Source: Streptomyces mirabilis | Lineage (GTDB): Bacteria; Actinomycetota; Actinomycetes; Streptomycetales; Streptomycetaceae | DNA: 64,000 bases | Assembly: GCF_039503195.1 (NCBI RefSeq) | Contig: NZ_JBCJKP010000001.1 | Span: 8,866,001-8,930,000 of the forward strand | Direction of reading: 5' to 3' | In this document: positions 1 to 64,000 of the stretch, in pieces | Position numbering within the stretch: position 1 is the stretch's first letter | Layout: each line of letters begins with the position of its first letter | Program-made: the position numbers and the translations under genes | The notes under the pieces: generated by a model | The model's input: the letters and a program-made list of their open reading frames with translations, nothing else | Told to the model about the DNA's origin: nothing | Databases searched by the model: none

Positions 1-1265
1 TCCAGTCGCAGACGTTCTTCTACCGTGGGCGCCTGGCCCGCGCCCTTGAGCTCGCCGAGGAGGCCACGGCACGCGCCGCCGGCACGGAGTCCGGCGTACT
101 CTACCTGCGGCCTCCGCGGATTCCCGCGCTGTGGCTGGCCACGGTGCTGACCGCCACCGACCGGCTCGCGGACACCGAGCGGGTGCTGCGGGAGGGGCAG
201 CGCGAAGCGGAGGCGCTGGGCCTGGGCTGGTCACTTCCCCACTGGCATGCCAGCCGTGCCTGCGCGCTGTTCGAACAGGGGGCGCTTGACGACGCGGCCG
301 TGGAGGCCGAGTCCAGTCTGATGGTGGCCGACGAACTCGAGATCACCCAGCCGAATCCCCAGGCCCTCTCTGCGCTGGCGTTGGTGGAGATCAGACGCGG
401 TGACCTCGCCAAAGCCAGGGACCATCTCCGCGCCGCCGAAGCCGGGTCCGGCACGAGCACCCAGCGGTTCGGCCTGTGGGTGTCGCTCGCAGGCGCCTGC
501 CTGGCCGACGCGGAGGGCCGGGACGCCGCAGCGGCAGCGGCGCTGGGCGGCAGCTTCGCGGACGCCGAGCCGGCACGCCTGCTTGCGGTGCCGCCGTCCC
601 ACTGGCCCGGGATCGCGTGCATGGCGCTCCGCGGCGAGGACCCCTCGCTCGCGCAGGCCGTGTCCGGCGCATTGCGCACCCTCGCCGAACAGGACGACAG
701 CCAGCAGATCATCGGGACCGTCCGTGCCCATGTGGACGGCCTGCTCCACCACGACCGGGGCGCACTGGCGTCCGCCGTCACCGGTTACCGGAGCACCGGC
801 AGGCGGCTGGCCCTGGCCGCGGCCTGCGAGGACCTCGGGGACCTCGTGGCCGCGTCGGGCGACACCACGTCGGCGATCCCCTACTTCGCAGAGGCGGGTG
901 AGCTGGCGTCGGGTTCCGGAGCCCTGCGCGATCACGAACGGATCATGCGGCGCCTCAGACAGTTCGGCGTGCGCACAGCCGCCCCACGGCACCACACGAC
1001 CGGCGCACCGGGATGGGAGAGCCTGACCGAATCCGAACGGAAGCTCATCCCGCTCGTCGTGGAGGGCCTCACCAACCGGGCCATAGCCGACCGGCTCTAC
1101 GTGTCCGTGCACACCGTCAACACGCATATGAGGCACATCTTCACCAAGCTCGGCATCAACACACGAGTCGAACTGACCCGGCTGGCGATCGAACGGGGGG
1201 CATCTCCGACGGGGCGGACTGAGCGACGCCTGCGGCGGCGGTGCGCGGCGGCGAGGATCCCGTGA
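1..1265 (+). CDS. LAL-type LuxR family transcriptional regulator, C-terminal part (5' end outside window)
   Basis: The reading frame is open from base 3 to a TGA at 1263-1265, so the gene starts before the window; about 420 residues are visible. Most of it is alanine-rich helical sequence that looks like the TPR-like sensory part of large LuxR-type (LAL) regulators. The last part (nt 1023-1200) is a clear LuxR/GerE DNA-binding domain: it begins LTESERKLIPLVVEGLTN and continues with NRAIADRLYVSVHTVNTHM, the recognition helix-turn-helix. LAL proteins usually have an N-terminal ATPase domain, which would lie upstream of the window. Targets cannot be told from the sequence; the next gene on the same strand is 170 bp away. 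Family assignment is secure, function is not. Confidence 0.85.
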   Translation, partial: QSQTFFYRGRLARALELAEEATARAAGTESGVLYLRPPRIPALWLATVLTATDRLADTERVLREGQREAEALGLGWSLPHWHASRACALFEQGALDDAAVEAESSLMVADELEITQPNPQALSALALVEIRRGDLAKARDHLRAAEAGSGTSTQRFGLWVSLAGACLADAEGRDAAAAAALGGSFADAEPARLLAVPPSHWPGIACMALRGEDPSLAQAVSGALRTLAEQDDSQQIIGTVRAHVDGLLHHDRGALASAVTGYRSTGRRLALAAACEDLGDLVAASGDTTSAIPYFAEAGELASGSGALRDHERIMRRLRQFGVRTAAPRHHTTGAPGWESLTESERKLIPLVVEGLTNRAIADRLYVSVHTVNTHMRHIFTKLGINTRVELTRLAIERGASPTGRTERRLRRRCAAARIP

Positions 1266-1435
1266 ATGGGCGATGCCGACGCCCGACGTACGGGTGATGC
1301 TGGTCGCGACGGCGCCACAGGCACGGCGCCGTCAGCGATCCGATCACAAGCGGACGGCTGAGCCCGGAGGCCGACCGAGTCGTTCCCCTGGCGCTGACCG
1401 GGCCGCGTACCAGGCGCTCGAGAAGGAGTACCGGC

Positions 1436-1924
1436 GTGGCAGGACTTTCCCCCGTGTCGCGGACGGATGGTCAACCGCGGCACGGGTCGGTCGGCACCGG
1501 CGCGGTCGCCGAACGCGGACACCGTGGCCAGCTCCGTGCAGCCGTGGCCGCGAGCGCGGCCCCGCACGGATACACCCTGGCGCTGTGGACCGCCACCGCG
1601 GTGACGTCGTCCGATCGGGGCGCCCCAGGGGCGGCCGAAGTCCTGGCACTCCTCGCCGGTGCGACGCTCGCCTTTGTCGGGCTGGGTGCCGTCGCGTACG
1701 GCGGCGCCCCCATGAAGCCGGACAGGTCCGCCCCGGCCGGCACGTGGATATGGGCCGCCTTCCTTCTGCCCATGGCGGCTCTCGCTGCGCTGGTCAGCCT
1801 GTTGTTCGCGCGGTGCTGTTCCGGTCCCCTCCTGTGGGGGCTCGTCGGGACGACCACGACGGCTGTCTATCTGCTCGCTGTCAGCGCCCAGTTCCTCTGC
1901 TTCTCAGTTCGCCGAATCACCTAG
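1436..1924 (+). CDS. Hypothetical multi-spanning membrane protein
   Basis: 162 residues from a GTG start preceded by a good ribosome site (GAAGGAG about 8 bases upstream). After a polar N-terminus of about 40 residues there are roughly four hydrophobic stretches: near residues 45-58, 65-90 (AEVLALLAGATLAFVGLGA), 105-127 (WIWAAFLLPMAALAALVSLL) and 135-157. I do not recognise a family. The stop is 33 bases before the nitroreductase start on the same strand, so the two may be cotranscribed. A function is not inferable; the coding call rests on the ribosome site, hydrophobicity pattern and codon usage. Confidence 0.6.
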   Translation: MAGLSPVSRTDGQPRHGSVGTGAVAERGHRGQLRAAVAASAAPHGYTLALWTATAVTSSDRGAPGAAEVLALLAGATLAFVGLGAVAYGGAPMKPDRSAPAGTWIWAAFLLPMAALAALVSLLFARCCSGPLLWGLVGTTTTAVYLLAVSAQFLCFSVRRIT

Positions 1925-1957
1925 ATGCCAAAGCCGCACACCCGTAAGAGGTTCACC

Positions 1958-2548
1958 ATGTCACTCGCACTCGACCCCGCAGCCCAGGACCTTCTGTTCC
2001 GGGCGGCTCGTACCGCCAACACCTTCACCGACGACCCGGTGACGGACGACCAGGTGAAGGCCATCTACGAACTGGTCAAGTACGGTCCCACCAGCATGAA
2101 CCAGCAGCCGCTGCGGATCGTGCTGGTTCATTCCGCCGAGGCGCGTGAACGCCTGACCGGACACCTGTCTGAGGGTAACCGTAAGAGGACCGCGGCCGCC
2201 CCTCTCGTCGCCATCCTCGCCGCGGACAATGAGTTCCACGAGGAACTGCCGAGCCAGTTCCCCCACTTCCCGCAGGCAAGGGAGCTCTTCGCCGAGCGTG
2301 CGGTGCGTGAGTGTTCCGCAAGGCTCAATGCGCTCCTCCAGGTCGGCTACTTCATCATCGGCGTCCGCGCAGCCGGCCTGGCCGCGGGACCGATGACCGG
2401 GTTCGACGCCGAGGGCATCGACAAGGAGTTCTTCAGCGACGGCGAGCATTCTGTTCTCGCCGTCGTCAACATCGGCAGGCCGGGCGAGAATGCCTGGTTC
2501 CCGCGCTCCCCACGCCTGACGTACGCCCAAGTGGTCACGACCGTCTGA
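1958..2548 (+). CDS. Nitroreductase family protein, RutE/malonic semialdehyde reductase-like
   Basis: 196 residues from ATG 1958, chosen over an in-frame ATG at 1925 because TAAGAGG lies just before it and because nitroreductases of this type begin with a short helix like LDPAAQDLLFRAARTAN. The FMN-binding nitroreductase fold is recognisable: the TANTFTDDPVTDDQ strand-helix start, YGPTSMNQQPLRIVLV (phosphate/FMN contact, typical of the RutE/HadB-like subgroup), and the C-terminal GPMTGFDAEGIDKEFF segment. Members are small flavoproteins that reduce nitro groups, quinones or malonic semialdehyde with NAD(P)H in the cytoplasm. No rut operon genes are nearby, so a role in pyrimidine degradation is not supported by context. 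Length is normal for the family. Confidence 0.85.
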   Translation: MSLALDPAAQDLLFRAARTANTFTDDPVTDDQVKAIYELVKYGPTSMNQQPLRIVLVHSAEARERLTGHLSEGNRKRTAAAPLVAILAADNEFHEELPSQFPHFPQARELFAERAVRECSARLNALLQVGYFIIGVRAAGLAAGPMTGFDAEGIDKEFFSDGEHSVLAVVNIGRPGENAWFPRSPRLTYAQVVTTV

Positions 2549-2585
2549 TCCACTGCCAGGCATCTGCGCTCCGGAATCCCTCCGG

Positions 2586-3158
2586 TCAACCACGCGTCCG
2601 CAGACCCGGGGGGAGGGTCTCCCCCTCCGTGACCGGTTCCGTCCGGCTCCCGGCGGTGTCGCCGATGGCGGTGTGCGCGGGCGGCCATGGCAGCAGGGCG
2701 ATCAGGGAGTGTGCCCGATGGATGAGGAAGGCGGCGAGCGGCAGTTCGGTGGCCAGGGCAAGGCCCCCCGCCATCCAGACGTCCTCAGTTCCGACATCGA
2801 GCGAGATGTCGAACCAGGTGTCGCAGATCAGCAGGACCGCTGTGGCATGCGCGTACAGAATGACCGAACGGCTGCGGCGCCAGGCCAGGAACGCCGTGGA
2901 CGCCAACGCCATGATGAGCAGCACGTCGAATCCGACCCAGGTCAGGCGCCACTCGTGCACGTGGTGGGACGACGGCAGCGTCAGACCCAGCATCACGGTC
3001 CACGGTATGAGACAGGCGGCGCACGTGGCGAGCAGCTCAGCGGTGTGCCTCCTGCGGCGGTCCGGCGCGAGGTCGCGGTGGCCGGTATGTTCCTTGGTCA
3101 CTTGCGGTCCGTCCTCGCGCACTTCCTCCGACACCGGCAGGTTTCCCGGATTCCACAT
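2586..3158 (-). CDS. Hypothetical four-helix membrane protein
   Basis: About 190 residues if begun at ATG 3158; other starts (GTG codons about 8 and 19 residues further in) are possible, the first of the two followed closely by GGAGGA-like sequence, so the start is uncertain. A charged N-terminus rich in Arg/His is followed by four hydrophobic segments: ELLATCAACLIPWTVMLGL, WVGFDVLLIMALASTAFLAW, SVILYAHATAVLLICDTWF and LALATELPLAAFLIHRAHSL. The pattern WRLTWVGFDVLLI... YAHATAVLLICDTWFD looks like a conserved actinobacterial membrane family, but I cannot name it. It is convergent with the nitroreductase (37 bp between stops) and is followed upstream, on the same strand, by the secreted peptide gene. 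Confidence 0.65.
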   Translation of the reverse strand: MWNPGNLPVSEEVREDGPQVTKEHTGHRDLAPDRRRRHTAELLATCAACLIPWTVMLGLTLPSSHHVHEWRLTWVGFDVLLIMALASTAFLAWRRSRSVILYAHATAVLLICDTWFDISLDVGTEDVWMAGGLALATELPLAAFLIHRAHSLIALLPWPPAHTAIGDTAGSRTEPVTEGETLPPGLRTRG

Positions 3159-3241
3159 GGGCGCAGCCGTAACGTCGTTCCGGATATTCCCGCGGTATGC
3201 AACCGAACTTCCCGGGCCGCGGGCGATGCCGGTGTCACCCG

Positions 3242-3520
3242 CTACGGGCGTGCCAACCCGAACGTCTTCAGCTGCTCCCAGATCCACGGGTAGAAGCGGT
3301 CGTACGTGGAACAGTCCCAGACGTGTCCGCGATGTCCGTCGTGGTGCCCACCGACGGTTCCCCTCTCGGCCACCGCACCCGCTCGGGCGGGGACGCGTGC
3401 GTCGGCCGGAAGAGCAGCCGCGTTCGCGGAACCCTCGGCGACGAGGAGGGTGCCTCCGGCGAATGCCAGAGCGGCGGCGGTGGTCGCTATACGCCGTACT
3501 AGCTTGTTCTTGGTGCGCAA
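3242..3520 (-). CDS. Small secreted peptide with C-terminal YDRFYPWIWEQL motif (copy 1)
   Basis: 92 residues from a TTG start, placed by an AGGGAG ribosome site 8-9 bases upstream; an in-frame GTG three codons earlier overlaps that site. Residues 1-33 form a classic signal peptide: LVRR, then the hydrophobic stretch ATTAAALAFAGGTLLVA, ending SANAA. The mature part (about 60 residues) is Ala/Gly/His-rich (GGHHDGHRGHVWDC) and ends in CSTYDRFYPWIWEQL plus a short tail. A paralogue at 8243-8560 shares the same ending. Both genes have an ATCRC-N8-GYGAT dyad about 70 bases upstream of the start. I do not recognise a known family; the single Cys, the His run and the aromatic tail suggest an exported binding or signalling peptide, but that is inference. 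Confidence 0.65.
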   Translation of the reverse strand: MRTKNKLVRRIATTAAALAFAGGTLLVAEGSANAAALPADARVPARAGAVAERGTVGGHHDGHRGHVWDCSTYDRFYPWIWEQLKTFGLARP

Positions 3521-3594
3521 AAAAATCACTCCCTGGTTTCCGGAGAGCAGAAACTGCCAACACGGCCAGTTTCGATCAGGAAGGTGCGTAGTGC

Positions 3595-3612
3595 ATCGCA
3601 TGATCTGGTGAT
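3595..3612. promoter_or_regulatory. Operator candidate A, dyad ATCGC-N8-GTGAT
   Basis: ATCGC ATGATCTG GTGAT, 75 bp upstream of the secreted peptide start (minus strand). The same 18-bp pattern occurs at 3686, 7619, 8627 and 8810, each next to a copy or remnant of the same locus. Inferred to be a transcription-factor site. Confidence 0.55.
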
Positions 3613-3685
3613 TGACTGCTGCCCAGGTGGGGCCGTGCTGCAGGTATGTATTGTGGGCTTGAGGCGAGACTTGGTAGTCACATGA

Positions 3686-3703
3686 ATCGCTAGATTGTGC
3701 GAT
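3686..3703. promoter_or_regulatory. Operator candidate B, perfect dyad ATCGC-N8-GCGAT
   Basis: ATCGC TAGATTGT GCGAT between the divergent secreted peptide gene and the hydrolase gene. It is followed by CTCAGTTCCTTTCCG, which is also conserved after site E (8810), so the hydrolase promoter probably lies here. Confidence 0.55.
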
Positions 3704-3834
3704 GTTCTCAGTTCCTTTCCGGTCTACTCTGCCCAGAGAGCTGATATCGCTCGAGTTTTCTTGACTCGGCGGTCGTCTGCCGAAGAAAAGTGGCACACGA
3801 AACCAGATCGGGGTCGGGGGCGTGGAGGGCCGGG

Positions 3835-4622
3835 ATGTCCAGGCGCAGTAGCAAAATCGAGTTCGTAGGCTCGCTGGGCGTCCCGCTCGTGGCGCGCCTG
3901 GACCTGCCGGAGGGGCGCCTTGGGCGTACGCCGTATTCGCCCCCTGCTTCACATGCGGCAAGGACTGGTTGGCGGCCGCTCGGATCTGCCGGGAGTTGGC
4001 CGAACGCGGAATCGCGGTCCTCAGTGTGGACTTCACCGGCATCGGTGAGTCCGGGGGTGACTTCGCCGACAGTACATTCAGCTCCGATGTGGACGATCTC
4101 GTGCGCGCCGCCGACCACTTGCGTGAGAACTTCACGGCGCCGTCGCTCCTCATCGGGCATTCGCTGGGCGGCGCAGCCGTGCTGGCCGCCGCGCACCGGA
4201 TACCCGAGACGGCAGCGGTGGCCACGATCGGTGCGCCTGCGGAGCCGGAGCACGTCGTGCACACTTTCGGCGGCAGGCGGGAGGAGATCGAGCGGAACGG
4301 GGAGGCCGAGGTGAGTCTCGGAGGCCGCGTGTTCCACATCCGTCGGGAGTTCCTCGACGACATCTCCGCGCAGCCTCAGGCCGAGCGCATCCGCCGACTG
4401 CGTCACGCGCTCCTGGTGCTGCACTCGCCGATCGACGAGACGGTAGGTGTGGAGAACGCCCAGCAGATCCTCGACGCAGCACGGCACCCCAAGTCCTTTG
4501 TCGCGATCGACGGTGCCGACCATCTCCTCACCGATCGTGCCGACGCCCGCTATGTCGCGACGCTGCTGGCCGCATGGGCCGGCCGTTACGCGCGCGGTTC
4601 GGTCCAGGCCGGGCCGGCGTGA
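3835..4622 (+). pseudogene. Alpha/beta hydrolase (OsmC-fused-hydrolase type), one frameshift
   Basis: The N-terminus starts at ATG 3835 behind GGAGGG and reads KIEFVGSLGVPLVARLDLPEG. At about 3914-3918, in GAGGGGCGCC, one base is missing; the correct frame then gives PWAYAVFAPCFTCGKDW, AARICRELAERGIAVLSVDF, the oxyanion GIGESGGDF, the nucleophile elbow GHSLGG, and later DETV and ADHLL, which fit the catalytic Asp and His. The degenerate copy at 9122 keeps the extra base at the matching place (GAGGGGACGCC), supporting the deletion. A shorter protein of 217 residues could start from TTG 3969, but it would lack the first beta strands. Either a true pseudogene or a sequencing error; if intact it would be a cytoplasmic serine hydrolase of about 260 residues. 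It precedes the FMN protein by 106 bp on the same strand. Confidence 0.7.
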
Positions 4623-4728
4623 CGGAATTCGCATACCCCGAGCCGATAGGACTTCCGTGCGCCGAATGTGCCGTATATCGCATCATTCAGACATTGTGAC
4701 GCTACTGGGACAGGAGTAGGTTTCGCAC

Positions 4729-6312
4729 GTGATTAGAATTGCATCGATCGCATTTATTGGAGTCCTCGCAGTCGCAGTCGGATCCTTCGCGGCGACCGTG
4801 TCTCCCTGGTGGTGGCCAGCCGCCGTGCTGTGCGCGGCGTTGGCGGGCGTGGGTACCTACGATCTCCTCCAAAAGCGCCACTCGGTGCTGCGCAACTACC
4901 CTGTGCTGGGACATGTGCGCTTCATGCTGGAGTCGATCCGGCCGGAGTTGCAGCAGTATTTCATTGAGCGCAATTACGACGGCCGTCCCTACGACCGGGA
5001 TGTGCGCAGTCTCGTCTATCAGCGCGCCAAGGGCTTGGAAGCGGAGCAAGCATTCGGGACCGAACGGAACGTCTATGCCGAAGGCTACGAGTACTTCGAG
5101 TCGTCCATGAGGCCACGCCCGGCGCCGGCGGAGCAGCCGAGGGTCCGCATCGGTGGTCCGGACTGCACCAAGCCCTACGACATGGCCCTGTTCAATGTCT
5201 CGGCGATGAGTTTCGGCTCGCTGTCCGCCAACGCCATCCTCGCCCTGAACCAGGGCGCCGCCCTCGGGGGCTTCGCACACGACACGGGTGAGGGCGGCCT
5301 GTCGGAATACCATCTGCGGCACGGTGGCGACCTGGTGTGGGAGATCGGTACCGGATACTTCGGCTGCCGCACCGAGGACGGCCGTTTCGACCGGGCGCGG
5401 TTCGCGGAAAAGGCTGCTCACGACAGCGTGAAGTGCGTGTCGCTGAAGCTGTCCCAGGGAGCCAAACCCGGCATCGGAGGAGTGCTGCCCGGGGAGAAGG
5501 TCACCGCCGAGATAGCCCGGGTACGCGAAGTCCCCGAGGGGCGGACCGTCATCTCGCCCCCGTACCACGAGGTTTTCAGTACCCCACGGGAACTGATCCG
5601 GTTCATCGCCGAGATGCGCGAGCTGTCCGGGGGCAAGCCGGTCGGCTTCAAGTTCTGTGTGGGCTCCCGGCGTGAGTTCCTGGCGGTGTGCAAGGCCATG
5701 ATCGAGGAGGGCACCGCGCCCGATTTCATCATCGTCGACGGAGCGGAGGGCGGCACCGGAGCAGCCCCGCTGGAGTTCGCCGACCATCTGGGCAGCCCCC
5801 TCACCGAGGGCCTCATCACGGTCCACAACGCTCTGGTCGGCGCCGGCCTGCGGGACCGGATCAGGATCGGCGCCAGCGGCAAGGTGGCCACCGGAGCCGA
5901 CATCGTCAAGCGCATGGTGCAGGGCGCCGACTTCACCAATGCGGCTCGCGCCATGATGTTCGCGATCGGCTGCATCCAGGCGCAGAGCTGCCACACCAAC
6001 ACCTGCCCCGCCGGAGTCGCCACACAAGACCCGCGCCGCGCCCGCGCGTTGCACGTCGACGACAAGTCGGTCCGGGTCCAGCGCTTCCAGTCCGCCACCG
6101 TGAACAGCTCTCTGAAGATCATCGCCTCGCTGGGCGTGAACGGACCGGCCGAGCTGCGCCCGCACATGCTGCGTCGGCGCGTGGATCCGGTCACGGTCCG
6201 CTCCTACGCGGAGCTCTATGAATGGCTGGACCCGGGGCAGTTGCTGATCGAGCCGCCGGAGTCCTGGGCGGTGGACTGGAAGGCCGCCGATCCTGATCGT
6301 TTCGCCGCTTGA
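4729..6312 (+). CDS. Membrane-anchored FMN-binding glutamate synthase family protein
   Basis: 527 residues from GTG 4729. Residues 1-50 hold two hydrophobic segments (IASIAFIGVLAVAVGSFAA and WWWPAAVLCAALAGVGTY), so the protein is probably anchored with the catalytic domain in the cytoplasm. The rest is the glutamate-synthase central/FMN barrel: FNVSAMSFGSLSANAILALN, GYFGCRTEDGRFD, KLSQGAKPGIGG, IIVDGAEGGTGAAP, GASGKVATGADIVK. The 3Fe-4S type cysteines are present in CIQAQSCHTNTCPAGVATQDP. The glutaminase and NADPH parts of GltB/GltD are missing, as is normal for these stand-alone relatives, whose reaction is not established. It lies after the hydrolase, probably in one transcript. A C-terminal fragment of a paralogue remains on the minus strand at 7885-8165. 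Confidence 0.88.
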   Translation: MIRIASIAFIGVLAVAVGSFAATVSPWWWPAAVLCAALAGVGTYDLLQKRHSVLRNYPVLGHVRFMLESIRPELQQYFIERNYDGRPYDRDVRSLVYQRAKGLEAEQAFGTERNVYAEGYEYFESSMRPRPAPAEQPRVRIGGPDCTKPYDMALFNVSAMSFGSLSANAILALNQGAALGGFAHDTGEGGLSEYHLRHGGDLVWEIGTGYFGCRTEDGRFDRARFAEKAAHDSVKCVSLKLSQGAKPGIGGVLPGEKVTAEIARVREVPEGRTVISPPYHEVFSTPRELIRFIAEMRELSGGKPVGFKFCVGSRREFLAVCKAMIEEGTAPDFIIVDGAEGGTGAAPLEFADHLGSPLTEGLITVHNALVGAGLRDRIRIGASGKVATGADIVKRMVQGADFTNAARAMMFAIGCIQAQSCHTNTCPAGVATQDPRRARALHVDDKSVRVQRFQSATVNSSLKIIASLGVNGPAELRPHMLRRRVDPVTVRSYAELYEWLDPGQLLIEPPESWAVDWKAADPDRFAA

Positions 6313-6319
6313 CTGGTCT

Positions 6320-6997
6320 CGCCGCGGTGAGCGGGCGGGGTGCGCCATCGACGCCGGCACCCCGCCGCTCTTCGCCGTGCTCAAGTCGCAGCCCGTGCAC
6401 GGCCCGCGCATCGACCACGTCCTCGCCCAGGCCCCGTCCGAGGCATGGCAGCATCTGTCGGCGGGTGCGGGAGCCAAGGGCGAACGGTTCTACGACTGGG
6501 CAGCCGCACGCTTGCCCGCAGTGTGGGAGTTCGACGGCGACGAGCCGACCCGGCAGCAGCGGATGCTGGCCCGCCGCAGCATGAGCAAGCCCGACGAAAT
6601 CGCGTACTACCTCGCCTGCGCCCCGCTGGCGGCCACTGTCGTAGAAGTACGAGGTCCACGGCTACATGGGATGGTGCCGGCACATCACGCTCACCATGCT
6701 CGCCCACGCGTTCCTCACGGTGAGGGCCGTCCAGAAGTGAGAAAATGGGGTGACCCGGCCGACGCACCCGACCTCGTGGACCTCACACCAGCTGAAATCC
6801 GTCGTCTGCTGGCAGCTGAAGCCCGCCACCCTCCTGCATGCCGCGACCACGCGGTGAACTGGTCCCGGTGGCGGCGTCGCCACCAAGTACGCGCCCGCCG
6901 CTGTCGCCAGATGCGGCGCGGACACACGTTGGTGGGACAGCCCGTCCAAGACCGTCCCCCATGCCAAACCCTCGCTACGCTCCCCAGCTCTGACTGA
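6320..6997 (+). pseudogene. IS701-type transposase remnant
   Basis: Starts a few bases after the FMN protein stop with CAIDAGTPPLFAVLKSQPVH, then ERFYDWAAARLPAVWEFDGD and MSKPDEIAYYLACAPLAATV, followed after an internal deletion by DLVDLTPAEIRRLLAAEARH and WSRWRRRHQVRARRC. These are middle and C-terminal pieces of the DDE transposases of Streptomyces IS701-like elements. The N-terminus with its start codon is missing and the piece between the ACAPL and DLVDLT blocks is rearranged. No terminal repeats were found. It is a dead element that may have been involved in the duplication or rearrangement of the neighbouring locus. Confidence 0.7.
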
Positions 6998-7058
6998 CTC
7001 ACCGCTACTACACCATGCCCGGTTTGGCGCTGCCAGGCTGGGCCGTGGCGGACGACGT

Positions 7059-7358
7059 TCAGCGGGAATCCTCCGCGAGCTCAAATTTCCATTTGCCGAT
7101 GGAGTCACAGTGCAGGCACCGTATTTCGGTCCAAGCCTGGTCAAGAATGAGGTGCTTGGGTCGTCCACGTTCGGCGGGTGTCTCCGCCCGTTCGGCGGCG
7201 ATCCGCCGAGCCTGTTGCTGGTCCCTGGTGTTGTCGACCAGGTAGAAGCACCGAATTATACGATCGGGGGCAACGTGGTAGCGGAATCCGATCAACCAGA
7301 TGACGGTGTCAATCATTGTCGGCTCATCAGCTTCAACGAGGGGATGGGTGAATGGCAT
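7059..7358 (-). CDS. Hypothetical small protein with a CxxC pair
   Basis: 99 residues from ATG 7358, or about 85 from an internal ATG (MIDTVIWLIGFRYHVAPDRI). It is soluble-looking and contains the string TRDQQQARRIAAERAETPAE (helical, charged) and near the end IRCLHCDSIGKWKFEL, with one CxxC. Codon bias is weaker than in neighbouring genes and no convincing ribosome site precedes either start. I do not recognise the family. It sits between transposase debris and the decayed second copy of the peptide locus, so it may be a passenger or a remnant. Confidence 0.4.
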   Translation of the reverse strand: MPFTHPLVEADEPTMIDTVIWLIGFRYHVAPDRIIRCFYLVDNTRDQQQARRIAAERAETPAERGRPKHLILDQAWTEIRCLHCDSIGKWKFELAEDSR

Positions 7359-7884
7359 TTTATGTCAGTGATTCTCCTGGCCGACTGCCAGCCACGCTGA
7401 AAGCCAGGGCTCCAGTCTCTCTGTGAATGTTTGGCCTGGCTCGCACTTCGGAGAGTCGAGATCGGTGGTGGCGCACTCCGGGATGCGCGTGTGACAAGAC
7501 GAGGAAGGTTGGGACTCAGCTGGCGTAGAGCTCAGGGCACTGTCAATACCGCTCATCGTGCAAAACACCCCGGCTTCTATCAGGAACTAAATATCAACAC
7601 CATCAGTGTTCGCTGTGCATCGCATAATCTAGTGAGCGGTCCTTGCGCAGTCAGCACTCCTGGCGCGGAGCTCTTTGTGGGCATCGCGACAGATCTAATG
7701 ACGCAGGGTGATGCTCTCACTAATTAGTCGTCAAGTCCGTGTGCCGAGGGTAATCAAGTCGTGAGCTGGGCTTTCTCCGTGGTGTGCCGCGTCGAGTTCG
7801 CGGAGCACGCAGTAGGCGTGGATGAGGAGCTTGCGGCCTCACCGCAAGCTGGTGGCGCTCCTCCAGCCTCAATGACGGGGGCGA
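7359..7884. other. Long stretch without a supportable gene; holds one operator-like dyad
   Basis: A 67-residue minus frame (7365-7568) can be read but has no recognisable features. Its start is 51 bp from operator candidate C at 7619, the same arrangement as for the two secreted peptide genes, so it could be a decayed third gene. Local A+T is higher than average. Nothing else seen. Confidence 0.4.
7619..7636. promoter_or_regulatory. Operator candidate C, ATCGC-N8-GTGAG
   Basis: ATCGC ATAATCTA GTGAG. It is preceded by a stretch similar to that before site A (TATCAGGAA versus GATCAGGAA, then TGCATCGCA). One arm base deviates from the dyad. Confidence 0.4.
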
Positions 7885-8165
7885 GGTTCTGGCCACGATG
7901 AGACTCCCTCTCCTCCGCATGGGACTGGGCAGTGACCAGGTCTACACGCCGGCGCAGCGTGCGCTGGCACAATCAGCGGGTTCACATGCCGGCCGGCGAA
8001 GCGATGATCTTGCGCCGTGGCGGACTGGAAGCGGTGGACTCGAGCCGATGTTTCGCGGACGTTCGATGCGCTGGCGCGGCGCGGGTCCTTGGTGGCGAGG
8101 CCGACGGGGCAGGTGTTGGTGTGGCAGATATGCGCTGGATGCGTTCGACGGCGAGGGGTGGAGGG
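7885..8165 (-). pseudogene. C-terminal fragment of FMN glutamate-synthase-like protein
   Basis: Read on the minus strand with frame changes, the sequence gives ICHTNTCPVGLATKDPRRA, then VHRFQSAT and RRVDLVTAQSHAE. These line up with SCHTNTCPAGVATQDPRRA, VQRFQSAT and RRVDPVTVRSYAE of the protein at 4729-6312. Only about 90 codons of the C-terminal part survive, with several indels, and no start. It lies directly downstream of the second secreted peptide gene in the same orientation, unlike the first copy, where the FMN gene runs divergently from the peptide. This shows duplication followed by rearrangement. Confidence 0.75.
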
Positions 8166-8242
8166 CTGGGCGGCTTTTGGCGCTGCCGGTTGCTCGGGCT
8201 GTGATGCTGGGGCGGGGAGTTCGCGTTGACGGACACCCCGGG

Positions 8243-8560
8243 TCAGTTGACGTGTCCGAGCTCCGTGAGCTGGTCCCAGACCCAGGGGTAGAAGCGGTCG
8301 AAGCGGTCGTAGGCGCAGCGGCCGCAGTGCCCGTCCGAGGGCTTCCCGTGGTGGCGGTAGCCCTCACTCCTGACTCCGCCGTACCCGCCGTGGTTCCAGG
8401 CGGTGGCTCCCGTCCCCGCAACCACCCCTGATTGGGCGGGGGTGGGCGTGTCCGCCGTAAAAGCGGCCGCACTCGCGGAACCGCCGGCAGTGAATAGAGC
8501 ACCTGTGGCGACTGCAAGAGAGGCAGTCGCGATCCCGATGCGATGTGCGAGCTTTCCCAT
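8243..8560 (-). CDS. Small secreted peptide with C-terminal DRFYPWVWDQL motif (copy 2)
   Basis: 105 residues from ATG 8560, with AAGGAG 9 bases upstream. Residues 1-32 are a signal peptide (KLAHR, hydrophobic core IATASLAVATGALFTAGG, cleavage near SASAAA). The mature chain has a Pro/Thr/Gly-rich part, a His/Gly/Tyr segment (WNHGGYGG, GYRHHGK), two Cys in GHCGRCAYDRFDRFYPW and the ending VWDQLTELGHVN. The motif matches copy 1 at 3242-3520 (YDRFYPWIWEQL). Operator candidate D lies 67 bp before the start. No known family recognised. The better preserved start and ribosome site suggest this copy is expressed even though its neighbouring hydrolase and FMN genes are broken. Confidence 0.7.
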   Translation of the reverse strand: MGKLAHRIGIATASLAVATGALFTAGGSASAAAFTADTPTPAQSGVVAGTGATAWNHGGYGGVRSEGYRHHGKPSDGHCGRCAYDRFDRFYPWVWDQLTELGHVN

Positions 8561-8626
8561 AGTCGTTTCTCCTTGTCTTATCGATCGCTAACAGGAATCA
8601 CTATGGATCGGAAAAGGGCGGGGGGC

Positions 8627-8644
8627 ATCGCACGATCGAGTGAT
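8627..8644. promoter_or_regulatory. Operator candidate D, ATCGC-N8-GTGAT
   Basis: ATCGC ACGATCGA GTGAT, 67 bp upstream of the copy-2 secreted peptide start, matching the position of site A before copy 1. Confidence 0.55.
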
Positions 8645-8809
8645 TGGTCGGCGTATGACCCGCCATCCTTCTTCGAGGCGTCCCTTTCGGGCTTGACCGC
8701 AGAAAGATCGACTCAGGGCGATCTCTGTGTGCGCCGTCGAGTATCTCGTCGCCATCGCACGGTCACCAGTAAAGAGTTACTCGCGACAGGGGAGGGAATG
8801 GTCGGACCG

Positions 8810-8827
8810 ATCACCAGATCATGTGAT
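8810..8827. promoter_or_regulatory. Operator candidate E, perfect dyad ATCAC-N8-GTGAT
   Basis: ATCAC CAGATCAT GTGAT. Followed by CTCAGTTCCTTGCCG, the same block that follows site B, and lying on the side of the hydrolase pseudogene. Confidence 0.55.
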
Positions 8828-9026
8828 GCGCCTCAGTTCCTTGCCGTGCCATTCTGACCAGGCAGAAAACCAGTAGCCACGTTCCCCTCGCCCGCGCGGA
8901 TGTCTGGTGTGTCCGGCAGCTCTTGCGGGCCTGCAGCGCGGGCGACGGCCAGCTCGCTGTCCGGGCCGTCAAGGACTTCGAGTCGCCGGTAGGAACCGAG
9001 CCCTCCGCACGAATGAACGGCTGCAG

Positions 9027-9122
9027 ATGAGCGATCAGACGAAAGTGATGGTCCTGGGAGTGATCGCACTCGTCCTCGGTGTCAGCCTTGTTCTCGTACT
9101 GCAGCATGCCTGCACGCACTGA
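9027..9122 (+). CDS. Possible 31-residue single-span membrane peptide
   Basis: The frame reads MSDQTKVMVLGVIALVLGVS and ends LVLVLQHACTH: a short polar head, one strong transmembrane helix and a Cys/His tail. It ends exactly where the hydrolase remnant begins and has no strong ribosome site. It could be a genuine small membrane peptide or a chance frame; the hydrophobic run is the only support. Confidence 0.3.
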   Translation: MSDQTKVMVLGVIALVLGVSLVLVLQHACTH

Positions 9123-9410
9123 TGGACAGCGCTCCCGAGGCTCGCCTGGGCCTTCCTGAGGGGACGCCTTGGGCGTACGCCGTATTCGCCCCTGCTTTTT
9201 ACGTGCGGCAGGGACTGTTTGGCGGCCGCCCGGATCCGCCGGGAGCTGGCCGGACACGGAATCGCGGTCCTCAATGCGAATCTCGCCGGCACCGGGGAGC
9301 CCGGGGCGACTTCGCCGGCAGCAGGTTCAGCTCCGACGATCTCGTGCGCGCCGTCGACCACGTGCGTGAGCACTTCGCGGCACCGTCGATTGTCGTGCGT
9401 CCCGCCACCC
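9122..9410 (+). pseudogene. Degenerate second copy of the alpha/beta hydrolase
   Basis: Starts ATG 9122 and reads RLGLPEGTPWAYAVFAPAF, then shifts frame to AARIRRELAGHGIAVLNAN and again after LAGTGE, ending around FAAPSIVV, just before the place where the GHSLGG nucleophile motif would be. Base-level similarity to 3895-4160 is high (for example CGCCTTGGGCGTACGCCGTA is identical). It has at least two indels and lacks the catalytic part, so it is a dead copy. Confidence 0.75.
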
Positions 9411-9533
9411 TGAGGCCGCACCTTCGACCCCGGCATCAGCGGCTTTGCGATCCCCAAAAGACCGTCCGGCACAACCCAACTCACCCCGCTCCATGCACAG
9501 CCCAACGACCGCCTCACCACACAGGGCACCGCC

Positions 9534-10445
9534 TTAGCTTCGCTTCCGCCTCAACTCAGCGGTACCCCGGGCGGTGTTCGGCGTGGGCCACCAGGCTGCG
9601 TTCGAGATCGGGGTCGCCGCTGAGCCGGTGAGTCGAGGGACCACGTCGGTGACCACGGAAACCTCGCCCTTCTCGATCGCCTGATACCACGAGATCCAGG
9701 TCTCGATCTGTTCTCCGCTCATGCCCAGTCGCCATCGCCGTGCGAAGGCTTCCTCGAGGGTCTCGGGTTCGTAGCGGTAGGGCCGACCGGTGGCCGCGGC
9801 GATGCGGGTGACAGCTTCGTCGAGAGTCAGGGCCTCGGGCCCGGTGATCTCCAGGGTCGCGCCGTCGTGCTCCGAGCGGGGACCGTCGTCGAGGGCGACG
9901 GCCGTGATCACGTCGGCGATGTCCTCGTGGGTGACGAAGGCGGCCCGGCCTGTCGGCGCAGGGCCCCTCACGACGAATTGCTCGTTGGCGAGGGCGGCAG
10001 GCGTCGACGCGTAGAAGCCCGCCCGGAGCACTGTGTGGCGGATCCCGGTCCCTGCAAGGAACTGTTCGGTCAGCCACTGGTCGCGGGCGTTGAGGTAGGT
10101 GGCGGTGGGCGTCGCGCCGACGAGGGACACATACAAGACCCGGCCTGTGCCGACTGCGATCGCGGCCTCAACCGCGGTGGCGTGTTCTTCCAGCCGGCGA
10201 CCCGTACGGTGTCCGGAGACCAGGATGAGGGTCGACGCGCCCTCGAGCGCCCTGCGCATGTCCGGGGCGTCAGCGTAGGCGGCCGGGCCGCGTCTCTGGG
10301 CGCCTGGCAGTTCGGGCATGCGGTCGGGACTACGTCCGACGAGGAGTTGCGGGACGCCGTGGCCGGCGAGGAGGGCCGCGATCCGGCTGCCTAGCGCTCC
10401 GGTCACCCCGGTGACCGCCACGGTGGCGTGATTCTTGTCAGACAT
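9534..10445 (-). CDS. NmrA/QorB-like NAD(P)-binding oxidoreductase
   Basis: 303 residues from ATG 10445, with GGAGGGAAAC directly upstream. The N-terminus has a Rossmann nucleotide site, VAVTGVTGALGSRIAALLAG, the TGxxGxxG form of atypical extended SDRs (NmrA, quinone reductase QorB). Later blocks are typical for the group: LVGRSPDRMPELPG (cofactor ribose/phosphate side), VLYVSLVGATPTATY, DQWLTEQFLAGTGIRHTVLR and FVTHEDIADVITAVALDD. The last 25 residues look unusual and Trp/Pro-rich, and an alternative frame there ends DLERSLVAHAEHRPGYR, so a small frameshift near the C-terminus is possible. Likely an NAD(P)H-dependent reductase or redox sensor; substrate unknown. Confidence 0.8.
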   Translation of the reverse strand: MSDKNHATVAVTGVTGALGSRIAALLAGHGVPQLLVGRSPDRMPELPGAQRRGPAAYADAPDMRRALEGASTLILVSGHRTGRRLEEHATAVEAAIAVGTGRVLYVSLVGATPTATYLNARDQWLTEQFLAGTGIRHTVLRAGFYASTPAALANEQFVVRGPAPTGRAAFVTHEDIADVITAVALDDGPRSEHDGATLEITGPEALTLDEAVTRIAAATGRPYRYEPETLEEAFARRWRLGMSGEQIETWISWYQAIEKGEVSVVTDVVPRLTGSAATPISNAAWWPTPNTARGTAELRRKRS

Positions 10446-10668
10446 GTGTTTCCCTCCAGCCCGGGCCGCCGCCGATCCCGGCGTTCTTGTTTTCCGCTCA
10501 TGTCCAGCAAAGAGCGCGATGGTTTCGGCCGCAACCTCCGGCTGTGCGATGGCCCCGGGAAGCCACCACGCAGGCGCGGCGCCTTCCCGGGAGACCAAGA
10601 TCGTCGTGGTGTGTGTCGAGCAGAACGCGTCAACCTCGTCGACGCCTGCCATCGCCGTCCAGGGGGTC

Positions 10669-12078
10669 TCACGGTCCCTGTCTCGCGTGTCCGAGAGCGA
10701 GGGGGTGAGCGCCCGCGCGGACTGATGTGCCGTTGCGCCGGTCGTGCAGGGTGAAGTCGGCCCGGACGGCCACACCGGACTGCAGCAGCTTCTGGTGGAT
10801 CAGGGGGTCTCGGCCGGGGTGCGAGGCGACGACGCTGATGTATCCCTCGGGCAGTCCGGTCACGGCGTACTCGCCGCGCGCGTTCGTCGTGGTCCGCACC
10901 AGCTGGCGGCCGCCGGGGTCCATGACGGTCACCGCGGCATGTCGGATCGGCTGCAGTTCAGCGTCGCTGACAGTGCCCTCCAGCATCGGCAACAGCTCGC
11001 CGAAGTGATGCGGGTGGACCGGAAGCGCGGTAGGCGCGGGCACCTCCACGGAGGGGTCCTCCACCGGCGGTTCCGGAATGTCGCCCTGCTCGTCCTCCCC
11101 TCCTCGTCGTGCGGCCATGCGGTGGTGTCGCCACGCGTCAAGGCCCAGCAGCGCCACACCCGCCGCGATCCACGCGCACAGCACGAGGACCGGCTTCAGC
11201 ACCCCGACACCGTCGAAGTACAGGACTCCTCTCAGGGCGTCGACCGCGTTGCCCAGCGGCATGACGGCGTGCAGGGCTTGGAAGAACCCCGGCAGCAGCT
11301 GCACGGGGACCAGGCCGCTGGAGGGAACGCTCAGCACGATGTACAGGCCCAGACCCGCCAGGGGGAAGAAGTGTTTGACGAAGGGCGCCATGCCGAGGGA
11401 GAACGTGGCCACGGCCGCGGTGAGCAGGAAGGCGATCGCCAGGGCCGCGGGGTCGTTGGGGAAGAGCCCCAGTCCCGTGCCGACGAGGAAACCCACGGCG
11501 CTGAAGAGGCCGGCGACGCCCGCTATCGTGATCAGCTTCTTGCGCCGGTTGAAGGTCACCGCCCGCAGCAGGGTCGTGGCGAGTATATAGCCGGGGACGT
11601 TCCAGGCGATCCCGAAATAGACCAGGGTCGCGCCGGATCCGTCCTTGCTGACCGTGGGGGCTACGTCCGTGACGGTGAGCTTCTGGTGGTTGTGCGCCGC
11701 AAGCTGGGTGAAGCCCTTGGTCAGCGCCTGCTCGAGGGACGCGCCGTTGGCCTTGGCCACGTAGAGCACGGCATGTCTGCCCGTGGCGGCGAAGCCTGCC
11801 GCGGCGTCCCGGTCCAGCACCGCCCGGCGGGCTGCCCGGGCGTCCGGGACGGCGGTGACGTCGAACCCGCCGGGATGCTGCCGCTGCAGTGCGGTCTCGA
11901 CCCTGTATTGCACCGTGGGATCGGCGATCACGAGCTTGGCGTGGTGGGGCTGAGGCTGGTGGAAGGCCATGGGGAAGCTGAACAGCAGGCCGAGGAAGAG
12001 CACTGCCGGGATCGTGAGGGTCTCGACGAGGACTCTGGCCACGGATATGCCCCGGGGACGCGCGATCCGGTGTTTCAC
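10669..12078 (-). CDS. ABC-2/DUF3533-like membrane protein with C-terminal carboxypeptidase-regulatory-like domain
   Basis: 469 residues from GTG 12078 (KHRIARPRG). One transmembrane helix near the N-terminus (VETLTIPAVLFLGLLFSF) is followed by an extracellular domain of about 140 residues, then five hydrophobic segments (VPGYILATTLLRA, IAGVAGLFSAVGFLVGTGLG, ALAIAFLLTAAVATFSLGMA, LAGLGLYIVLSVPSSG, VLVLCAWIAAGVALLGL). This is the layout of ABC-2-type permeases and DUF3533/YhgE-like proteins. The C-terminal 100 residues (EGTVSDAELQPIRHAAVTVM, TTTNARGEYAVTGLPEG) form a CarboxypepD_reg-like beta sandwich, an uncommon addition that would lie on the cytoplasmic or wall side depending on topology. 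A divergent TetR gene with two dyads suggests repression. Confidence 0.75.
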   Translation of the reverse strand: MKHRIARPRGISVARVLVETLTIPAVLFLGLLFSFPMAFHQPQPHHAKLVIADPTVQYRVETALQRQHPGGFDVTAVPDARAARRAVLDRDAAAGFAATGRHAVLYVAKANGASLEQALTKGFTQLAAHNHQKLTVTDVAPTVSKDGSGATLVYFGIAWNVPGYILATTLLRAVTFNRRKKLITIAGVAGLFSAVGFLVGTGLGLFPNDPAALAIAFLLTAAVATFSLGMAPFVKHFFPLAGLGLYIVLSVPSSGLVPVQLLPGFFQALHAVMPLGNAVDALRGVLYFDGVGVLKPVLVLCAWIAAGVALLGLDAWRHHRMAARRGGEDEQGDIPEPPVEDPSVEVPAPTALPVHPHHFGELLPMLEGTVSDAELQPIRHAAVTVMDPGGRQLVRTTTNARGEYAVTGLPEGYISVVASHPGRDPLIHQKLLQSGVAVRADFTLHDRRNGTSVRAGAHPLALGHARQGP

Positions 12079-12272
12079 AGGACCACCCCCTGGCCGCCAC
12101 GGCGGGCCATGCCGCAGAGACCGCGGCACACTCGGCCGACCGGATCCCCGGTCACCACTTGGCCGCCTCTCCGGTACCGGTGGTCCCCCGCTGTTCGCGA
12201 GCCAACCAGTTTCACGGCGCCTCCCTCGGCTGTGCCGCGCCTGACCGTCGCCATGGCGCCATCTCGATTAAC

Positions 12273-12286
12273 GTACCGATCGGCAC
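12273..12286. promoter_or_regulatory. TetR operator candidate GTACCGATCGGCAC
   Basis: Near-perfect palindrome in the divergent promoter between the membrane protein and TetR; a second copy follows 38 bp on. Confidence 0.65.
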
Positions 12287-12310
12287 ATTTACGTCTGCTG
12301 GACCTTACGC

Positions 12311-12324
12311 GTACCGGTCGGTAC
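12311..12324. promoter_or_regulatory. TetR operator candidate GTACCGGTCGGTAC
   Basis: Near-perfect 14-bp palindrome 10 bp upstream of the TetR start. The TACCG-N-CGGTA type is common among TetR regulators, so autoregulation is likely. Confidence 0.7.
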
Positions 12325-12333
12325 AGTCAAAGC

Positions 12334-12903
12334 GTGCCTCGCCCCGTCAACGCCGAGAAGCGCGCCGAGCTGCTGAAGCAGGTGGTGAACCACCTCCAGC
12401 ACCACGGCGTCGCGCAGATGTCGCTGAGTCCGCTCGCCGGGTCGATCGGCACCACCAAGCGCATGCTTCTGTACTACTTCGGCAGCCGTGAGAACCTGCT
12501 GGCCCAGGCGCTGGCCGCTTGCCGTCCCGACGCGCACGCGATGTTCGACGACGTCCGCGACAGCGCGGGGCTGCGCAAGGCGGCTCATACCCTGTGGGAG
12601 GCGATGACCGTCGGGGAGCAGTCCGGGCCGGTCCGCATGCTGCTGCAGCTGCTCAGCCTGGCCGCCACCGATCCCGAGCAGTACGGCGACATCGCGGCCG
12701 AGACCGTCGAGGTCATGATCGGCCCCATCGCCGCGGCTTACGTCCGGCTGGGTCACCCGCCACAGGAGGCGCAGACAGCGGCCACGCTCCTCGTCTCCGG
12801 CCTGCGCGGTGTGTGCCAGGACGGCTTGGTGACCCATGACGTCGTCCGTACCGACGCGGCCGCCCGCCGCCTCATCAGGGACGCGGTCGCGACGGCCGAC
12901 TGA
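12334..12903 (+). CDS. TetR family transcriptional regulator
   Basis: 189 residues from GTG 12334. The N-terminal helix-turn-helix is clear: EKRAELLKQVVNHLQHHGVA, MSLSPLAGSIGTTKRMLLYY then FGSRENLLAQAL. The C-terminal ligand domain is of ordinary length and carries no recognisable ligand signature. It is divergent from the ABC-2/DUF3533-like membrane protein and the space between holds two GTACCGRTCGGYAC palindromes, so it most likely represses itself and that exporter-like gene. A leaderless or weakly led message is possible, because there is no clear Shine-Dalgarno sequence and the palindrome sits next to the start. Confidence 0.85.
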   Translation: MPRPVNAEKRAELLKQVVNHLQHHGVAQMSLSPLAGSIGTTKRMLLYYFGSRENLLAQALAACRPDAHAMFDDVRDSAGLRKAAHTLWEAMTVGEQSGPVRMLLQLLSLAATDPEQYGDIAAETVEVMIGPIAAAYVRLGHPPQEAQTAATLLVSGLRGVCQDGLVTHDVVRTDAAARRLIRDAVATAD

Positions 12904-13059
12904 GCCTGCGCCCCCGACCACTTCGGGGTCTCGGTATCACCCCGGCACTCGGGAAGCAGGGCTGGTAGTCCGGTCCTGCGGGTTAGTCCATGGATGGCGC
13001 CCCGCTTGGTGGCGCAGCCGATCGAGACCAGGGTGTACGACCCTTGGCTGACCTGAGTT

Positions 13060-13194
13060 AAGGGAATTCGACAAGCCCCAGCCACCCCGCCTCCTCTGCA
13101 ACCCTCTCCCTGGCCGGCTTGCTCATCCTGTCCGCGGGGCCGGCGCCCACGCTGCCAGCAGCCAAATGCAGGCGAGTGACCTGTACGTGGCTAC
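13060..13194 (+). pseudogene. N-terminal remnant of a secreted right-handed beta-helix protein
   Basis: The sequence encodes a signal-peptide-like SLAGLLILSAGPAPTLPAA and, after a frame change, SDLYVAT. The block resumes on the other side of the IS630 element with SDSNAGTLTASLKTIQRAVD, the conserved start of pectate-lyase-like/DUF1565 beta-helix proteins. The IS therefore landed in this gene, which was probably already decaying. Confidence 0.5.
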
Positions 13195-13491
13195 TACTGA
13201 CCTTTTCGGATTGGCTTCGGGACATCTGGGGTGAGGGTCAGTCCGGTTTCGGTGAGGTAGCCGTCGATGAGCTCGGGGTGACGCTGGATGTGGGCGAGCC
13301 CTCGGCGGAGGGTGCGGGTGAGGTGGTCGGGATCGGCGAATGCAGTGTTGGCCAACGGCCCGCGCCGTAACCACGACCAGATGCCTTCCACGGGATTCAA
13401 GTCCGGGCTGTAGGAGGGCAGCTGGATGATCGTGAGCCACGCGTGGCCAGCGGCGTACTCCCGCATTCCGGCGGCACGGTGGGTGTTCAAA
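13194..13491 (-). CDS. IS630 transposase, 3' exon (C-terminal part)
   Basis: Encodes LNTHRAAGMREYAAGHAWLT, then LPSYSPDLNPVEGIWSWLRR, carrying the second Asp of the DDE triad (in the upstream exon joint WDNLNTHR) and the third acidic residue Glu in NPVEGIW, and ends at a TAG made with the target TA. It has no start of its own; it is joined to the exon at 15912-16716 only after the group II intron is removed: GACAA plus TTTGAACACC restores the D-N-L-N-T-H-R string conserved in IS630 proteins. Confidence 0.8.
13197..13221 (+). repeat. IS630 terminal inverted repeat, left
   Basis: CTGACCTTTTCGGATTGGCT plus CGGG; complement of the right end with 4 mismatches. TA precedes it (13195-13196) and forms part of the transposase stop codon TAG. 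Confidence 0.8.
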
Positions 13492-13551
13492 GTGAGGTAG
13501 GCCGCCGGCGAGGTGCCCGTGGATCGGGTCCTTTTCCGTCGACCCCCTCCC

Positions 13552-13585
13552 GAACCGTGCAGGCGGCGTTAACCGCACACGGCTC
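13552..13585 (-). ncRNA. Group II intron domain V hairpin
   Basis: 34 nt on the minus strand reading GAGCCGTGTGCGG-TTAA...-CCTGCACGGTTC. It has the GAGCCG...CGGTTC closing helix and the internal bulge of domain V, located about 60 nt before the intron 3' end, as expected. Confidence 0.85.
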
Positions 13586-13593
13586 TCCAGTGA

Positions 13594-15378
13594 CTACTTC
13601 CGGGGAAGAGCTGAGCCTCGTCCTGCATGGATGTTGTGGTGGCAGGCAGAGCAGACCACCAGGGTCTTGCGTCGCCGCGCTGCCATCAGGGTCATCCACG
13701 GCGGCCGATCCGGCCGACCGGGCCTGTTGAGATCGGCGAGTTTCCGCAGGTGGTGGACTTGAAGTCCCTTTCCCGCGCCGCAGATCTCGCATTTCCCGGC
13801 CAGGAGCCGATGAATCAGCTCGTTGCCCGGGCTGGCCATGGTCGGTCGTCGGTCGGTCAGGACGGCGGTGCGTTTGCGGATGAGTGGGACCCCGCCGAAG
13901 CGGGCGACCAGTGGTTTCCTTCCCGCGTCGCGCTGCACCACGGCCTCGAAGCAGATCCGGGGTCCGACCGGAGTGCTGACGGTCGCCTTGAAAGCGCGGG
14001 CCATCGCCGGGACGGTGGATCGGTGCTTCGCGGCCAGGGTCTTGAGCATCGATGTCTCCATGACCCAGTGCAGCGTGTTCAGGCGAAATACATCCTGGGC
14101 GAGCAGATAGTACTGGACGAACCCTCGGTATTCGGCTCCGTACTTCCCGACGATGGTGAAATCGCTGTCGTGGAAGAGCTGGCCGCGTGCCGCTGGGCTC
14201 CCGTTTCTCATGTAGCGGGCGCATCGTTCACGGATCACCGCGTTGGGCACATACAGACCCATGACTCCGTTGACCGCACGGCGTCCGCGAGTGAGTTTCG
14301 TGTCCTCGTGCTGGACCCGTAGCTCATAGCCAAGAAAACGTGCCGCCTGGCTGGCGGCGTGGGTGATCAGTGTCTTGGACTCCGATAGTTCCAGCTTGAG
14401 TTCATCGTGCAGGAACTGCTGAATCCGCGACTTGATCTCCTTGGCCTCGTGTTTGGGTCCAGCGAAGCCGAGCAGCCAGTCGTCGCAATACCGCACGTAC
14501 TTCAGGCGTCGAAGCCCCGGGTCGCTCGGGTCGCCGCTCGGCAGCCTGCGGCGCTGCTGCTTCAGCATCTTCACCGATTCCAGGTCACCACGGCGTTCGG
14601 CCTTCTCGATCTGGGATTTGTTGGCCACGTAGGCCGGGTTCTTGCGACGGGGGCCGCCCCGGTTGTATTCGGGCAGCAGATCTTGTTCAACAAACCGGTC
14701 GAGCCGGTCCAGGTAGATGTTCGACAAGATCGGGGACGCCGTGCCGCCCTGTGGGGCGCCGCTGAGCGTGGCGTTCCATTTCCAGTCCTCCAAGTACCCG
14801 GCTTGAAGCATGCGCTCGATCAGCTGCAGGAACCGACCATCGTGGATCTTCTCCGCAAGCACCCCGACCGTGATCTTGTGGTCAAGGGATCCGAAGCAGT
14901 CGGAGATGTCACCTTCGATGAACCAGTGCGTTCCGGTCCAGGACGTAGCCACCTCGCGCAGCGCGGTGTGGCAGCCCCGGTCCGGCCGGAACCCGTGTGA
15001 CCGGTCGGAGAACTGGACGTCGTAGTACGCCTCAAGCAACAGGCGGACCACCTCGGCGACCAGCTTGTCCGACCAGTTCGTCACGCCCAGCGGGCGCAAC
15101 TTCCCGTTCTTCTTCGGGATATAGACACGTCTGGCCGGTGACCACCGATACGATTCCGAACGCAATGCGCTGATGATCGTCTCGATTTTGGCCAAGGACA
15201 TGCCGTCCACGGTTTCCCCTGTGGTCCCGGGCGTCATCGCACCCTTGTTGGCGTAGATGCGACCGTAGGCCACCAGAAATAACTGCGAGTTGAACAGCTG
15301 TCGGTACAACCTCTCCAGCGGCAGACAACGCCTGCCGCGTTCCCGGATGACGCCCAGGACTGTTTCAGCGTCCTGCAT
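13594..15378 (-). CDS. ltrA: Group II intron reverse transcriptase/maturase with HNH endonuclease
   Basis: 594 residues from ATG 15378, with GGGAGG upstream. RT blocks are complete: VYIPKKNGKLRPLGVTNWSD (RT1/2), HGFRPDRGCHTALREV, FIEGDISDCFGSLDH (first catalytic Asp), SGAPQGGTASPILSNIYLD (RT4) and YVRYCDDWLLGFAG (catalytic YxDD form, about residues 294-307). The maturase X domain follows (about 370-500). An HNH zinc-type endonuclease ends the protein: CEICGAGKGLQVHHL and CSACHHNIHAG. Role: helps the intron RNA splice, then makes cDNA at the target by primed reverse transcription. All motifs are intact, so activity is plausible. The symbol is the generic family name. Confidence 0.93.
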   Translation of the reverse strand: MQDAETVLGVIRERGRRCLPLERLYRQLFNSQLFLVAYGRIYANKGAMTPGTTGETVDGMSLAKIETIISALRSESYRWSPARRVYIPKKNGKLRPLGVTNWSDKLVAEVVRLLLEAYYDVQFSDRSHGFRPDRGCHTALREVATSWTGTHWFIEGDISDCFGSLDHKITVGVLAEKIHDGRFLQLIERMLQAGYLEDWKWNATLSGAPQGGTASPILSNIYLDRLDRFVEQDLLPEYNRGGPRRKNPAYVANKSQIEKAERRGDLESVKMLKQQRRRLPSGDPSDPGLRRLKYVRYCDDWLLGFAGPKHEAKEIKSRIQQFLHDELKLELSESKTLITHAASQAARFLGYELRVQHEDTKLTRGRRAVNGVMGLYVPNAVIRERCARYMRNGSPAARGQLFHDSDFTIVGKYGAEYRGFVQYYLLAQDVFRLNTLHWVMETSMLKTLAAKHRSTVPAMARAFKATVSTPVGPRICFEAVVQRDAGRKPLVARFGGVPLIRKRTAVLTDRRPTMASPGNELIHRLLAGKCEICGAGKGLQVHHLRKLADLNRPGRPDRPPWMTLMAARRRKTLVVCSACHHNIHAGRGSALPRK

Positions 15379-15911
15379 TTCGCAGACCTCCCAGCACGGA
15401 CATCACAATCAGCCTGTGCCCCTTCGCCCTGCGGTCCGGCTTTCCCGGCCTCCTCGGCAGGTCGCTACTCCTGCGACTACTATGGGCACTCCGTCACCTT
15501 GGGGCTCGCGCCCTTTAGGCGATCCCGTGGTACGTCTTCGCTGTACGTATCGAGCGCGACGTAGGCCGCCCACTCATCTCCTTGACCGTCCTCGCTGGGC
15601 GGTGTCCGTCACCGTGGAGGCTGCCCGGCCGGGACAATCAAGGTCGGGCACGGTGTGGCGTCGGTATCAGGCGTCATTCCAACGGGTGGGTCTTTACACC
15701 ACAGGAGATTGGGCTTCAGGCAATCCAGCTTTGGCCATATCGCGCGGGCCTTGCGACGCACCGTCTCGGACGCCTCCGGGCGGTCACCGCTTTCCGGACA
15801 TGCTGTTGTCCCCTTCGGATTTCACCTCCAGGTAAGCCCGGTGGCCCAGAAATGTTCCTCCAAATTCCTCCCGAGTGAGTCGGGGATACAACGAAGCGCC
15901 TCACGGCGCAC

Positions 15912-16716
15912 TTGTCCCAGACGACAACGATCGGGGCGCCGAGCTGCCGGTGCGCACGGACCAGGAGGTCGCGGTAGCCCTGCCAGGCAAAACTCTTGCG
16001 TGCTCCTCTGAGGAGCAGGTGGAAGCGGGGCCGGTAGATCAGCCGGGACCTTTCGCCGGGCCGGTAGCAGCACAGTGCGGCGATCGAGATGCGTCGCCTG
16101 GACCGTCCGCGCACTCTGACCACGGGAGTCTGCCCGCGCCGGCCCCAGGTGCGGGCGTGTGGCGGCGTGATCGCGAACCCGGCCTCGTCCTCGAAGACGA
16201 TGTAGGCCCCGAGCGCCGCCGCGGTCCTTCCACCTGCGGCCACACGTCCCTCTTCCAGAGCTCGACAGCATGCTCGTCGCGTTCCAGCGCGCGACGGGCC
16301 GGGCTCTGCCACGACCAGCCGTGGCGGTGCAGCAGCCGCCACACACCCGCGATCGAGCAACTGACCTTGAACTGGCGGCCGATCAGCGTTCTGACGCGTT
16401 CCAATGTCCAGCGCTGGTCTTCCCAGCCATGCGCAGCCGGCCCTTTGGCCAGTTCCTTCTCCAGCAGGGCGAACCGATCGTCCGACAGCTTCGGCAGCTT
16501 CGCGGGTCCCTTCGACTTCAGCCCCTGCATGCCGCCTTCACGCCAGTTGCGGCGCCATTGCTCCACCGAACGCTCGCTCACCCGCAGGTCCTTGGCGATG
16601 TCCGAAGTCCTGTCACCTCGTGCGAACCTCACCCCGGCCTCCAGCCGGATCCCTTCACGCGCAGCCCGCCGCTCAGCAGTCAGGCCCCCACCATCCATAC
16701 CGCATAACACCGGCAT
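15912..16716 (-). pseudogene. IS630 transposase, 5' exon with an internal -1 frameshift
   Basis: From ATG 16716 (or 16698) the frame encodes the helix-turn-helix half: FARGDRTSDIAKDLRVSERS, WRRNWREGGMQGLKSKGP and WTLERVRTLIGRQFKVSCSI. Near 16236 the frame must move by -1 to continue into the catalytic half: LGAYIVFEDEAGFAITPPHA (first Asp/Glu region), YRDLLVRAHRQLGAPIVVVW, then the exon end GACAA. Some IS630 relatives use programmed -1 frameshifting at such a boundary, but no A-rich slippery run is visible here, so decay or a sequencing error is equally possible. The intron begins directly after 15912. Confidence 0.7.
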
Positions 16717-16742
16717 ACCGCAGGGATCACCCAACGTCACCA

Positions 16743-16767
16743 CCCGAAGGCAACCCGAAAAAGTCAG
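16743..16767 (-). repeat. IS630 terminal inverted repeat, right
   Basis: Reads CTGACTTTTTCGGGTTGCCT plus TCGGG on the minus strand, matching the left end. TA follows at 16768-16769. Confidence 0.8.
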
Positions 16768-16769
16768 TA

Positions 16770-16937
16770 ACGGGCAGTGACAGCAACGCGGGAACCCTGA
16801 CAGCGTCGCTGAAGACGATCCAGCGCGCTGTGGACCTGGCTCAGCCGGGTACCACGATCCAGACCCGGGGCGTACGCGCTGGACGGGGACCAGAACCCGC
16901 TGATCCCGTTCCGGCCGGACGCCGTCTGATCTGCGGC
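16770..16937 (+). pseudogene. Remnant of beta-helix protein downstream of the IS630 insertion
   Basis: Encodes SDSNAGTLTASLKTIQRAVD and LAQPGTTI, typical of the first turn of pectate-lyase-like right-handed beta-helix proteins. It then shifts into a frame ending AYALDGDQNPLIPFRPDAV at a stop (16928-16930). It pairs with the signal-peptide remnant at 13060-13194. Only the N-terminal region of the parent gene is left. Confidence 0.5.
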
Positions 16938-16952
16938 TCCCTTGCCGATTTA

Positions 16953-17001
16953 TTGACCCCATCCACCGGGATAAAGAGGTTACCCCGGTGGATGGGGTCA
17001 A
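16953..17001. repeat. Long perfect hairpin, 18-bp arms
   Basis: Arms TTGACCCCATCCACCGGG (16953-16970) and its exact complement (16984-17001), with a 13-base loop. No poly-T tail follows on either strand. It could be a bidirectional terminator, a recombination site or the end of a lost element. Confidence 0.6.
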
Positions 17002-17161
17002 GGATGAATGCACGACACACCACTCCCACCCGAAGGGACGGACCGCATGCCCTACATCTCCACCACCACCCGCGCGATGGCCTCAGCCTCCAGCGGCGCC
17101 CAGACCTACGCCCGCCGCCGGCGAGCGAAGGCGTACAAGCACGACGGCACCGAACTCCGTA

Positions 17162-17566
17162 ATGGATTGGTTCGAGGGAGTCGGAGGCAGCACCCAGGGC
17201 GCGGACGCCGTCCCGGGCGTCAAGGTCACCGGGGCCGCCAACCACTGGAAGCAGGCGATCGCCAGTCACGAGCGGAACTTCCCCGGCGTCGCCCACTACA
17301 TCGGCGACATCCGCAAGGCCCCGGTCTGGGCCTGGCCGATCACAGACATCCACTGGGGCTCGCCCGAGTGCTTCCCGGCCGGGACGATGATCCTGACCCG
17401 ACGCGGCATGGTCCCCATCGAGGACGTCGCGGTCGGCGACCTGCGTCGCCGAGGTGACGTCGGCGATCTCCGTCATCTCGATGTACCGCTCGTGCAAGCC
17501 GTAGTGCGGATCGGTACCGCCGTGCAACCGCACTCTTTCGTGAGGTTGCACGGTGGCTGGCGATGA
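17162..17566 (+). pseudogene. Cytosine-C5 DNA methyltransferase fragment interrupted by an intein N-terminus
   Basis: From ATG 17162 the frame reads MDWFEGVGGSTQGADAVPG (cofactor motif I, D-x-F-x-G-x-GG), then ANHWKQAIASHERNFPGVAH and ITDIHWGSPE. In phage-type Dcm proteins this last string is followed by the catalytic Cys in SPECTNHS. Here the Cys instead begins CFPAGTMILTRRGMVPIEDV and AVGDL, a textbook intein block A, starting at 17369. So an intein sits exactly before the catalytic cysteine. After about 25 intein residues the sequence no longer matches and the rest of the intein and methyltransferase is gone. Probably a prophage remnant. Upstream, a frame from 17047 (MPYISTTTRAMASASSGAQT) may be its phage neighbour. 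Confidence 0.65.
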
Positions 17567-17654
17567 CGTGGACGTTCGTGAGCGCCGCCAGCTCCGACCC
17601 GCCATGCCCCGAGTTGAGTGCCCCAAGTTCGGCTTCTGACCCGGCCGGGCGGCC

Positions 17655-17990
17655 GGCCGCCCCCGTGTGCCTGATGCGGGGATGGTCCTCCAGCCTGGTC
17701 CGGGTGGACACGCTGTTGTGCGAGGACAGAATGTCGGTGATCACATAGATGTCCCCGACAGGGTTGGCGTCTTCTACCAGCTGAAGGAACTGCTGTTAGA
17801 AGACGCTGTTGCGGGAGGTGGCGGTCATCGTGAGCTCATGGCCGTCGCGGATGCGTAAGGCGCCGTAGACACAGGTTTTCTCCGGTCCGCGGGAGTAGTC
17901 GATCTCGTTCTTGATGCGGTGTCCGTCCGGTGACCAGCCCGGTGCCGGTGGGAAGGTGCGAGGGATAGCTGTTCGGGTGAGGCCGGGGGA
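17655..17990 (-). pseudogene. IS630-like DDE transposase remnant
   Basis: On the minus strand the sequence gives WSPDGHRIKNEIDYSRGPEK, TCVYGALRIRDGHELTMTAT, an in-frame TAA near 17796 where the family reads VFYQQFLQLV, then IYVITDILSSHNSVSTRTRL and EDHPRIRHT. These are the middle and catalytic strings of a second IS630-type transposase. The N- and C-termini are missing. Confidence 0.6.
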
Positions 17991-18305
17991 TCCTGGGGAG
18001 AGACGGGGTGGTTACGGTCCGGCCGGGCGGGGCCGCCGCCGGGACCGCCGGCCGGCGGCTCGGTGCCGCGTGCCGGGAGCGGCTCGTCCCATTGCATGCC
18101 CAGGGTGTGGAACCGCAGCTCACCGTGAACCCTCCGGCAGAGGGATCTTGCTCGGTCGGACATGGTCGTCTGCTTCGGGGGTGAGAGAGGCATCCCGCGC
18201 CTGCTGTGGCACGCGCGGGATGCTTCGCAGGGGTGGGGGAGAGGCGGGGAGGGCGCCCGGGCCCCTCCCGGTGGACGCCGTCGCTCACCGCGGACGGCGA
18301 CGGTG

Positions 18306-19757
18306 TCACCGGTTGCGGGTGATCGTCTTGTGCTCGACGTAGCCGGTCAGGCCGACCTTGCCGTACTCACGACCCAGACCGCTGGCCTTGAAGCCACCGA
18401 ACGGACCGTCGAAGCTCATGGACGAGCCGTTGATGGTGACGGTGCCCGTGTGCAGGCGGCGGGCGACGGCGAGGGCGTGCTCCGGGTCGGCGCTCCAGAC
18501 ACCGCCGGAAAGGCCGTACTCCGAGTCGTTGGCGATACTGACGGCGTCGTCCTCGTCCTCGTAGGCGATGACCGCGAGGACCGGGCCGAAGATCTCCTCC
18601 TGCGCGATGCGCATGGAGTTGTCGACGTCGGCGAAGACGGTCGGGGTGACGTAGTTGCCCTTCTCCAGGCCCTCGGGGATCTGCGGGCCGCCGGTGACCA
18701 GGCGGGCGCCCTCGGCGATGCCGACGTTGATGTAGTCGATGACGCGCTGCTGCTGGTCGCGGCGGATCATCGGGCCGATGAAGGTGTCCGGGGCGGCCGG
18801 GTCGCCGACCTTGAGGGACTCCACCATCGTCTTGACGGCCTCGACGACTTCTTCGTAGCGGCTGCGCGGGGCGAGGATGCGGGTCTGCAGGATGCAGGCC
18901 TCGCCGTTGTTGCCGAGCGAGCCGAAGCGCAGGCCTCCCGTGACCTTGTCCAGGTCGGCGTCCTCGAGGATGACGGCGGCGGACTTGCCGCCCAGTTCCA
19001 GGCCGACCCGCTTGAGGTGGTCGCCGGCGATGGAGCCGATGCGGCGACCGGCGCCGGTGGAGCCGGTGAAGGAGATCTTGTCGATGCCGGGGTGGGAGAC
19101 GAGGTACTCGCTGGTCTCGCGGTCGGCGGGCAGGACGGACAGGACGCCCTCGGGCAGGCCGGCCTCGTGCCACAGGTCGGCGAGCAGGGCCATGCTGAGG
19201 GAGTTCTCCGGGGAGACCTTCAGCACGACGGAGTTGCCGGCGAGCAGGGCCGGGACCAGCTTGGCGGTGGCGGCGGAGAACGGCGAGTTCCACGGTATGA
19301 CCGCGGCGACCACGCCGATCGCCTCGCGGCGCACGATGGTGTCGAAGGCGACGGAGTCGTCGGACGGTTCGATGATCTCCTCCCAGCCGAATTCCTCGGC
19401 GGCCTTCAGGTAGGCCTTGACCTGGCGGGTCAGGAAGGGCTGGCCGACGGCGGTGAACCAGGCGGCGGAACCGTTCTCCACCGAGATGGCGAGGGCGACC
19501 TCGTCGGCGCGGGCGGCGCGCAGCTCGTCGTAGCGGCGGACGATCGTCTGGCGCTCCTCAGGGGTGGTGTGCGGCCAGGGGCCGTGGTCGAAGGACTGGC
19601 GGGCGGCGGCGACGGCCGCGTCGACGTCGGCGGGCGCGGCCTGGGCCACGCTGCCCAGCACGGACTGGTCGTGCGGGGAGTGGATGTCGAGCAGCATGTC
19701 GGGGTTGCTAGGGGCGACCCAGGCGCCGCCGATGTAGAGCTTGTCGCGAACAGGCAT
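18306..19757 (-). CDS. NAD(P)-dependent aldehyde dehydrogenase
   Basis: 483 residues from ATG 19757, normal length for the ALDH superfamily. Motifs in order: VAAVIPWNSPFSAATAKLVP (catalytic Asn), KVSPENSLSMALLADL, ISFTGSTGAGRRIGSIAGDH (cofactor turn), LELGGKSAAVILEDADLD (general base Glu), NNGEACILQTRILAP (nucleophilic Cys), QEEIFGPVLAVIAYEDEDD and INGSSMSFDGPFGGFKASGL. It oxidises an aldehyde to the acid; substrate not predictable. It lies downstream of an SDR gene in the same direction (255 bp between), followed by an SDR pseudogene, and the set is divergent from a TetR gene, which suggests a small catabolic cluster under one repressor. Confidence 0.93.
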   Translation of the reverse strand: MPVRDKLYIGGAWVAPSNPDMLLDIHSPHDQSVLGSVAQAAPADVDAAVAAARQSFDHGPWPHTTPEERQTIVRRYDELRAARADEVALAISVENGSAAWFTAVGQPFLTRQVKAYLKAAEEFGWEEIIEPSDDSVAFDTIVRREAIGVVAAVIPWNSPFSAATAKLVPALLAGNSVVLKVSPENSLSMALLADLWHEAGLPEGVLSVLPADRETSEYLVSHPGIDKISFTGSTGAGRRIGSIAGDHLKRVGLELGGKSAAVILEDADLDKVTGGLRFGSLGNNGEACILQTRILAPRSRYEEVVEAVKTMVESLKVGDPAAPDTFIGPMIRRDQQQRVIDYINVGIAEGARLVTGGPQIPEGLEKGNYVTPTVFADVDNSMRIAQEEIFGPVLAVIAYEDEDDAVSIANDSEYGLSGGVWSADPEHALAVARRLHTGTVTINGSSMSFDGPFGGFKASGLGREYGKVGLTGYVEHKTITRNR

Positions 19758-20012
19758 GTCTTTGCGGTTCCTTCGTGTGAAACGTGGGGGTGCGAGGGCG
19801 GAGGGGGTATGGGGGGCGCGCACCCCTTGAAATACGCGCCCCGGGTCTCACCGGCTGGAGGGGGGTCCGCCGGTGCGACCGGGTGTCTGCGCCGCGGTCC
19901 GGGTCCGTGGTGGCACGCGCTGAGGAGCACGCCCGGACGCACGCAGAAGTCCGGAAGGGGCGGGCGGGCGTCCGCCGTGCGGCGTGACCGGCTCACCCGT
20001 GAGGGGCGGGGC

Positions 20013-20894
20013 TCAGTCACCAGCGGGGCGGACCATCCGAGCGACCTCGGTGTCGGCGAAGTCGCCGAGACCGTCCAGGTCGGTGGAGGCGCTGACCTTG
20101 CGCCAGGCCGCGTCCTCCGCGGCCCGCGCCTCGGTGATCTGCGGGGCGATCCAGGCGGCGTCGGAGCCGAGCAGGAGCCGCACCGGCGGCTTGGGCTCCT
20201 CGGTGAGCCGCAGGATGACGGCGGCCATCTTCGCCGGGTCGCCGCGCTGCACGTCTGGGTTGTTGCTGTAGGTACGGGCGAACCTGCCGACCGTCTCCTC
20301 GTACTCCGCGTGGATGTCCGGCACCGGCATCGGCGCGGCCGCCCACGGGGTCCGGATGCCTCCGGGCTCGACCAGGGTGGCACGGATGCCGATGGGAGCC
20401 ACCTCGCGGGCGAGGATCTCGGTGAAGCCGCCCAGCGCCCACTTGGCCGACTGGTAGGCGCCGAGCCCGGGCTGGTTGCGGCGGCCGCCGATGGTGGAGA
20501 CGTTCACGATGCTGCCGGAGCGGCGAGGCCGCATCACCGGGAGCACCGCCCGTACGGTGTTCACTGCGCCGAAGAAGTTGACCTCGATGTTGCGGCGGAA
20601 CTCATCCTCGGACATGTCCTCGATCGAGCCGACGCCGCGGGTGCCGGCGCTGTTCACCAGCACGTCGATCTTGCCGAACTTCGCGACCGCGTGGGCGACC
20701 GCGTCACCTACGGCTGCCGGGTCGGTCACGTCCATGGCCCGCACCAGCAGTCGGTCGCGGTGCTCGGTGGGAACGGTGACGGCGTCCGGCGCCAGGTCCG
20801 TCGCCACCACGTTGCGGCCCGCTGCCAGGGCCGCTTCCACGACTCGGCCGCCGAGGCCGCCGGCCGCGCCGGATATCAGAAAGGTCTTGGTCAC
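20013..20894 (-). CDS. Short-chain dehydrogenase/reductase (SDR)
   Basis: 293 residues from GTG 20894, with GAGGACAGGAACA upstream. Classical SDR: FLISGAAGGLGGRVVEAALA (cofactor GxxxGxG), DVLVNSAGTRGVGSIED (the NNAG-type motif, here NSAG), IVNVSTIGG (catalytic Ser region), YQSAKWALGGF (Tyr-xxx-Lys) and RATLVEPGGIRTPW. The C-terminal 60 residues resemble SDRs that use hydrophobic ketones or aldehydes. It precedes the aldehyde dehydrogenase on the same strand, and a partner SDR directly upstream has decayed. A pathway with consecutive alcohol and aldehyde oxidation is a reasonable guess. Confidence 0.92.
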   Translation of the reverse strand: MTKTFLISGAAGGLGGRVVEAALAAGRNVVATDLAPDAVTVPTEHRDRLLVRAMDVTDPAAVGDAVAHAVAKFGKIDVLVNSAGTRGVGSIEDMSEDEFRRNIEVNFFGAVNTVRAVLPVMRPRRSGSIVNVSTIGGRRNQPGLGAYQSAKWALGGFTEILAREVAPIGIRATLVEPGGIRTPWAAAPMPVPDIHAEYEETVGRFARTYSNNPDVQRGDPAKMAAVILRLTEEPKPPVRLLLGSDAAWIAPQITEARAAEDAAWRKVSASTDLDGLGDFADTEVARMVRPAGD

Positions 20895-20917
20895 TGTTCC
20901 TGTCCTCAGCAGTCAGG

Positions 20918-21629
20918 GGCCCCGGTCGCCCGCGAGCCGTGGGCTGCGGGCCTGGCGCCGGCCGGTCCGGCGGGCGTTCCGGCCAGCGACGGGTGTGTCG
21001 GCCTTCGGGAAGTCCGTGGAACGGCTGACCTCGGCCCACTTGTTGGCCTCGGCGAGACGGCCTTCCTCGGAGGTGATGGCGATGCCCAGGGCGTCGCTGC
21101 CGAGCAGCAGGCGGCGCGCCGAGGGGGAGCCACCTCGTTGGCCAGCACCTCGGAGAAGCCCTCCACCGCGAACTTCGCGGTCTGGTACGCGCTGAGGCCC
21201 GGCGTGCCGTGACGCGGCCGCCGACGGAGGAGATCTGCACGATGTGGCCGGAGCGCTGGCCGCGCATCACCGGCAGCACGGCGCGGGTCACGTTGATCAC
21301 GCCCCACATGTTGGCGTCGATCTGGGCGCGGAACTCGTCCTCGGGGAAGTCCTCGATGGAGCCGCTGGCGGCGTAGCCGGCGTTGTTGACCACCACGTCG
21401 ATCGAGCCGAAGCGCTCGACCGCGGCGGCCACCACGTCTCTGGCCTGGGCCGGGGAAGTGACGTCCAGGGCGACGGCCGATAGTCACTCGGGGTACTCGG
21501 CCTGGAGGTCGGCCAGGGAGCCGGGCTTGCGGGAGGTCACCACGACCCGGTCGCCGGCCTCGAGGGCGCGAGAACCAGAGCCTTGCCCAGCCCGTGCGAG
21601 CCACCGGTGATCAGCCAAGTCCGTGACAT
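20918..21629 (-). pseudogene. Second SDR gene, broken by several indels
   Basis: From ATG 21629 it starts SRTWLITGGSHGLGKALVLA, but the frame shifts within 25 codons (the original continues LEAGDRVVVTSRKPGSLADL), has a stop near 21483, resumes as FGSIDVVVNNAGYAASGSIE and MRGQRSGHIVQISSVGG, shifts again before SAYQTAKFAVEGFSEVLANE, and has lost the segment between that and the C-terminal LLLGSDALGIAITSEEGRLA. At least four frame breaks and one internal deletion. It faces the divergent TetR gene at 21799. Confidence 0.85.
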
Positions 21630-21704
21630 TGAGTGTTCCTCGTTTCGTCTCTCGTGCGCCGCTCCGCGATACGGCAACTCCACTGTAGACAAAGTCTCTG
21701 AAAC

Positions 21705-21722
21705 TGCAACACTTATGTTGCA
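21705..21722. promoter_or_regulatory. TetR operator candidate, TGCAACA-CTTA-TGTTGCA
   Basis: Perfect 7-bp arms with a 4-bp spacer in the 169-bp space between the SDR remnant and the TetR gene. Its position between divergent promoters is typical for an autoregulated TetR. Confidence 0.7.
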
Positions 21723-21798
21723 CTAATGCGGCGTACTCCATCTCGCAGAGCTGGATAGTGGTTTTGTAAGTGCTGCATGCGCATAGACTTTTGGGATC

Positions 21799-22344
21799 AT
21801 GAGAGTTGACGCCGCGCGCAACCTGACCGCAGTCCTGCACACCGGGGCCCGCCTCCTGGCCGAGGACCCGGGCACGTCCATGGCGGCCATCGCCCTTGCC
21901 GCCGGAGTGGACCGCACCACAGTGCACCGCCGCTTCGCGAACCGCGAGGCACTGCTCAGCGCCGTCTTCCAGGCCAAGCTCGACTCGGCCGAGCGCGTGC
22001 TGGACGAGGCGCGGCTCACCGAGGCCCCCGTGCTGGTCGCCCTCCACCGCTACCTGGAGGGGATCATCCCGGTCAGCCGCGAGTGGCCCGTCAACACCCG
22101 CCGCATGATGCAGAAGGACCCGGAGGCCAGCGCCCGCCGCCAGGAGCAGAGCGCACGCGTCGACGCCTTTGTGCGGCGCGCCATCGACGAGGGCCACCTG
22201 CGCGCCGACGTCGACGCCGCCTGGGCACGGGCCGTCCTCGACGAACTCGTCGACGCCATGGCCCACGAGTTCCCCGGCATGGAGCCCCCGCAGGCCGCCG
22301 ACCTCGTGGCCGGCACCTTTCTGAACGGGCTCGGTCCGGCCTGA
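21799..22344 (+). CDS. TetR family transcriptional regulator
   Basis: 181 residues from ATG 21799. DNA-binding domain: NLTAVLHTGARLLAEDPGTS, MAAIALAAGVDRTTVHRRFA, NREALLSAVFQAKL. The ligand domain has no recognised signature. It is divergent from the SDR/SDR/aldehyde dehydrogenase cluster, and the dyad at 21705-21722 lies between them. It probably represses that cluster and itself. The ribosome site is weak. Confidence 0.88.
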   Translation: MRVDAARNLTAVLHTGARLLAEDPGTSMAAIALAAGVDRTTVHRRFANREALLSAVFQAKLDSAERVLDEARLTEAPVLVALHRYLEGIIPVSREWPVNTRRMMQKDPEASARRQEQSARVDAFVRRAIDEGHLRADVDAAWARAVLDELVDAMAHEFPGMEPPQAADLVAGTFLNGLGPA

Positions 22345-22614
22345 CACCCGGTCTGCCGTGCACCGTACCGGGAACGGCCCGGCGCGGCGGACCGCCGGAT
22401 GCGTGCTCTGGATCAGGCCGGAGGGGGCAGGTACCAACCGGATCCCGCGGCCGCCTGTCTCGCCGCCGAGTACCGGACCGCGCCCCGTCAGAAAGAGACT
22501 CCCCGACGCCGCGTCGCCCACCCTGGCAGCCCGCTGGCCTGCTACAACGAAAGCCTGCGCGGACGCCCATCCCAGGCCTGTGCAACGCCCAGGAACTGGT
22601 TGTGCTGAGAGGAC

Positions 22615-22978
22615 CCTGTGTCCAGGGAAGAGGTTCGCACCAGCGACGCGCCTGCACCGGGGCCATCGTCGCCAATGGCTTTTTCTACACCGCGGGAACG
22701 GGACCTCACGACCCCACCACCGGCGAGGTCGTGGGGAAAATGTCACGGAGCAGACACGGCAGGTGCTGCGGAACCTCAGGGCGCTCCTGGCAACCCGGGG
22801 GCTCGACTTCTCTGACGTCGTCAAAGTCATGACTCACCTGGCCGACTTGAGCCGTGACTACGAGGCGTACGACGCCGTCTACGAGCAGGTGTTTCCCCAG
22901 CCCTTTCCCGTGCGGACGACCCACGTTGGACCGCAAGCTCGTCGAGATCGACCTGGTGGCCGTTCTCCGGCACGCGTA
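22615..22978 (+). pseudogene. RidA/YjgF-family enamine deaminase remnant
   Basis: Pieces in different frames read ACTGAIVANGFFYTAGTGPH, DPTTGEVV, then EQTRQVLRNLRALLATRGLD, FSDVVKVMTHLADLSRDYEA, YDAVYEQVFPQPFPVRTT and RKLVEIDLVAVLRHA. This is the whole RidA fold, but it is broken at about 22738 and again near 22925 where the catalytic Arg region should be. No clear start codon. Confidence 0.75.
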
Positions 22979-23500
22979 AGAGCACACCTGCGACTGCGGC
23001 ACTCCCTGGCCCTCGGCCGCGCATCGGTGTGCCGCGCTCCAGGCTCGCGATCGCGTCATGGCCTACGTCCTAGACGCGGTTCAGATCGACAATGGGCGAT
23101 GGCCGCCAGCATCCACAGCCAGGCCCTCCTGACGGCCTCGGCCCCGTCAGCCCGACCGGGCCGGCCCCTGCAGGCACGAGCTTCGGACGGGAACGGCGCT
23201 ATCGCCCGGACGGTGGATCCCGGGGCCCTCGACGAGAATGGCCGCGACCGCGTGCAGGACATCGCGGCTATCGGTCAACGCGACTCTGTCGTCCGCTGAG
23301 AGCCCGCCCCCGGTGGGCAGTGGGCGCCGGCGCGGTCGGACCCTCGGCGGCGGCCCGCGATCCTGCCAGGAGGGTGATGCCGTGAATGATCGGCAGCTGC
23401 GCAGGGCACGCTAGACCAACGCTGAATGCCGATGGTGGCAACGCCGCCGCCTGCAGCCCTTGTCGTAAACGGGGTAGGGGCCTACGTGTGCAGGTACCAG
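22979..23500. other. Stretch without a recognised gene
   Basis: About 520 bp between the RidA remnant and the VOC gene. Only frames without recognisable motifs are present; I see no repeat or regulatory site. Confidence 0.4.
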
Positions 23501-24166
23501 ATGGCCGAGCTCCCACCACCGCCAGAAGGAATTGTGCTGGCCCACTTCATCGTCTCGGACGATGTCGAGCGGTCTCGACGCTTCTACACCGAAGTACTCG
23601 GCGGCCGGGTGGCCTACACCGGCCCCGGAGGGCTGACCTATGTCGCACTGGCCAACAGCTGGATCATCATCAATGTCGGCGGAGGCCCGACCGACGACAA
23701 GCCGTCGGTCACCCTTGACACGCCGCGCGATCCGGACCGGGTCAGCAGTTTCCTCAACATCCAAGTCAAGGACATCCACGCCTTGTACGCGGAGTGGAGC
23801 GCCCGGGGTGCCCAGTTCCTGACGCCACCGAAACAGCACCAATACGAGATCCGCTGCTACATCCGCGATCCTGACGGCCATCAGATCGAAGTGGGGCAGA
23901 CCCCGACCCAGAGGGAGACTGGTCGCCCGCTCACTGGCCGTCAAGTACGCGCGCCGGCGATTCGGAGTGAACGCCGAGATCCCGGCCGCACTCGGCGCGT
24001 CCACCCGCCCAGGACGAGGTGCCGTGGCGGTGGCCTCGAGGATCTGCGCGAGGGCCTGGCCGAGGACGCGATGTGGCGGTGGCGGTGTCGGCGTTGCCCG
24101 GCCGCAGCAAGCCGGGCAGGGCGGCACCGGTGCTGTCCAGGCAATCAGGCATCAGTCGCGCCGTGA
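23501..24166 (+). CDS. VOC (glyoxalase/bleomycin-resistance) protein, copy 1, C-terminal frameshift
   Basis: Starts at ATG 23501. Residues 1-135 form one VOC domain: IVLAHFIVSDDVERSRRFYT, EVLGGRVAYTGPGGLTYVAL, NIQVKDIHALYAEWSARGAQ, and YIRDPDGHQIEVGQT, which carries the Glu metal ligand. Compared with the near-identical copy at 28104-28574, one base is missing in CAGACCCCGACC, so the last 15 native residues (ending ...RTGDSE in copy 2) are replaced by about 75 unrelated ones that run into the next gene. The domain itself is intact, so the protein may still fold. Function unknown; VOC proteins act as metal-dependent lyases, dioxygenases or drug binders. Confidence 0.65.
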   Translation: MAELPPPPEGIVLAHFIVSDDVERSRRFYTEVLGGRVAYTGPGGLTYVALANSWIIINVGGGPTDDKPSVTLDTPRDPDRVSSFLNIQVKDIHALYAEWSARGAQFLTPPKQHQYEIRCYIRDPDGHQIEVGQTPTQRETGRPLTGRQVRAPAIRSERRDPGRTRRVHPPRTRCRGGGLEDLREGLAEDAMWRWRCRRCPAAASRAGRHRCCPGNQASVAP

Positions 24167-25069
24167 GGGCGGCCTTGTGGTCCGGGTCGTCGGGGCAGCC
24201 GGATCGTGCTCGGTGTCGTTGTCCTGGCTGGCGGCCCAGGAGGCGAGCAGGGTCAGGTTGTCGTGGGAGACCGTTCCCGGCTCGGCGGTGTAGGTGATCA
24301 TGGTGAGGCCGGGTTCGGCGTTCGGTTGGAGGAGGTCGTAGCGCAGGTCGAGCACGCCCACGACCGGGTGCTGGAACCTTTTCGTGCCTCTGACGCAGGC
24401 ACGCACGTCGTGTCGGGCCCACAGCCGGCGGAAGGCGTCGCTGCGGGTGGACAGCTCGCCCACGAGATGGGTGAGCGGCTGTTCATACGGAGTGGGACCG
24501 GCGGCGGCGCGCAAGTGGGCGATGAAGTCGTCGGCGACCTCGTCCCAGTCGCGCCAGAACTGGCGAGCCTGAGGGTTGAGGAACGTGAACCGGGCGATGT
24601 TCGGCGCCTGGCGCGCGTCGGTGTAGAGCACGCTGTACAGGGCCCGGCCGAGGGGGTTGGTGGCGATCACATCGAGGGTGGGGCTGCGCACCAGCGCTGC
24701 GACGCCGACGAGGGAGTCGAGGACGGTCTGCAGCTGCGGGGCGATCGCTGCAGGCGTGGTGCGACGGGAACGGGGTGCGGGGGACGACCGGCTGGCGCGT
24801 GCCAGGTCGATGAGATGGGCCTGCTCGGCGGCATCCAGACGCAGCGCGCTGGCGATGGCCTGCAGGACGCTGTCGGAGGCACGGGTGAGCGCGCCGCGCT
24901 CCAGGCGGATGTAGTAGTCGATGCTGAGCCCGGCCAAGGCGGCGACCTCCTCGCGGCGCAGCCCGGGTACCCGCCGCTTCCTTCCGGCGACGGGCAGGCC
25001 GACTGACCTGGGGCTGATCCGTGCCCGGCGGGAGACCAGGAACTCCTGAATGTCACGGCGATGGTCCAT
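24152..25069 (-). CDS. XRE-type regulator with MmyB-like ligand domain
   Basis: 305 residues from ATG 25069. N-terminus: QEFLVSRRARISPRSVGLP, then RVPGLRREEVAALAGLSIDY and YIRLERG, the helix-turn-helix of the large actinobacterial MmyB family. Then the MmyB ligand-binding PAS-like domain: SPTLDVIATNPLGRALYSVL, IARFTFLNPQARQFWRDWDE, VGELSTRSDAFRRLWARHDV and GVLDLRYDLL. MmyB domains bind fatty-acyl or similar ligands. It is divergent from an SDR gene at 25324, the arrangement usual for MmyB regulators that control an adjacent SDR. No clear dyad in the 254-bp spacer. Confidence 0.9.
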   Translation of the reverse strand: MDHRRDIQEFLVSRRARISPRSVGLPVAGRKRRVPGLRREEVAALAGLSIDYYIRLERGALTRASDSVLQAIASALRLDAAEQAHLIDLARASRSSPAPRSRRTTPAAIAPQLQTVLDSLVGVAALVRSPTLDVIATNPLGRALYSVLYTDARQAPNIARFTFLNPQARQFWRDWDEVADDFIAHLRAAAGPTPYEQPLTHLVGELSTRSDAFRRLWARHDVRACVRGTKRFQHPVVGVLDLRYDLLQPNAEPGLTMITYTAEPGTVSHDNLTLLASWAASQDNDTEHDPAAPTTRTTRPPSRRD

Positions 25070-25323
25070 GCACTCGACAATAGGTACGAGTAATGCGAAT
25101 AGGGAGGGTTTGTCAGTACCCCCTATGGGAGGTCCTCCCGCAACGGCGTCCGCGGCGGCAACCTCGAAGCAGTGATCGGCAGGCCACCGCAGCCCCTGAC
25201 GACATCGAGCTCCTGGGCACCGATTTCGCAGGTAACTCGCGCGACGCGTCAAAGAGAGTCGACGCCCAGGACCGCTGCAAAGTGCGGTGGTAGAACTCCA
25301 ACCCCACCAAGAAAAGGATTGTC

Positions 25324-25977
25324 ATGACCCTCGGAACCGCAGTGATCGTCGGCGTCGGCCCAGGCATCGGCCTTGAGCTGACCCGGGCATTCGCCAATGC
25401 CGGACACCCGGTCGCCATGCTCGCGCGCAACAAGACGAAGCTGGACACCTACGCCGCCGAGCTTGCCTCCACCGGCCAGGACGTTCGCGGCTACGCCGCG
25501 GATGTCGCGGACCCCGGCAACCTGCGCTCCGCGATCCACTCCGCGATCACGGACTTGGGCGCGCCCGACGTGCTCATCTACAGCGTGGCGGTGCTCGACA
25601 GCGACTCGCCCCTCGGCGGTGACGACCAGAAGTAGGTCACCAATATGGCCATCGATGTCCTGGGCGCCAGGGTCGCGGCCGACGCCGTGCTGCCGGAACT
25701 GCGCGACGGCCGCGGCACCCTGCTGTTCGCGGGCGGCGGGTACGCTCTGCATCCCTCGAAGAAGTATTCGTCCTTGTCCGTCGGTAAGGCCGCGCTGCGC
25801 ACGTACGTGCAGTTGCTCCATGAGGAGCTGGCCGGGACGGGCGTGCACGCAACCAGTATCACGATCATGAAGACGATCGGCAGCGAACCGCGCTTTGAGC
25901 CGGCGACGCTGGCGCAGGCCTATCTCGGGCTGACCAAGCAGCCCGAGAGCGAATGGCAGCACGAACTGGTCTACTGA
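25324..25977 (+). pseudogene. SDR with an in-frame amber codon (nonsense-mutated)
   Basis: ATG 25324 starts TLGTAVIVGVGPGIGLELTR (Rossmann motif) and runs to DSDSPLGGDDQK, where TAG at 25633-25635 stops it. The same frame continues without shift: VTNMAIDVLGARVAADAVLP, LLFAGGGYALHPSKKYSSLS, VGKAALRTYVQLLHEELAGT and ends at 25977. Relatives have Trp at this place (EKW or QKW), so a TGG to TAG change is the likely cause. Otherwise every block of this SDR subgroup is intact at about 217 residues. Either a recent pseudogene or an error. Confidence 0.75.
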
Positions 25978-26640
25978 GCCGTCCCAAGCCCCGCGACGGC
26001 GAGGTCGAGTTGTCTGGTCAGGATGATGTCGCACCCGAACGCCGGCGAGACCGGGAACGGCGTACCTGGCTCCAACCCGATCTTGCGCAACCACTCCAGG
26101 TGACCGTCCGTGGCCACGCGCCCGGCGGCGCGGTCGGCGATCTCCAGAGTGGTGTCGGAGACCAGGCGCACCCGCCCGTACCAGGCCCTGATGCGTTCCG
26201 TTTCTTTGCCGGAGCGGAAGTGGGGGCGCCAGTGGCCTCACCGGCTGATCTGGGCCAGGCGGACAGGCCACGACGTGTGGGCATGCGCTCCTCAAGGCTG
26301 AGCTGGGAAAGATGGGAGATCACCTTATGGCCTACAACTCTCGTAACACCCAGGCCGGTTGGCCGGACAAGAGCTGGTGAATCCGGAGCAGCCAAGGCGG
26401 AAGCGAAGAAGCGCCGCAGCGGGACCGCGAACACTCCGCCGCACCGGCCCGGCTACCGGCCGCGCCGCTGACCCGGCGAGCCGGGGTTCGCGAACTTGCT
26501 GACGGCCTTCGGGACCGTGAGGAGTCTCCGTATGGGCTGAGTAGGTCCAATATAGGAGTTGTCGGCGTTCGCCAGCCCCCCTTGCCGAGCCGACTCCGCC
26601 GCAGGTCAAGCGACGGGTGCGCGCCCCGTCGACGAAGAGG
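25978..26640. other. Stretch without a supportable gene
   Basis: A 66-codon minus frame ending at 25971 (IADRAAGRVATDGHLEWLRK) may be the tail of a lost gene. The strand opposite 26324-26470 has a short frame (MAYNSRNTQAGWPDKSW) without known relatives. No repeats or RNA genes seen. Confidence 0.35.
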
Positions 26641-26642
26641 CT

Positions 26643-26702
26643 GAGGCAACCTCAGAGGCAACCCCAGGGACAACCCGAGAAGCAACCCCAGAAGCAACCT
26701 CT
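26643..26702 (+). repeat. 12-bp tandem repeat, five units
   Basis: Units are variants of GAGGCAACCCCA, set end to end without spacers. In frame they would encode EATS/EATP repeats or, on the minus strand, GVAS repeats. Minisatellite in debris, next to a DUF6233 fragment. Confidence 0.7.
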
Positions 26703-26709
26703 GGTGAGG

Positions 26710-26970
26710 CTATGGCGCGCTGCGCAGCGGCCGGTCCGGCCGGCACACCTGGCACGCCGCGGCGTCGGCGCGCTCGAGGACGGCGCGGGCTTGTTCGGTG
26801 GTGGCGGGTCGGGCGTGGTCGCGGTTGGCGTGGCAGTGTCCGCGGTGCACGACGCGGGCGGCGCCGACGTCGTCGGTGAAGTAGACCCGTTCCTCGATCT
26901 TCCATGCCGGGGCGACGCCGACGCGCTCGGTGGGCACTTGGTCGTACGCCTCGCCCTCGATCGCGGTGCG
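26710..26970 (-). pseudogene. DUF6233-like fragment
   Basis: Minus-strand residues EGEAYDQVPTERVGVAPAWK, VYFTDDVGAARVVHRGHCHA and TTEQARAVLERADAAACQVC (then RPD) match the layout of DUF6233 proteins: a GxC near the middle and a C-terminal CxxCRPD. The N-terminal helical half is absent or replaced by IS5 sequence, so it is a partial gene. Function of the family is not known. Confidence 0.45.
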
Positions 26971-27027
26971 CGGAAGTCGACGGGTGCGGGCTCGTCTCGC
27001 AGCGTGCCCCAGGTCGGCTGTTCCGGG

Positions 27028-27642
27028 GTCACGGCCTGGCGCCGACTTCGGGACTGGACCGAGGCTGGCGTCTGGCCGCGTCTGCACGCAGCCTTGCTGG
27101 CCGAGCTGCGCCGAACTGCTGGATCTTGAGCACTGTGCTGTAGACGGCTCGCATGTCCGGGCTATGAAAGGGGGGATCACGTCGGCCCTTCACCAGTCGA
27201 CCGCGCCCGCCCAGGTTCCAAGCACCACTTGATAGTCGACCGGCATGGAACCCCGCTCGCCGTCACGCTCACTGGCGGTAACCGCCATGATGTCACCCAG
27301 TTGCTGCCGCTTCTCGACGCGGTCCCACCAATTCGGGGTCTGCGAGGGTGGCCTCGCCGCAAGCCGCGGCACCTGTATGCCGACCGGGGCTACGACTTCT
27401 ACAAGTACCGCCACCTGCTCTGGAAGCGCGGCATCAAAGCGATGATCGCCCGACGAGGCGCGGCCCACGGCTCAGGGCTCGGCAAAGCCGCTGGGTGGTG
27501 GAACGAGCCTTACCCAACTGCCTGGTTTCACCAGTTCAAACGCCTGCGGACCCGCTACGAAGTACGTGCTGATCTCCATCTCGGTCTCCTCCAACTCGCT
27601 TGCAGCATCATCTGCCTACGCCGACTCCGAACGTTGCTCTGA
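27028..27642 (+). pseudogene. IS5-family transposase remnant
   Basis: Pieces in three frames: TAWRRLRDWTEAGVWPRLHA, LLDLEHCAVDGSHVRAMKGG (first catalytic Asp), HLIVDRHGTPLAVTLTGGNR, PRHLYADRGYDFYKYRHLLW (second Asp), KRGIKAMIARRGAAHGSGLG and HQFKRLRTRYEVRADLHLGL (with the Glu region mutated by a frameshift). At least three indels and no N-terminus. Closely resembles the common Streptomyces IS5 transposases. Confidence 0.8.
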
Positions 27643-27718
27643 GAGGGCGGTACGTGAGTTGATGTCCTTATTGCCCTGTCGGTTGGGATGGGTGGGCTGG
27701 TCGGGGTCCACCGGGCGG

Positions 27719-27976
27719 CTACGGCCGTGGTTGGGTGAACAATCCCTGCTCGGTCTCGACCGGGATGCCGCGCTCGGTCAGCCGCCTGAGTTGCAGGCGG
27801 GTGTCGTTGATGTTGTTGGGCGCGATTTCCATGTCTATCGCCTCACACAGCGTCTGTGTGCTGTACGTCAGGACAGGGGGGGCACGAACATGCCTGCCGC
27901 TGCCGCTGAGGTGTGCCCGTCGGTGCTTCTGCGCACACCTCTGCGTTACTCCAATGGGCTTAAAGCGGCGAGCCAT
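27719..27976 (-). pseudogene. Winged-helix-like fragment
   Basis: The C-terminal half reads YSTQTLCEAIDMEIAPNNIN, DTRLQLRRLTERGIPVETEQ and GLFTQPRP. This resembles the end of short Streptomyces helix-turn-helix proteins that accompany transposases (…RLVxRGxLxExEPGLFxLPRP). The N-terminal half does not match. Likely a remnant. Confidence 0.35.
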
Positions 27977-28103
27977 CCGTGTACAGCTGCCCGCGAATCT
28001 TCCTGGAGGGCGAGCCGGTGAAATTGCCGGCCACTTCGAAGGGGGAACCTACCGTCAATGCAGTTCATCAATGGAGCATGAGACCGACAAGTGGAGGCAC
28101 CAG

Positions 28104-28574
28104 ATGGCCGATCTCCCGCCACCGCCAGAGGGAATTGTCCTGGCCCACTTCATCGTCTCGGACGATGTCGAACGCTCTCGACGCTTCTACACCGAAGTGC
28201 TCGGCGGCCGGCTGGCCTACTCCGGACCTGGAGGCCTGACCTATGTCGCACTGGCCAACAGCTGGATCATCATCAACGGCGGCGGAGGCCCGACGGACGA
28301 CAAGCCCTCAGTCACCCTGGAGGCGCCGCGCGATTCCAGCCGGGTCAGCAGCTTCCTCAATATCCGCGTCAAGGACATCTACCCCTTGTACGAGGAGTGG
28401 AGCGCCCGAGGTGCCCAGTTCCTGACGCCGCCAAAACAACACGCGTACGAGATCCGCTGCTACATCCGCGACCCTGACGGCCATCTGATCGAAGTCGGCC
28501 AGACCACTGACCCGGAGGGAGACTGGACACCGGCTCACTGGCCCCCGAGTTCCCGCACCGGCGATTCCGAGTGA
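28104..28574 (+). CDS. VOC (glyoxalase/bleomycin-resistance) protein, copy 2
   Basis: 156 residues from ATG 28104, with GGAGG 8 bases upstream. Same single VOC domain as copy 1 at 23501: IVLAHFIVSDDVERSRRFYT, GRLAYSGPGGLTYVALANSW, VKDIYPLYEEWSARGAQFLT, YIRDPDGHLIEVGQTTDPEG. This copy keeps the native C-terminus (DWTPAHWPPSSRTGDSE). The two copies differ at scattered third positions and a few residues, so the duplication is not very recent. Members are usually dimers; fosfomycin or bleomycin resistance, dioxygenase or glyoxalase activity cannot be distinguished here. Confidence 0.85.
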   Translation: MADLPPPPEGIVLAHFIVSDDVERSRRFYTEVLGGRLAYSGPGGLTYVALANSWIIINGGGGPTDDKPSVTLEAPRDSSRVSSFLNIRVKDIYPLYEEWSARGAQFLTPPKQHAYEIRCYIRDPDGHLIEVGQTTDPEGDWTPAHWPPSSRTGDSE

Positions 28575-28877
28575 GCCTGGCTCGGCGCACGAGAGCACTA
28601 CTGGACAACAGACCCCTGCGCCTGGCGCAGAGCGGGCGGTGAACTCTGCGCCGTCTCGATCGGCCGGAGCGGGCCGGTCCTCCTAGGTGGTCAATCTGGA
28701 GGACGCGGGGAAACGGCAGGCTGGCGGCACGGTTGGAGCGGCCCTTTCTCGCAGCGAGGAGGCTGATTCCGCCAAGGACCATCCGCATCTCCCGGGCGTC
28801 GGATGCCCCGCGTGTTTGCGGACCGCGAGGCTCAAGGGCACGGCCTCGGCACAAACCGCGATTCATGAGGAGGGCAA
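28575..28877. other. Intergenic stretch, no gene recognised
   Basis: Lies between VOC copy 2 and the SDR gene. Contains no motif-bearing frame. The end, GAGGAGGGCAA before 28878, is the SDR ribosome site. Confidence 0.4.
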
Positions 28878-29636
28878 ATGTCCGACACAGGTACCACTGC
28901 TTCCGTCCGGCACGAACCGGAGCTGCTCGGACAGACCGTCGTCGTGATCGGCGGCAGCTCGGGTATGGGCCTCGAGACCGCTCGACGCGCCCGCGCCGAG
29001 GGTGCGGACGTCATCCTCACCGGCCGCAACCCCGACCGGCTCGAGCAGGCGGCGCAAGAACTCGGCGCGCAACGCACAGCGGCCTTCGACGCCACCGACG
29101 CAGCGGCCCTGAAGCGGTTCTTCCAGGATCTGCCGACACCGATCGACCATGTGATGGTCACAGCCGGCGGCCCACACTACGGGCCACTGCTCGAGATGGA
29201 CTCGGCTCAGGTAAGCGAATCCCTCAGTAATCGTGTGGCGCTGGGACTCGAGGTCGCGCGGAACGCGGTCGGCAAGATGAGGCCTGGTGGCACGCTGCTG
29301 TTCATGGGCGACGCCGGAGGGCGGCGCGTCGCCCCGGGCATCGGCATCGCCTCTGCCGCCAGCGCCGCGTTGCCTCGGTTCGCCGCGGCGCTCGCGCTCG
29401 AGATCGCACCCGTTCGCGCGAACGTCATCGCCCCAGGCTTCGTCGACACCCCCTTGTCGGCATTGGTACTCGAAAATCACATCGAGGAGCGACGGGAAGA
29501 ACTGCGCGCGAAGCTCCCCATCGGCCGGGTCGTCGGCCCCGCCGACGTCGCCGCGCTCGCCGTCCACATCATGACCAACACGGCACTCACCGGAGCGACC
29601 TATGACATCGACGGGGGGCAGCAGCTCGCCTTCTGA
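28878..29636 (+). CDS. SDR family oxidoreductase with atypical active site
   Basis: 252 residues from ATG 28878 behind a strong GAGGAGGG. Cofactor site: VVVIGGSSGMGLETARRARA; then LTGRNPDRLEQAAQELGA, HVMVTAGGPHYGPLLEMD and the C-terminal DIDGGQQLAF common to classical SDRs. The usual Tyr-xxx-Lys is missing: the place reads GIGIASAASAALPRFAAALA. Related SDRs without Tyr/Lys are known and may be reductases with altered chemistry or not catalytic. No partner gene is evident. Confidence 0.9.
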   Translation: MSDTGTTASVRHEPELLGQTVVVIGGSSGMGLETARRARAEGADVILTGRNPDRLEQAAQELGAQRTAAFDATDAAALKRFFQDLPTPIDHVMVTAGGPHYGPLLEMDSAQVSESLSNRVALGLEVARNAVGKMRPGGTLLFMGDAGGRRVAPGIGIASAASAALPRFAAALALEIAPVRANVIAPGFVDTPLSALVLENHIEERREELRAKLPIGRVVGPADVAALAVHIMTNTALTGATYDIDGGQQLAF

Positions 29637-29711
29637 TGAACGCGCGGCCCCGCACATCGCCCACCCGCTCGGGCTCTCAGCTCCCGCGAGCGCCGCACCC
29701 ACGCACGCGCA

Positions 29712-29966
29712 TCACGGAAGCATTCCCCCGTCGATCCACGCGCGAAGCAGGGCGACCTGCTCCTCAGACCACGTCGCGTTCTCATCCGGCGGCGGCATAC
29801 GCTTCGTCGCAACTGTGTTGTAGACGCGCTCGGCGTTCTCCCGGACCGACATGTACACATACTGGTCCAGCTGGACACCGCCCTTCGCCATGTGCTCGAT
29901 GTCGATAGACCGGAACAGGGGGAGGATGTCGTGCGCGAATCCGGGCGCCGCGGTTGATTCCGCCAT
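29712..29966 (-). CDS. Small cytochrome-c-like domain protein without heme motif
   Basis: 84 residues from ATG 29966, with AGAGGA about 8 bases upstream. The pattern FAHDILPLFRSIDIEHM, QYVYMSVRENAERVYNTVAT, KRMPPPDENATWSEEQVALL and RAWIDGGMLP matches a group of short proteins resembling planctomycete-type cytochrome c domains, with MPPP...W...LxxWIDxGxxP, but there is no CxxCH, so no covalent heme is expected. No signal peptide, therefore cytoplasmic. Family resemblance is from memory; function unknown. Confidence 0.65.
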   Translation of the reverse strand: MAESTAAPGFAHDILPLFRSIDIEHMAKGGVQLDQYVYMSVRENAERVYNTVATKRMPPPDENATWSEEQVALLRAWIDGGMLP

Positions 29967-30227
29967 GAGTCGTCCTCTTGATTAGTGGTCTCTGGGCCAG
30001 GTGACGGGCAAAACCATACCTGTCCGCGGAATATCGAGCTGCTCCGGAATCGAGCGATACCCGAACATCTCCACGTCGTCGGCGTGGAAGCCTTGACGCC
30101 CAGGGCCCTGGGGAACTGGCTATTTAGCTCAGGCCCTGGCGATATTCCTGCCAGGCATCGGCCCCGCGAGTGCCTCCGCCATTCAGGCCCGCCGAAGGCA
30201 CGCGAAGTGCCGGTCGGGCCCATCGAC

Positions 30228-30698
30228 TCAGGGATCGAGTCTTTCCAAAACTGCGGCGGTCACCACCCCGTAAGCCAGATGGGGCACGATGTCGGCAATC
30301 CGGTCCTTGGCAGACCACGTGCGCGGGTCGGTCACTTTGAGCACGGTCATGGGGGCGTCGGTGCCCAGACGGGCGCCGAATCCAGCGGTCGCGTAAGCGA
30401 TCAACCTGGTCGGACGCCAGCCCTTGGCCCGCACCAGGCCCAGAAGGGCACCCAGACCGATCCCCGCAGCGATGCCGGTCAGTGGCGCGAGGCCCGCGAC
30501 TCGATTTTCCTTCTCAGCGCCGTCACCGGGAATGGTCAGGTGCATCGCCTGCGACAGCTTCTCGACGGTGGCTCGCGGAGTGCCACTCGCGGGCCGCGCC
30601 CGCCATGCCATGTCCAGATAGCCGACAGTGTTGAGAGCAGTGGTACCGGCGGCACCGGCAGCGGCTCCGTACAGCAGTCCGGTGACGGGTCTGGTCAT
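30228..30698 (-). CDS. Hypothetical membrane protein (YagU/DUF1440-like in outline)
   Basis: 156 residues from ATG 30698, with GAGGGA 8 bases upstream. Begins with a Gly/Ala-rich helix (VTGLLYGAAAGAAGTTALNT), then a soluble loop (RARPASGTPRATVEKLSQAM), a second Gly-rich helix (LAPLTGIAAGIGLGALLGLV) and a third near the C-terminus (ADIVPHLAYGVVTAAVLERL). The pattern Gly-rich helix, TA-N-x-G-Y motif and DPRTWSAKDRIADIVPHLAYG is a conserved actinobacterial family I cannot name with confidence. Probably an inner membrane protein; role unknown. Confidence 0.7.
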   Translation of the reverse strand: MTRPVTGLLYGAAAGAAGTTALNTVGYLDMAWRARPASGTPRATVEKLSQAMHLTIPGDGAEKENRVAGLAPLTGIAAGIGLGALLGLVRAKGWRPTRLIAYATAGFGARLGTDAPMTVLKVTDPRTWSAKDRIADIVPHLAYGVVTAAVLERLDP

Positions 30699-31213
30699 TG
30701 TGTATCCCTCGGTCCTCTGGCGTGCAGTGCGCCCCGGGCCAGTCAACGCCGGAGCCGGTTCGCCCGCCACCGTAAGTTGCGTTGTGTCACCGGCGAACAC
30801 GTTCCGATGGGCTGGTCATTCAACCTTGCCCCTGCCGGAATGATCATCCACCCAGGTCACGCACCACATTGGTGCTCCTGGAGGATGCCGCCGAGTCGTT
30901 GGCGTCGTCGTAGGTGCAGGCGGCGGGACATGGACGGTCATCCGTCCCTGCACCGACGCCACGTTCTTCCGCCCGGGTAACTGGGTCCCGCCGATCTCCG
31001 GGGTGGCTTCCGTCGGCTGGGGCAGTTCAGTCATGAACTCAGCGTCGCTTCGGTTGACCGACCCCGCACGCCAGGCAGAGCCGCTGTACGCCCGCCTGAC
31101 GGCTTTGTGACAGCAGCCGGACCCGGGGTTTGGTCATCCTGTGTCAGCCAGGCGTCCACGGCCGCACACAAGTCCCCAACGGGAGCCCCGGGCCGGCCCT
31201 TCGCCACGCGGCT
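30699..31213. other. Stretch without a recognised gene
   Basis: A 72-codon minus frame (30816-31034, MTELPQPTEATPEIGGTQLP) is rich in Pro/Thr and might be the start of a decayed gene. No other support. Confidence 0.3.
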
Positions 31214-31610
31214 CTACCAGCGCATGCCGAGCGCGTCCAGCGGCGTACGCCGCTGCGGGCTCAGCTTCCCGGCCCTGCGCCGGGTGTTGTCGAGCCACGC
31301 TCCGAGCTTCACGGCCGCCTGCCCGCTGTCGCCGTCGCCATCGCCGGTGATCTCATTGTGCTGCCGGGGTACCTGGAGATGACCCTCCCGCGTGTGGAAC
31401 TGTCGGGCGGCAGTGAGGTTCGCGGCCCACCGGGCGTCCTGCGACCGGGGCGCACCCGCAACCGGCTCGCCCTCGGCGGCGGGCTCGATCCCCACTGACT
31501 CCAGGAGCCACTGCTGCGCGGGCATGAGCCGTTCCCACCCCACCCGCTGGCCGGTGACCCACACCCGAGGTCTCCGCCTTGGACGATGAGTTCACCGGGC
31601 CCGGCCGGAG
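31214..31610 (-). pseudogene. Helicase-associated (HA) domain fragment
   Basis: Minus strand: LIVQGGDLG, frameshift, WVTGQRVGWERLMPAQQWLL, ESVGIEPAAEGEPVAG, AANLTAARQFHTREGHLQVP and KLGAWLDNTRRRAGKLSPQR then LDALGMRW. This is the repeated helicase-associated domain found at the C-terminus of large Streptomyces DEAD/DEAH helicases. Only the end of the last repeat(s) survives, so it is a remnant of a big gene, common near mobile elements and chromosome arms. Confidence 0.75.
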
Positions 31611-31698
31611 GCATGCCGCTGGCCTTCACATGAGCGAGCACGAGCCGATAGCGGCCACGATGTGGCCGCATGAATGACGGGCCTGGCAGGCTCCGGGC

Positions 31699-31972
31699 GT
31701 GTCGGTCCACGAGGACAAGCAGATTTCCGAGGAGGCCGTTTTTGCTGTCTTCGCTGAGCTGATGGCGGCTGACGGGTTCGCGTTCCTGCATGAGCAGATG
31801 CGCGCCGGGACCGTTGGCCCTGTCCTCACGGTCCTGCACGACGGACGCGTGGCCGGCGCCATCGGCCCGATGGAGACCATGGCTGATCCAGACGGAGGTG
31901 GGGCCCATCCGACCGCTTGTGCACGCCCGAGGGCTTGACGTCGCTCGGATTCGTCAACCAGCGCGACGTGTG
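31699..31972 (+). pseudogene. GNAT acetyltransferase remnant with internal deletion
   Basis: Starts VHEDKQISEEAVFAVFAELM and reads FAFLHEQMRAGTVGPVLTVL, HDGRVAGAIGPMETMADPDG, then jumps (deletion and frame change) to GPSDRLCTPEGLTSLGFVNQ and RDV with a stop at 31970-31972. The missing middle includes the acetyl-CoA binding R-G-x-G-x-G segment, so the protein cannot be active. Confidence 0.65.
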
Positions 31973-32304
31973 AAGCTGCGCCCCCAGCGGTCGGCCTCGC
32001 CTGCACGCGAGAGCCCCATGGGCCGTGATGGTGGCCGGGGGCCTCAACTACCCTTGAAAGGTACGGACTTAGCGTGACTTCGTCGGCGGGTCGGCCGGGA
32101 GTAGACCGCACCCTGCGATCCGGACGATCCACTTCATCTTAGTGATGTATGAACTTTACGCGAGTAACACGATCATCTGCGTAGTTTGGTAGCAAGCCCT
32201 TTCGATCACGGTTGTTCAAGGTCAAACTGGTCTCTCCGCGTACAGAACCGTCCATGATCGGGTGGCTACAGAAGACTTCGTCGGGGGTTCCCTGGCGGTG
32301 AGGC
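31973..32304. other. A+T-richer intergenic stretch
   Basis: No supportable gene. Contains TTTACGCGAG and CTTTCGATCACGG-like, relatively A+T-rich sequence that could hold a promoter for the structured region that follows. Confidence 0.35.
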
Positions 32305-32349
32305 GCGGTTCCGGCTCCTTGCTCCGCAAAGCTGGGGGACTGGAACCGC
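32305..32349 (+). ncRNA. Possible structured RNA upstream of a strong terminator
   Basis: Arms GCGGTTCC (32305-32312) and GGAACCGC (32342-32349) pair perfectly around a partly pairing loop (GGCTCC/GGGGGAC). Directly after it comes the terminator at 32351. There is no coding frame here, so a short regulatory RNA or the end of a lost gene is possible. Confidence 0.3.
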
Positions 32350-32350
32350 A

Positions 32351-32392
32351 GGTGGGCCCGGCAGCCTTGTTGCCGGGCCCACCCCCTTTTTT
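32351..32392 (+). terminator. Strong rho-independent terminator, no gene upstream
   Basis: GGTGGGCCCGGCA and its exact complement TGCCGGGCCCACC form a 13-bp stem around GCCTTGT, followed by CCCTTTTTT. Reads on the plus strand. No coding gene or recognised RNA gene is attached to it. Confidence 0.85.
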
Positions 32393-32430
32393 ACGTGGCC
32401 AGACGCGTTTCGGATGCGCGCGTTCCCAGT

Positions 32431-32448
32431 GTGTTCCCACGGGAACAC
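32431..32448. promoter_or_regulatory. Palindrome GTGTTCCC-AC-GGGAACAC
   Basis: Perfect 8-bp arms around AC, just before the truncated VWA gene. GTTCCC...GGGAAC sites of this kind occur near actinomycete integrase ends; role here unknown. Confidence 0.4.
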
Positions 32449-32544
32449 CGACACGCGGCAATCCGGGTTGATCCGGGAAGATCCGTGAGGATGCGGGGAG
32501 ATTCGCCGAGGCCAAGGCATCGCCGCAGGTCAGATGGGGTCGCA

Positions 32545-33219
32545 GGGCGGGACGCGGTCCGGTTCCGGGTGGCGCAGGGCATCACCGCCCGTCCGGGAGA
32601 CACCCCGAACGGGTGGCGGCGGTGGGCGGACGAAGCGTTCCACCCGCCGCAGCCCTGGCGGGAGTTGCTGGGCGCGGCGGTCCGCTCGGCGGCCTCCAGC
32701 GCCGGCGTGGGCGAGGACTACACGTACGGCCGGCCGTCGCGGCGCCAGGCCAGGGTGCCCGGAGCCGTGCTGCCGAGCCTGCGACGCAGGCCGCCACGGG
32801 TCTGCGTCGTCATCGACACCTCCGGGTCGGTCAGTGACGCCGAACTGGGCAGCGCGCTCCTCGAGGTCACCGCCATCTTCCGCGCCGTGGGCGGCCGCCG
32901 CGACCTGGTCACCGTGGTGCCCTGCGACGCGGCGGCCCCGATCGCGCACGCGTTGTGCCGTGCCGAGGGAATACCGCTGGTGGGCGGCGGGGGTACGGAC
33001 CTGCGCACGGGCTTCGCCAAGGCGCTCCGGGCGCGGCCCCGACCGGACGTCGTCGTGGTCCTGACGGACGGGCAGACGCCGTGGCCGGACCGGCCACCGT
33101 GCCGGACGGTGGTGGGTCTGTTCCCCCGGGAGCCGGCAGCCGGGTCGGGGGACGAGGACGATCCCGACTACGCACCGGACGCACCGCCCGCGTGGGCACG
33201 GGTGGTGGTCATCGGGTAG
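32545..33219 (+). pseudogene. VWA-domain metallopeptidase-like protein, 5'-truncated
   Basis: The conserved part begins around VAQGITARPGDTPNGWRRWA, continues FHPPQPWRELLGAAVRSAAS and then the VWA domain: PPRVCVVIDTSGSVSDAELG (metal-site DTSGS), GGGGTDLRTGFAKAL and VVVVLTDGQTPWPD. This is the C-terminal half of COG3864-type proteins (N-terminal DUF2201 putative peptidase with HExxH plus C-terminal VWA-like domain), normally about 400-480 residues. The N-terminal half is missing and replaced by unrelated sequence with the palindrome and terminator upstream. A frame can be extended to 32395, but that part has no similarity. The usual partner, an MoxR-type AAA ATPase, is not in the window. Confidence 0.75.
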
Positions 33220-33230
33220 CCCCGCCGCCC

Positions 33231-33293
33231 GACGAGCCCGACGAGCCCGACAAGCTCGGCGAGCCCGGCGAGCCCGACGAGCCCGACAAGTCC
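33231..33293 (+). repeat. 9-bp tandem repeat, about seven units
   Basis: Variants of GACGAGCCC repeated between the VWA gene and the DUF3048 gene. If read as protein it gives DEP/GEP repeats, but no gene covers it with confidence. Confidence 0.7.
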
Positions 33294-33343
33294 CGTCGCC
33301 CGTCGCCCGCCGCTGTCACGGCTTCGTCGTCATGGGTTCGTCG

Positions 33344-34345
33344 TCATGCCTTGGCGAAGACCACCCACACCTGCCCCTTCGCGAAGTTCATCGGCGCGCC
33401 GTCGGCGGTCGTGAAGTCGGTGCCGTCGCCGGCGGTCGGGCGTTTCCAGTCGACGTCGAAGACCTTGCCGTCGCGCAGCACCTTCGCCGTCCCCGAGCCC
33501 ACCGTCTCCGTGTACGGCGTGTTGTTGCCGAGGAAGTCGTGGTACTTGGAGTTGCGCACCTTCACGTACTGCACGACCACGGTCGCGGGCGACACCCGCT
33601 TCCCGTCCGTCGTCACCGTCGGTGTCCCGTCCATCGACACCAGCCAGCGGTGCTTGCTCGCCGACCAGGCGAAGGTGAAGCGGGCCGCGGGGAAGCGCAC
33701 CGTGCGCGAGGTCTCCGGGCTGCCGCCCGCCGGGGCGGCACCGAAGTGGAACCCGGTGGTGAGGGCGGCGGCCCCCGGCGCGGAACGCATGAGCTGCTTC
33801 GGGTGCAGAAAGAGGTTGTGGGGGGCCACCTTGGAGGCACTGCGGTAATACGCGCTGGAACCCTCATCGGCCGACACCGCATGCACGGGTGCCTTGGCGA
33901 TGACCGGCAGCAACTTGTGCTGGGCACCCGAGAAGGCGAGCGTCGGCCGGTCGAACTGGCGCAGCAGCTCCAGGTCCGACTCGCGCGCACTGCGCACCGG
34001 CCCGACGGCCTCGGGCAGCTTGCTCGCGTAGATGCCCATCAGCCGGCTCAGACCGCCCTCGACCTGCTCCGCGTAGACGACGTCCGCCGCGTCGAGACCC
34101 GTCTGAGGGCGCGCCGCGCTCACATTGTCGATCTTCACGGCGAGTACGGGACCGGCGGTACTGGAGGGGCTCTGGGTCGGCGCCGTCTCCTGCCCTTGGC
34201 TGCGGCTCGGCGCCGGGGCGCGTCCGTCGTCGGTGGCGCTGCTGCCCGAGGAACAGCCCGTCACCAGAGAGCCCGCCGCGGCGACGGTCAGCAGCGCCGC
34301 CGTCATCGCGCCGCACCGCGTCCGCGCCATCTGTCGCATGCTCAA
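33344..34345 (-). CDS. DUF3048 (YerB-like) lipoprotein
   Basis: 333 residues from TTG 34345 or 331 from ATG 34339; GGGTGGCACG favours the TTG. Lipoprotein signal peptide with lipobox SLVTGCSS (acylated Cys near residue 31). After a Ser/Gln/Pro-rich linker comes DUF3048: AVKIDNVSAARPQTGLDAAD, VVYAEQVEGGLSRLMGIYAS, GPVRSARESDLELLRQFDRP, and the C-terminal half TVVVQYVKVRNSKYHDFLGN, GQVWVVFAKA. YerB-like proteins are outer-surface lipoproteins of unknown activity. Full length for the family. Confidence 0.9.
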   Translation of the reverse strand: MSMRQMARTRCGAMTAALLTVAAAGSLVTGCSSGSSATDDGRAPAPSRSQGQETAPTQSPSSTAGPVLAVKIDNVSAARPQTGLDAADVVYAEQVEGGLSRLMGIYASKLPEAVGPVRSARESDLELLRQFDRPTLAFSGAQHKLLPVIAKAPVHAVSADEGSSAYYRSASKVAPHNLFLHPKQLMRSAPGAAALTTGFHFGAAPAGGSPETSRTVRFPAARFTFAWSASKHRWLVSMDGTPTVTTDGKRVSPATVVVQYVKVRNSKYHDFLGNNTPYTETVGSGTAKVLRDGKVFDVDWKRPTAGDGTDFTTADGAPMNFAKGQVWVVFAKA

Positions 34346-34494
34346 CGTGCCACCCTGTCCCGTGCCATCGATTGTGCGCTCATAGGTTCATCGGTGGCCA
34401 TACCCGCTCACTTCTGTTCGCGTGCGCCGAGTAGGGCCGATCAGCCCACTTGTTGGACCGATCGGGCCGCAGGTCGGTTGTGCGGGTGACCGCG

Positions 34495-35565
34495 TCAGTT
34501 CCGCGGGCCGAGGATCTCCGTGAGGTCGTACCCGACGGGCTCGTCCAACTGGCTGTACGTACAGCTCTCCGCGGTCCGGTCCGGGCGCCAGCGGCGGAAG
34601 CGGGCCGTGTGACGGAATCGCACGCCGTTCTCCATGTGGTCGTACGCCACCTCCGCCACCCGCTCGGGCCGCAGCGGCACCCAGGAGAAGTCCTTCTTCG
34701 TCGACCACCGGCTGGGCGCGCCCGGCAGCCGCGCGGACTCGTGCGCCGACTCCTGCGACCAGGCCGCCCAGGGATGCCGCTCGACGTCCTCCATGCGCAG
34801 CGGCTCCAGCTCCTCCACCAGCTGTGCCCGCTGTTTCATCGGGAAGGCGGCGCTCACCCCCACGTGCTGGAGGGCGCCCCCGTCGTCGTACAGACCGAGC
34901 AGCAGGGAACCGACGACGGGCCCGCTCTTGTGGAGGCGGTACCCCGCGACGACGACGTCCGCCGTGCGCTCGTGCTTGATCTTGAACATGGCCCGCTCGT
35001 CCTGCCGGTAGAGCAGGTTGAGCGGTTTGGCGATGACCCCGTCGAGGCCCGCGCCCTCGTACTGCTCGAACCACCGCTCCGCCACCTCGCGGTCCGTGGT
35101 CGCCGGTGCCACGTGAACCGGGGGCGTCACCCCGGACAGCGCCATCGTCAGCAGGGCCCGCCGGTCGCCGAGGGCCACGTCGAGCAGCGACTCGTCGGCC
35201 AGTGCCAGCAGATCGAAGGCCACGAAGGAGGCGGGAGTCTTCTCCGCCAGCATCCGCACCCGGGAGTCCGCGGGATGGATGCGCTCGGTGAGCGCGTCGA
35301 AGTCGAGCCGGCCCTCCCTGGCGATCACGATCTCGCCGTCCATCACACAGCGCTCCGGCAGCCGCTCCCGCAACGCCGCCACCAGCTCGGGGAAGTACCT
35401 GGTCAGCGTCTTGCCGGTACGACTGCCGAGCTCGACCTCGTCGCCGTCGCGGAACACGATCGCGCGGAACCCGTCCCACTTCGCCTCGTACTGCATGTCC
35501 GGCGGGATCTTCGCCACGGACTTGGCGAGCATCGGCTTCACGGGCGGCATCACCGGCAGATCCAT
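34495..35565 (-). CDS. ligC: ATP-dependent DNA ligase, LigC type
   Basis: 356 residues from ATG 35565. Nucleotidyltransferase motif I is YEAKWDGFRAI (Lys is adenylated), motif III FVAFDLLALADESLLDV, motif IIIa/IV LDGVIAKPLN, motif V FKIKHERTADVVVAGYR. The OB domain follows (VGSLLLGLYDDGGALQHVGV, KDFSWVPLRPERVAEVAYDH, RFRRWRPDR). Lacks polymerase and nuclease domains, as in mycobacterial LigC, which works in Ku-independent end joining and repair. In S. coelicolor the neighbour is a LigD-type polymerase; here the LigD gene follows at 40263 on the other strand, separated by an insertion-rich patch. Confidence 0.93.
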   Translation of the reverse strand: MDLPVMPPVKPMLAKSVAKIPPDMQYEAKWDGFRAIVFRDGDEVELGSRTGKTLTRYFPELVAALRERLPERCVMDGEIVIAREGRLDFDALTERIHPADSRVRMLAEKTPASFVAFDLLALADESLLDVALGDRRALLTMALSGVTPPVHVAPATTDREVAERWFEQYEGAGLDGVIAKPLNLLYRQDERAMFKIKHERTADVVVAGYRLHKSGPVVGSLLLGLYDDGGALQHVGVSAAFPMKQRAQLVEELEPLRMEDVERHPWAAWSQESAHESARLPGAPSRWSTKKDFSWVPLRPERVAEVAYDHMENGVRFRHTARFRRWRPDRTAESCTYSQLDEPVGYDLTEILGPRN

Positions 35566-36545
35566 GCTTCGACTCTACGAGTGGTCCATGGTGTCCGCAC
35601 GCTGCGCCGTTTGACCCCGGGGTCCCGCTGGCCTGGTCTTTTGTCGCCGCCTGGCAGCAGGACCGTGAGATGAATGTGAGACGGCTGCCCCGCCCGTCAG
35701 GGCTCGGTGGCCGTCTCGGTCCCGCCGGCGAGCACGATGCGACGCACCTGCGGCGGGTGTAGCCGATGGCCTCGCGGATGTCCTTCTGCCGGCCAGTGCC
35801 ACGGAGGTGCTGCGCGTCGAAGAGGCCGCATCAGCCCTGGGCGCGGACGCCAAGCCCCGCGAGATCGCCGACCGACTGCGCGAGCAGCGGCGCCCGCTCG
35901 TCGCCGAGCCGTACATCCGCACCGCACTCTCGCGGGCCGCAAGGAAGCCCCAGGACGAGGCCCCGACCCCGATGGAGCTCGCCTCGGCCGTGGCCCTCAA
36001 CTACGCCCCTTTCGCCTCCAGTTCGCCGCATTCTGCCTGATGCGCGGCGGGCTCTCCGCCATCGGCTGGTCCGACGAGGCGCAGACCCTCGACCATGGCA
36101 CGCCGCCCCTGCGCATCACCATGGACTCCCAGCAGCTCGACGACCGTCCTGCGCGCCACCGGCCTGCTCAAGCAGGGCAGGGGTGACGACGACGGACCCA
36201 AGGTCACCTGTGTGACGGGCCCGCTCCGAGAAGGGAACAGCCGGGCGGTCGTGTTCGACCTGCCTCGAGGGCAAGCTCACTCCCGAGGTCGTCACGCGCT
36301 ACAAGATGCCGTTCATCCTGTTCACCGTCGACGAGTCGCGGGAAGCGTTCCTCGCCGTCGACGACCAGGAGCCCAAGGAGCCGACATGACCGTCAACGCC
36401 CGGCAGAGGGGGAGGACTCTACAACCCCCGCTACGCGACCCCCTTCTCCTGGCCGCCCCTGCCCAGCGAGTGGATCTAGAGGCGGTCTCTAAGGCCATGG
36501 ACCCCCCTGAAAGAGTCTTCTGACGCCCGCCACAGCCCCACTCAC
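35566..36545. other. Stretch with degenerate coding pieces, no intact gene
   Basis: The beginning (to 35790) holds nothing recognised. 35790-36475 contains the broken frames listed separately. The last 65 bp lead into the convergent secreted protein gene. Confidence 0.4.
35790..36475 (+). pseudogene. Degenerate pieces of one or two unknown genes
   Basis: Frames with native-looking codon use read TEVLRVEEAASALGADAKPR and ALSRAARKPQDEAPTPMELA; later, after shifts, TGLLKQGRGDDDGPKVTCVT, then GKLTPEVVTRYKMPFILFTV and DESREAFLAVDDQEPKEPT with a stop overlapped by ATGACCGTCAACGCC (36386), whose frame, after one more shift, ends YNPRYATPFSWPPLPSEWI. The overlap of stop and start and the compact endings suggest an old two-gene operon. 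I do not recognise either protein. Possibly part of an integrated plasmid or phage. Confidence 0.4.
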
Positions 36546-36869
36546 TTAGTGGTGGCAGTACTGCCGTTCGGCCCGGGAAAACCCGTCGCCGAAGCCATCG
36601 CTGTAGCCGCGGTAGTAGTCGCCGTTGGAGCGGCCGTGTCCATACCCGCCGCGGTCCTTGTGGCAGTCGTGTCTGGCGTCGTTATAGCCATCCCGGAAGC
36701 CGTCCCTGTAGCCCCGGCGGTACTCACTTTGATTTGAAACGGCTGTAGGCGCACTCGCGTGGGTCTCGCTCGGCGTGGCCGCCGAAGCCTGCTGCAGGCC
36801 AACCGGAGCGAGGGCGAGAATGAGGGTCGAGCTCAAGACGACGGATCGCTTCCAATGACTGGCGTTCAC
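36546..36869 (-). CDS. Small secreted Tyr/Gly/Asp-rich protein with RGYxDGF repeats
   Basis: 107 residues from GTG 36869, with GAGGGG 8 bases upstream. Signal peptide: KRSVVLSSTLILALAPVGLQ, cleaved near QASA-AT. The mature part has repeated aromatic-glycine units, EYRRGYRDGFRDGYNDARHD and DYYRGYSDGFGDGFSRAE, and ends with a single Cys plus HH; another Cys-His-Lys (CHK) lies between the repeats. RGYxDGF repeats occur in exported low-complexity proteins of bacteria; no defined function. The upstream region is separate from the neighbouring decayed genes. Confidence 0.7.
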   Translation of the reverse strand: MNASHWKRSVVLSSTLILALAPVGLQQASAATPSETHASAPTAVSNQSEYRRGYRDGFRDGYNDARHDCHKDRGGYGHGRSNGDYYRGYSDGFGDGFSRAERQYCHH

Positions 36870-37215
36870 GGCCTTACCCCTCAGTCATATAGGCCAAATG
36901 CGGTATTACTACTCTAATCACCCTGATAGACCTTGCAACTTGCCGCACGCCGGCGTCAGCAGTACCGTCCAGCACCTCGACTCGCCCAACGGGTCCCTGC
37001 CGCATCGTGGAGGGCGTGGAGCCGCAGATCACCCGCCACCGCGACCTCACCGCCCAGCAGGTCGCCCGGCAGTCGGCGTCACCCCCCGAGGGTGTGCGCC
37101 TCCTCGTCCGCCGCGGCGGACATTCCCCCACGTGTCACGTGACAGCCACACCGCGTACACGCGGCCCCGGCACGGCGCATGATGCCCCCTCAGCAACAGC
37201 ACGTCCTTGGGGGGC
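36870..37215. other. Intergenic stretch, nothing recognised
   Basis: Begins with an A+T-rich block (36880-36930), likely the promoter of the secreted protein on the minus strand. The rest has no motif-bearing frame. Confidence 0.35.
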
Positions 37216-37503
37216 ATGCACGCCCGGAGAGCCGCCGTAACTGCCCTGCTCGTCGCGGCAACCGTCACCGCCTGCAGCAGCAACAGCGCCGACGACAAGC
37301 CGCAGAGATGGAGGGGACGTACGTGGCCGGTACACGCGTGGGCGCCCCTACCGCCGCAATGCTCTGAGCCGGCCGGCGCGCGGGACGTACTGGCAGCACT
37401 CGTCGCCGGCCCGGTGGGATGTGAGCAATTGTCATTCCTGAAGGGGTGGGTTCCGTCAAGGGCGGTATATCTGCTGGTTGTTAATGGTTCTGGGCAGCGT
37501 TGA
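37216..37503 (+). CDS. Possible small lipoprotein or remnant
   Basis: 95 residues from ATG 37216. The N-terminus RRAAVTALLVAATVTACSSN is a lipoprotein signal with lipobox VTAC. After DDKPQ the sequence becomes Trp/Pro-rich (RWRGRTWPVHAWAPLPPQCS), and another frame there reads GTYVAGTRVGAPTAAML and stops, so a frameshift is likely and the protein downstream of residue 32 may not be native. The G-run upstream is too close to the start to be a normal ribosome site. Confidence 0.4.
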   Translation: MHARRAAVTALLVAATVTACSSNSADDKPQRWRGRTWPVHAWAPLPPQCSEPAGARDVLAALVAGPVGCEQLSFLKGWVPSRAVYLLVVNGSGQR

Positions 37504-37747
37504 CCGGCTCGCGGGCAACGGGTGAGGTCGGCGAGTGTGTATGTGTGCTGTGGGGTTGTGGGTGTCGCTCGTCTCCGCTGTGTGATGCAGGAGGGCAGGG
37601 CCAGGGCTCGGCTGCCGGTCATTTTTTCGCGGCGTGAGGCCGCATGGAGCGGTGCGACGTGCGGCAGGCGGGGTCAATCAAAACCGCGACCGCGCCGGGT
37701 GGGGGTCAGACAATTGCCCGACCGCGCGCCTGCCGCCACCGAGCTGC

Positions 37748-38693
37748 TCACGCGGCCTGACGGGCCAGGGCGCGGATGTGCCCGTCGCGCAGCCCGTAGT
37801 AGACCAGGGTGTGCAGTTTGCGGGCCGCGGCGGTCTTCGCGATGTTCTTGCCGCGGCGGGCCTCGATCCGGGCCCGATCCTCCTTGATCTTGGGGGTGGT
37901 CTTGCGCTGGATAGCCTCCCCACGACCGCCGAGCGGACCAGCTTGCTGCCCTGTTTGGTGACGTGTCCCGGGCTGAAGGCTCAGGTACATGCCGTGCTGG
38001 CGAAGGCCGGCGTGCTCATCGCGGTGTCCGACCTGTTCGGGGTCGATGGCCGTGCCCAGCTCGAGCAGACCGCTCTGTCCGGCGCCTATGTTCGGCGGTT
38101 GAAGAGGTCTTCCTCCGCGTCGAGGATGTCGATCAGCTTCAGCAGGGACGCCACGCGCTGGGCCGTGCGACGGTGTCGGACTCGTAGTGGCGCGGGGTCA
38201 GTCCGGACCAGGAACACAATCGGTCGGCGGAGGAGAAGCGGTGCACGTCGCCGATCTCGGCGACCAGCACAGCGGAACGCGACCAGCTTGGCCCGGTAAC
38301 GCACGAGTTCGCGCAGTTCCCGGGTCTCGGCCGGGGCGATCCATGACTCCGGCAGCCGCCTGATGCGCAGTAGGTCGGCCAGGTCCGCGGCATCGCGGAC
38401 ATCGTTCTTGACACGCCGATGGGCGAAGCCCTTCACGCCCAGCGGGTGCGCCAGGTGAACCTGTGCTCCGGCCGCCTGGAGCACGTCGGCCGCCCAGTAC
38501 CAGCCGTAAGTGGCCTCCAGGACCACGTCCGGGCGGGGTCCCGGCCTGCTCGATCTGCAGGCCCAGGGCCACCGGGTCGTTGACGATTCGTACCGCGCTC
38601 AACTGCTCGCCCTGATCGGTCTGCCGCACGATGACGGAACGCCTGCGGTGCAGGTCGATGCCGACGTATTGGTGTCCGTCATACTCGCTCACC
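37748..38693 (-). pseudogene. IS110-family transposase, multiply frameshifted
   Basis: GTG 38693 starts SEYDGHQYVGIDLHRRRSVI (first Asp of the RuvC-like DEDD triad). Pieces continue EATYGWYWAADVLQAAGAQV, HLAHPLGVKGFAHRRVKNDV, RDAADLADLLRIRRLPESWI and APAETRELRELVRYRAKLVA. The serine/transposase_20 half is largely lost in shifted frames, ending in RGKNIAKTAAARKLHTLVYY and GLRDGHIRALARQAA. At least four indels. An inactive IS110-type element in the patch between LigC and LigD. Confidence 0.8.
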
Positions 38694-38780
38694 AGGGGCC
38701 TCCTTCGCCGTGACGAACGTGAGGACCCGGGACCTACCCAGGCAGCCCACGGGGGGCGGAGGCCCCGCCCCTTCATCGCA

Positions 38781-39797
38781 TCAAGACGTGGGGATGGGAG
38801 CCGCGCCGACCCAGCGGTGGTAGGCGTCTACGTCGACGTTGCTGCCGCACACGATGGTGACGACGTGTCGGCCGGCGAAGCGGTCGCGGTCTTCGAGGAT
38901 CGCCGCGATGCCGAGCGCGGCCGAAGGTTCGACGACGAGGCCGGCGTGGTCGAGGAGCAACCGCATACCGGCGATGATCGATGCCTCCCGGACCAGGACG
39001 GCGTCGTCGGCGACAAGGAGGAGGTCGTCCAGGACGGCCGGGACGGGATGCCGCCCCGCGACGCCGTCAGCGATGGTGTCGGTCGAATCGGTGGTGACGA
39101 CACGTCGCCTGCGCCACGAGTGTGTCATCGCCGGTGCGCCCAGCGGCTGGACGCAGATCACCTCGACTTCGGGTGCCAGTGCCTTCACCACATGACCCAC
39201 GCCGGTGGCCAGCGCCCCACCGCCGAGAGCAATCAGGACGGTGTCGAACGACGTCGCGGTGCCCACCAGTTCCAGGCCGATGGTCGCCGCGCCCTCGCAG
39301 GTCTCGATGTCCAGGCTGTCTTCGACCAGCCGGATGCCGTCACACCGTGCGATGGCCGCCGCCCGCTCGCGAGCCATCTCGTGGTCGCCGTCCACCAGCT
39401 CCAACCCGGCCCCCAACGCGCGGATGCGATCAAGCTTGGCCCGGGTCGCAGATCGGGATGCCACGACGGTGACGTCGAGCCCCCGGCCGCGACCGGACCA
39501 CGCGAGGGCCTGGCCAAGGTTGCCCGCACTCGCACACACCACGGCCCGCGAGGCATGGTCGGTCAGCAGGCTCGCGACTACCTCGGTGCCGCGGGCCTTG
39601 AAGCTGCGGACCGGGTTCGCCGTTTCGAGCTTGATGCTCACCGTGCACCCGAGGCCGGGCTCCAGCGCCTCGCAGCGGTACAGCGGAGTGTCGAGAAAGA
39701 CCGGGTCGATCACCCGGCGGGCCGCCCGGATCCGGGCCGTGTCGAGACGCGTCTCCTGCACGGCACAGCAGCGTAGCGCCACCGGCGCTGGTTCCAT
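38781..39797 (-). CDS. Threonine/serine dehydratase-like PLP enzyme
   Basis: 338 residues from ATG 39797. Fold type II PLP protein: FLDTPLYRCEALEPGLGCTV, ETANPVRSFKARGTE (Schiff-base Lys in SFK), VCASAGNLGQALAW (substrate loop, SAGN), VTVVASRSATRAKLDRIRAL, and the phosphate loop ALGGGALATG. The C-terminus, VTIVCGSNVDVDAYHRWV, fits the Ser/Gly near the pyridine nitrogen. Related to threonine ammonia-lyase, serine racemase and EutB-like dehydratases; which substrate cannot be told. No ectoine or isoleucine genes nearby. It lies at the edge of the insertion-rich patch. Confidence 0.88.
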   Translation of the reverse strand: MEPAPVALRCCAVQETRLDTARIRAARRVIDPVFLDTPLYRCEALEPGLGCTVSIKLETANPVRSFKARGTEVVASLLTDHASRAVVCASAGNLGQALAWSGRGRGLDVTVVASRSATRAKLDRIRALGAGLELVDGDHEMARERAAAIARCDGIRLVEDSLDIETCEGAATIGLELVGTATSFDTVLIALGGGALATGVGHVVKALAPEVEVICVQPLGAPAMTHSWRRRRVVTTDSTDTIADGVAGRHPVPAVLDDLLLVADDAVLVREASIIAGMRLLLDHAGLVVEPSAALGIAAILEDRDRFAGRHVVTIVCGSNVDVDAYHRWVGAAPIPTS

Positions 39798-40262
39798 GAG
39801 CAACTCTCGGGAGTCGCGGGTCGGTTGAGGTGCGTCACGCTGCGACGGGTTCCTCGGGGCGTTCGACGGGGCCCCTTGGTCGTTGCAGTCGTGCACCGGC
39901 TCACGCGCCCCTGTCTCTCACGGCCGTGCCTGATCAGCCACAGCGTCGGCAGGACAGTACGTCGCAGGCCCCGCGGCCACCGTGTCGGTCTCGGTCACGG
40001 ACGACGTCAGCAGGCGGGACCGACCGCGAGCTGCACCGCTTCGCGCGAGGCCGCGGAGCGCCTTGTCCTCGCGCTTCGCGTACGCCTCCAGGTGCTTGAT
40101 CGTCGCCTCGGGCGACTTCACCCACCGGTTGGAGACGCACTTCGACCCCTTGAGGTCCGCGACCTCGCCGTAGGGCTGGATGAGGAGCGTTTCGATTCTG
40201 CGGCGACACGACGCCTTTCGCCCGGTGTGCGAGCTGCGCGGGCTGGGCCTACCGTGGCTCGC
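39798..40262. other. Stretch without an assigned gene
   Basis: 465 bp between the dehydratase and LigD. A minus frame around 39990-40200 reads RIETLLIQPYGEVADLKGSK and WVKSPEATIKHLEAYAKRED, which looks like real coding sequence but has no start, and I do not recognise it; possibly the end of a lost gene. Confidence 0.4.
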
Positions 40263-41366
40263 ATGGCCGATGCGGTGGAACTCGACGCAGCCGGGAGGAC
40301 CGTACGTCTGTCCAGCCCGGGCAGGATCTTCTTCCCGGAGCGCGGCTTCACGAAGCTGGACCTCGCCCAGTACTACCTGTCCGTCGGCGAGGGCATCCTG
40401 CGCGCCCTGCGCAACCGCCCCACCACCCTGGAGCGGTACCCGGAGGGCGTCACGGGTGAGAGCTTCTTCCAGAAGCGGGCGCCCAAGAACATGCCCGAGT
40501 GGATCCCGACCGCGCACATCACCTTCCCCAGCGGGCGCACCGCCGACGAGATGTGTCCCACCGAGGTCGCGGCCGTGGTGTGGGCCGCGCAGTACGGCAC
40601 CCTCACCTTCCACCCGTGGCCGGTGCGCCGCGACGACGTCGACCACCCCGACGAGCTCCGCATCGACCTCGACCCACAGCCCGGCACGGACTACGACGAC
40701 GCCGTGCGCGCCGCCCATGAGCTGCGCGAGGTCCTGCACGAGTACGGCGACCTGCGCGGCTGGCCCAAGACGTCCGGCGGCCGAGGGCTGCATGTCTTCG
40801 TCCCGATCGCGCCGCGCTGGACCTTCACCCAGGTTCGCCGGGCCGCGATCGCCGCCGGGCGCGAACTCGAACGCCGCATGCCTGACCAGGTGACCACCGC
40901 CTGGTGGAAGGAGGAACGCGGCGAGAAGATCTTCGTCGACTACAACCAGACCGCGCGGGACCGCACGATCGCCTCCGCCTATTCGGTACGGCCCAGCCCG
41001 CACGCCCCCGTCTCCGCGCCCCTGCGCTGGGACGAGGTGGCCGAAGCGCGTCCTCGGGACTTCGACCTGGCGACCATGCCCAAGCGCTTCGCCGAACTCG
41101 GCGATGTGCACGCCGACATGGACGACCACGCCTTCTCCCTCGAAGCGCTCCTGGAGCTGGCCAGCCGCGACGAACACGACCACGGTCTCGGGGACCTGCC
41201 GTATCCCCCGAGTACCCGAAGATGCCGGGCGAGCCCAAACGGGTACAACCGAGCCGGGCCAAGCGCGAGGACGGCTAGGGCCTGTCCGGCGGCTCAAGTC
41301 GGCGGTCCCGCAGCGGCGCGGTGGATGTCGGTAGCATTCCCGCGGTGCCTCGGTGGACGTCGGTAG
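40263..41366 (+). CDS. ligD: LigD polymerase-domain protein (primase-like), C-terminal frameshift
   Basis: ATG 40263 begins ADAVELDAAGRTVRLSSPGR. AEP/primase-type polymerase domain: GILRALRNRPTTLERYPEGV, FFQKRAPKNMPEWIPTAHIT, HPDELRIDLDPQPGTDYDDA (catalytic DxD in RIDLDPQ), KTSGGRGLHVFVPIAPRWTF, KIFVDYNQTARDRTIASAYS and SVRPSPHAPVSAPLRWDEV. Stand-alone version of the LigD polymerase module used with Ku in non-homologous end joining. At about 41207 one G seems missing in TATCCCCCGAGTACC: the family ending PPEYPKMPGEPKRVQPSRAK is in the next frame and would stop at 41278. As read, the protein gains about 45 foreign residues. The catalytic domain is unaffected. Confidence 0.88.
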   Translation: MADAVELDAAGRTVRLSSPGRIFFPERGFTKLDLAQYYLSVGEGILRALRNRPTTLERYPEGVTGESFFQKRAPKNMPEWIPTAHITFPSGRTADEMCPTEVAAVVWAAQYGTLTFHPWPVRRDDVDHPDELRIDLDPQPGTDYDDAVRAAHELREVLHEYGDLRGWPKTSGGRGLHVFVPIAPRWTFTQVRRAAIAAGRELERRMPDQVTTAWWKEERGEKIFVDYNQTARDRTIASAYSVRPSPHAPVSAPLRWDEVAEARPRDFDLATMPKRFAELGDVHADMDDHAFSLEALLELASRDEHDHGLGDLPYPPSTRRCRASPNGYNRAGPSARTARACPAAQVGGPAAARWMSVAFPRCLGGRR

Positions 41367-41433
41367 GGGAGCGCTCTCCACGTGTGCTGCCCGGGGCTAT
41401 CCTTCTTGGCAACCGCCGAGGAGGAGCCCTGAG

Positions 41434-42471
41434 GTGACCGAGACAGCGTCGCGCCCCACGCTGGAGGCCGTGGCCGCGCGAGCCGGGGTCTCACGGGCCA
41501 CCGCCTCGCGTGTCGTCAACGGCGGCGACGGAGTGCGCGAACCGCTCGTCGAGCGGGTCAGGCGGGCCGTCGAGGAACTCGGTTACGTCCCCAACCAGGC
41601 CGCCCGAAGCCTGGTCACCCGGCGCCACGACGCCGTCGCCGTCGTCATCGCCGAACCGGAGACCAGGGTCTTCGCCGACCCCTTCTTCGCCCTCCAGCTC
41701 CGCGGCATCAGCAAGGAGCTGACCGCGCACGACTCGCAGCTCGTCCTGCTGCTCACCGAGGGCCGCGACGACCACGCGCGTGTCGGCCGGTATCTCGCCG
41801 GCGGCCATGTCGACGGCGCGCTCGTCTTCTCCCTGCACCTCGACGACCCGCTGCCGGAGCTGATCCACGGCGCGGGCGTGCCGACCGTGTTCGGTGGGCG
41901 ACCCGGCTGGGGCGACGGCGCGCGGCGGGCCGTCTACGTCGACAGCGACAACCGGGGCGGCGCCCGCGAGGCCGTACGCCATCTCGTCGGACTCGGCCGC
42001 ACCCGCGTCGCGCACATCACCGGCGCCCTCGACCAGACCTCCGCCGTCGACCGGCTCGACGGCTTCCGGGACGTCAGGGGCGACGCCGATCCGGGCCTCG
42101 TCGTCGAGGGCGACTTCACGCCCGCGGGCGGCGAGCGTGCGATGCGCGAGCTGCTGGAGCGCTGCCCGGACGTCGACGCGGTGTTCGCGGCGAACGACCT
42201 GACGGCCTCGGGAGCCCTGCGGGTGCTGCGCGAGCGGGGGCGGCGGGTACCGGACGACGTCGCCGTGATCGGGTTCGACGACATGCTGCCGGTCGCCGAA
42301 CAGACGGACCCACCGCTCACGACGGTCCGTCAGGACATAGAGGAAATGGGACGGTTGATGGCCCGACTGCTGCTGCGGGACCTCGATCGCCGGGCGGGCA
42401 AGCAGAGGGCGGACGGTGGCCCGGCCGGCGTGGTGCTGCCGACGACGTTGGTGCGGCGGGTTTCCGCGTAG
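41434..42471 (+). CDS. LacI family transcriptional regulator
   Basis: 345 residues from GTG 41434, with GAGGAGGAGCCC upstream. DNA-binding domain: PTLEAVAARAGVSRATASRV, VNGGDGVREPLVERVRRAVE, LGYVPNQAARSLVTRR (hinge helix). Periplasmic-binding-protein-like sensor: VAVVIAEPETRVFADPFFAL, VPTVFGGRPGWGDGARRAVY, RTRVAHITGALDQTSAVDRL, AVFAANDLTASGALRVLRER and VAVIGFDDMLPVAEQTDPPL. Full length. Usually controls sugar uptake or use, but no transporter genes are adjacent, so the target is elsewhere or is the gene itself. Confidence 0.93.
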   Translation: MTETASRPTLEAVAARAGVSRATASRVVNGGDGVREPLVERVRRAVEELGYVPNQAARSLVTRRHDAVAVVIAEPETRVFADPFFALQLRGISKELTAHDSQLVLLLTEGRDDHARVGRYLAGGHVDGALVFSLHLDDPLPELIHGAGVPTVFGGRPGWGDGARRAVYVDSDNRGGAREAVRHLVGLGRTRVAHITGALDQTSAVDRLDGFRDVRGDADPGLVVEGDFTPAGGERAMRELLERCPDVDAVFAANDLTASGALRVLRERGRRVPDDVAVIGFDDMLPVAEQTDPPLTTVRQDIEEMGRLMARLLLRDLDRRAGKQRADGGPAGVVLPTTLVRRVSA

Positions 42472-42528
42472 GACCGTCTCCGTGGTGCGTCCGCCCGCTC
42501 CGGTTCCGTTCCCTCCTGTTCCCTTCCT

Positions 42529-43197
42529 TCAGTCCCGGTGCGGCCCCAAGTTGCCGAGGAACGTGCCGAGCTGGGTCGAGGTGAGCGACGGCTCGGGCAG
42601 CGGGGCGGCGGTGGGGGAGGCGCGCAGTCCGTCGAGGAGGAGGGCGAGGGGGCGGCGCCAGGCGTCCGGGGCGGTGCTCGTGAGGGCCGGGACGGCGCGG
42701 CCGAGTACGGCCAGCGCGACGAGGAGGTCCTCGGCGGTGAGATCGTCGCGGACCGTGCCCTGTTCGCGGCCGCGGCGCAGGAGCACCTCCACGGTCTCCC
42801 GGTTGTGAGCGTGCACGGAGTCGAGGGAGCGGACGCCCTCCAGATGGGTGGTCATCAGATCGTTGGCACCGCGGTCGGCGGCGAGGCCCTCGAAGACCTC
42901 TTCGACGTATCCCAGCAGACCCGCCCAGGCGTCCTCGGCGATCCGGGCCCGGTCTCCGGCGTCCATGGTCTGCGAGAGCGAGTCGCGGAAGACCGCGTCG
43001 ACCAGCGCGGCGCGGCTGGGGAAATGCCGGTACAGCGTGGCGTTTCCGACACCGGCCCGGCGTGCGATCACATCCAGCGGCGCGTCCAGGCCCTGCGCGG
43101 CGAACACCTCACGAGCCGCCTCGACCAGCAGCTCGCGGTTGCGCCGTGCGTCGCGCCGCCGCACCGGATCGGGCCCGTTGACGTCGACCTTCATCAT
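42529..43197 (-). CDS. TetR family transcriptional regulator
   Basis: 222 residues from ATG 43197 (MMKVDVNG), with GGGAGGCGAC upstream. DNA-binding domain: RRDARRNRELLVEAAREVFA, APLDVIARRAGVGNATLYRH, FPSRAALVDAVFRDSL. The ligand domain ends EDLLVALAVLGRAVPALTST and APDAWRRPLALLLDGLRA, common in TetR proteins that control transporters or SDRs in Streptomyces. Two GGGGAGT-type dyads lie upstream of its start (43212-43235, 43261-43274), consistent with autorepression. Convergent with LacI (57 bp between stops). Confidence 0.9.
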   Translation of the reverse strand: MMKVDVNGPDPVRRRDARRNRELLVEAAREVFAAQGLDAPLDVIARRAGVGNATLYRHFPSRAALVDAVFRDSLSQTMDAGDRARIAEDAWAGLLGYVEEVFEGLAADRGANDLMTTHLEGVRSLDSVHAHNRETVEVLLRRGREQGTVRDDLTAEDLLVALAVLGRAVPALTSTAPDAWRRPLALLLDGLRASPTAAPLPEPSLTSTQLGTFLGNLGPHRD

Positions 43198-43211
43198 GTC
43201 GCCTCCCGGAA

Positions 43212-43235
43212 GTTCCGGGGAGTACTCCCCGGAAC
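43212..43235. promoter_or_regulatory. 24-bp perfect palindrome, TetR operator candidate
   Basis: Centre AGTACT, arms GTTCCGGGG and CCCCGGAAC; located 15-38 bp upstream of the TetR start. A related half-length site is at 43261. Confidence 0.75.
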
Positions 43236-43260
43236 TGATGGTAGCGTCCAATCGAGAACT

Positions 43261-43274
43261 GGGGAGTGATCCCC
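43261..43274. promoter_or_regulatory. Second TetR operator candidate GGGGAGTGATCCCC
   Basis: Same GGGGAGT...CCCC core as the 24-bp palindrome, 26 bp further upstream, toward the VOC gene. Confidence 0.55.
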
Positions 43275-43382
43275 GTATTCCGGGCAGGGCGAGGCGGGGC
43301 GGAAATTTCCGGGCGGGGCAGGACTGAAGAGGGGGCCGGTGGGACGCACGTGTCAGGAGTCCCACCGGCCTCGCTCGTACGC

Positions 43383-44174
43383 TCAGCTCTCTCGCGTCGC
43401 GCTCTTGATGACCGCGAAGCGCGCCCCGTACGGGTCGGCGAGCTTCGCCATGCGGCCGACGCCCTCCAGGTCCGTGGCGGGCATGCGGACCGTGCCGCCC
43501 AGCTCCTGGGCCTTGCTGACGGTGGCGTCCGTGTCGGTGACCTCGAAGTACGGCAGCCAGTACGCGCCCGACTGGGCCTCGGTCGGGTCGTCGGCCAGCG
43601 GAACGACGCCGCCGAACATGTCCGACTCCTGCGCCCCGGCGGGGTTGATGCAGGTGTAGGTGCCGCCGGGGAAGGGAGTGGCCGAGGTCTCCCAGCCGAA
43701 CACGGAGTTGTAGAACGCGGCGGCCGCCGGCTCGTCCGGGGTGTAGAGCTCGACCCAGCACAGCGAACCCGGCTCACCCGCCACGTCGATGCCCTTGGTC
43801 AGGGCCGGCTGCCAGATGCCGAAGGGCACACCCGCCTCGTCCCCGAGAATCGCCATGTGGCCCTGGCCCATGACATCCATGGGCTGGACGATCACGCTGC
43901 CGCCGGCCTGCTCGGCCGCCTTGGCCGTGGCCTGCGCGTCGGGACTCTGGAAGTACACCGTCCAGGAGGGCGGGCCCTGTTCCTCGGTGGTCTGCATACC
44001 GCCCGCGGCGGTCTTTCCGCCGAGCTGGAAGAAACCGTAGCCGCCGGCGTCGGGCCCTGCCGACTGGAACTGCCAGCCGAAGAGGCCGCCATAGAAGGAT
44101 GAGGCGCCTTCGATGTCGGGGGTGCCGACATCGAGCCAGTTCGGAGCGCCCGTGACAAAGCGGGTGGTGAGCAT
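43383..44174 (-). CDS. Two-domain VOC (glyoxalase-like) protein
   Basis: 263 residues from ATG 44174 behind GAGGAGGGC. Two tandem VOC domains: residues about 5-125 (APNWLDVGTPDIEGASSFYG, GLFGWQFQSAG, WTVYFQSPDAQATAKAAEQA) and about 135-255 (GSLCWVELYTPDEPAAAAFY, NSVFGWETSATPFPGGTY, WLPYFEVTDTDATVSKAQEL, ADPYGARFAVIK). This is the common Streptomyces 27-kDa hydroxylase-like VOC protein, related to CFP-30B. No proven activity. The TetR gene downstream on the same strand may control it. Confidence 0.9.
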   Translation of the reverse strand: MLTTRFVTGAPNWLDVGTPDIEGASSFYGGLFGWQFQSAGPDAGGYGFFQLGGKTAAGGMQTTEEQGPPSWTVYFQSPDAQATAKAAEQAGGSVIVQPMDVMGQGHMAILGDEAGVPFGIWQPALTKGIDVAGEPGSLCWVELYTPDEPAAAAFYNSVFGWETSATPFPGGTYTCINPAGAQESDMFGGVVPLADDPTEAQSGAYWLPYFEVTDTDATVSKAQELGGTVRMPATDLEGVGRMAKLADPYGARFAVIKSATRES

Positions 44175-44407
44175 GTTGTGCCCTCCTCTGAGGGGTCCCG
44201 TTGCCTGTACCGCCGAGTCTGGCACCGCCCACTGACAATCGGGGCCAGGACTCCCGCCGCGGGCAGGAGAGACCATGGTGATTACCCTGGGTGATCGGTT
44301 ATGTTTGTTTTGTTTTCATACTTTGCGGCGAGCCGCCTGGTATCCCGCAACATGGCGTTGATCCCACGTTGATCGAACGTTTTTCGCCGCGCGGCACGAT
44401 CCTCGTC

Positions 44408-44656
44408 ATGCACACCGACACCATGACCCCGGCCGACTCCGCCTGGCAGGAGCAGGCGTTGTGCGCGCAGACCGGGGCCGACTTCTTCTTTCCCGAGCCG
44501 GGCAGCTCGGTGCGTGAGGCAAAGCGCATCTGCGGGATGTGCGAGATGCGCTCCGCCTGCCTCGAGTACGCGCTGAACAACGACGAACGCTTCGGCGTCT
44601 GGGGCGGCCTGTCCGAGAAGGAACGGCTCAGCCTCCGGCGCGCGGACCAGAACTGA
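44408..44656 (+). CDS. WhiB-family iron-sulfur regulator (WblJ-like by position)
   Basis: 82 residues from ATG 44408. Four Cys that bind a 4Fe-4S cluster: ALCAQTGADFFF, ICGMC and RSACLEYAL, then the GVWGGLS turn and a basic tail (SEKERLSLRRADQN), as in all Wbl proteins. Short form, like WhiD/WblE. By memory of the S. coelicolor order (after the LacI gene, before ssgD) it corresponds to WblJ, but that is not proved. Wbl proteins bind sigma factor HrdB and control development or antibiotic genes. A+T-rich promoter sequence at 44290-44330. Confidence 0.92.
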   Translation: MHTDTMTPADSAWQEQALCAQTGADFFFPEPGSSVREAKRICGMCEMRSACLEYALNNDERFGVWGGLSEKERLSLRRADQN

Positions 44657-44772
44657 CCCCAACGACGCCGAAACCGGCCCCTGCGACGCCGGGCCCCGCG
44701 CCGGACGCCGTGAACAGCCGCGTCCGGGCCGCGTCCTGCCCCGGGCCGCGTCCTGCCCTGCACCGGACCGAC

Positions 44773-44849
44773 GCCCTGCCCGGTCCGGCGCCCTGCCCGG
44801 TCCGGCGCCCTGCCCGGTCCGGCGCCCTGCCCGGTCCGGCGCCCTGCCG
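44773..44849 (+). repeat. 17-bp tandem repeat, 4.5 units
   Basis: Exact units GCCCTGCCCGGTCCGGC in direct tandem, between the WhiB gene and the tRNA-like genes. No spacers, so not a CRISPR array. Confidence 0.8.
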
Positions 44850-44899
44850 TAATTCGGTGGGGCGATCCGGCGGCGCTGGCTAGGATCGGCGTGGCGCAC

Positions 44900-44971
44900 C
44901 CGGGCGTAGAGCAGAGGCAGACTCGCCGCCTTGGCAAGGCGGATACGCCGGTTCGAATCCGGTCGTCCGGG
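44900..44971 (+). tRNA. tRNA-Ala-like (anticodon GGC), atypical
   Basis: 72 nt. Acceptor CCGGGCG/CGTCCGG, D-arm GAG..CTC with loop holding GG, anticodon stem CCGCC/GGCGG with loop TTGGCAA (anticodon GGC, 44933-44935), T-arm GCCGG-TTCGAAT-CCGGT. The G3:U70 pair needed for alanine is missing (G5:U68 instead), so charging identity is doubtful. Shares D- and T-arms with the next gene. Confidence 0.65.
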
Positions 44972-45011
44972 CTGCGTCCGGCCGGGTGGACCTCACGGCC
45001 GGGGACAGCGG

Positions 45012-45083
45012 GGTCCTGTAGAGCAGAGGCAGACTCGCCGCCCTCTCAAGGCGGATACGCCGGTTCGAATCCGGTCAGGACCA
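45012..45083 (+). tRNA. tRNA-Glu-like (anticodon CTC), atypical
   Basis: 72 nt. Perfect 7-bp acceptor GGTCCTG/CAGGACC, D-arm and T-arm identical to the tRNA at 44900, anticodon stem CCGCC/GGCGG with loop CTCTCAA (anticodon CTC, 45045-45047). The D-stem has only three pairs. Forms a tandem with the first gene, 40 bp apart. Confidence 0.7.
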
Positions 45084-45111
45084 CGGCGGCGCACACGCGG
45101 GGCGGGGACAG

Positions 45112-46446
45112 ATGGGTGACGGCGGCGCGATCACACAGGACGAACTGGCGGCGTTCCACCGTACGGTCGGCAAGCTGCGGGCTCTGCCCGTCGACGACCC
45201 GGTGAGGCTGCGTGCCGAACAGGTCGCCGCGTCCTTCGCGAGAGACGGGCGGGTGCGCAGGCGCAAGGTGCGCGGCGCCGAACTCTCCGCCGCCGACGCG
45301 GCCGTGATGGCCGCGACCGCGACGGGAGCGCTCGACCGGCGGGAGGACGCGCCGCTCGCCCGTCCCGGGGGCGGCGGCGTCTTCGTGAAGCCCCGCTCCT
45401 GCTATGTCTGCAAGACGCCCTATCGACAGGTCGACGCCTTCTACCACCGACTGTGCCCGGACTGCGCCGCCGACAACACCGCCCGGCGTGGGCTCACCAC
45501 CGACCTGAGCGGCCGGCGCGCGCTGCTCACCGGAGGCCGGGTCAAGATCGGCTTCCAGCTGGCCCTGATGATGCTGCGCGACGGCGCCGAACTCCTCGTC
45601 ACCAGCCGCTTTCCGCACGACACCATGCGTCGCTTCCGCGCCGAACCGGGCAGCGCGAAGTGGTGGGACCGGCTGACGGTGCTGGCGGTGGATCTCCGTG
45701 ATCCGCGCCAGGTGCTCGGGATCTGCGAGCAGTTGAGGCAGGAGGGCGAGCCCCTCGACATCCTGGTCAACAACGCCGCGCAGACGGTACGGCGGCCCGC
45801 CGCCTCGTATGCGCTGCTGGCCGCCGGGGAGCGCGCCGGACTGCCCGAAGGGGCCCGGGAGGCACCGGGGTTCACGCCGATGCGGGCGCTGGCGAGTGGT
45901 CCCGCGGCGCTCCCCGCGGCGCTGCGGGAGGCCGACGAGGCAGGGCTGCTGCCCGACCCCTCCCCGGAGAACTCCTGGTCGGCCCGGCTGGGCGCACTCG
46001 ACCCGGCCGAGGTCCTGGAGACCCAGTTGGTCAACGCGCTCGCCCCGGCACTGCTCTGCGACCGACTGCTGCCCCTGCTGCTCGCCTCGCCCCACCCGCG
46101 GCGATATGTCGTCAACGTGACCGCCGTCGAGGGCCGCTTCGCCGTACGCAACAAGATGGCCGGCCATCCGCACACCAACATGGCCAAGGCCGCCCTCAAC
46201 ATGCTCACGCGCACCAGCGCCGCCGAACTCGCCGAACAGGGCGTGCACATGTGCGCCGTCGACACCGGCTGGATCACCGACGAGAACCCCGCTCCCAAGA
46301 AGGAGCGGATGGTGGGCGCGGGGTTCCGCACCCCCCTCGACATCGTGGACGGAGCGGCCCGGGTGTACGACCCGATCGTGCGGGGCGAGTCGGGCGCACC
46401 CGTGTCCGGGGTGTTCCTCAAGGACTACCGGGAGGCGGAATGGTGA
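45112..46446 (+). CDS. SDR family protein with N-terminal extension and zinc ribbon
   Basis: 444 residues from ATG 45112 with GGCGGGGACA upstream. Residues 1-100 are a helical extension; about 103-127 hold CYVCKTPYRQVDAFYHRLCP plus DC, a CxxC...CxxC zinc-binding unit unusual for SDRs. Then the Rossmann domain: RALLTGGRVKIGFQLALMML, LDILVNNAAQTVRRPAASYA, long insert (about 230-310), NVTAVEGRF and the catalytic HTNMAKAALNMLTRTSAAEL in place of YxxxK. The end, VSGVFLKDYREAEW, overlaps the LRR gene start (ATGGTGA), so the two genes are translationally coupled. Similar fusion-type oxidoreductases occur in many actinobacteria; substrate unknown. Confidence 0.88.
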   Translation: MGDGGAITQDELAAFHRTVGKLRALPVDDPVRLRAEQVAASFARDGRVRRRKVRGAELSAADAAVMAATATGALDRREDAPLARPGGGGVFVKPRSCYVCKTPYRQVDAFYHRLCPDCAADNTARRGLTTDLSGRRALLTGGRVKIGFQLALMMLRDGAELLVTSRFPHDTMRRFRAEPGSAKWWDRLTVLAVDLRDPRQVLGICEQLRQEGEPLDILVNNAAQTVRRPAASYALLAAGERAGLPEGAREAPGFTPMRALASGPAALPAALREADEAGLLPDPSPENSWSARLGALDPAEVLETQLVNALAPALLCDRLLPLLLASPHPRRYVVNVTAVEGRFAVRNKMAGHPHTNMAKAALNMLTRTSAAELAEQGVHMCAVDTGWITDENPAPKKERMVGAGFRTPLDIVDGAARVYDPIVRGESGAPVSGVFLKDYREAEW

Positions 46447-47662
46447 CCGAGCCGCAGCGCAAGCCGGACCCGCGGTTCGCGGGCGTACCGGCGGTCGTAC
46501 CGCGCCCTCTGACCGAACTCGCCCCGCTGCTCGACTGGTTGCGCGACGGCCGTCCGGCCGGCGAGCGGCTGGACTTCACGGCCGGTACGGCGCTGCCCGA
46601 CGGGCGCCTCGACCTGTGCAAGCGGGGACTCGGAGCGCGGGGCGCGGCGCTGGTCGCCGAAGCCCTCTCCGAGATGTCCGGCGTCTCGGACAGGCCCTCT
46701 CCCGTACGGCATTTGCTGCTCGGCACCGACGGGCTCGGCGACGAGGGTGCGGTCGCGGTCGCCGCGCGTGCCGAGGTCGAGACGCTGTACCTCGGCTGCA
46801 ACGGGATCACCGCGGGCGGCGCCTGCCGCATCGCCGACCACCTGCGCGCCTCGCCGCGGGTCGTCACGGGCGTCTGGCTCAAACGCAACCCGCTGGGCAG
46901 CGGGGAGGGCGGGCCGGCGCCGAACTCGTCGAGGCCGCACGGTCGTTGCGCACGCTGGACCTCGTGCAGACCGGGCTCGACGCGACGGGAGCCGTCGTCC
47001 TCGTCGACGCCCTCCTCGCCGCGACGGAGAACGGCCGCCGCGTCGAGCGGCTGTTCGTGGGCGGCAATCCGCTCGGCGCGGCGGGCGCGGTGCCGCTGTC
47101 CGCGCTCATCGCCGAAGGCGCGGTCGACGAACTCTACGCATCCGCGGCAGGGTTGGGCGACGCGGGCGCGCTGCGTCTCGCCGACGCGCTGGCGCGGGCG
47201 CCGCACGGACGGCTCACCCGGCTCTCCGTCGCCAGCAACGGCATCGGGCCGGGCGCCGCCGCCCGGCTGGTGGCGGCGGCGACCGAGGCGGGGGTCACCC
47301 TGCTCGACCTCGGCCGGGTGCGGGCGGCCGCGGTGCTCGGCGCCGCCGACAACCGCGTCGACCTCGCGGCGGCCACCGACATCGCACACACCCTCGCGAG
47401 CGCCGAACACCGCCTCACCCACCTCGTCCTCGCGCACACCGGCATGCGCAGCCGCGAGGCCCACCGTCTCCTGGACACCGCCCCGCGCGCCGCGACCGCG
47501 ACCCGGTTCGTGCTGGGGCAGTCCATCGCTACCAGTGTGAAGCGGCGCCTGGACGCGCTCAGCGCGCACCTCCCGATGCCGTCGGTCCCGGCCGATGTCG
47601 CCGCCGTACGCAGCGTCCACCGCACGGCGCCGCTACGCTCGGACTCAAGGGCGGGGCCGTAG
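46440..47662 (+). pseudogene. Leucine-rich-repeat (ribonuclease-inhibitor type) protein, one frameshift
   Basis: ATG 46440 overlaps the SDR stop. N-terminus: PLTELAPLLDWLRDGRPAGE and LDLCKRGLGARGAALVAEAL. RI-type repeats follow: LLLGTDGLGDEGAVAVAARA, TLYLGCNGITAGGACRIADH, VWLKRNPLGSGEGG. Then in GGGAGGGCGGGCCGGC (about 46905-46920) the frame changes by one base and the remaining repeats are in another frame: LDLVQTGLDATGAVVLVDAL, LFVGGNPLGAAGAVPLSALI, LSVASNGIGPGAAARLVAAA, LVLAHTGMRSREAHRLLDTA, stop 47662. With the frame restored it would be about 407 residues. The G/C run and perfect continuation suggest a sequencing slip or very recent mutation. LRR proteins of this class bind other proteins; the partner may be the SDR. 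Confidence 0.75.
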
Positions 47663-47727
47663 CGCAGAGGCAGGCGCACCTGGTCTCCAAAACCGGAACA
47701 CGCTGGTTCGAATCCAGCCGCCCCGCC
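47651..47727 (+). tRNA. tRNA-Trp-like (anticodon CCA), imperfect
   Basis: Body GTAGCGCAGAGGCAGGCGC resembles the D-arm of the two tRNA-like genes at 44900 and 45012; anticodon loop CTCCAAA between CTGGT and ACCGG gives CCA; T-arm GCTGG-TTCGAAT-CCAGC. The acceptor pairs GGCGGGG with CCCCGCC but only with an extra base bulged. It overlaps the end of the LRR gene. May be a pseudo-tRNA; ends approximate. Confidence 0.5.
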
Positions 47728-47825
47728 CCCCTTCCCCACAGGGTTTCCGACGATGGCCCCGGCCCGCCGCCGTGCGCCGGGAAATCCGTACGCCGCGCGC
47801 GCTTCAGCTGTTTCTGGCGAGGGAC

Positions 47826-49251
47826 CCCGGGCCTTCAGGCCCGGGAGGAATCGCCTCCTCAACCACGGCGCCGCGCAGCGGCGCCGTTTCGCTGCGCGCC
47901 TAGCCAAGCGGCCGGCAGGGCGGTTATTGCTGATCTCGGGAGATGTTGCACATTGGCAACTGCAGGACAGACTAGCCCTGTTGTCGGTGTCGAGGAGTAC
48001 GGTTCGTCGCGTGAAGATCGTCGTGCAGGCAAAGCTGCTGCCGGCCGCCGGGCAGGCGGTCGCGCTGCGGTCGACCCTGCTCGAGTGCAACGCCGCCGCG
48101 AACTGGGTGTCTCAGGTGGCATTCGTTCGCGGCATTCCGCGCGAATACGAGCTTCGGAAGCACACGTACGCCGAACTCAAGGTCCGCGGGTTAGGGGCCC
48201 AGGCGGCGCAGCATGTCATAAAGAAGGTCCGTGACGCGTACACGACGCTGCACGTGAACATCAAAGCCGGCAACCTCGGGAAGCCGCGCTCGAAGCGCCG
48301 GGTACAGGCCGAGTCCAAGCCGATCGCGTTCCGGGCCGGCGCCGCGCAGCCGTATGACGATCGGTGTCTGAGCTGGCAGCATGATGCAGGGACCGTTTCC
48401 ATATGGACGACGGCCGGTCGGCTCAAAGGCGTCCGGTTCACCGGGTCCACCGACCAGCTGAAGACGCTGCGCGAGTACCGCAAAGGCGAGTCGGACCTCG
48501 TCGAACGCGACGGCGAGTTCTACCTCCTCGCAACCTGTGAGGTTCCCGAAGCCGAGCTCAACGAGAATCCGGACGGATTCCTCGGCGTCGACCTCGGTAT
48601 CGTCAACATCGCAACAACGTCTGACGGCGAGGTTCTTGCAGGCCGGAGACTGAACCGGTATCGGGCCCGGCAGTTGCGCCTGCGCGCGACGCTGCAGAAG
48701 AAGGGTACGAAGTCCGCGAAGCGCCGACTGAAGGAACGCTCGCGGCGCGAACGGCGGTTCGCCGCCAACACCAATCACGTCATTTCGAAGCGCATCGTGG
48801 CAGAGGCTGAACGCACCTCCCGCGGCATCGCCCTGGAAGATCTGGGCGGCATCCGTGGGAGGGTACGGCTCAGAAGGCCCCAACGGGCCGCGGTGCACTC
48901 CTGGGCATTCGCCCAGCTCGGGCAGTTCCTGGCCTACAAGGCCCGCCGTGCCGGCGTGCCCCTGGTGTACGTCGACCCCGCATACACCAGCCAGACCTGC
49001 TCCGAATGCAACCACGTAGACAAGCGGAACCGGGCCTCGCAGGCCCGGTTCCAATGCAGGTCGTGCGGCGTCGTTGCGCACGCCGACCTGAACGCTTCCC
49101 GCAACATCGCCCGCAAAGGCGAGACCGCGTGGAAAGCGGGGCGTGAGTCACGCGTCCCAGCCGCCTCACCGTAGGCGGCTCAGATGCGGGAGGTTACGCG
49201 GCAGCCAGTCACGCCCTACCTGCAAGCCCGGTCCTTCAGGACCGGGTCAAG
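47826..49251 (+). mobile_element. IS200/IS605-group element with TnpB only (IS1341 type)
   Basis: Left-end hairpin CCCGGGCC-TTCA-GGCCCGGG (47826-47845) and right-end hairpin CCCGGTCC-TTCA-GGACCGGG (49227-49246) share loop and outline, as expected for subterminal hairpins of this group. Between them is a full tnpB and no TnpA. Exact ends are not fixed; the right end is probably just after TCAAG (49251). The 3' part of tnpB plus the right end should encode the guide RNA. Confidence 0.75.
48011..49174 (+). CDS. tnpB: TnpB (IS605 OrfB) RNA-guided nuclease
   Basis: 387 residues from GTG 48011, with GAGGAG 9-10 bases upstream. RuvC-like split nuclease: FLGVDLGIVNIATTSDGEVL (first Asp), GIALEDLGGIRG (Glu), HADLNASRNIARKG (last Asp). 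Zinc ribbon CSECNHVDKRNRASQARFQC plus RSCG. N-terminal region KIVVQAKLLPAAGQAVALRS and FVRGIPREYELRKHTYAELK matches the OrfB N-terminal domain. All catalytic residues are present, so RNA-guided cleavage is plausible by analogy with ISDra2 TnpB. Guide RNA expected from about 49000 to 49251 with the guide reading outwards into 49252 and on. Confidence 0.92.
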   Translation: MKIVVQAKLLPAAGQAVALRSTLLECNAAANWVSQVAFVRGIPREYELRKHTYAELKVRGLGAQAAQHVIKKVRDAYTTLHVNIKAGNLGKPRSKRRVQAESKPIAFRAGAAQPYDDRCLSWQHDAGTVSIWTTAGRLKGVRFTGSTDQLKTLREYRKGESDLVERDGEFYLLATCEVPEAELNENPDGFLGVDLGIVNIATTSDGEVLAGRRLNRYRARQLRLRATLQKKGTKSAKRRLKERSRRERRFAANTNHVISKRIVAEAERTSRGIALEDLGGIRGRVRLRRPQRAAVHSWAFAQLGQFLAYKARRAGVPLVYVDPAYTSQTCSECNHVDKRNRASQARFQCRSCGVVAHADLNASRNIARKGETAWKAGRESRVPAASP

Positions 49252-49272
49252 TTGACCAGGCACAATCCCCGC

Positions 49273-52200
49273 ATGGATCGCACCCCGCAGCGGCACGCCG
49301 AAAGTCTGCTCAACGCCCTCGACCCGCTGCCCTTCCCCCAGCGCATGCGCGAACTCGCCCTGCGGGTGAAGGAGCAGGCCCCGCTGCGGCCCGTGCTGGA
49401 AGAACTCGAATCCCGCGGACCGTACGAACGGGGGATCGCCGTCGTCGCGGCCGCCGTCGGCCGCGACGCCGAGTGGATCGCGGACCGCATCGCCGACCCG
49501 GACACCTTCGTGCGCGGACACGCCCTCCGGGTCGCGGACAGCCTCCAAGTGCCCGACTCCGCCTACGAGTCGGCGCTCGACGACGCCCCGGAGGCGGTCC
49601 GCAGGGAGCTGTTGCGCGCGATCGTCGCGGGACGGCGCACGGCACTGGCCGACCGGCTGCTGCCGGGGCTGCGGCGGGACTGGGGCGACGCGGAGGCGGC
49701 CCGTCTGCTGCCGGGCTGCGCGCCGGAGACGGTCGCCCGGCTGCTGCCCGAACTCTTCCACGCCGTCACCGGCTGGAAGACCCTCGCCAAGCGGCATCCC
49801 GGCACCCTCCTCGACGTCGCCGAAGGCGAGCTGGCGGCGCTCCCCGAGACCCTTCGGGACACCTGGTGGGGCCGGTACGCCCCGGGCGTGGCCGCCACGG
49901 TCGAGGCACAGCCCCTGCGCGTGCTCGACCTTCTCGAACGCTTCGGGCCCGCCACCCTGCCCCTCCCGCTGCACGACCACTTCCCGCGGTTCGCGGCGGC
50001 CGACCCGAGCCGGCTGCTGCGGCTGCTGCTCACCCCCACCGGATTCGCCGCGCGCCGCTACCGGTCCCTGAGCCCCGCCGTGCTGCGCAGACTGGCCCGT
50101 TCCGACGCGCCCGAACTCCCTGCATTCAGCAGGGCCTTGGCCGACTGGGGTGATCTCGCGCCGCTCGTGAAGGCGCTGCCGCCGGCGCGACGCCACGCCT
50201 TCTACCGGGCCGCGCAGGAAGGCCGAGGAGCCGGACACGTCACCATCGACGCGATCATTCTCGCGGTGCTGCCACGCAGCTGCGTCGCCGAGGAGGCCCG
50301 ACGCATGGCGGCCGTCGCACGCGAGCACGGCGCCCTCTGGAGCTCCCTGTTGCTCGCCGAGTCCTTCCTGCCGGTCGAGGAAGCACGCGCACAGCTCGTC
50401 GAGGCCACCCGCCGCCCGGCCGCCGAAGACCGCGCCGAGGCCTGGCCGTTGCTCATCCGCAACGCCGCCCGCTCCGGCGACCACGCGGCCGTCACCTCCG
50501 TCCTGGAGGAGATGGTCCGGCTGCGCAACGAACAGGACCCGGTGCGCTCGGCCGCGCTCGACGCGCTGTCCAGGGTGCGGCCCGCGCTGTTCACCGAGGA
50601 CGCCGAGCCGCACCTCGACCGCATCACCGCGGACGCCGTCGAGGCCCGCGACTCCTCGCCCGCCACCCGGCACAACCTCAGCGACCTCGCCCTGTCCGTA
50701 CTGCGCGAGCACGCGGCGGGCGGCCGGCGCGAGCTGGTGAACTGGGCCTTGCGCACCCTGGTCCGGATCTCCGGCAACACCGGTGGCGCCGACCTCGGCC
50801 GTCTCGACACGACCTTGCGGCGCGGCCAGGAGCACCAGGTGTACGAGGCCCTGCGCCCCTGGATCGAGGCGGGCGCCGAAAAGGCCGACTACAGCCTCGC
50901 CTTCACGCTCGCCCGCGCGGTCGGGCGGCGCGCCGCCGGCATGTCCGAACTGCAGGAACTCCTCTGGCAGGCCATCCGGTACGGCAATGACGCGACCCTG
51001 CGCCACGCGGTCGAACTGTGGCTCGAGCCGCCCGCGACCCGCGACGAGCGGGTGGCTCGCGTCCTCGCGTTCGAACCGTCCGCGGGCGCGCTGTGGCCGG
51101 TCCTGGGGATCGTCACCCGGCGCCGCACCGACCTGCTCGACCCGCTGCTCGCCGAGACCCCTCCGTACGGCCGCTTTCTGACCAAGGGCACCCCCTGGAC
51201 CGTGCCGGTGGACCGCGACATACGGCGCTGGGTGCCACGCCAACAGCGCGCGTTGGCACGACAGTTGGCGGACCAGGCCGAGGACGTCGCGCTGCCGCTC
51301 TTCGAGCGGGCCGCCGCCGTCGCGCAGCACGCCCTCGTCCCGGGCAGCGGCACCGATCTCGTACGCCGCTGGACCGGGTCCCCGGACGTGCTGCTCGCCG
51401 AGGCGGCGCTCGCCGCACTCGCCCGTACGGACCGGCCCGCCGACGCGCTGCCCGAACTCCTGGCGCACGCGGACGGCGAGCGGGCGCGGGTCGCCGTCTA
51501 CGCGGCCACCCAGGCGTCCCGGTACGCGGCGCCCTCGCTCCTGGCCGCGCAGCTGCGCACGGTGCTCTTCGCGCCGCGCGCCAAGGTGACCAGCCGCAAG
51601 GAGGCCGCCCGGCTCGCCGCCGTACGGCTCCCGATGCCACGGGCGGCTGCGCTGCTGACCGAGGCGTACGAGGCGCCGGGCACCCACGTCGACGTCCGCG
51701 CCGCCATCGTGGCCTTCGCGGGCGGCCTGCTCGCCGAGGAACCGGTCTGGGGACTGTTGCGGGATGCCGCGGGCGCCGAGCCGGTGCTGCGCACCGCGAT
51801 CCTGCGGGTCACCCCGCTGGACCTGCCCGAGCCCCACCGCGAGCGGTACGCCGGACTGGTCCGCGAGGTGTCGTCCACCGACGATCCCGAGACCGCCACC
51901 CTGGCCTTCGACGCCCTGGCCCGCTGGGCGCCCTGGTCCCCCGAGTCGCCGACGGTCCTCGCCGACGCCGTCACCGATCTGACGAGGCGCATCAGCTGGC
52001 GCGCGGCGGCCGATGGTCTGGTGACCGCGGCTGCGGGCTCACCACGCGGCGGCCGGGGCCTTCAACAGGCGCTGCGGGCGTTGGCGGAGGCGGAGACGGC
52101 AGCGGCGACGGAGGAGAGCGGCCGCGCCGATGCCGACGAGCGGCGCGACCGACCGGCCAGGCGGCGTGTCGACCACCTTGTCGTGCGCCTCGCCCAGCAG

Positions 52201-52641
52201 GCCAGGACGGCCCCGGGACCCGTCCGTCCCGCGGCCCTCGCCGCCGGCGAGCTGCTCGCCGGGTACGACGCCTTCGTACCGCAGGCGGCCGCGATCACGG
52301 CGTTCCACCTGGATCTGGACGGGGAACCGGGGGACCTGGAGCGCCTGGCCGCCCTCACCGAGGGACGTCCGGCGCTGGCCGCACGGACGGCCCGGGAGTT
52401 CGGGGAGCGACTGCGACGGCAGGCGCAGGAGGGGGATCCCGGCGTCCTGCTGGAGGTGGTGCGGCGGCTGGGCGCGCACGGCGGACACGGCGAGGGGCTG
52501 CTCGCGGCGGCCGTCACGGGGGCGATCGGCGCCCGCACGGGCTGGGCCGCCCCCTGGCGGGAGCGGCTGAGAGCACTGCGCCGCCACCCGGTGGCCGACG
52601 TGCGGGACGCGGCGCTGGACCAGGTGACGGCGTACGAGTGA
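49273..52641 (+). CDS. Giant HEAT-like alpha-solenoid protein of unknown function
   Basis: 1122 residues from ATG 49273. Almost entirely helical repeats of 30-40 residues, rich in Ala/Leu/Arg (for example RRELLRAIVAGRRTALADRL, ARRMAAVAREHGALWSSLLL, EEMVRLRNEQDPVRSAALDA, DPETATLAFDALARWAP), which looks like HEAT/ARM-type repeats. No catalytic motif, signal peptide or membrane segment, so a large cytoplasmic scaffold. Its start lies 22 bases after the presumed right end of the TnpB element, so the element may have replaced its promoter. A conserved actinobacterial gene by length and codon usage; role unknown. Confidence 0.8.
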   Translation: MDRTPQRHAESLLNALDPLPFPQRMRELALRVKEQAPLRPVLEELESRGPYERGIAVVAAAVGRDAEWIADRIADPDTFVRGHALRVADSLQVPDSAYESALDDAPEAVRRELLRAIVAGRRTALADRLLPGLRRDWGDAEAARLLPGCAPETVARLLPELFHAVTGWKTLAKRHPGTLLDVAEGELAALPETLRDTWWGRYAPGVAATVEAQPLRVLDLLERFGPATLPLPLHDHFPRFAAADPSRLLRLLLTPTGFAARRYRSLSPAVLRRLARSDAPELPAFSRALADWGDLAPLVKALPPARRHAFYRAAQEGRGAGHVTIDAIILAVLPRSCVAEEARRMAAVAREHGALWSSLLLAESFLPVEEARAQLVEATRRPAAEDRAEAWPLLIRNAARSGDHAAVTSVLEEMVRLRNEQDPVRSAALDALSRVRPALFTEDAEPHLDRITADAVEARDSSPATRHNLSDLALSVLREHAAGGRRELVNWALRTLVRISGNTGGADLGRLDTTLRRGQEHQVYEALRPWIEAGAEKADYSLAFTLARAVGRRAAGMSELQELLWQAIRYGNDATLRHAVELWLEPPATRDERVARVLAFEPSAGALWPVLGIVTRRRTDLLDPLLAETPPYGRFLTKGTPWTVPVDRDIRRWVPRQQRALARQLADQAEDVALPLFERAAAVAQHALVPGSGTDLVRRWTGSPDVLLAEAALAALARTDRPADALPELLAHADGERARVAVYAATQASRYAAPSLLAAQLRTVLFAPRAKVTSRKEAARLAAVRLPMPRAAALLTEAYEAPGTHVDVRAAIVAFAGGLLAEEPVWGLLRDAAGAEPVLRTAILRVTPLDLPEPHRERYAGLVREVSSTDDPETATLAFDALARWAPWSPESPTVLADAVTDLTRRISWRAAADGLVTAAAGSPRGGRGLQQALRALAEAETAAATEESGRADADERRDRPARRRVDHLVVRLAQQARTAPGPVRPAALAAGELLAGYDAFVPQAAAITAFHLDLDGEPGDLERLAALTEGRPALAARTAREFGERLRRQAQEGDPGVLLEVVRRLGAHGGHGEGLLAAAVTGAIGARTGWAAPWRERLRALRRHPVADVRDAALDQVTAYE

Positions 52642-52662
52642 GGCGGTTTCGACCGGAGAGGG

Positions 52663-53640
52663 TCAGCCGGCGGCGCGCGCGGCCATCCGGGCCTTGCGGG
52701 CCGCGAGCTTCTCGTCGAACTTCGAGGCCTCCGCGTCCAGGCCACCCATGAAGAACCCGAGCTCCTCCTGGGCCTGCAGGCCCTCGGGGCCGAGGCCGTC
52801 CATCTCCAGGACCTTCAGGTGGCGCAGCACCGGCTGCAGCACGTCGTCGTGGTGGATGCGCATGTTGTAGACCTCGCCGATGGCCATCTGCGCGGCGGCG
52901 CGCTCGAAGCCGGGCATGCCGTGTCCGGGCATCCGGAAGTTGACGATGACGTCGCGGACGGACTGCATGGTCAGGTCGGGGGCCAGCTCGAACGCGGCCT
53001 TGAGCAGGTTCCGGTAGAAGACCATGTGCAGGTTCTCGTCGGTCGCGATGCGCGCCAGCATGCGGTCGCAGACCGGGTCGCCCGACTGGTGACCGGTGTT
53101 GCGGTGCGAGACGCGGGTCGCGAGCTCCTGGAAGGCGACGTACGCGACCGTGTGCAGCATCGAGTGGCGGTTGTCCGACTCGAAGCCCTCGTTCATGTGC
53201 GCCATACGGGACGCCTCGAGCTTGTCGGGGTCCACGGCGCGCGAGGCGAGCAGGTAGTCGCGCATCACGATGCCGTGTCGGCCCTCCTCGGCGGTCCAGC
53301 GGTGCACCCAGGTGCCCCAGGCGCCGTCACGGCCGAAGAGCGCGGCGATCTCGTGGTGGTAGCTCGGCAGGTTGTCCTCGGTGAGCAGATTGACGACCAG
53401 CGCGATCCGGCCGATCTCCGTGACCTTGGACTGCTTCTTGTCCCAGGCCTCGCCGTCCTCGAAGAAGCCGGGGAAGTTCCGGGCGTCGCCGAACGGCACG
53501 TACTCGTGCGGCATCCAGTCCTTGGCCACCTTGAGGTGGCGGTTGAGCTCGGTCTCGACCACTTCTTCCAACGCGTAGAGCAGCCGAGCGTCGGTCCAGT
53601 CGGTGGACGGGCTGCCAAGGTGGGGAGAAGTGATCGTCAC
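52663..53640 (-). CDS. Acyl-[acyl-carrier-protein] desaturase
   Basis: 325 residues from GTG 53640 with GGAG 6 bases upstream. Soluble diiron desaturase (FA_desaturase_2): EEVVETELNRHLKVAKDWMP (first Glu), TEDNLPSYHHEIAALFG, HRWTAEEGRHGIVMRDYLLA (EExxH) and RIATDENLHMVFYRNLLKAA (second DExxH-like site), then QMAIGEVYNMRIHHDDVL. Inserts a cis double bond in ACP-bound acyl chains, using ferredoxin electrons. Closest in outline to mycobacterial DesA1/DesA2. Upstream TACG-repeat element (53741-53792) suggests a dedicated repressor. Confidence 0.93.
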   Translation of the reverse strand: MTITSPHLGSPSTDWTDARLLYALEEVVETELNRHLKVAKDWMPHEYVPFGDARNFPGFFEDGEAWDKKQSKVTEIGRIALVVNLLTEDNLPSYHHEIAALFGRDGAWGTWVHRWTAEEGRHGIVMRDYLLASRAVDPDKLEASRMAHMNEGFESDNRHSMLHTVAYVAFQELATRVSHRNTGHQSGDPVCDRMLARIATDENLHMVFYRNLLKAAFELAPDLTMQSVRDVIVNFRMPGHGMPGFERAAAQMAIGEVYNMRIHHDDVLQPVLRHLKVLEMDGLGPEGLQAQEELGFFMGGLDAEASKFDEKLAARKARMAARAAG

Positions 53641-53740
53641 GGGTGCTCCAGGGGGACGTGAAATTACTGAGCGAGTTACTGAGCGTGTTGCCGGGCGTGC
53701 AGCCGAGCGAGTTGCTCGGCGGGTCACCGAGCGGAGACGA

Positions 53741-53792
53741 AACCTACGGCATCGTAGGCTACGTATCCGTAGGTTACGAAACCGTAGGTTAA
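53741..53792. promoter_or_regulatory. Cluster of CCTACGG/CCGTAGG repeats upstream of desaturase
   Basis: AACCTACGG (53741-53749) faces CCGTAGGTT; CGTAGGCTACG (53753), CCGTAGGTTACG (53767) and ACCGTAGGTTA (53781) repeat in series, about 100-150 bp upstream of the desaturase start. Looks like a multi-site operator for a TetR or FadR-type fatty-acid regulator. Confidence 0.65.
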
Positions 53793-53847
53793 GTTTGCTG
53801 TAAAGAGTGCCTGATCAGTGGGGGTCCCAGCGGGGGAGCGGGCGTGC

Positions 53848-54624
53848 TCAGACGTACAGCTCCCGAAGCCGTACCGAAAGGCATGTCACACACCCCTCGA
53901 GCTTCTCGAACTCGCTGATGTCCACGAGAACCGGTACGTGACCGAGGCTCGCGAGCAGCTCCGCCGTCTTCGGGGCACTCGCCGCCATCAGCAGCTTCCC
54001 GCCGCCGAGCAGCACGACATGCGCCCCGGACTCCTCCGGCACCGGCAGGAAGCGCGGGAACAGCGAAGGCATGTCCACCAGGGGCTCATGGCCGATCACC
54101 GTCCCGTCGGGCAGCGCGGTGACCGCCGACTTCAGATGCAGCACCTTGTTCACGGGTACGGCCACGACCCGCGCCCCGAGCGGTTCGAGGGCCGCCCGCA
54201 GCTGCTGGACCCCGGCCGCGTTGGTGCGCCCGCCGCGGCCCACGTACACCGTGTCGCCGACCTTCAGGACGTCGCCGCCGTCCAGGGTGCCCGGCTCCCA
54301 GATCCAGTTCACCGAGCAGCCCAGCCGGGCCACGGCCTCCTCGACCCCGGCGGTCTCGGCGCGGCGGGACTCGGCGCCGGGGCGGGAGATCAGGGCGACA
54401 TTGCGGAAGACGACCACGGCGTCCTCGACGAACACCGAGTCGGGGCAGTCGTCGGCCGGATCGACCTCGACGGTCTCCCAGCCGTGCGTGCGCAGCGCCT
54501 CGGCGTACGCCTCCCACTGCTCGACGGCCAGGTCGACGTCCACCTTCTCGCGCTCGATGTGCGTCACCAGTCCCTCGGCGAGACGGGGACTGGGCCTGCG
54601 GATGAGGGCTTTCTGGCTGGGCAC
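53848..54624 (-). CDS. ddaH: Dimethylargininase (DDAH) family hydrolase
   Basis: 258 residues from GTG 54624. Guanidino-modifying enzyme fold: LIRRPSPRLAEGLVTHIERE, DCPDSVFVEDAVVVF (substrate Asp/Glu), GTLDGGDVLKVGDTVYVGRG, TVIGHEPLVDMPSLF (catalytic His) and LEGCVTCLSVRLRELYV (catalytic Cys near the C-terminus). Converts dimethyl- or monomethylarginine to citrulline plus amine. Full length and all catalytic residues visible. Confidence 0.92.
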   Translation of the reverse strand: MPSQKALIRRPSPRLAEGLVTHIEREKVDVDLAVEQWEAYAEALRTHGWETVEVDPADDCPDSVFVEDAVVVFRNVALISRPGAESRRAETAGVEEAVARLGCSVNWIWEPGTLDGGDVLKVGDTVYVGRGGRTNAAGVQQLRAALEPLGARVVAVPVNKVLHLKSAVTALPDGTVIGHEPLVDMPSLFPRFLPVPEESGAHVVLLGGGKLLMAASAPKTAELLASLGHVPVLVDISEFEKLEGCVTCLSVRLRELYV

Positions 54625-54793
54625 GAGCGGTCTCCGAATCGGCAGGGTGCATCGGCGCACATCATGCAGCGCCGTTCGCGCGCACAACAGCCCCCGACTC
54701 GGCACCCCCGGACCGGACGGCGGGCGGACCCGCGTCCGAACATGACGCGGGGCGGTGCCCGGAAGCGACGTTAGTCAGCCTCCGGGCCCGGCG

Positions 54794-56428
54794 CTATGTC
54801 GGATACCCGACAGCTTCCGCTGTGGTTTCTTTCAGTTCTCCTCCTTCCAGCAGCAGCCGGCGTGTGATTCCGATCGACTCCAGGAACGGCAGGTCATGGC
54901 TGGCGACGATCAGCGCGCCCTCGTAGGACTCGAGCGCCGTGGTGAGCTGGCGGACGCTCGCCAGGTCGAGGTTGTTGGTCGGCTCGTCGAGCATCAGGAG
55001 CTGCGGCGCGGGTTCGGCGAGCATCAGCGCCGCGAGCGTCGCCCGGAAGCGTTCGCCGCCGGACAGCGTCGCCGCCCGCTGGTCGGCCTTCGCCCCCTTG
55101 AACAGGAAGCGGGCGAGCCGCGCCCGGACCCGGTTGTTGGTGGCGGCGGGCGCGAAGCGGGCCACGTTCTCGGCCACGGTCAGCTCCCCGTCGAGCACAT
55201 CGAGCCGCTGAGGCAGGAACCGAAGCGGCACATGGGCCAGCGCCTGGCCGGACACCGCCTCCAGCTCCCCGGCGATCGTCCGCAGCAGCGTCGTCTTGCC
55301 CGCGCCGTTGCGCCCGATCAGCGCGATCCGCTCGGGTCCGCGCAGATCGAACACGCCGTCCACGCGTGCGCCGTACCTCAGCTCCAGGTTCTCCAGCGTG
55401 AGCACGGTGCGGCCCGGCGGTACGGCTGTGTACGGCAGGTCGACACGGATCTCGTCGTCGTCCCGTACGGCCTCCACCGCGTCGTCGAGCCGGTCCTTCG
55501 CCTCGGCGAGCTTCTCCTCGTGCATGATGCGGTGCTTGCCCGCCGACTCCTGGGCGGCCCGTTTGCGCGCACCCATGACGATCTTCGGCTCGCGCTTCTG
55601 CTCGAACATCTTCTGCCCGTAGCGTTTACGACGGGCGAGCTTGACCTGCGCGTCGACCAGCTCGCGCTTCTGCTTCTTCAGATCGGCCTCGGCGACGCGC
55701 ACCATGCGCTCCGCCGCCTCCCGCTCGCCGGCGAGGACCTCCTCGTACGCGGAGAAGTTGCCCCCGTACCAGGTGAGCTCGCCCGCGTGCAGATCGGCGA
55801 TCTGGTCGACCAGGTCCAGCAGTTCGCGGTCGTGGCTGACCACGACCATGACCCCGGACCAGGCCTCGACGGCCGCGTACAGCCGCCTGCGCGCGTACAG
55901 GTCGAGGTTGTTGGTGGGCTCGTCCAGCAGCAGGATGTCCGGCCGGCGCAGCAGCAGCGCGGCCAGGCGCAGCAGTACCGACTCGCCGCCCGAGACCTCG
56001 CCGATGGTGCGGTCCAGCTCGACGTGCCCGAGTCCGAGTTCGCCGAGCATGGCGAGCGCCCGCTCCTCGACGTCCCAGTCGTCGCCGACGACGTCGAAGT
56101 GCTCCTCGGCCGCGTCGCCCGCCTCGATGGCGTGCAGCGCGGCACGCGTGGCGGCGATGCCGAGCGCCTCGTCGACCCGCAGGGCGGTGTCGAGCGTGAC
56201 GTTCTGCGGCAGATAACCGACCTCGCCGGTGACGCGGATCGTGCCGTCGGCCGGGGTCAGTTCGCCCGCGATCAGCTTCAACAGGGTGGACTTGCCTGAT
56301 CCGTTGACGCCGACGAGCCCGGTCCTGCCGGGGCCGAAGGCGACCTGAAGGTCGTCGAAGACGGTGGTTCCGTCCGGCCAGGCGAAGGAGAGGGAGGTGC
56401 AGCTGAGGGAGGTGGGGAAAGAAGACAT
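54794..56428 (-). CDS. ABC-F family ATPase (putative ribosome-protection type)
   Basis: 544 residues from ATG 56428. Two ATP-binding cassettes and no membrane segments: GLVGVNGSGKSTLLKLIAGE (Walker A 1), GEVSGGESVLLRLAALLLRR (signature 1), ILLLDEPTNNLDLYARR (Walker B 1); linker rich in Lys/Arg/Glu (ADLKKQKRELVDAQVKLARR); IALIGRNGAGKTTLLRTIAG, LSGGERFRATLAALM, LLMLDEPTNNLDLASVR. Such proteins act on the ribosome, either removing macrolide/lincosamide/pleuromutilin drugs or easing translation. A possible leader peptide lies upstream (56499-56543), which fits drug-induced attenuation, and the upstream region is nearly 400 bp. Confidence 0.93.
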   Translation of the reverse strand: MSSFPTSLSCTSLSFAWPDGTTVFDDLQVAFGPGRTGLVGVNGSGKSTLLKLIAGELTPADGTIRVTGEVGYLPQNVTLDTALRVDEALGIAATRAALHAIEAGDAAEEHFDVVGDDWDVEERALAMLGELGLGHVELDRTIGEVSGGESVLLRLAALLLRRPDILLLDEPTNNLDLYARRRLYAAVEAWSGVMVVVSHDRELLDLVDQIADLHAGELTWYGGNFSAYEEVLAGEREAAERMVRVAEADLKKQKRELVDAQVKLARRKRYGQKMFEQKREPKIVMGARKRAAQESAGKHRIMHEEKLAEAKDRLDDAVEAVRDDDEIRVDLPYTAVPPGRTVLTLENLELRYGARVDGVFDLRGPERIALIGRNGAGKTTLLRTIAGELEAVSGQALAHVPLRFLPQRLDVLDGELTVAENVARFAPAATNNRVRARLARFLFKGAKADQRAATLSGGERFRATLAALMLAEPAPQLLMLDEPTNNLDLASVRQLTTALESYEGALIVASHDLPFLESIGITRRLLLEGGELKETTAEAVGYPT

Positions 56429-56498
56429 GAGGGCCTCGCGATTACTGGGTGCGGTCAGGGGCACGCGTTCGGGACACCGCGAGGTGACGACGATCCAG

Positions 56499-56543
56499 TC
56501 AGGAGGGCGGAAAGAAGGCCCCGTAAACCGGAGGACGGCTCAT
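56499..56543 (-). CDS. Possible leader peptide of the ABC-F gene
   Basis: 14-residue frame MSRPPVYGAFFPPS, 70 bp upstream of the ABC-F start on the same strand. Antibiotic-inducible ABC-F genes often have such short uORFs. No obvious ribosome site; support is position and composition only. Confidence 0.35.
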   Translation of the reverse strand: MSRPPVYGAFFPPS

Positions 56544-56695
56544 ACGCCGAGGTCGCACGCTGCGCACACGGGGGCGACGAAAGCCCACTGTGTGGCGCGG
56601 TGTCTCAGACCTCAGACGAGCAACGTCCTTCTCCGATCGACGACAACAGGACCGCTGTACACCGTAGGAACGGCCCTGAACGCTGTCAACGCATT

Positions 56696-56800
56696 AGGGC
56701 CTGTCCGGCGGATCAGGTCGCAGGAAACGGGCGGTGCCTCAACGCCGCGGATGGGCGTGCCAAGCCCCGCGTCTGCGGCATGATCCGCCGGACAGGCCCT
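56696..56800. repeat. Miniature inverted-repeat element (MITE) of about 105 bp
   Basis: Terminal repeats GGGCCTGTCCGGCGGATCA (56697-56715) and its exact complement (56781-56799). Non-coding centre. A close match to the arm, GGGCCTGTCCGGCGG, also occurs alone at 41279-41293, after the LigD native stop position. Probably derived from an IS5-type element. Confidence 0.75.
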
Positions 56801-56835
56801 GACGTGGCCCCGACCTCGACCCCGAAGGAGACGCC

Positions 56836-57516
56836 GTGCCCAACGGCTCGCTGTCGCTGCCCGCCCGGCTCTATCTGCTGGCCTGGGACACCACGAGGCT
56901 CAAGGTCACGGGGGCGACCCACCTCCACCATCTGGTGCGCGCCGGCGCCCTCACGGAACTCGCCCAGCGTGGACTGCTCGCCGACGTGGACGGCATCGCC
57001 ACACCGGTCGACGCCGACGCCCTTACGGGGGATCTCGTCCTCGACGGACTCCTGGAACTGGTGGAGGAGTCCCGGCCCCGGAAGTGGAAGACGTGGGTGA
57101 CCTTGCGGGCGCGTGTCACCCTCGACGCGGTCCGCGCGCAGCTCGCCGCCGAGGGATACCTGCGGGCCGAGAAGAAACGGGTGCTCGGGCTCTTCCCGTC
57201 CGTGGAGTACGAGCTGGAGCGGGTGTCCGCGGTGGAGGCGCTGCGGGAGGAGGCACGGACCGTGTTGCGGGGGCCCCTGCCCGTCGAGGAGGTCTCCGAC
57301 CGCGACGCGGCCCTCGTCGCCCTCGCCGCCGCGGCCGAACTGCGCACGCTGGCGTCCGGCAAGGACCGCAAGCTGTACAAGCAGCGCATCGAGGAGCTGA
57401 CCGACCGCAGCGGAGCGGCGGCCCCGGCGCTGAAGAAGGTCATCCAGGAGGTGCGCACCGCGATCGTCGTGGCGGCCACGGCGGCATCGACCTCGGGCGC
57501 GGCAACGGGGGGCTGA
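56836..57516 (+). CDS. GPP34 (Golgi phosphoprotein 3) family protein
   Basis: 226 residues from GTG 56836 with GAAGGAG upstream. GPP34 pattern: SLPARLYLLAWDTTRLKVTG, LVRAGALTELAQRGLLADVD, LDGLLELVEESRPRKWKTWV, LAAEGYLRAEKKRVLGLFPS, RDAALVALAAAAELRTL. Eukaryotic GPP34 binds PI4P on Golgi; bacterial members are soluble, widespread in actinobacteria and of unknown role, perhaps lipid binding. Directly follows the MITE, which may have inserted in its promoter. Confidence 0.9.
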   Translation: MPNGSLSLPARLYLLAWDTTRLKVTGATHLHHLVRAGALTELAQRGLLADVDGIATPVDADALTGDLVLDGLLELVEESRPRKWKTWVTLRARVTLDAVRAQLAAEGYLRAEKKRVLGLFPSVEYELERVSAVEALREEARTVLRGPLPVEEVSDRDAALVALAAAAELRTLASGKDRKLYKQRIEELTDRSGAAAPALKKVIQEVRTAIVVAATAASTSGAATGG

Positions 57517-57645
57517 GACACCCGGGAAGGGGCGCGGGGGACCGCGCGAGCAACCCCCGGCCGCACCCGCCCATGCTTCCCGCCCCCACGCACATGTCGC
57601 ATTCCTGCCAGCCCCCGCCCCGCCCCCGGTGATGGGATCGTCCCC

Positions 57646-58500
57646 ATGACGAACCAGAACCCCGCCCATGAAACCGCCCTCGCCTTCCGCGCCCTGCACA
57701 TCCCCGGCCGCCCACTCGTCCTCCCGAACGCCTGGGACACGGCGAGCGCGCGCCTGGTCGAGGAGGCGGGCGCCGCCGCCGTGGCGACGACCAGCGCGGG
57801 GCTCGCCTGGGACCTGGGAACGGCCGACGGGGACCGGCTGGACAGGGACCGGGCCCTCGGCGCGGTCGCGCGCGTCGCCGCCGCGGTCCGGGTTCCGGTG
57901 AGCGCGGACATCGAGAGCGGCTACGCGAAGGACGCCGCGGGCGTCGGGGACACGATCCGTGCGGTGCTCGCGGCCGGCGCCGTGGGCGTGAACATCGAGG
58001 ACGCGCTCTACGGCGGCGAGGGTACCGGCGACGGCGGCCGTGGCCCGCTGCGTCCGGTCGCCGAGCAGGCGGAGCGTATCGCCGCGGCCCGTGCCGCAGC
58101 CGATGCGGCGGGTGTCCCGCTGTTCATCAACGCGCGCATCGACACCGTTCTGAGGGGCGCGGGAGGCGTCGAGGAGACCTTGGAGCGAGCCGCCGCCTTC
58201 CTCGCCGCCGGAGCCGACGGGATCTTCGTTCCCGGGGCCGTCGACCCGGGGACGGTGAAGTCGCTCGTGGCGGGTGTCGAGGGCCCGCTCAATGTGCTGG
58301 TCGGTCCCGGCGCACCGTCCGTCGCCGAGCTGGCCGCGCTCGGGGTCGCCCGGATCAGCACGGGCTCGAGCATCGCGCAGGCCGCGCACGCCGTGGTCCG
58401 CCGTGCCGCGCGGGAGCTGCTGAGCGCGGGGACCTACGACTCGCTGACCGGTGGCCTCGACTACATCGAGCTCAACACCCTGCTGGGCGGGGCTCGTTGA
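57646..58500 (+). CDS. Isocitrate lyase/PEP mutase family protein
   Basis: 284 residues from ATG 57646. TIM-barrel of the ICL/PEPM group: RPLVLPNAWDTASARLVEEA, AVATTSAGLAWDLG, VPVSADIESGYAKDAAG (metal-binding Asp/Glu), VGVNIEDALYGGEG, PLFINARIDTVLRG and ADGIFVPGAVDPGTVKSLVA. Lacks the KKCGH active-site Cys of isocitrate lyase, and is closer to the carboxyphosphonoenolpyruvate/oxaloacetate hydrolase-like group, which cleaves C-C or P-C bonds. No phosphonate genes nearby. Substrate unknown. Confidence 0.9.
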   Translation: MTNQNPAHETALAFRALHIPGRPLVLPNAWDTASARLVEEAGAAAVATTSAGLAWDLGTADGDRLDRDRALGAVARVAAAVRVPVSADIESGYAKDAAGVGDTIRAVLAAGAVGVNIEDALYGGEGTGDGGRGPLRPVAEQAERIAAARAAADAAGVPLFINARIDTVLRGAGGVEETLERAAAFLAAGADGIFVPGAVDPGTVKSLVAGVEGPLNVLVGPGAPSVAELAALGVARISTGSSIAQAAHAVVRRAARELLSAGTYDSLTGGLDYIELNTLLGGAR

Positions 58501-58515
58501 GGGCGGGGGTGCCGC

Positions 58516-58932
58516 TCAGCAGGTGCCCCGCATCAGCTCCTCCAGGTCGTGGTCCAGGTCGACCTGGAGATGCTCGAGTCCGACGGGCACCAGTTCGGTC
58601 GTGAGCTGGAGGAACTTCCGCACCTCGCCCGAGCGCACGTGCACCACGGCGGTGCCCTCGGGGGCGTGGAACTCCAGGACGGTCCGGTCGTAGCCGTACG
58701 GCCGCACCCGTACGTCGCCGTACCCCACGGAGTCCTCCATGCCGGACGTGAGCAGCTCGCGCGCGAACGTCCAGCAGACCTCCACGCCCTCCAGCGTGGC
58801 CGGGGCGGGGAAGGTCATACGGACGGCGAAGGGGTCGCTCCGGTCGTAGTGGAGCGTTGCGGGAATGCTCGGCATCCGCGGGGCGGCGGCGACGAGGCGG
58901 GCCTCTACGGGCTGCTCGATGACGGTGGACAA
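58516..58932 (-). CDS. ssgD: SsgA-like sporulation/cell-division protein (SsgD-like)
   Basis: 138 residues from TTG 58932, with AAGGGAG 7-8 bases upstream. SALP family pattern: STVIEQPVEARLVAAAPRMP, SIPATLHYDRSDPFAVRMTF, GVEVCWTFARELLTSGMEDS, VGYGDVRVRPYGYDRTVLEF, VVHVRSGEVRKFLQLTTELV. SALPs steer septum and wall growth in streptomycetes. The symbol comes from remembered similarity of the N-terminal STVIEQPVEARLVAAAP string and gene order to S. coelicolor SsgD; SsgA/SsgB are different in sequence. Divergent start from the next gene at 59191. Confidence 0.88.
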   Translation of the reverse strand: MSTVIEQPVEARLVAAAPRMPSIPATLHYDRSDPFAVRMTFPAPATLEGVEVCWTFARELLTSGMEDSVGYGDVRVRPYGYDRTVLEFHAPEGTAVVHVRSGEVRKFLQLTTELVPVGLEHLQVDLDHDLEELMRGTC

Positions 58933-59190
58933 CGCCTTGCTCCCTTGTGACGGCTGGACGAACTCCGGGCGGATGAGGCCGGGCAATGTATGAGACGACG
59001 GAATGAGCCATTCAGTGCACCTGAAACGCAAGTGACCTCTGTCACCGAGTTCATTCACCTCGGTGACACGTAGTGATCCATTTCTCGTTCCGACATGCCC
59101 GCGATACCGGAGAGGACACCAACCGGAGCCGCCGGGTTCCCACCGAGGGCATCTGGACGGCGCCCGGGGAGTGGGCTAGCTTCGCCCGCC

Positions 59191-60279
59191 ATGAGGGGCT
59201 TGGGGAAGTCGAGACGTACGAGTCGGGCGGTCACCGTGGGACTGTGCGCGGCGGCGTTCGCCGCCGCGCTGACGGCGGCGCCCGCGCAGGCACACGAGGC
59301 GGGGAAGGCGGCCCACTGGGCGCTCAAGGACAGCGGCAGCGACGTTCGTTTCCGCGGACTGTCGGCCGTCAGCCGGGACACCGCCTGGGTGGCCGGCGCC
59401 AAGGGCACTGTCCTGCGCACCACCGACGGCGGCGCGAGCTGGCGGAACGTCTCGCCGCCCGGCGCCGCCGACCTGGAGTTCCGCGACATCGAGGCGTTCG
59501 ACGCGCGGCGCGCGGTGGTCCTCGCCATCGGTGAGGGCGAGGCCTCCCGGGTCTTCAGGACCGACGACGGCGGCGCGACCTGGACCGAGTCCTTCCGCAA
59601 CACCGACGCGAAGGCCTTCTACGACTGTCTGACCTTCTTCGACCGACGCCACGGCCTGGCGATGAGCGACCCCGTGGACGGCAGGTTCCGCATCCTGTCC
59701 ACCAGCGACGGCGGACGGTCCTGGAAGGTGCTGCCCAGCGACGGCATGCCCGCCGCGCAGGACGGCGAGGCGGGCTTCGCCGCCAGTGGACAGTGCCTCG
59801 TGAGCGCGGGATCGCACGATGCCTGGCTGGCCACCGGCGGGGGTGCACACGCGCGTGTGCTGCATTCCACCGACCGGGGACTGACCTGGAAGGCGGCCGA
59901 TACGCCGATCCCGGCGGGCGACCCGGCGCGTGGCGTCTTCGCCCTCGCCTTCCGGGACCGCGCCCACGGTCTCGCGGTCGGCGGCGACTACCGTGCCGAC
60001 CAGGCATCGCCCCTGGCGGCTGCCCTCACCCCAGACGGCGGCCGCACCTGGACCCCCGCCGCCCAGCCGCCGCCCGCCTACCGTTCCGGTGTCGCCTGGC
60101 TCCCGCACAGCCGCACCTCCGCGCTCGCGGTCGGCCCGACCGGTACCGACCTCACGACCGACGGCGGCCGCACCTGGCGCACCCTGGACACCGGCTCGTA
60201 CGACACCGTGGACTGCACCCCCGACCTGGGCTGCTGGGCGTCCGGGGAGAAGGGCCGGGTGGCACGTCTGGAGCGCTGA
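59191..60279 (+). CDS. Secreted YCF48/BNR-repeat beta-propeller protein
   Basis: 362 residues from ATG 59191. Twin-arginine-like N-terminus (KSRRTSRAVTVGLCAAAFAA) with cleavage near AQAH. Repeats with Asp-box type turns: GTVLRTTDGGASWRNVSPPG, RVFRTDDGGATWTESFRNTD, RILSTSDGGRSWKVLPSDGM, RVLHSTDRGLTWKAADTPIP and TTDGGRTWRTLDTGSYDTVD. Five or six such blades form a photosystem-II-stability-factor-like propeller. Exported, role unknown. Confidence 0.88.
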   Translation: MRGLGKSRRTSRAVTVGLCAAAFAAALTAAPAQAHEAGKAAHWALKDSGSDVRFRGLSAVSRDTAWVAGAKGTVLRTTDGGASWRNVSPPGAADLEFRDIEAFDARRAVVLAIGEGEASRVFRTDDGGATWTESFRNTDAKAFYDCLTFFDRRHGLAMSDPVDGRFRILSTSDGGRSWKVLPSDGMPAAQDGEAGFAASGQCLVSAGSHDAWLATGGGAHARVLHSTDRGLTWKAADTPIPAGDPARGVFALAFRDRAHGLAVGGDYRADQASPLAAALTPDGGRTWTPAAQPPPAYRSGVAWLPHSRTSALAVGPTGTDLTTDGGRTWRTLDTGSYDTVDCTPDLGCWASGEKGRVARLER

Positions 60280-60364
60280 CCGCCGCGTGCCCCGTGGCGA
60301 GCTGGGTACCCGTGTCGCCGACGCGCAAGCAAGCGAACGGCGACACGGAAGGAAGTGAGCCGCC

Positions 60365-60691
60365 ATGCCCCGTGGCTCCAGCCCCAAGCGCGAACGCCAG
60401 TACGAGCACATCAAGGAGAGCGCTCTCGACCGGGGAGAGGGCAGGGAACGTGCCGAGGAGATCGCCGCGCGCACCGTCAACAAGGAGCGCGCCCGGGCCG
60501 GCGAGTCGAAGACCGCGAGCCGCACGTCCACCCAGGACATCTCCTCCGGCAGGCGCGGCGGCCTGCGCTCCCACCAGGGCGCCCAGGGACCCACGTACGA
60601 CCAGCTGTACGAGGAGGCCAAGCGGCGCGACATCCACGGCCGGTCGGACATGAACAAGGAGGAGCTGAGGCGGGCGCTGGGCGACAAGTGA
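60365..60691 (+). CDS. Small basic protein, plasmid-stabilisation/Rho-N-like
   Basis: 108 residues from ATG 60365, with GAAGGAAGTGAG upstream. Very charged: SSPKRERQYEHIKESALDRG, EGRERAEEIAARTVNKERAR. The last 40 residues, PTYDQLYEEAKRRDIHGRSD and MNKEELRRALGDK, resemble the SAP/Rho N-terminal nucleic-acid-binding helix-loop-helix. Such proteins are annotated as plasmid stabilisation protein in many actinobacteria, without evidence. Presumably binds nucleic acid. Confidence 0.88.
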   Translation: MPRGSSPKRERQYEHIKESALDRGEGRERAEEIAARTVNKERARAGESKTASRTSTQDISSGRRGGLRSHQGAQGPTYDQLYEEAKRRDIHGRSDMNKEELRRALGDK

Positions 60692-60739
60692 CCGCCCCAC
60701 GGCCTCGTCCGGTGCTGTGGGCTTAGGCTCGTCGGCACC

Positions 60740-61474
60740 ATGAACACCTCGTTGAACACCGTACCGATTCCCGCGGGTTGGCCCGCGACCGAGGAGCAGG
60801 CCCGCGCCGTGCAGGACGAACTGCGGGGACGCGTGGTGCTCGACGAGCCCGGGCCGCCGCCCGGCACCGGCAGAGTGACGGGCGTCGACGTGGCGTACGA
60901 CGACGAGCGGGATGTCGTCGTGGCCGCGGCCGTCGTGCTCGACACGGCGAGCCTCACCGTCGTCGCCGAGGCCACCGCCGTCGGACAGGTCTCCTTCCCC
61001 TACGTCCCCGGGTTGCTCGCCTTCCGCGAGATCCCGACCGTGCTGGCCGTGCTCGACGTGCTGCCGTGTCCGCCGGGTCTCGTGGTCTGCGACGGCTACG
61101 GTCTCGCCCACCCCCGCCGTTTCGGCCTCGCCAGCCACCTCGGCGTCCTCACCGGGCTCCCCACGATCGGGGTGGCCAAGAACCCGTTCACCTTCTCCTA
61201 CGAGGAGCCCGGCGCCCGGCGCGGCAGCGCCTCCCCGCTGCTCGCGGGCGAACCGACGGGCCCGGAGGAGGTCGGTCGCGCACTGCGCACCCAGGACGGC
61301 GTCAAGCCGGTCTTCGTCTCGGTCGGCCACCGGGTGAGCCTCGACAACGCCTGCGCGCACACCCTCGCGCTCACCCCGCGATACCGCCTCCCGGAGACCA
61401 CCCGAAGGGCGGACTCCCTGTGCCGACGGGCCCTGAAGGAGACAACTCCCTCAGGAGCCTCACCCGTTGACTGA
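60740..61474 (+). CDS. nfi: Endonuclease V (deoxyinosine 3'-endonuclease)
   Basis: 244 residues from ATG 60740. Motifs: RVTGVDVAYDDERDVVVAAA (catalytic Asp), GLLAFREIPTVLAVLDVLP (Glu), LVVCDGYGLAHPRRFGLASH (Asp and PYIP-wedge-type region), PTIGVAKNPFTFSY, and VFVSVGHRVSLDNACAHTLA. Repairs deaminated adenine by nicking one base 3' to inosine. All metal-binding acidic residues visible. Confidence 0.92.
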   Translation: MNTSLNTVPIPAGWPATEEQARAVQDELRGRVVLDEPGPPPGTGRVTGVDVAYDDERDVVVAAAVVLDTASLTVVAEATAVGQVSFPYVPGLLAFREIPTVLAVLDVLPCPPGLVVCDGYGLAHPRRFGLASHLGVLTGLPTIGVAKNPFTFSYEEPGARRGSASPLLAGEPTGPEEVGRALRTQDGVKPVFVSVGHRVSLDNACAHTLALTPRYRLPETTRRADSLCRRALKETTPSGASPVD

Positions 61475-61515
61475 GTACGTGTTCTGAGTACCTGTACGGA
61501 TGCGGCGGCGCCGTC

Positions 61516-61683
61516 ATGATCGGCAGGCTGTTGCGCATGACGACGCACCGTTCCCCGAAGCCCGCCACCGGCGCCACCCAGCCCGTCGAGCGCACCGTGA
61601 TGGCCGCGCTCGTCCTCTCCGTCCTCGCCGGGGTCGGCTGGATCGGCGGGATGATCTACACGGTGCTGGGCTGGCCGCTCTAG
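61516..61683 (+). CDS. Small single-span membrane protein
   Basis: 55 residues from ATG 61516, or 48 from ATG 61537 (TTHRSPKPATGATQPVERTV). One transmembrane helix at the C-terminus: VMAALVLSVLAGVGWIGGMI, then YTVLGWPL. Conserved-looking layout, a soluble Thr/Pro head with a membrane tail, seen beside endonuclease V in related genomes from memory. Function unknown. Confidence 0.6.
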   Translation: MIGRLLRMTTHRSPKPATGATQPVERTVMAALVLSVLAGVGWIGGMIYTVLGWPL

Positions 61684-61703
61684 GGATCACCTTCCGGACG
61701 GTC

Positions 61704-62876
61704 CTACCGGGACGCGGCGACCCTGAAGGTGATCCCCGCCCCGCGCAGCCGCTCGATGAGCGCGTCGCCCATCGCCACCGCCGTCGTGACCTGTCCGGCC
61801 GTTTCCGGCAGGTCGTCGAAGGCGAGCGACAGCGCGGACTGCGCGAACATCTTGGCGGTCTCGCCGTAGCCGGGGTCACCGCCCGCGACCTCCGTGAACA
61901 CGCGCCGCCCGCCGCCCTCGCCCACGAACCGCACCGAGAACCAGCTCTTCGCCCGCCGCGAGGCACTGGGCCCCTCGCCCGGCTTGATCCGGGCGGACAG
62001 CCAGCGCCGCGCGGGCGGCACCTGGGCCGCCGCGAACACCGCGCCGACGGCCGTGACCCCGCCCAGTGCGACCGGCAGCCGTTCGACGGCCGCGTAGTGG
62101 CGGTAGCGGAAGTCGGGCCCGTAGCGCTCCAGCACCCGCGCCGAACGCTGCACGATCTGGGCGTCGATGGTGGGCAGCGGCAGCGCCCACGCCCCGACCT
62201 CCTTGGCGAACCGCGGTGTGCTCAGGGGCGCGTGTGCCCGCCGTCCGACCAGCCGTGGTTCGTGCCGCCCACGATCCCGCGCCGCGGCTAGGATCTGCCG
62301 CCCGCGCGCGAACTGGGTGAGCGCGGAGGCGAACGTGCCGCCCGAGAACATCGCCTGTGCGCGGACGAAGCCGTCGACCCGCAGCGGCACGTCCTCGGGC
62401 AGCTGCCGCACCGTGAAATAGGCGCCCAGGTCGTGCGGAATCGAGTCGAAACCGCAGGCGTGCACCAGGCGGGCCCCCGTCTCCCGCGCGCGGGCGTCGT
62501 GCCGGACGTACATCAGATCCACGAACTCGGGCTCGCCGGTGAGGTCCACATAGTCGGTGCCCGCGTCGGCGCAGGCTGCGACCAGCTCCTCGCCGTGCAG
62601 TATGTAGGGCCCGACGGTCGTCGCCACCACGCGCGCGCCGCGGGCGAGTTCGCGCAGCGACGCCGGATCGGCGACATCCGCCACCAGCACGTCGGGGGCG
62701 CCGGACAGCCGCTCCCGCAGCCGTGCCAGCTTCTCCTCGTCGCGGCCCGCGATCGCCCAGCGCAGCCCCTCGGGCGCGTGGGCGGCGAGGTACTCCGCGG
62801 TGAGGGCCCCGACGAACCCGGTGGCTCCGAAGAGCACGATGTCGTACGTGCGAGCCGTTCCGTTCAGCCTGCTCAT
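61704..62876 (-). CDS. Saccharopine dehydrogenase family protein (trans-acting enoyl reductase-like)
   Basis: 390 residues from ATG 62876 with GGGGTG upstream. Cofactor site: DIVLFGATGFVGALTAEYLA, then RWAIAGRDEEKLARLRERL, ATTVGPYILHGEELVAACAD, GTDYVDLTGEPEFVD and VHACGFDSIPHDLGAYFTVR. These are the marks of the actinobacterial group that includes mycobacterial Rv2449c and trans-acting enoyl reductase Rv2953, not true lysine-pathway enzymes. Acts on acyl chains in lipid synthesis in those cases; here unknown. No signal peptide, one hydrophobic stretch (GGVTAVGAVFAAAQVPPA). Confidence 0.88.
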   Translation of the reverse strand: MSRLNGTARTYDIVLFGATGFVGALTAEYLAAHAPEGLRWAIAGRDEEKLARLRERLSGAPDVLVADVADPASLRELARGARVVATTVGPYILHGEELVAACADAGTDYVDLTGEPEFVDLMYVRHDARARETGARLVHACGFDSIPHDLGAYFTVRQLPEDVPLRVDGFVRAQAMFSGGTFASALTQFARGRQILAAARDRGRHEPRLVGRRAHAPLSTPRFAKEVGAWALPLPTIDAQIVQRSARVLERYGPDFRYRHYAAVERLPVALGGVTAVGAVFAAAQVPPARRWLSARIKPGEGPSASRRAKSWFSVRFVGEGGGRRVFTEVAGGDPGYGETAKMFAQSALSLAFDDLPETAGQVTTAVAMGDALIERLRGAGITFRVAASR

Positions 62877-63077
62877 GACACCCCATCTGTCGTGCGCGAA
62901 GCGCCGTTGTCGGTGGCTGAGGCTAGCGTGAGGTACGAGCAGCCGAACGATGAGGTCGACACAGAGGTCGGAGGTGGCCGTGGCCGTGCAGGGGAACGCG
63001 CGCCGGCCGTGCGGCGGCATACGCCGCTGACATGCCCTGTTTCATGACCTTTCGGCATGATCCGCCACTAGGGATTT

Positions 63078-63126
63078 AACTAAGCGCTTGCTCGCTGGGG
63101 GCTTGCCCGGCGTGGAACACGTTCTT
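63078..63126. promoter_or_regulatory. Two palindromes upstream of the CoA-transferase gene
   Basis: AAGCGCTT within TAAGCGCTTGCTC (about 63081-63090) and GAAC-AC-GTTC (63115-63124) within GGAACACGTTCTTA. The second resembles KstR-type sites (AAC-N2-GTT). Both fit TetR-type lipid-degradation repressors. Confidence 0.5.
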
Positions 63127-63172
63127 AACATCTCTGATGTCACATCAGTGGTGTCACAGTGCTGGGGGCTCG

Positions 63173-64000
63173 ATGGCAGTGGCAGGGACGCCGGCGTACG
63201 GCCCGCTGGCGGGAGTGCGCGTGGTGGAGCTGGCGGGCATCGGCCCCGGCCCGTTCGCCGCCATGCTCCTGGCCGACCTCGGCGCGGACGTCGTCCGCGT
63301 GGACCGGCCCGGCGGCACGGGGCTCGCCGTCAACCCGGAGTACGACATCACCAACCGCAACAAGCGGTCGGTCGTGATCGACCTCAAGGCCGAGGACGGC
63401 CCCGTCCGCGTCCTCGATCTGGTCGAACGCGCGGACATCCTCGTCGAGGGCTACCGCCCCGGCGTCGCCGAGCGCCTCGGCGTCGGCCCCGAGACCTGCC
63501 ACGCCCGCAACCCGCGGCTCGTCTACGGCCGGATGACCGGCTGGGGCCAGCAGGGCCCGCTCGCCCCGCGTGCCGGGCACGACATCGCGTACATCGCCCT
63601 CACCGGCACCCTCGGCATGATCGGCAGGCCGGACGAGCCGCCCACGGTCCCCGCGAACCTCGTCGGCGACTACGCGGGCGGCTCGCTCTACCTCGTCGTC
63701 GGCGTCCTCGCCGCGCTCCACCACGCGCGCGCCACCGGCGTCGGGCAGGTCGTGGACACGGCGATCGTCGACGGCGCCGCGCACCTCGCCTCGATGATCC
63801 ACGGCATGCTCGCCGCGGGCGGCTGGCAGGACCGGCGCGGCGCCAACCTCCTGGACGGCGGCTGCCCGTACTACGGCACCTACGAGACGGCCGACGGGAA
63901 GTACATGGCGGTGGGCGCCCTGGAGCAGCAGTTCTACGCCGAGTTCGTGGAACTGCTCGGCATCGAGGAGTACGCCGACGCCCGCAAGGACCTGGCCCGC
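63173..64000 (+). CDS. CaiB/BaiF CoA-transferase family protein (alpha-methylacyl-CoA racemase-like), 3' end outside window
   Basis: ATG 63173 behind GGGGG; 276 codons are visible and the gene runs off the end. Family III CoA-transferase fold: [105 protein letters not shown] (with the catalytic His-Asp-Ile type segment of racemases), [20 protein letters not shown] and [20 protein letters not shown]. The [11 protein letters not shown] and GDYAGG strings favour alpha-methylacyl-CoA racemase (branched fatty acid/sterol side chain breakdown) over carnitine-type transferases. Confidence 0.92.

Follow-up and report, generated by a model that had tools for sequence, protein, structure and literature searches.

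Two peptides of a Streptomyces repeat family share an operator with a hydrolase and, probably, with a flavin enzyme

The window (the whole 64-kb stretch of Streptomyces mirabilis DNA analysed here) encodes two small peptides that share an operator with a hydrolase and probably also with a flavin (FMN) enzyme. Judged by sequence, the peptides are members of an undescribed Streptomyces family with C-terminal WxxQL repeats. The link between peptides and enzymes is real but not general, and the set of peptide, hydrolase and FMN genes is partly decayed in the lineage of this strain.

Results

Peptides, enzymes and operators in the window

The features are listed in window coordinates; G370 is another species, used for comparison throughout.

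2589..3158, minus strand: conserved membrane-protein gene adjoining peptide 1 (membrane nature judged by eye; no Pfam match)
3242..3520, minus strand: peptide 1, with a Sec-type leader, a linker and the tail YDRFYPWIWEQLKTFG; TTG start, GGGAG ribosome site by eye
3594..3612, minus strand: operator facing peptide 1, 0 mismatches to ATCACYMGATYRTGCGATG
3686..3704, plus strand: operator facing hydrolase copy 1, 1 mismatch; downstream promoter context conserved with the G370 hydrolase
3835..3912, plus strand: 5' piece of hydrolase copy 1, ATG at 3835; frame differs from the remainder, break near 3912
3969..4622, plus strand: main open piece of hydrolase copy 1, an alpha/beta hydrolase with a GHSLGG nucleophile elbow (Pfam Hydrolase_4, 5e-16)
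4675..4694, minus strand: degenerate site resembling the operator, roughly 50 bp upstream from the FMN gene
4729..6312, plus strand: FMN glutamate-synthase-like protein, 527 aa (PF01645, 1.5e-84), hydrophobic N terminus
7618..7636, minus strand: operator with no clear gene behind it, 1 mismatch
7913..8154 (about), minus strand: remnant of a second FMN gene
8243..8560, minus strand: peptide 2, with a Sec-type leader, a linker and the tail DRFDRFYPWVWDQL; ATG start, AAGGAG ribosome site by eye
8626..8644, minus strand: operator facing peptide 2, 0 mismatches
8810..8828, plus strand: operator facing the hydrolase remnant, 1 mismatch; context in common with hydrolase copy 1
9136..9388 (about), plus strand: remnant of a second hydrolase (families D1, D5, D9 and D13)

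The operator is a near-palindrome with five matches at two or fewer mismatches in the 64 kb, compared with none in 100 shuffles. As the first-pass annotation of this DNA had claimed, it is shared, preceding each of the two peptide genes, hydrolase copy 1 and the remnant of the second hydrolase. No regulator gene was identified adjoining the operators. The site before the FMN gene scored 13.8 against a 99% null value of 13.0 with a position weight matrix that was built including the exact G370 sites and the G146 site and from which the window FMN site was left out. Its orientation is opposite to that of the other gene-proximal operators; its offset and strand match the sites before the FMN orthologues of G146 and G370.

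Elsewhere in the same genome two further operators lie near an ECF-like (sigma-70-type) sigma-factor gene at 9.329 Mb. A scan with the palindromic form at up to three mismatches returned 38 places, compared with 9 in the control, and recovered the 9.329-Mb pair and every one of the five sites in the window, together with others, including places at 350 kb and 6.44 Mb. As three of these other places have only two mismatches, the palindromic form does not sharply separate the operator set in this genome.

Among 34 other genomes scanned (11 and then 23), exact copies occur only in G370, where they stand upstream of the orthologues of the FMN gene (88.6% identical) and of the hydrolase (84-87%), one copy each; the two genes are on different contigs, and the hydrolase orthologue has lost its nucleophile region. 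Two-mismatch matches numbered three in the 11 genomes (G237, G146 and G117) and nine in the 23. That in G146 is upstream of an FMN gene, its matrix score being circular because the site is itself within the matrix, while those in G237, G117, G130 and G055, and one of the two in G294, are beside neither peptide nor enzyme genes. Within the window's FMN lineage, 25 distinct FMN genes were scanned and 3 have an operator-like site before them, the window's own being weak and reversed. The palindromic operator is conserved upstream of orthologues, with exact sites in one other species and weakly in G146.

The enzymes and their decayed copies

The first-pass annotation placed a hydrolase and an FMN gene beside peptide 1. 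Both are there and the FMN gene is intact, but the hydrolase is broken near 3912; in the second hydrolase copy and in the G370 orthologue the frame is continuous at this point. A separate hydrolase in G370, which forms a pair with an FMN gene, is about 45% identical to that of the window. Its best solved relatives are the OsmC-family hydrolases 9wo1 and 5cml, whose alpha/beta domain it matches over residues 31-281 of 290. Unlike these bifunctional enzymes, the window hydrolase lacks a C-terminal OsmC domain, none being among its Pfam matches, and its reading frame is interrupted.

The FMN protein has glutamate synthase large chains as its solved relatives and appears by sequence to resemble GltB (PF01645) in its FMN/synthase domain and in a C-x5-C-x4-C motif at residue 415, which we take to be the 3Fe-4S cysteine motif of the large subunit. 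It differs from GltB in its length of 527 residues, in its hydrophobic N terminus and in being matched over the synthase region alone; Pfam gives only Glu_synthase and a weak FMN_dh match, and no N-terminal glutamine amidotransferase domain was found. In the titles and abstracts of the open-licence literature the phrase 'FMN-binding glutamate synthase' is absent, though it is present in full texts.

Decayed copies of both enzymes beside peptide 2, also claimed at first pass, were located by nucleotide identity: the hydrolase remnant is 83.1% identical to copy 1 over 261 bp, and the FMN remnant 73.7% identical to the window gene over 243 bp. The idea of a duplicated locus survives in so far as there is a second peptide with remnants of both enzymes, but no single block was copied, since the FMN remnant is on the opposite side of its peptide and is nearer to the G370 FMN gene (78.7%) than to that of the window. 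The gene at 2589..3158 provides a synteny anchor in G117 and G240 (87% and 94% identity). In G240 the interval is lost, and in G117 the peptide tail alone remains, in decayed form.

A peptide family with 11-residue repeats

Peptides 1 and 2 are 45-47% identical and have DRFYPW[IV]W[DE]QL in common. Both had been described as secreted peptides ending in YDRFYPW-x-W-x-QL; the Sec-type leaders and most of the motif stand, but the leading Tyr is found in peptide 1 alone, since peptide 2 reads CAYDRF-DRFYPW at this position. PW[IV]xxQL is present in both, the last Trp being 13 and 12 residues from the C-terminal end, and after the leader there is no Met and one or two Cys. AlphaFold2 gave a mean pLDDT of 48, with helix, at low confidence, only in the leader and at 79-100 (92-100 in the peptide 2 model). 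Profile A2, of which peptide 1 is itself a part, matches that peptide at E 1.8e-26.

The family hallmark is a set of one to three C-terminal 11-residue repeats, DPW[VI]xxQLAxF, the window peptides having a single unit each compared with two or three in 22 of 24 aligned members. In 20 of the 22 peptides with at least two motifs the spacing is a multiple of 11 (11 or 22), the exceptions being 20 and 21, and where aligned members differ in length it is mostly by whole units, within the repeat part. The profile A3 alignment displays a Sec-type leader ending in AxA, with invariant A29, A31 and A32, a non-conserved linker, and a C-terminal PW[IV]xxQL in which 12-21 residues separate the last Trp from the chain end. 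After the leader each peptide contains 2-3 Trp, 2-10 His, 0-3 Met and 0-2 Cys, Cys being absent from 12 of the 24. The dN/dS ratio is below 1 in 10 of 11 peptide pairs, and about 1 for the G370/G388 peptides and the L243/L247 pair. None of the 24 members has a convincing Pfam or NCBIfam model (best E 0.029 and 0.0079), no description of the family was found in the open-licence PMC literature, and one named record annotates a member as 'hypothetical protein'. Chaplins and the SapB precursor are small secreted Streptomyces proteins, and the window peptides are likewise small, apparently exported and Streptomyces-centred; the lack of a convincing model sets the WxxDQL family apart from them.

With profile A3, applied to 197 genomes of the class, some Streptomyces among them, the family was found only in Streptomyces. 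Ten of the 11 non-Streptomyces genomes with a match lacked such a tail in the matched frame, and the eleventh has WVADQL in a frame of 260 codons that lacks an export leader, and looks unrelated. In its exact form the DRFYPW tail is almost confined to this genome: across 392 Streptomyces genomes the extended pattern is mismatch-free here alone and occurs with up to two mismatches in 17, the decayed tail in G117 being the sole related one among the matches inspected. DRFYPW was rejected as a widespread motif: its 34 matches in the GTDB contig collection look like chance, and no actinobacterium is named in any of their titles (one reads just 'uncultured bacterium'), in a search that may pass over the closest relatives of the window's genome. 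An amphipathic helix was also rejected, the hydrophobic moments of 47 repeat units being no higher than those of shuffles (mean p 0.59); the one unit with p≤0.1 is that of peptide 2.

A peptide subfamily has its own upstream element, TAGTTYATTGTTCAACTA, whose 9-mer TTGTTCAAC occurs in 10 of 35 upstream regions, with near forms in a few more. It was discarded as the window operator, the genome giving one match at three mismatches, and it was not found before 24 clade-B FMN genes (best 6-9 mismatches, with a null sample that included some peptide stretches).

Co-location of peptides and enzymes

Co-location was counted for 39 motif-bearing peptides in 37 stretches, drawn from 54 fetched flanked stretches and the window; the 18 without a Trp-Gln motif were left out (L025, L026, L028-L030, L032, L033, L035, L036, L237-L240, L244, L248, L249, L251 and L252), and the L217 entry has approximate ends. 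Both enzymes lie within 5 kb in 5 of the 37, in three independent arrangements by our own count: besides the window, FMN gene, hydrolase and motif peptide occur together in G130, G142, G370 and G388, independently in G130/G142 and G370/G388. Clustering of all 55 stretches, out to 9 kb, put only these same five into the FMN and hydrolase clusters. In G370 and G388 another upstream element precedes the peptides next to the pair, and it was not detected in front of the FMN genes there. As the remaining 32 lack the pair, homologues are in raw numbers mostly without both enzymes, which the first-pass annotation had named as the outcome that would refute its tie of peptide, hydrolase and FMN gene; in favour of that tie are the four other genomes and the G370 operators.

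Apart from the window, 17 stretches represent its FMN lineage (two are in this same genome), and every one lacks the hydrolase. Conversely, 10 of 20 fetched stretches have the enzyme pair, in gene order the reverse of the window's, without a detected motif peptide, by an imperfect search, which overlooked window peptide 1 owing to the length of its open frame.

The wider neighbourhood was compared for 34 peptides (112 near genes, and 112 sampled from 128 far genes; calls of 90-700 aa by a G+C heuristic, related stretches counted separately). TetR_N displays a small excess (9 of 112 near, 2 of 112 far), and MarR the reverse, with 4 of 112 far and, being missing from the 25 near families listed, at most 2 near. 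NmrA (4 versus 3) and Epimerase (5 versus 5) do not really differ, and the four near Glu_synthase genes are the FMN genes already counted above. Family neighbours are otherwise diverse.

Discussion

The reading that we favour, although tentatively, is a small Streptomyces regulon for stress or detoxification, probably repressor-controlled, with an exported WxxDQL peptide among its products. A dimeric repressor of the TetR or MarR type would bind the 18-bp near-palindrome until an oxidant or a toxic small molecule displaced it. The hydrolase, of OsmC type, and the membrane-anchored FMN/Fe-S enzyme would thereupon work inside the cell or at its membrane. The peptide, exported by Sec, would have its place of action at the envelope or beyond it, and its C-terminal WxxDQL module would do the work, most likely by binding a partner or surface. 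The gene families are what suggest a stress role; on one Citrobacter plasmid msrA and msrB, together with a MarR gene and one for an alcohol dehydrogenase, are found near a relative of the hydrolase.

A rather doubtful alternative is a neighbourhood effect, in which secreted-peptide genes, evolving fast, and accessory stress genes both gather in the variable arms of the chromosome, the operator serves the enzymes, and the peptides are passengers with promoters acquired from close by. The scarcity of the pair among the peptide stretches, the diverse neighbours, the deleted or decayed region in G117 and G240 and the dN/dS values near 1 are all in keeping with this. Against it, the operators before both window peptides are exact and correctly oriented, and an FMN gene within 5 kb, expected about 0.02 times for the 36 non-window stretches (our own rough arithmetic from 107 of 295 genomes with an FMN match, ignoring clustering in the arms), was seen four times, in two independent arrangements. 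We consider unlikely the further reading that the 11-residue unit, whether present once, twice or three times, serves detoxification regulons as a dedicated extracellular module. In that case a common operator would govern it along with a membrane FMN/Fe-S enzyme and an OsmC-type hydrolase, and the unit would either be freed as a short signal or bind the stressor at the cell surface.

The remaining alternatives concern the peptide itself. That the units are cut from an exported precursor and act extracellularly, like those of multi-copy pheromone precursors, would suit the C-terminal position, number and regular spacing of the repeats and their unit-sized length differences; this is nevertheless improbable, as no conserved cleavage signal was seen between units, each window peptide has a single unit, and neither a receptor nor a dedicated protease was seen as a recurrent neighbour. 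Melnyk et al. reportedly described in 2015 a methionine-rich, hypochlorite-scavenging peptide with a methionine sulfoxide reductase, which resembles the present case in pairing a small exported peptide with redox genes. The stress-type partners and the Trp and His content of the family could fit a similar sacrificial oxidant scavenger at the cell surface, but Met is scarce in the mature peptides and missing from the window pair, and methionine sulfoxide reductase is not among the near-neighbour families listed, nor was a reductase pair noticed, so we regard this role as very improbable. Least probable of all is the exported metal-binding peptide suggested at first pass. It is favoured by the His-rich linkers and by the Cys of the window pair; against it are the low Cys content of the mature peptides, half of the aligned members having none, and an alignment without an invariant or near-invariant His or Cys column.

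If the proposed regulon is true, Streptomyces would meet some stress with intracellular enzymes together with an exported repeat peptide from a family that lacks a convincing model. It would also give a functional context to stand-alone FMN glutamate-synthase-like proteins, and the operator offers a direct handle on the regulator and its signal.

Architecture and history of the locus

The window (positions 8,866,001-8,930,000 on the main contig of the 11.1-Mb genome) holds two peptide genes, both ending in a DRFYPW-type tail, and a hydrolase and an FMN gene that lie beside the first of them:

3242-3520 (-), peptide 1, start codon TTG
ATG at 3835 and piece 3969-4622, α/β hydrolase copy 1
4729-6312 (+), FMN gene, intact, matching PF01645
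6377-6997 (+), ORF with no Pfam match, resembling a transposase remnant
7059-7358 (-), ORF with no Pfam match, likewise between the FMN gene and peptide 2
8243-8560 (-), peptide 2
10669-12129 (-), membrane-like protein, one part of it DUF3533-like (below the family cut-off), ending in a C-terminal carboxypeptidase-regulatory-like domain; a relative adjoins the corresponding locus in genomes G117 and G240

Both peptides are encoded by open frames with Sec-type leaders and ribosome sites (judged by eye) and, much as the first-pass annotation had proposed, share a tail, DRFYPW[IV]W[DE]QL, within an overall identity of 45-47%. The FMN protein contains a C-x5-C-x4-C motif, and its relatives of solved structure are large chains of glutamate synthase. 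The hydrolase frame is broken near 3912, the codons that follow the ATG at 3835 lying in a different frame from the 3969-4622 piece, while both the second hydrolase copy and the orthologue in genome G370 read through the equivalent position. The decayed copies reported beside peptide 2 were located there, for hydrolase and FMN gene alike. As for the proposed duplication, these remnants do not form a simple recent duplicate: the FMN remnant has higher identity to the G370 FMN gene (78.7%) than to that of the window (73.7%), and it is placed differently, being on the minus strand and downstream of peptide 2, with the intact gene on the plus strand past the hydrolase. The named records that hold the closest relatives of the locus genes are Streptomyces plasmids.

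In genome G117 the permease-like and membrane genes that flank the locus are retained, and all that is left between them is a decayed peptide tail; in G240 the permease-like gene remains, together with a truncated SDR gene, immediately ahead of the membrane gene. These remains suggest that a window-type peptide was probably already present before the split from G117, and that the interval was lost at least twice.

A shared operator

The refined operator, ATCACYMGATYRTGCGATG, is a near-palindrome centred on GATC. Its five sites in the window at ≤1 mismatch, when 100 shuffles yielded no site even with two mismatches allowed, bear out the suggestion of a shared operator. Read gene-ward, one site precedes each of peptide 1, the hydrolase, peptide 2 and the hydrolase remnant; the fifth, at 7618-7636, lacks a clear gene behind it. 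In the organism's own genome the palindromic form occurs at 38 places with up to 3 mismatches, against 9 in the control. The five window sites are all among them, as are two more that form a pair at 9.329 Mb; three others have only 2 mismatches. The pair (L082, a stretch of the own genome at 9.329-9.331 Mb; positions 9232-11307) comprises one operator before a sigma-70-type (ECF-like) gene and one before a short nitroreductase-like remnant, which by eye looks like a decayed nitroreductase.

A weaker, reversed operator-like site lies ~50 bp upstream of the window FMN gene, at an offset and on a strand that it shares with sites ahead of the FMN orthologues of genomes G146 and G370. Among 25 distinct FMN genes of the window lineage (duplicates removed by hand), the window site scored 13.8, just above the 99% value of 13.0 from 1,500 random stretches, and the G370 site scored 9.6, exceeding only the 95% value; 22 others scored ≤5.0.

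Exact operator copies outside the own genome were found only in G370, among 34 other genomes scanned (11 + 23). One lies ~410 bp before the start of its FMN orthologue (88.6% identical to the window gene), and a second, on a different contig, precedes a gene orthologous to the window hydrolase (two pieces, 84-87%). That G370 hydrolase gene is also disrupted, an internal loss having taken out its nucleophile region. The ~30 bp after the operator (CTCAG ... ACTCTG) are conserved with small departures, this context being common to hydrolase copy 1, its remnant, the G370 hydrolase and FMN genes, and one 9.33-Mb site. The G370 operators and their shared downstream context thus link FMN gene and hydrolase without proximity, although by themselves they do not tie the peptides of other species to the enzymes.

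The peptide family

Peptide 2 as sole query gave matches at E≤1e-3 in 11 of the 295 Streptomyces genomes searched, the own genome among them, and 9 of its 14 matches outside the window lacked such a tail. A profile of six peptides, including both from the window, matched in 62 of 392 genomes, many of these matches spanning the leader only. The motif-bearing matches align as a single family (24 members) comprising a leader, a variable linker and a C-terminal 11-residue unit with the consensus DPW[VI]xxQLAxF. Where two or more motifs are present the spacing is 11 or 22 residues in 20 of 22 members, the exceptions being 20 and 21. The window peptides have one unit each, in which the Trp stands 12-13 residues from the C-terminal end (family range 12 to 21). 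Pfam and NCBIfam models gave no convincing match to the family, and none of 11 non-Streptomyces matches in a class-wide sample of 197 genomes was a member. The dN/dS ratio was below 1 in 10 of 11 peptide pairs (0.37-0.98; 1.08 in the other), which points to mild constraint.

In stretches L243 and L247 (own genome and G161) a peptide has three near-identical repeats ending ARWYEDQV, a variant of the WxxDQ tail. Separately, an element AGTTYATTGTTCAACTA...TGCGTAGCTT, with small departures, is conserved in L023, L027, L031, L034, L219, L220, L221, L223, L224, L225 and L235, lying ~100 bp upstream of the peptide start except in L225, where the distance is 64 bp. It differs from the window operator and looks like a repressor site overlapping the promoter.

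Co-location with the enzymes

The peptide-enzyme link proposed from proximity recurs beyond the window but is not general. Among 39 motif peptides in 37 stretches, both FMN gene and hydrolase lie within 5 kb in only five stretches (seven peptides), those of the window, G130, G142, G370 and G388. By our own count, judged from sequence similarity and gene order, these fall into three independent arrangements, one in the window, one in G130 and G142, and one in G370 and G388. The last four share an FMN lineage ~42% identical to that of the window and the order peptide (upstream, same direction), FMN gene, hydrolase, with a second peptide on the far side in G130; the window has the other lineage and the order hydrolase-FMN. 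For the 36 non-window stretches ~0.02 FMN neighbours would be expected by chance, compared with 4 seen (2 independent), an estimate built on an FMN match in 107 of 295 genomes and one that arm clustering would push up. The hydrolase adjoins the FMN gene in 10 of 20 further stretches of the G130/G370-type lineage, and an imperfect search pattern found no motif peptide beside these pairs. No hydrolase was found near window-lineage FMN genes in any of the 17 other stretches, two of which come from the own genome.

Functional context

The closest solved structures to the hydrolase of the G370 pair are OsmC-family proteins. On the one Citrobacter plasmid examined, out of 672 plasmid records with a match, a relative (44%) has msrA, msrB, an alcohol dehydrogenase gene and a MarR gene in its vicinity. 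Around 34 peptides, TetR_N was matched by 9 of 112 genes within 1.8 kb versus 2 of 112 at 5.5-9 kb; MarR showed the opposite trend (at most 2 near genes against 4 of 112 far ones), and for NmrA and Epimerase there was no difference between the two sets of 112. A member of the peptide family on a Streptomyces sp. SAT1 plasmid, annotated 'hypothetical protein', adjoins a MarR gene and an MFS transporter. According to one passage of a review, the genes that hypochlorite raises in biofilms include OsmC-like ones (PMC7464077).

A ~140-aa protein family also recurs ~0.1-2.2 kb from small secreted Streptomyces peptides, with or without the motif, in 11 stretches (L028, L031, L035, L214, L226, L238, L239, L240, L241, L244 and L245). 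These neighbours are taken to be SsgA family proteins; Pfam SsgA was matched by 4 of the 112 near genes.

The regulatory unit is real and the peptide family is previously undescribed. A link between the two is supported, as one that is not general, and a mechanism at the level of a regulon is moderately supported. Taken together, the hints from structural relatives, plasmid neighbours, neighbour counts and the review passage make a role in stress or detoxification the best guess.
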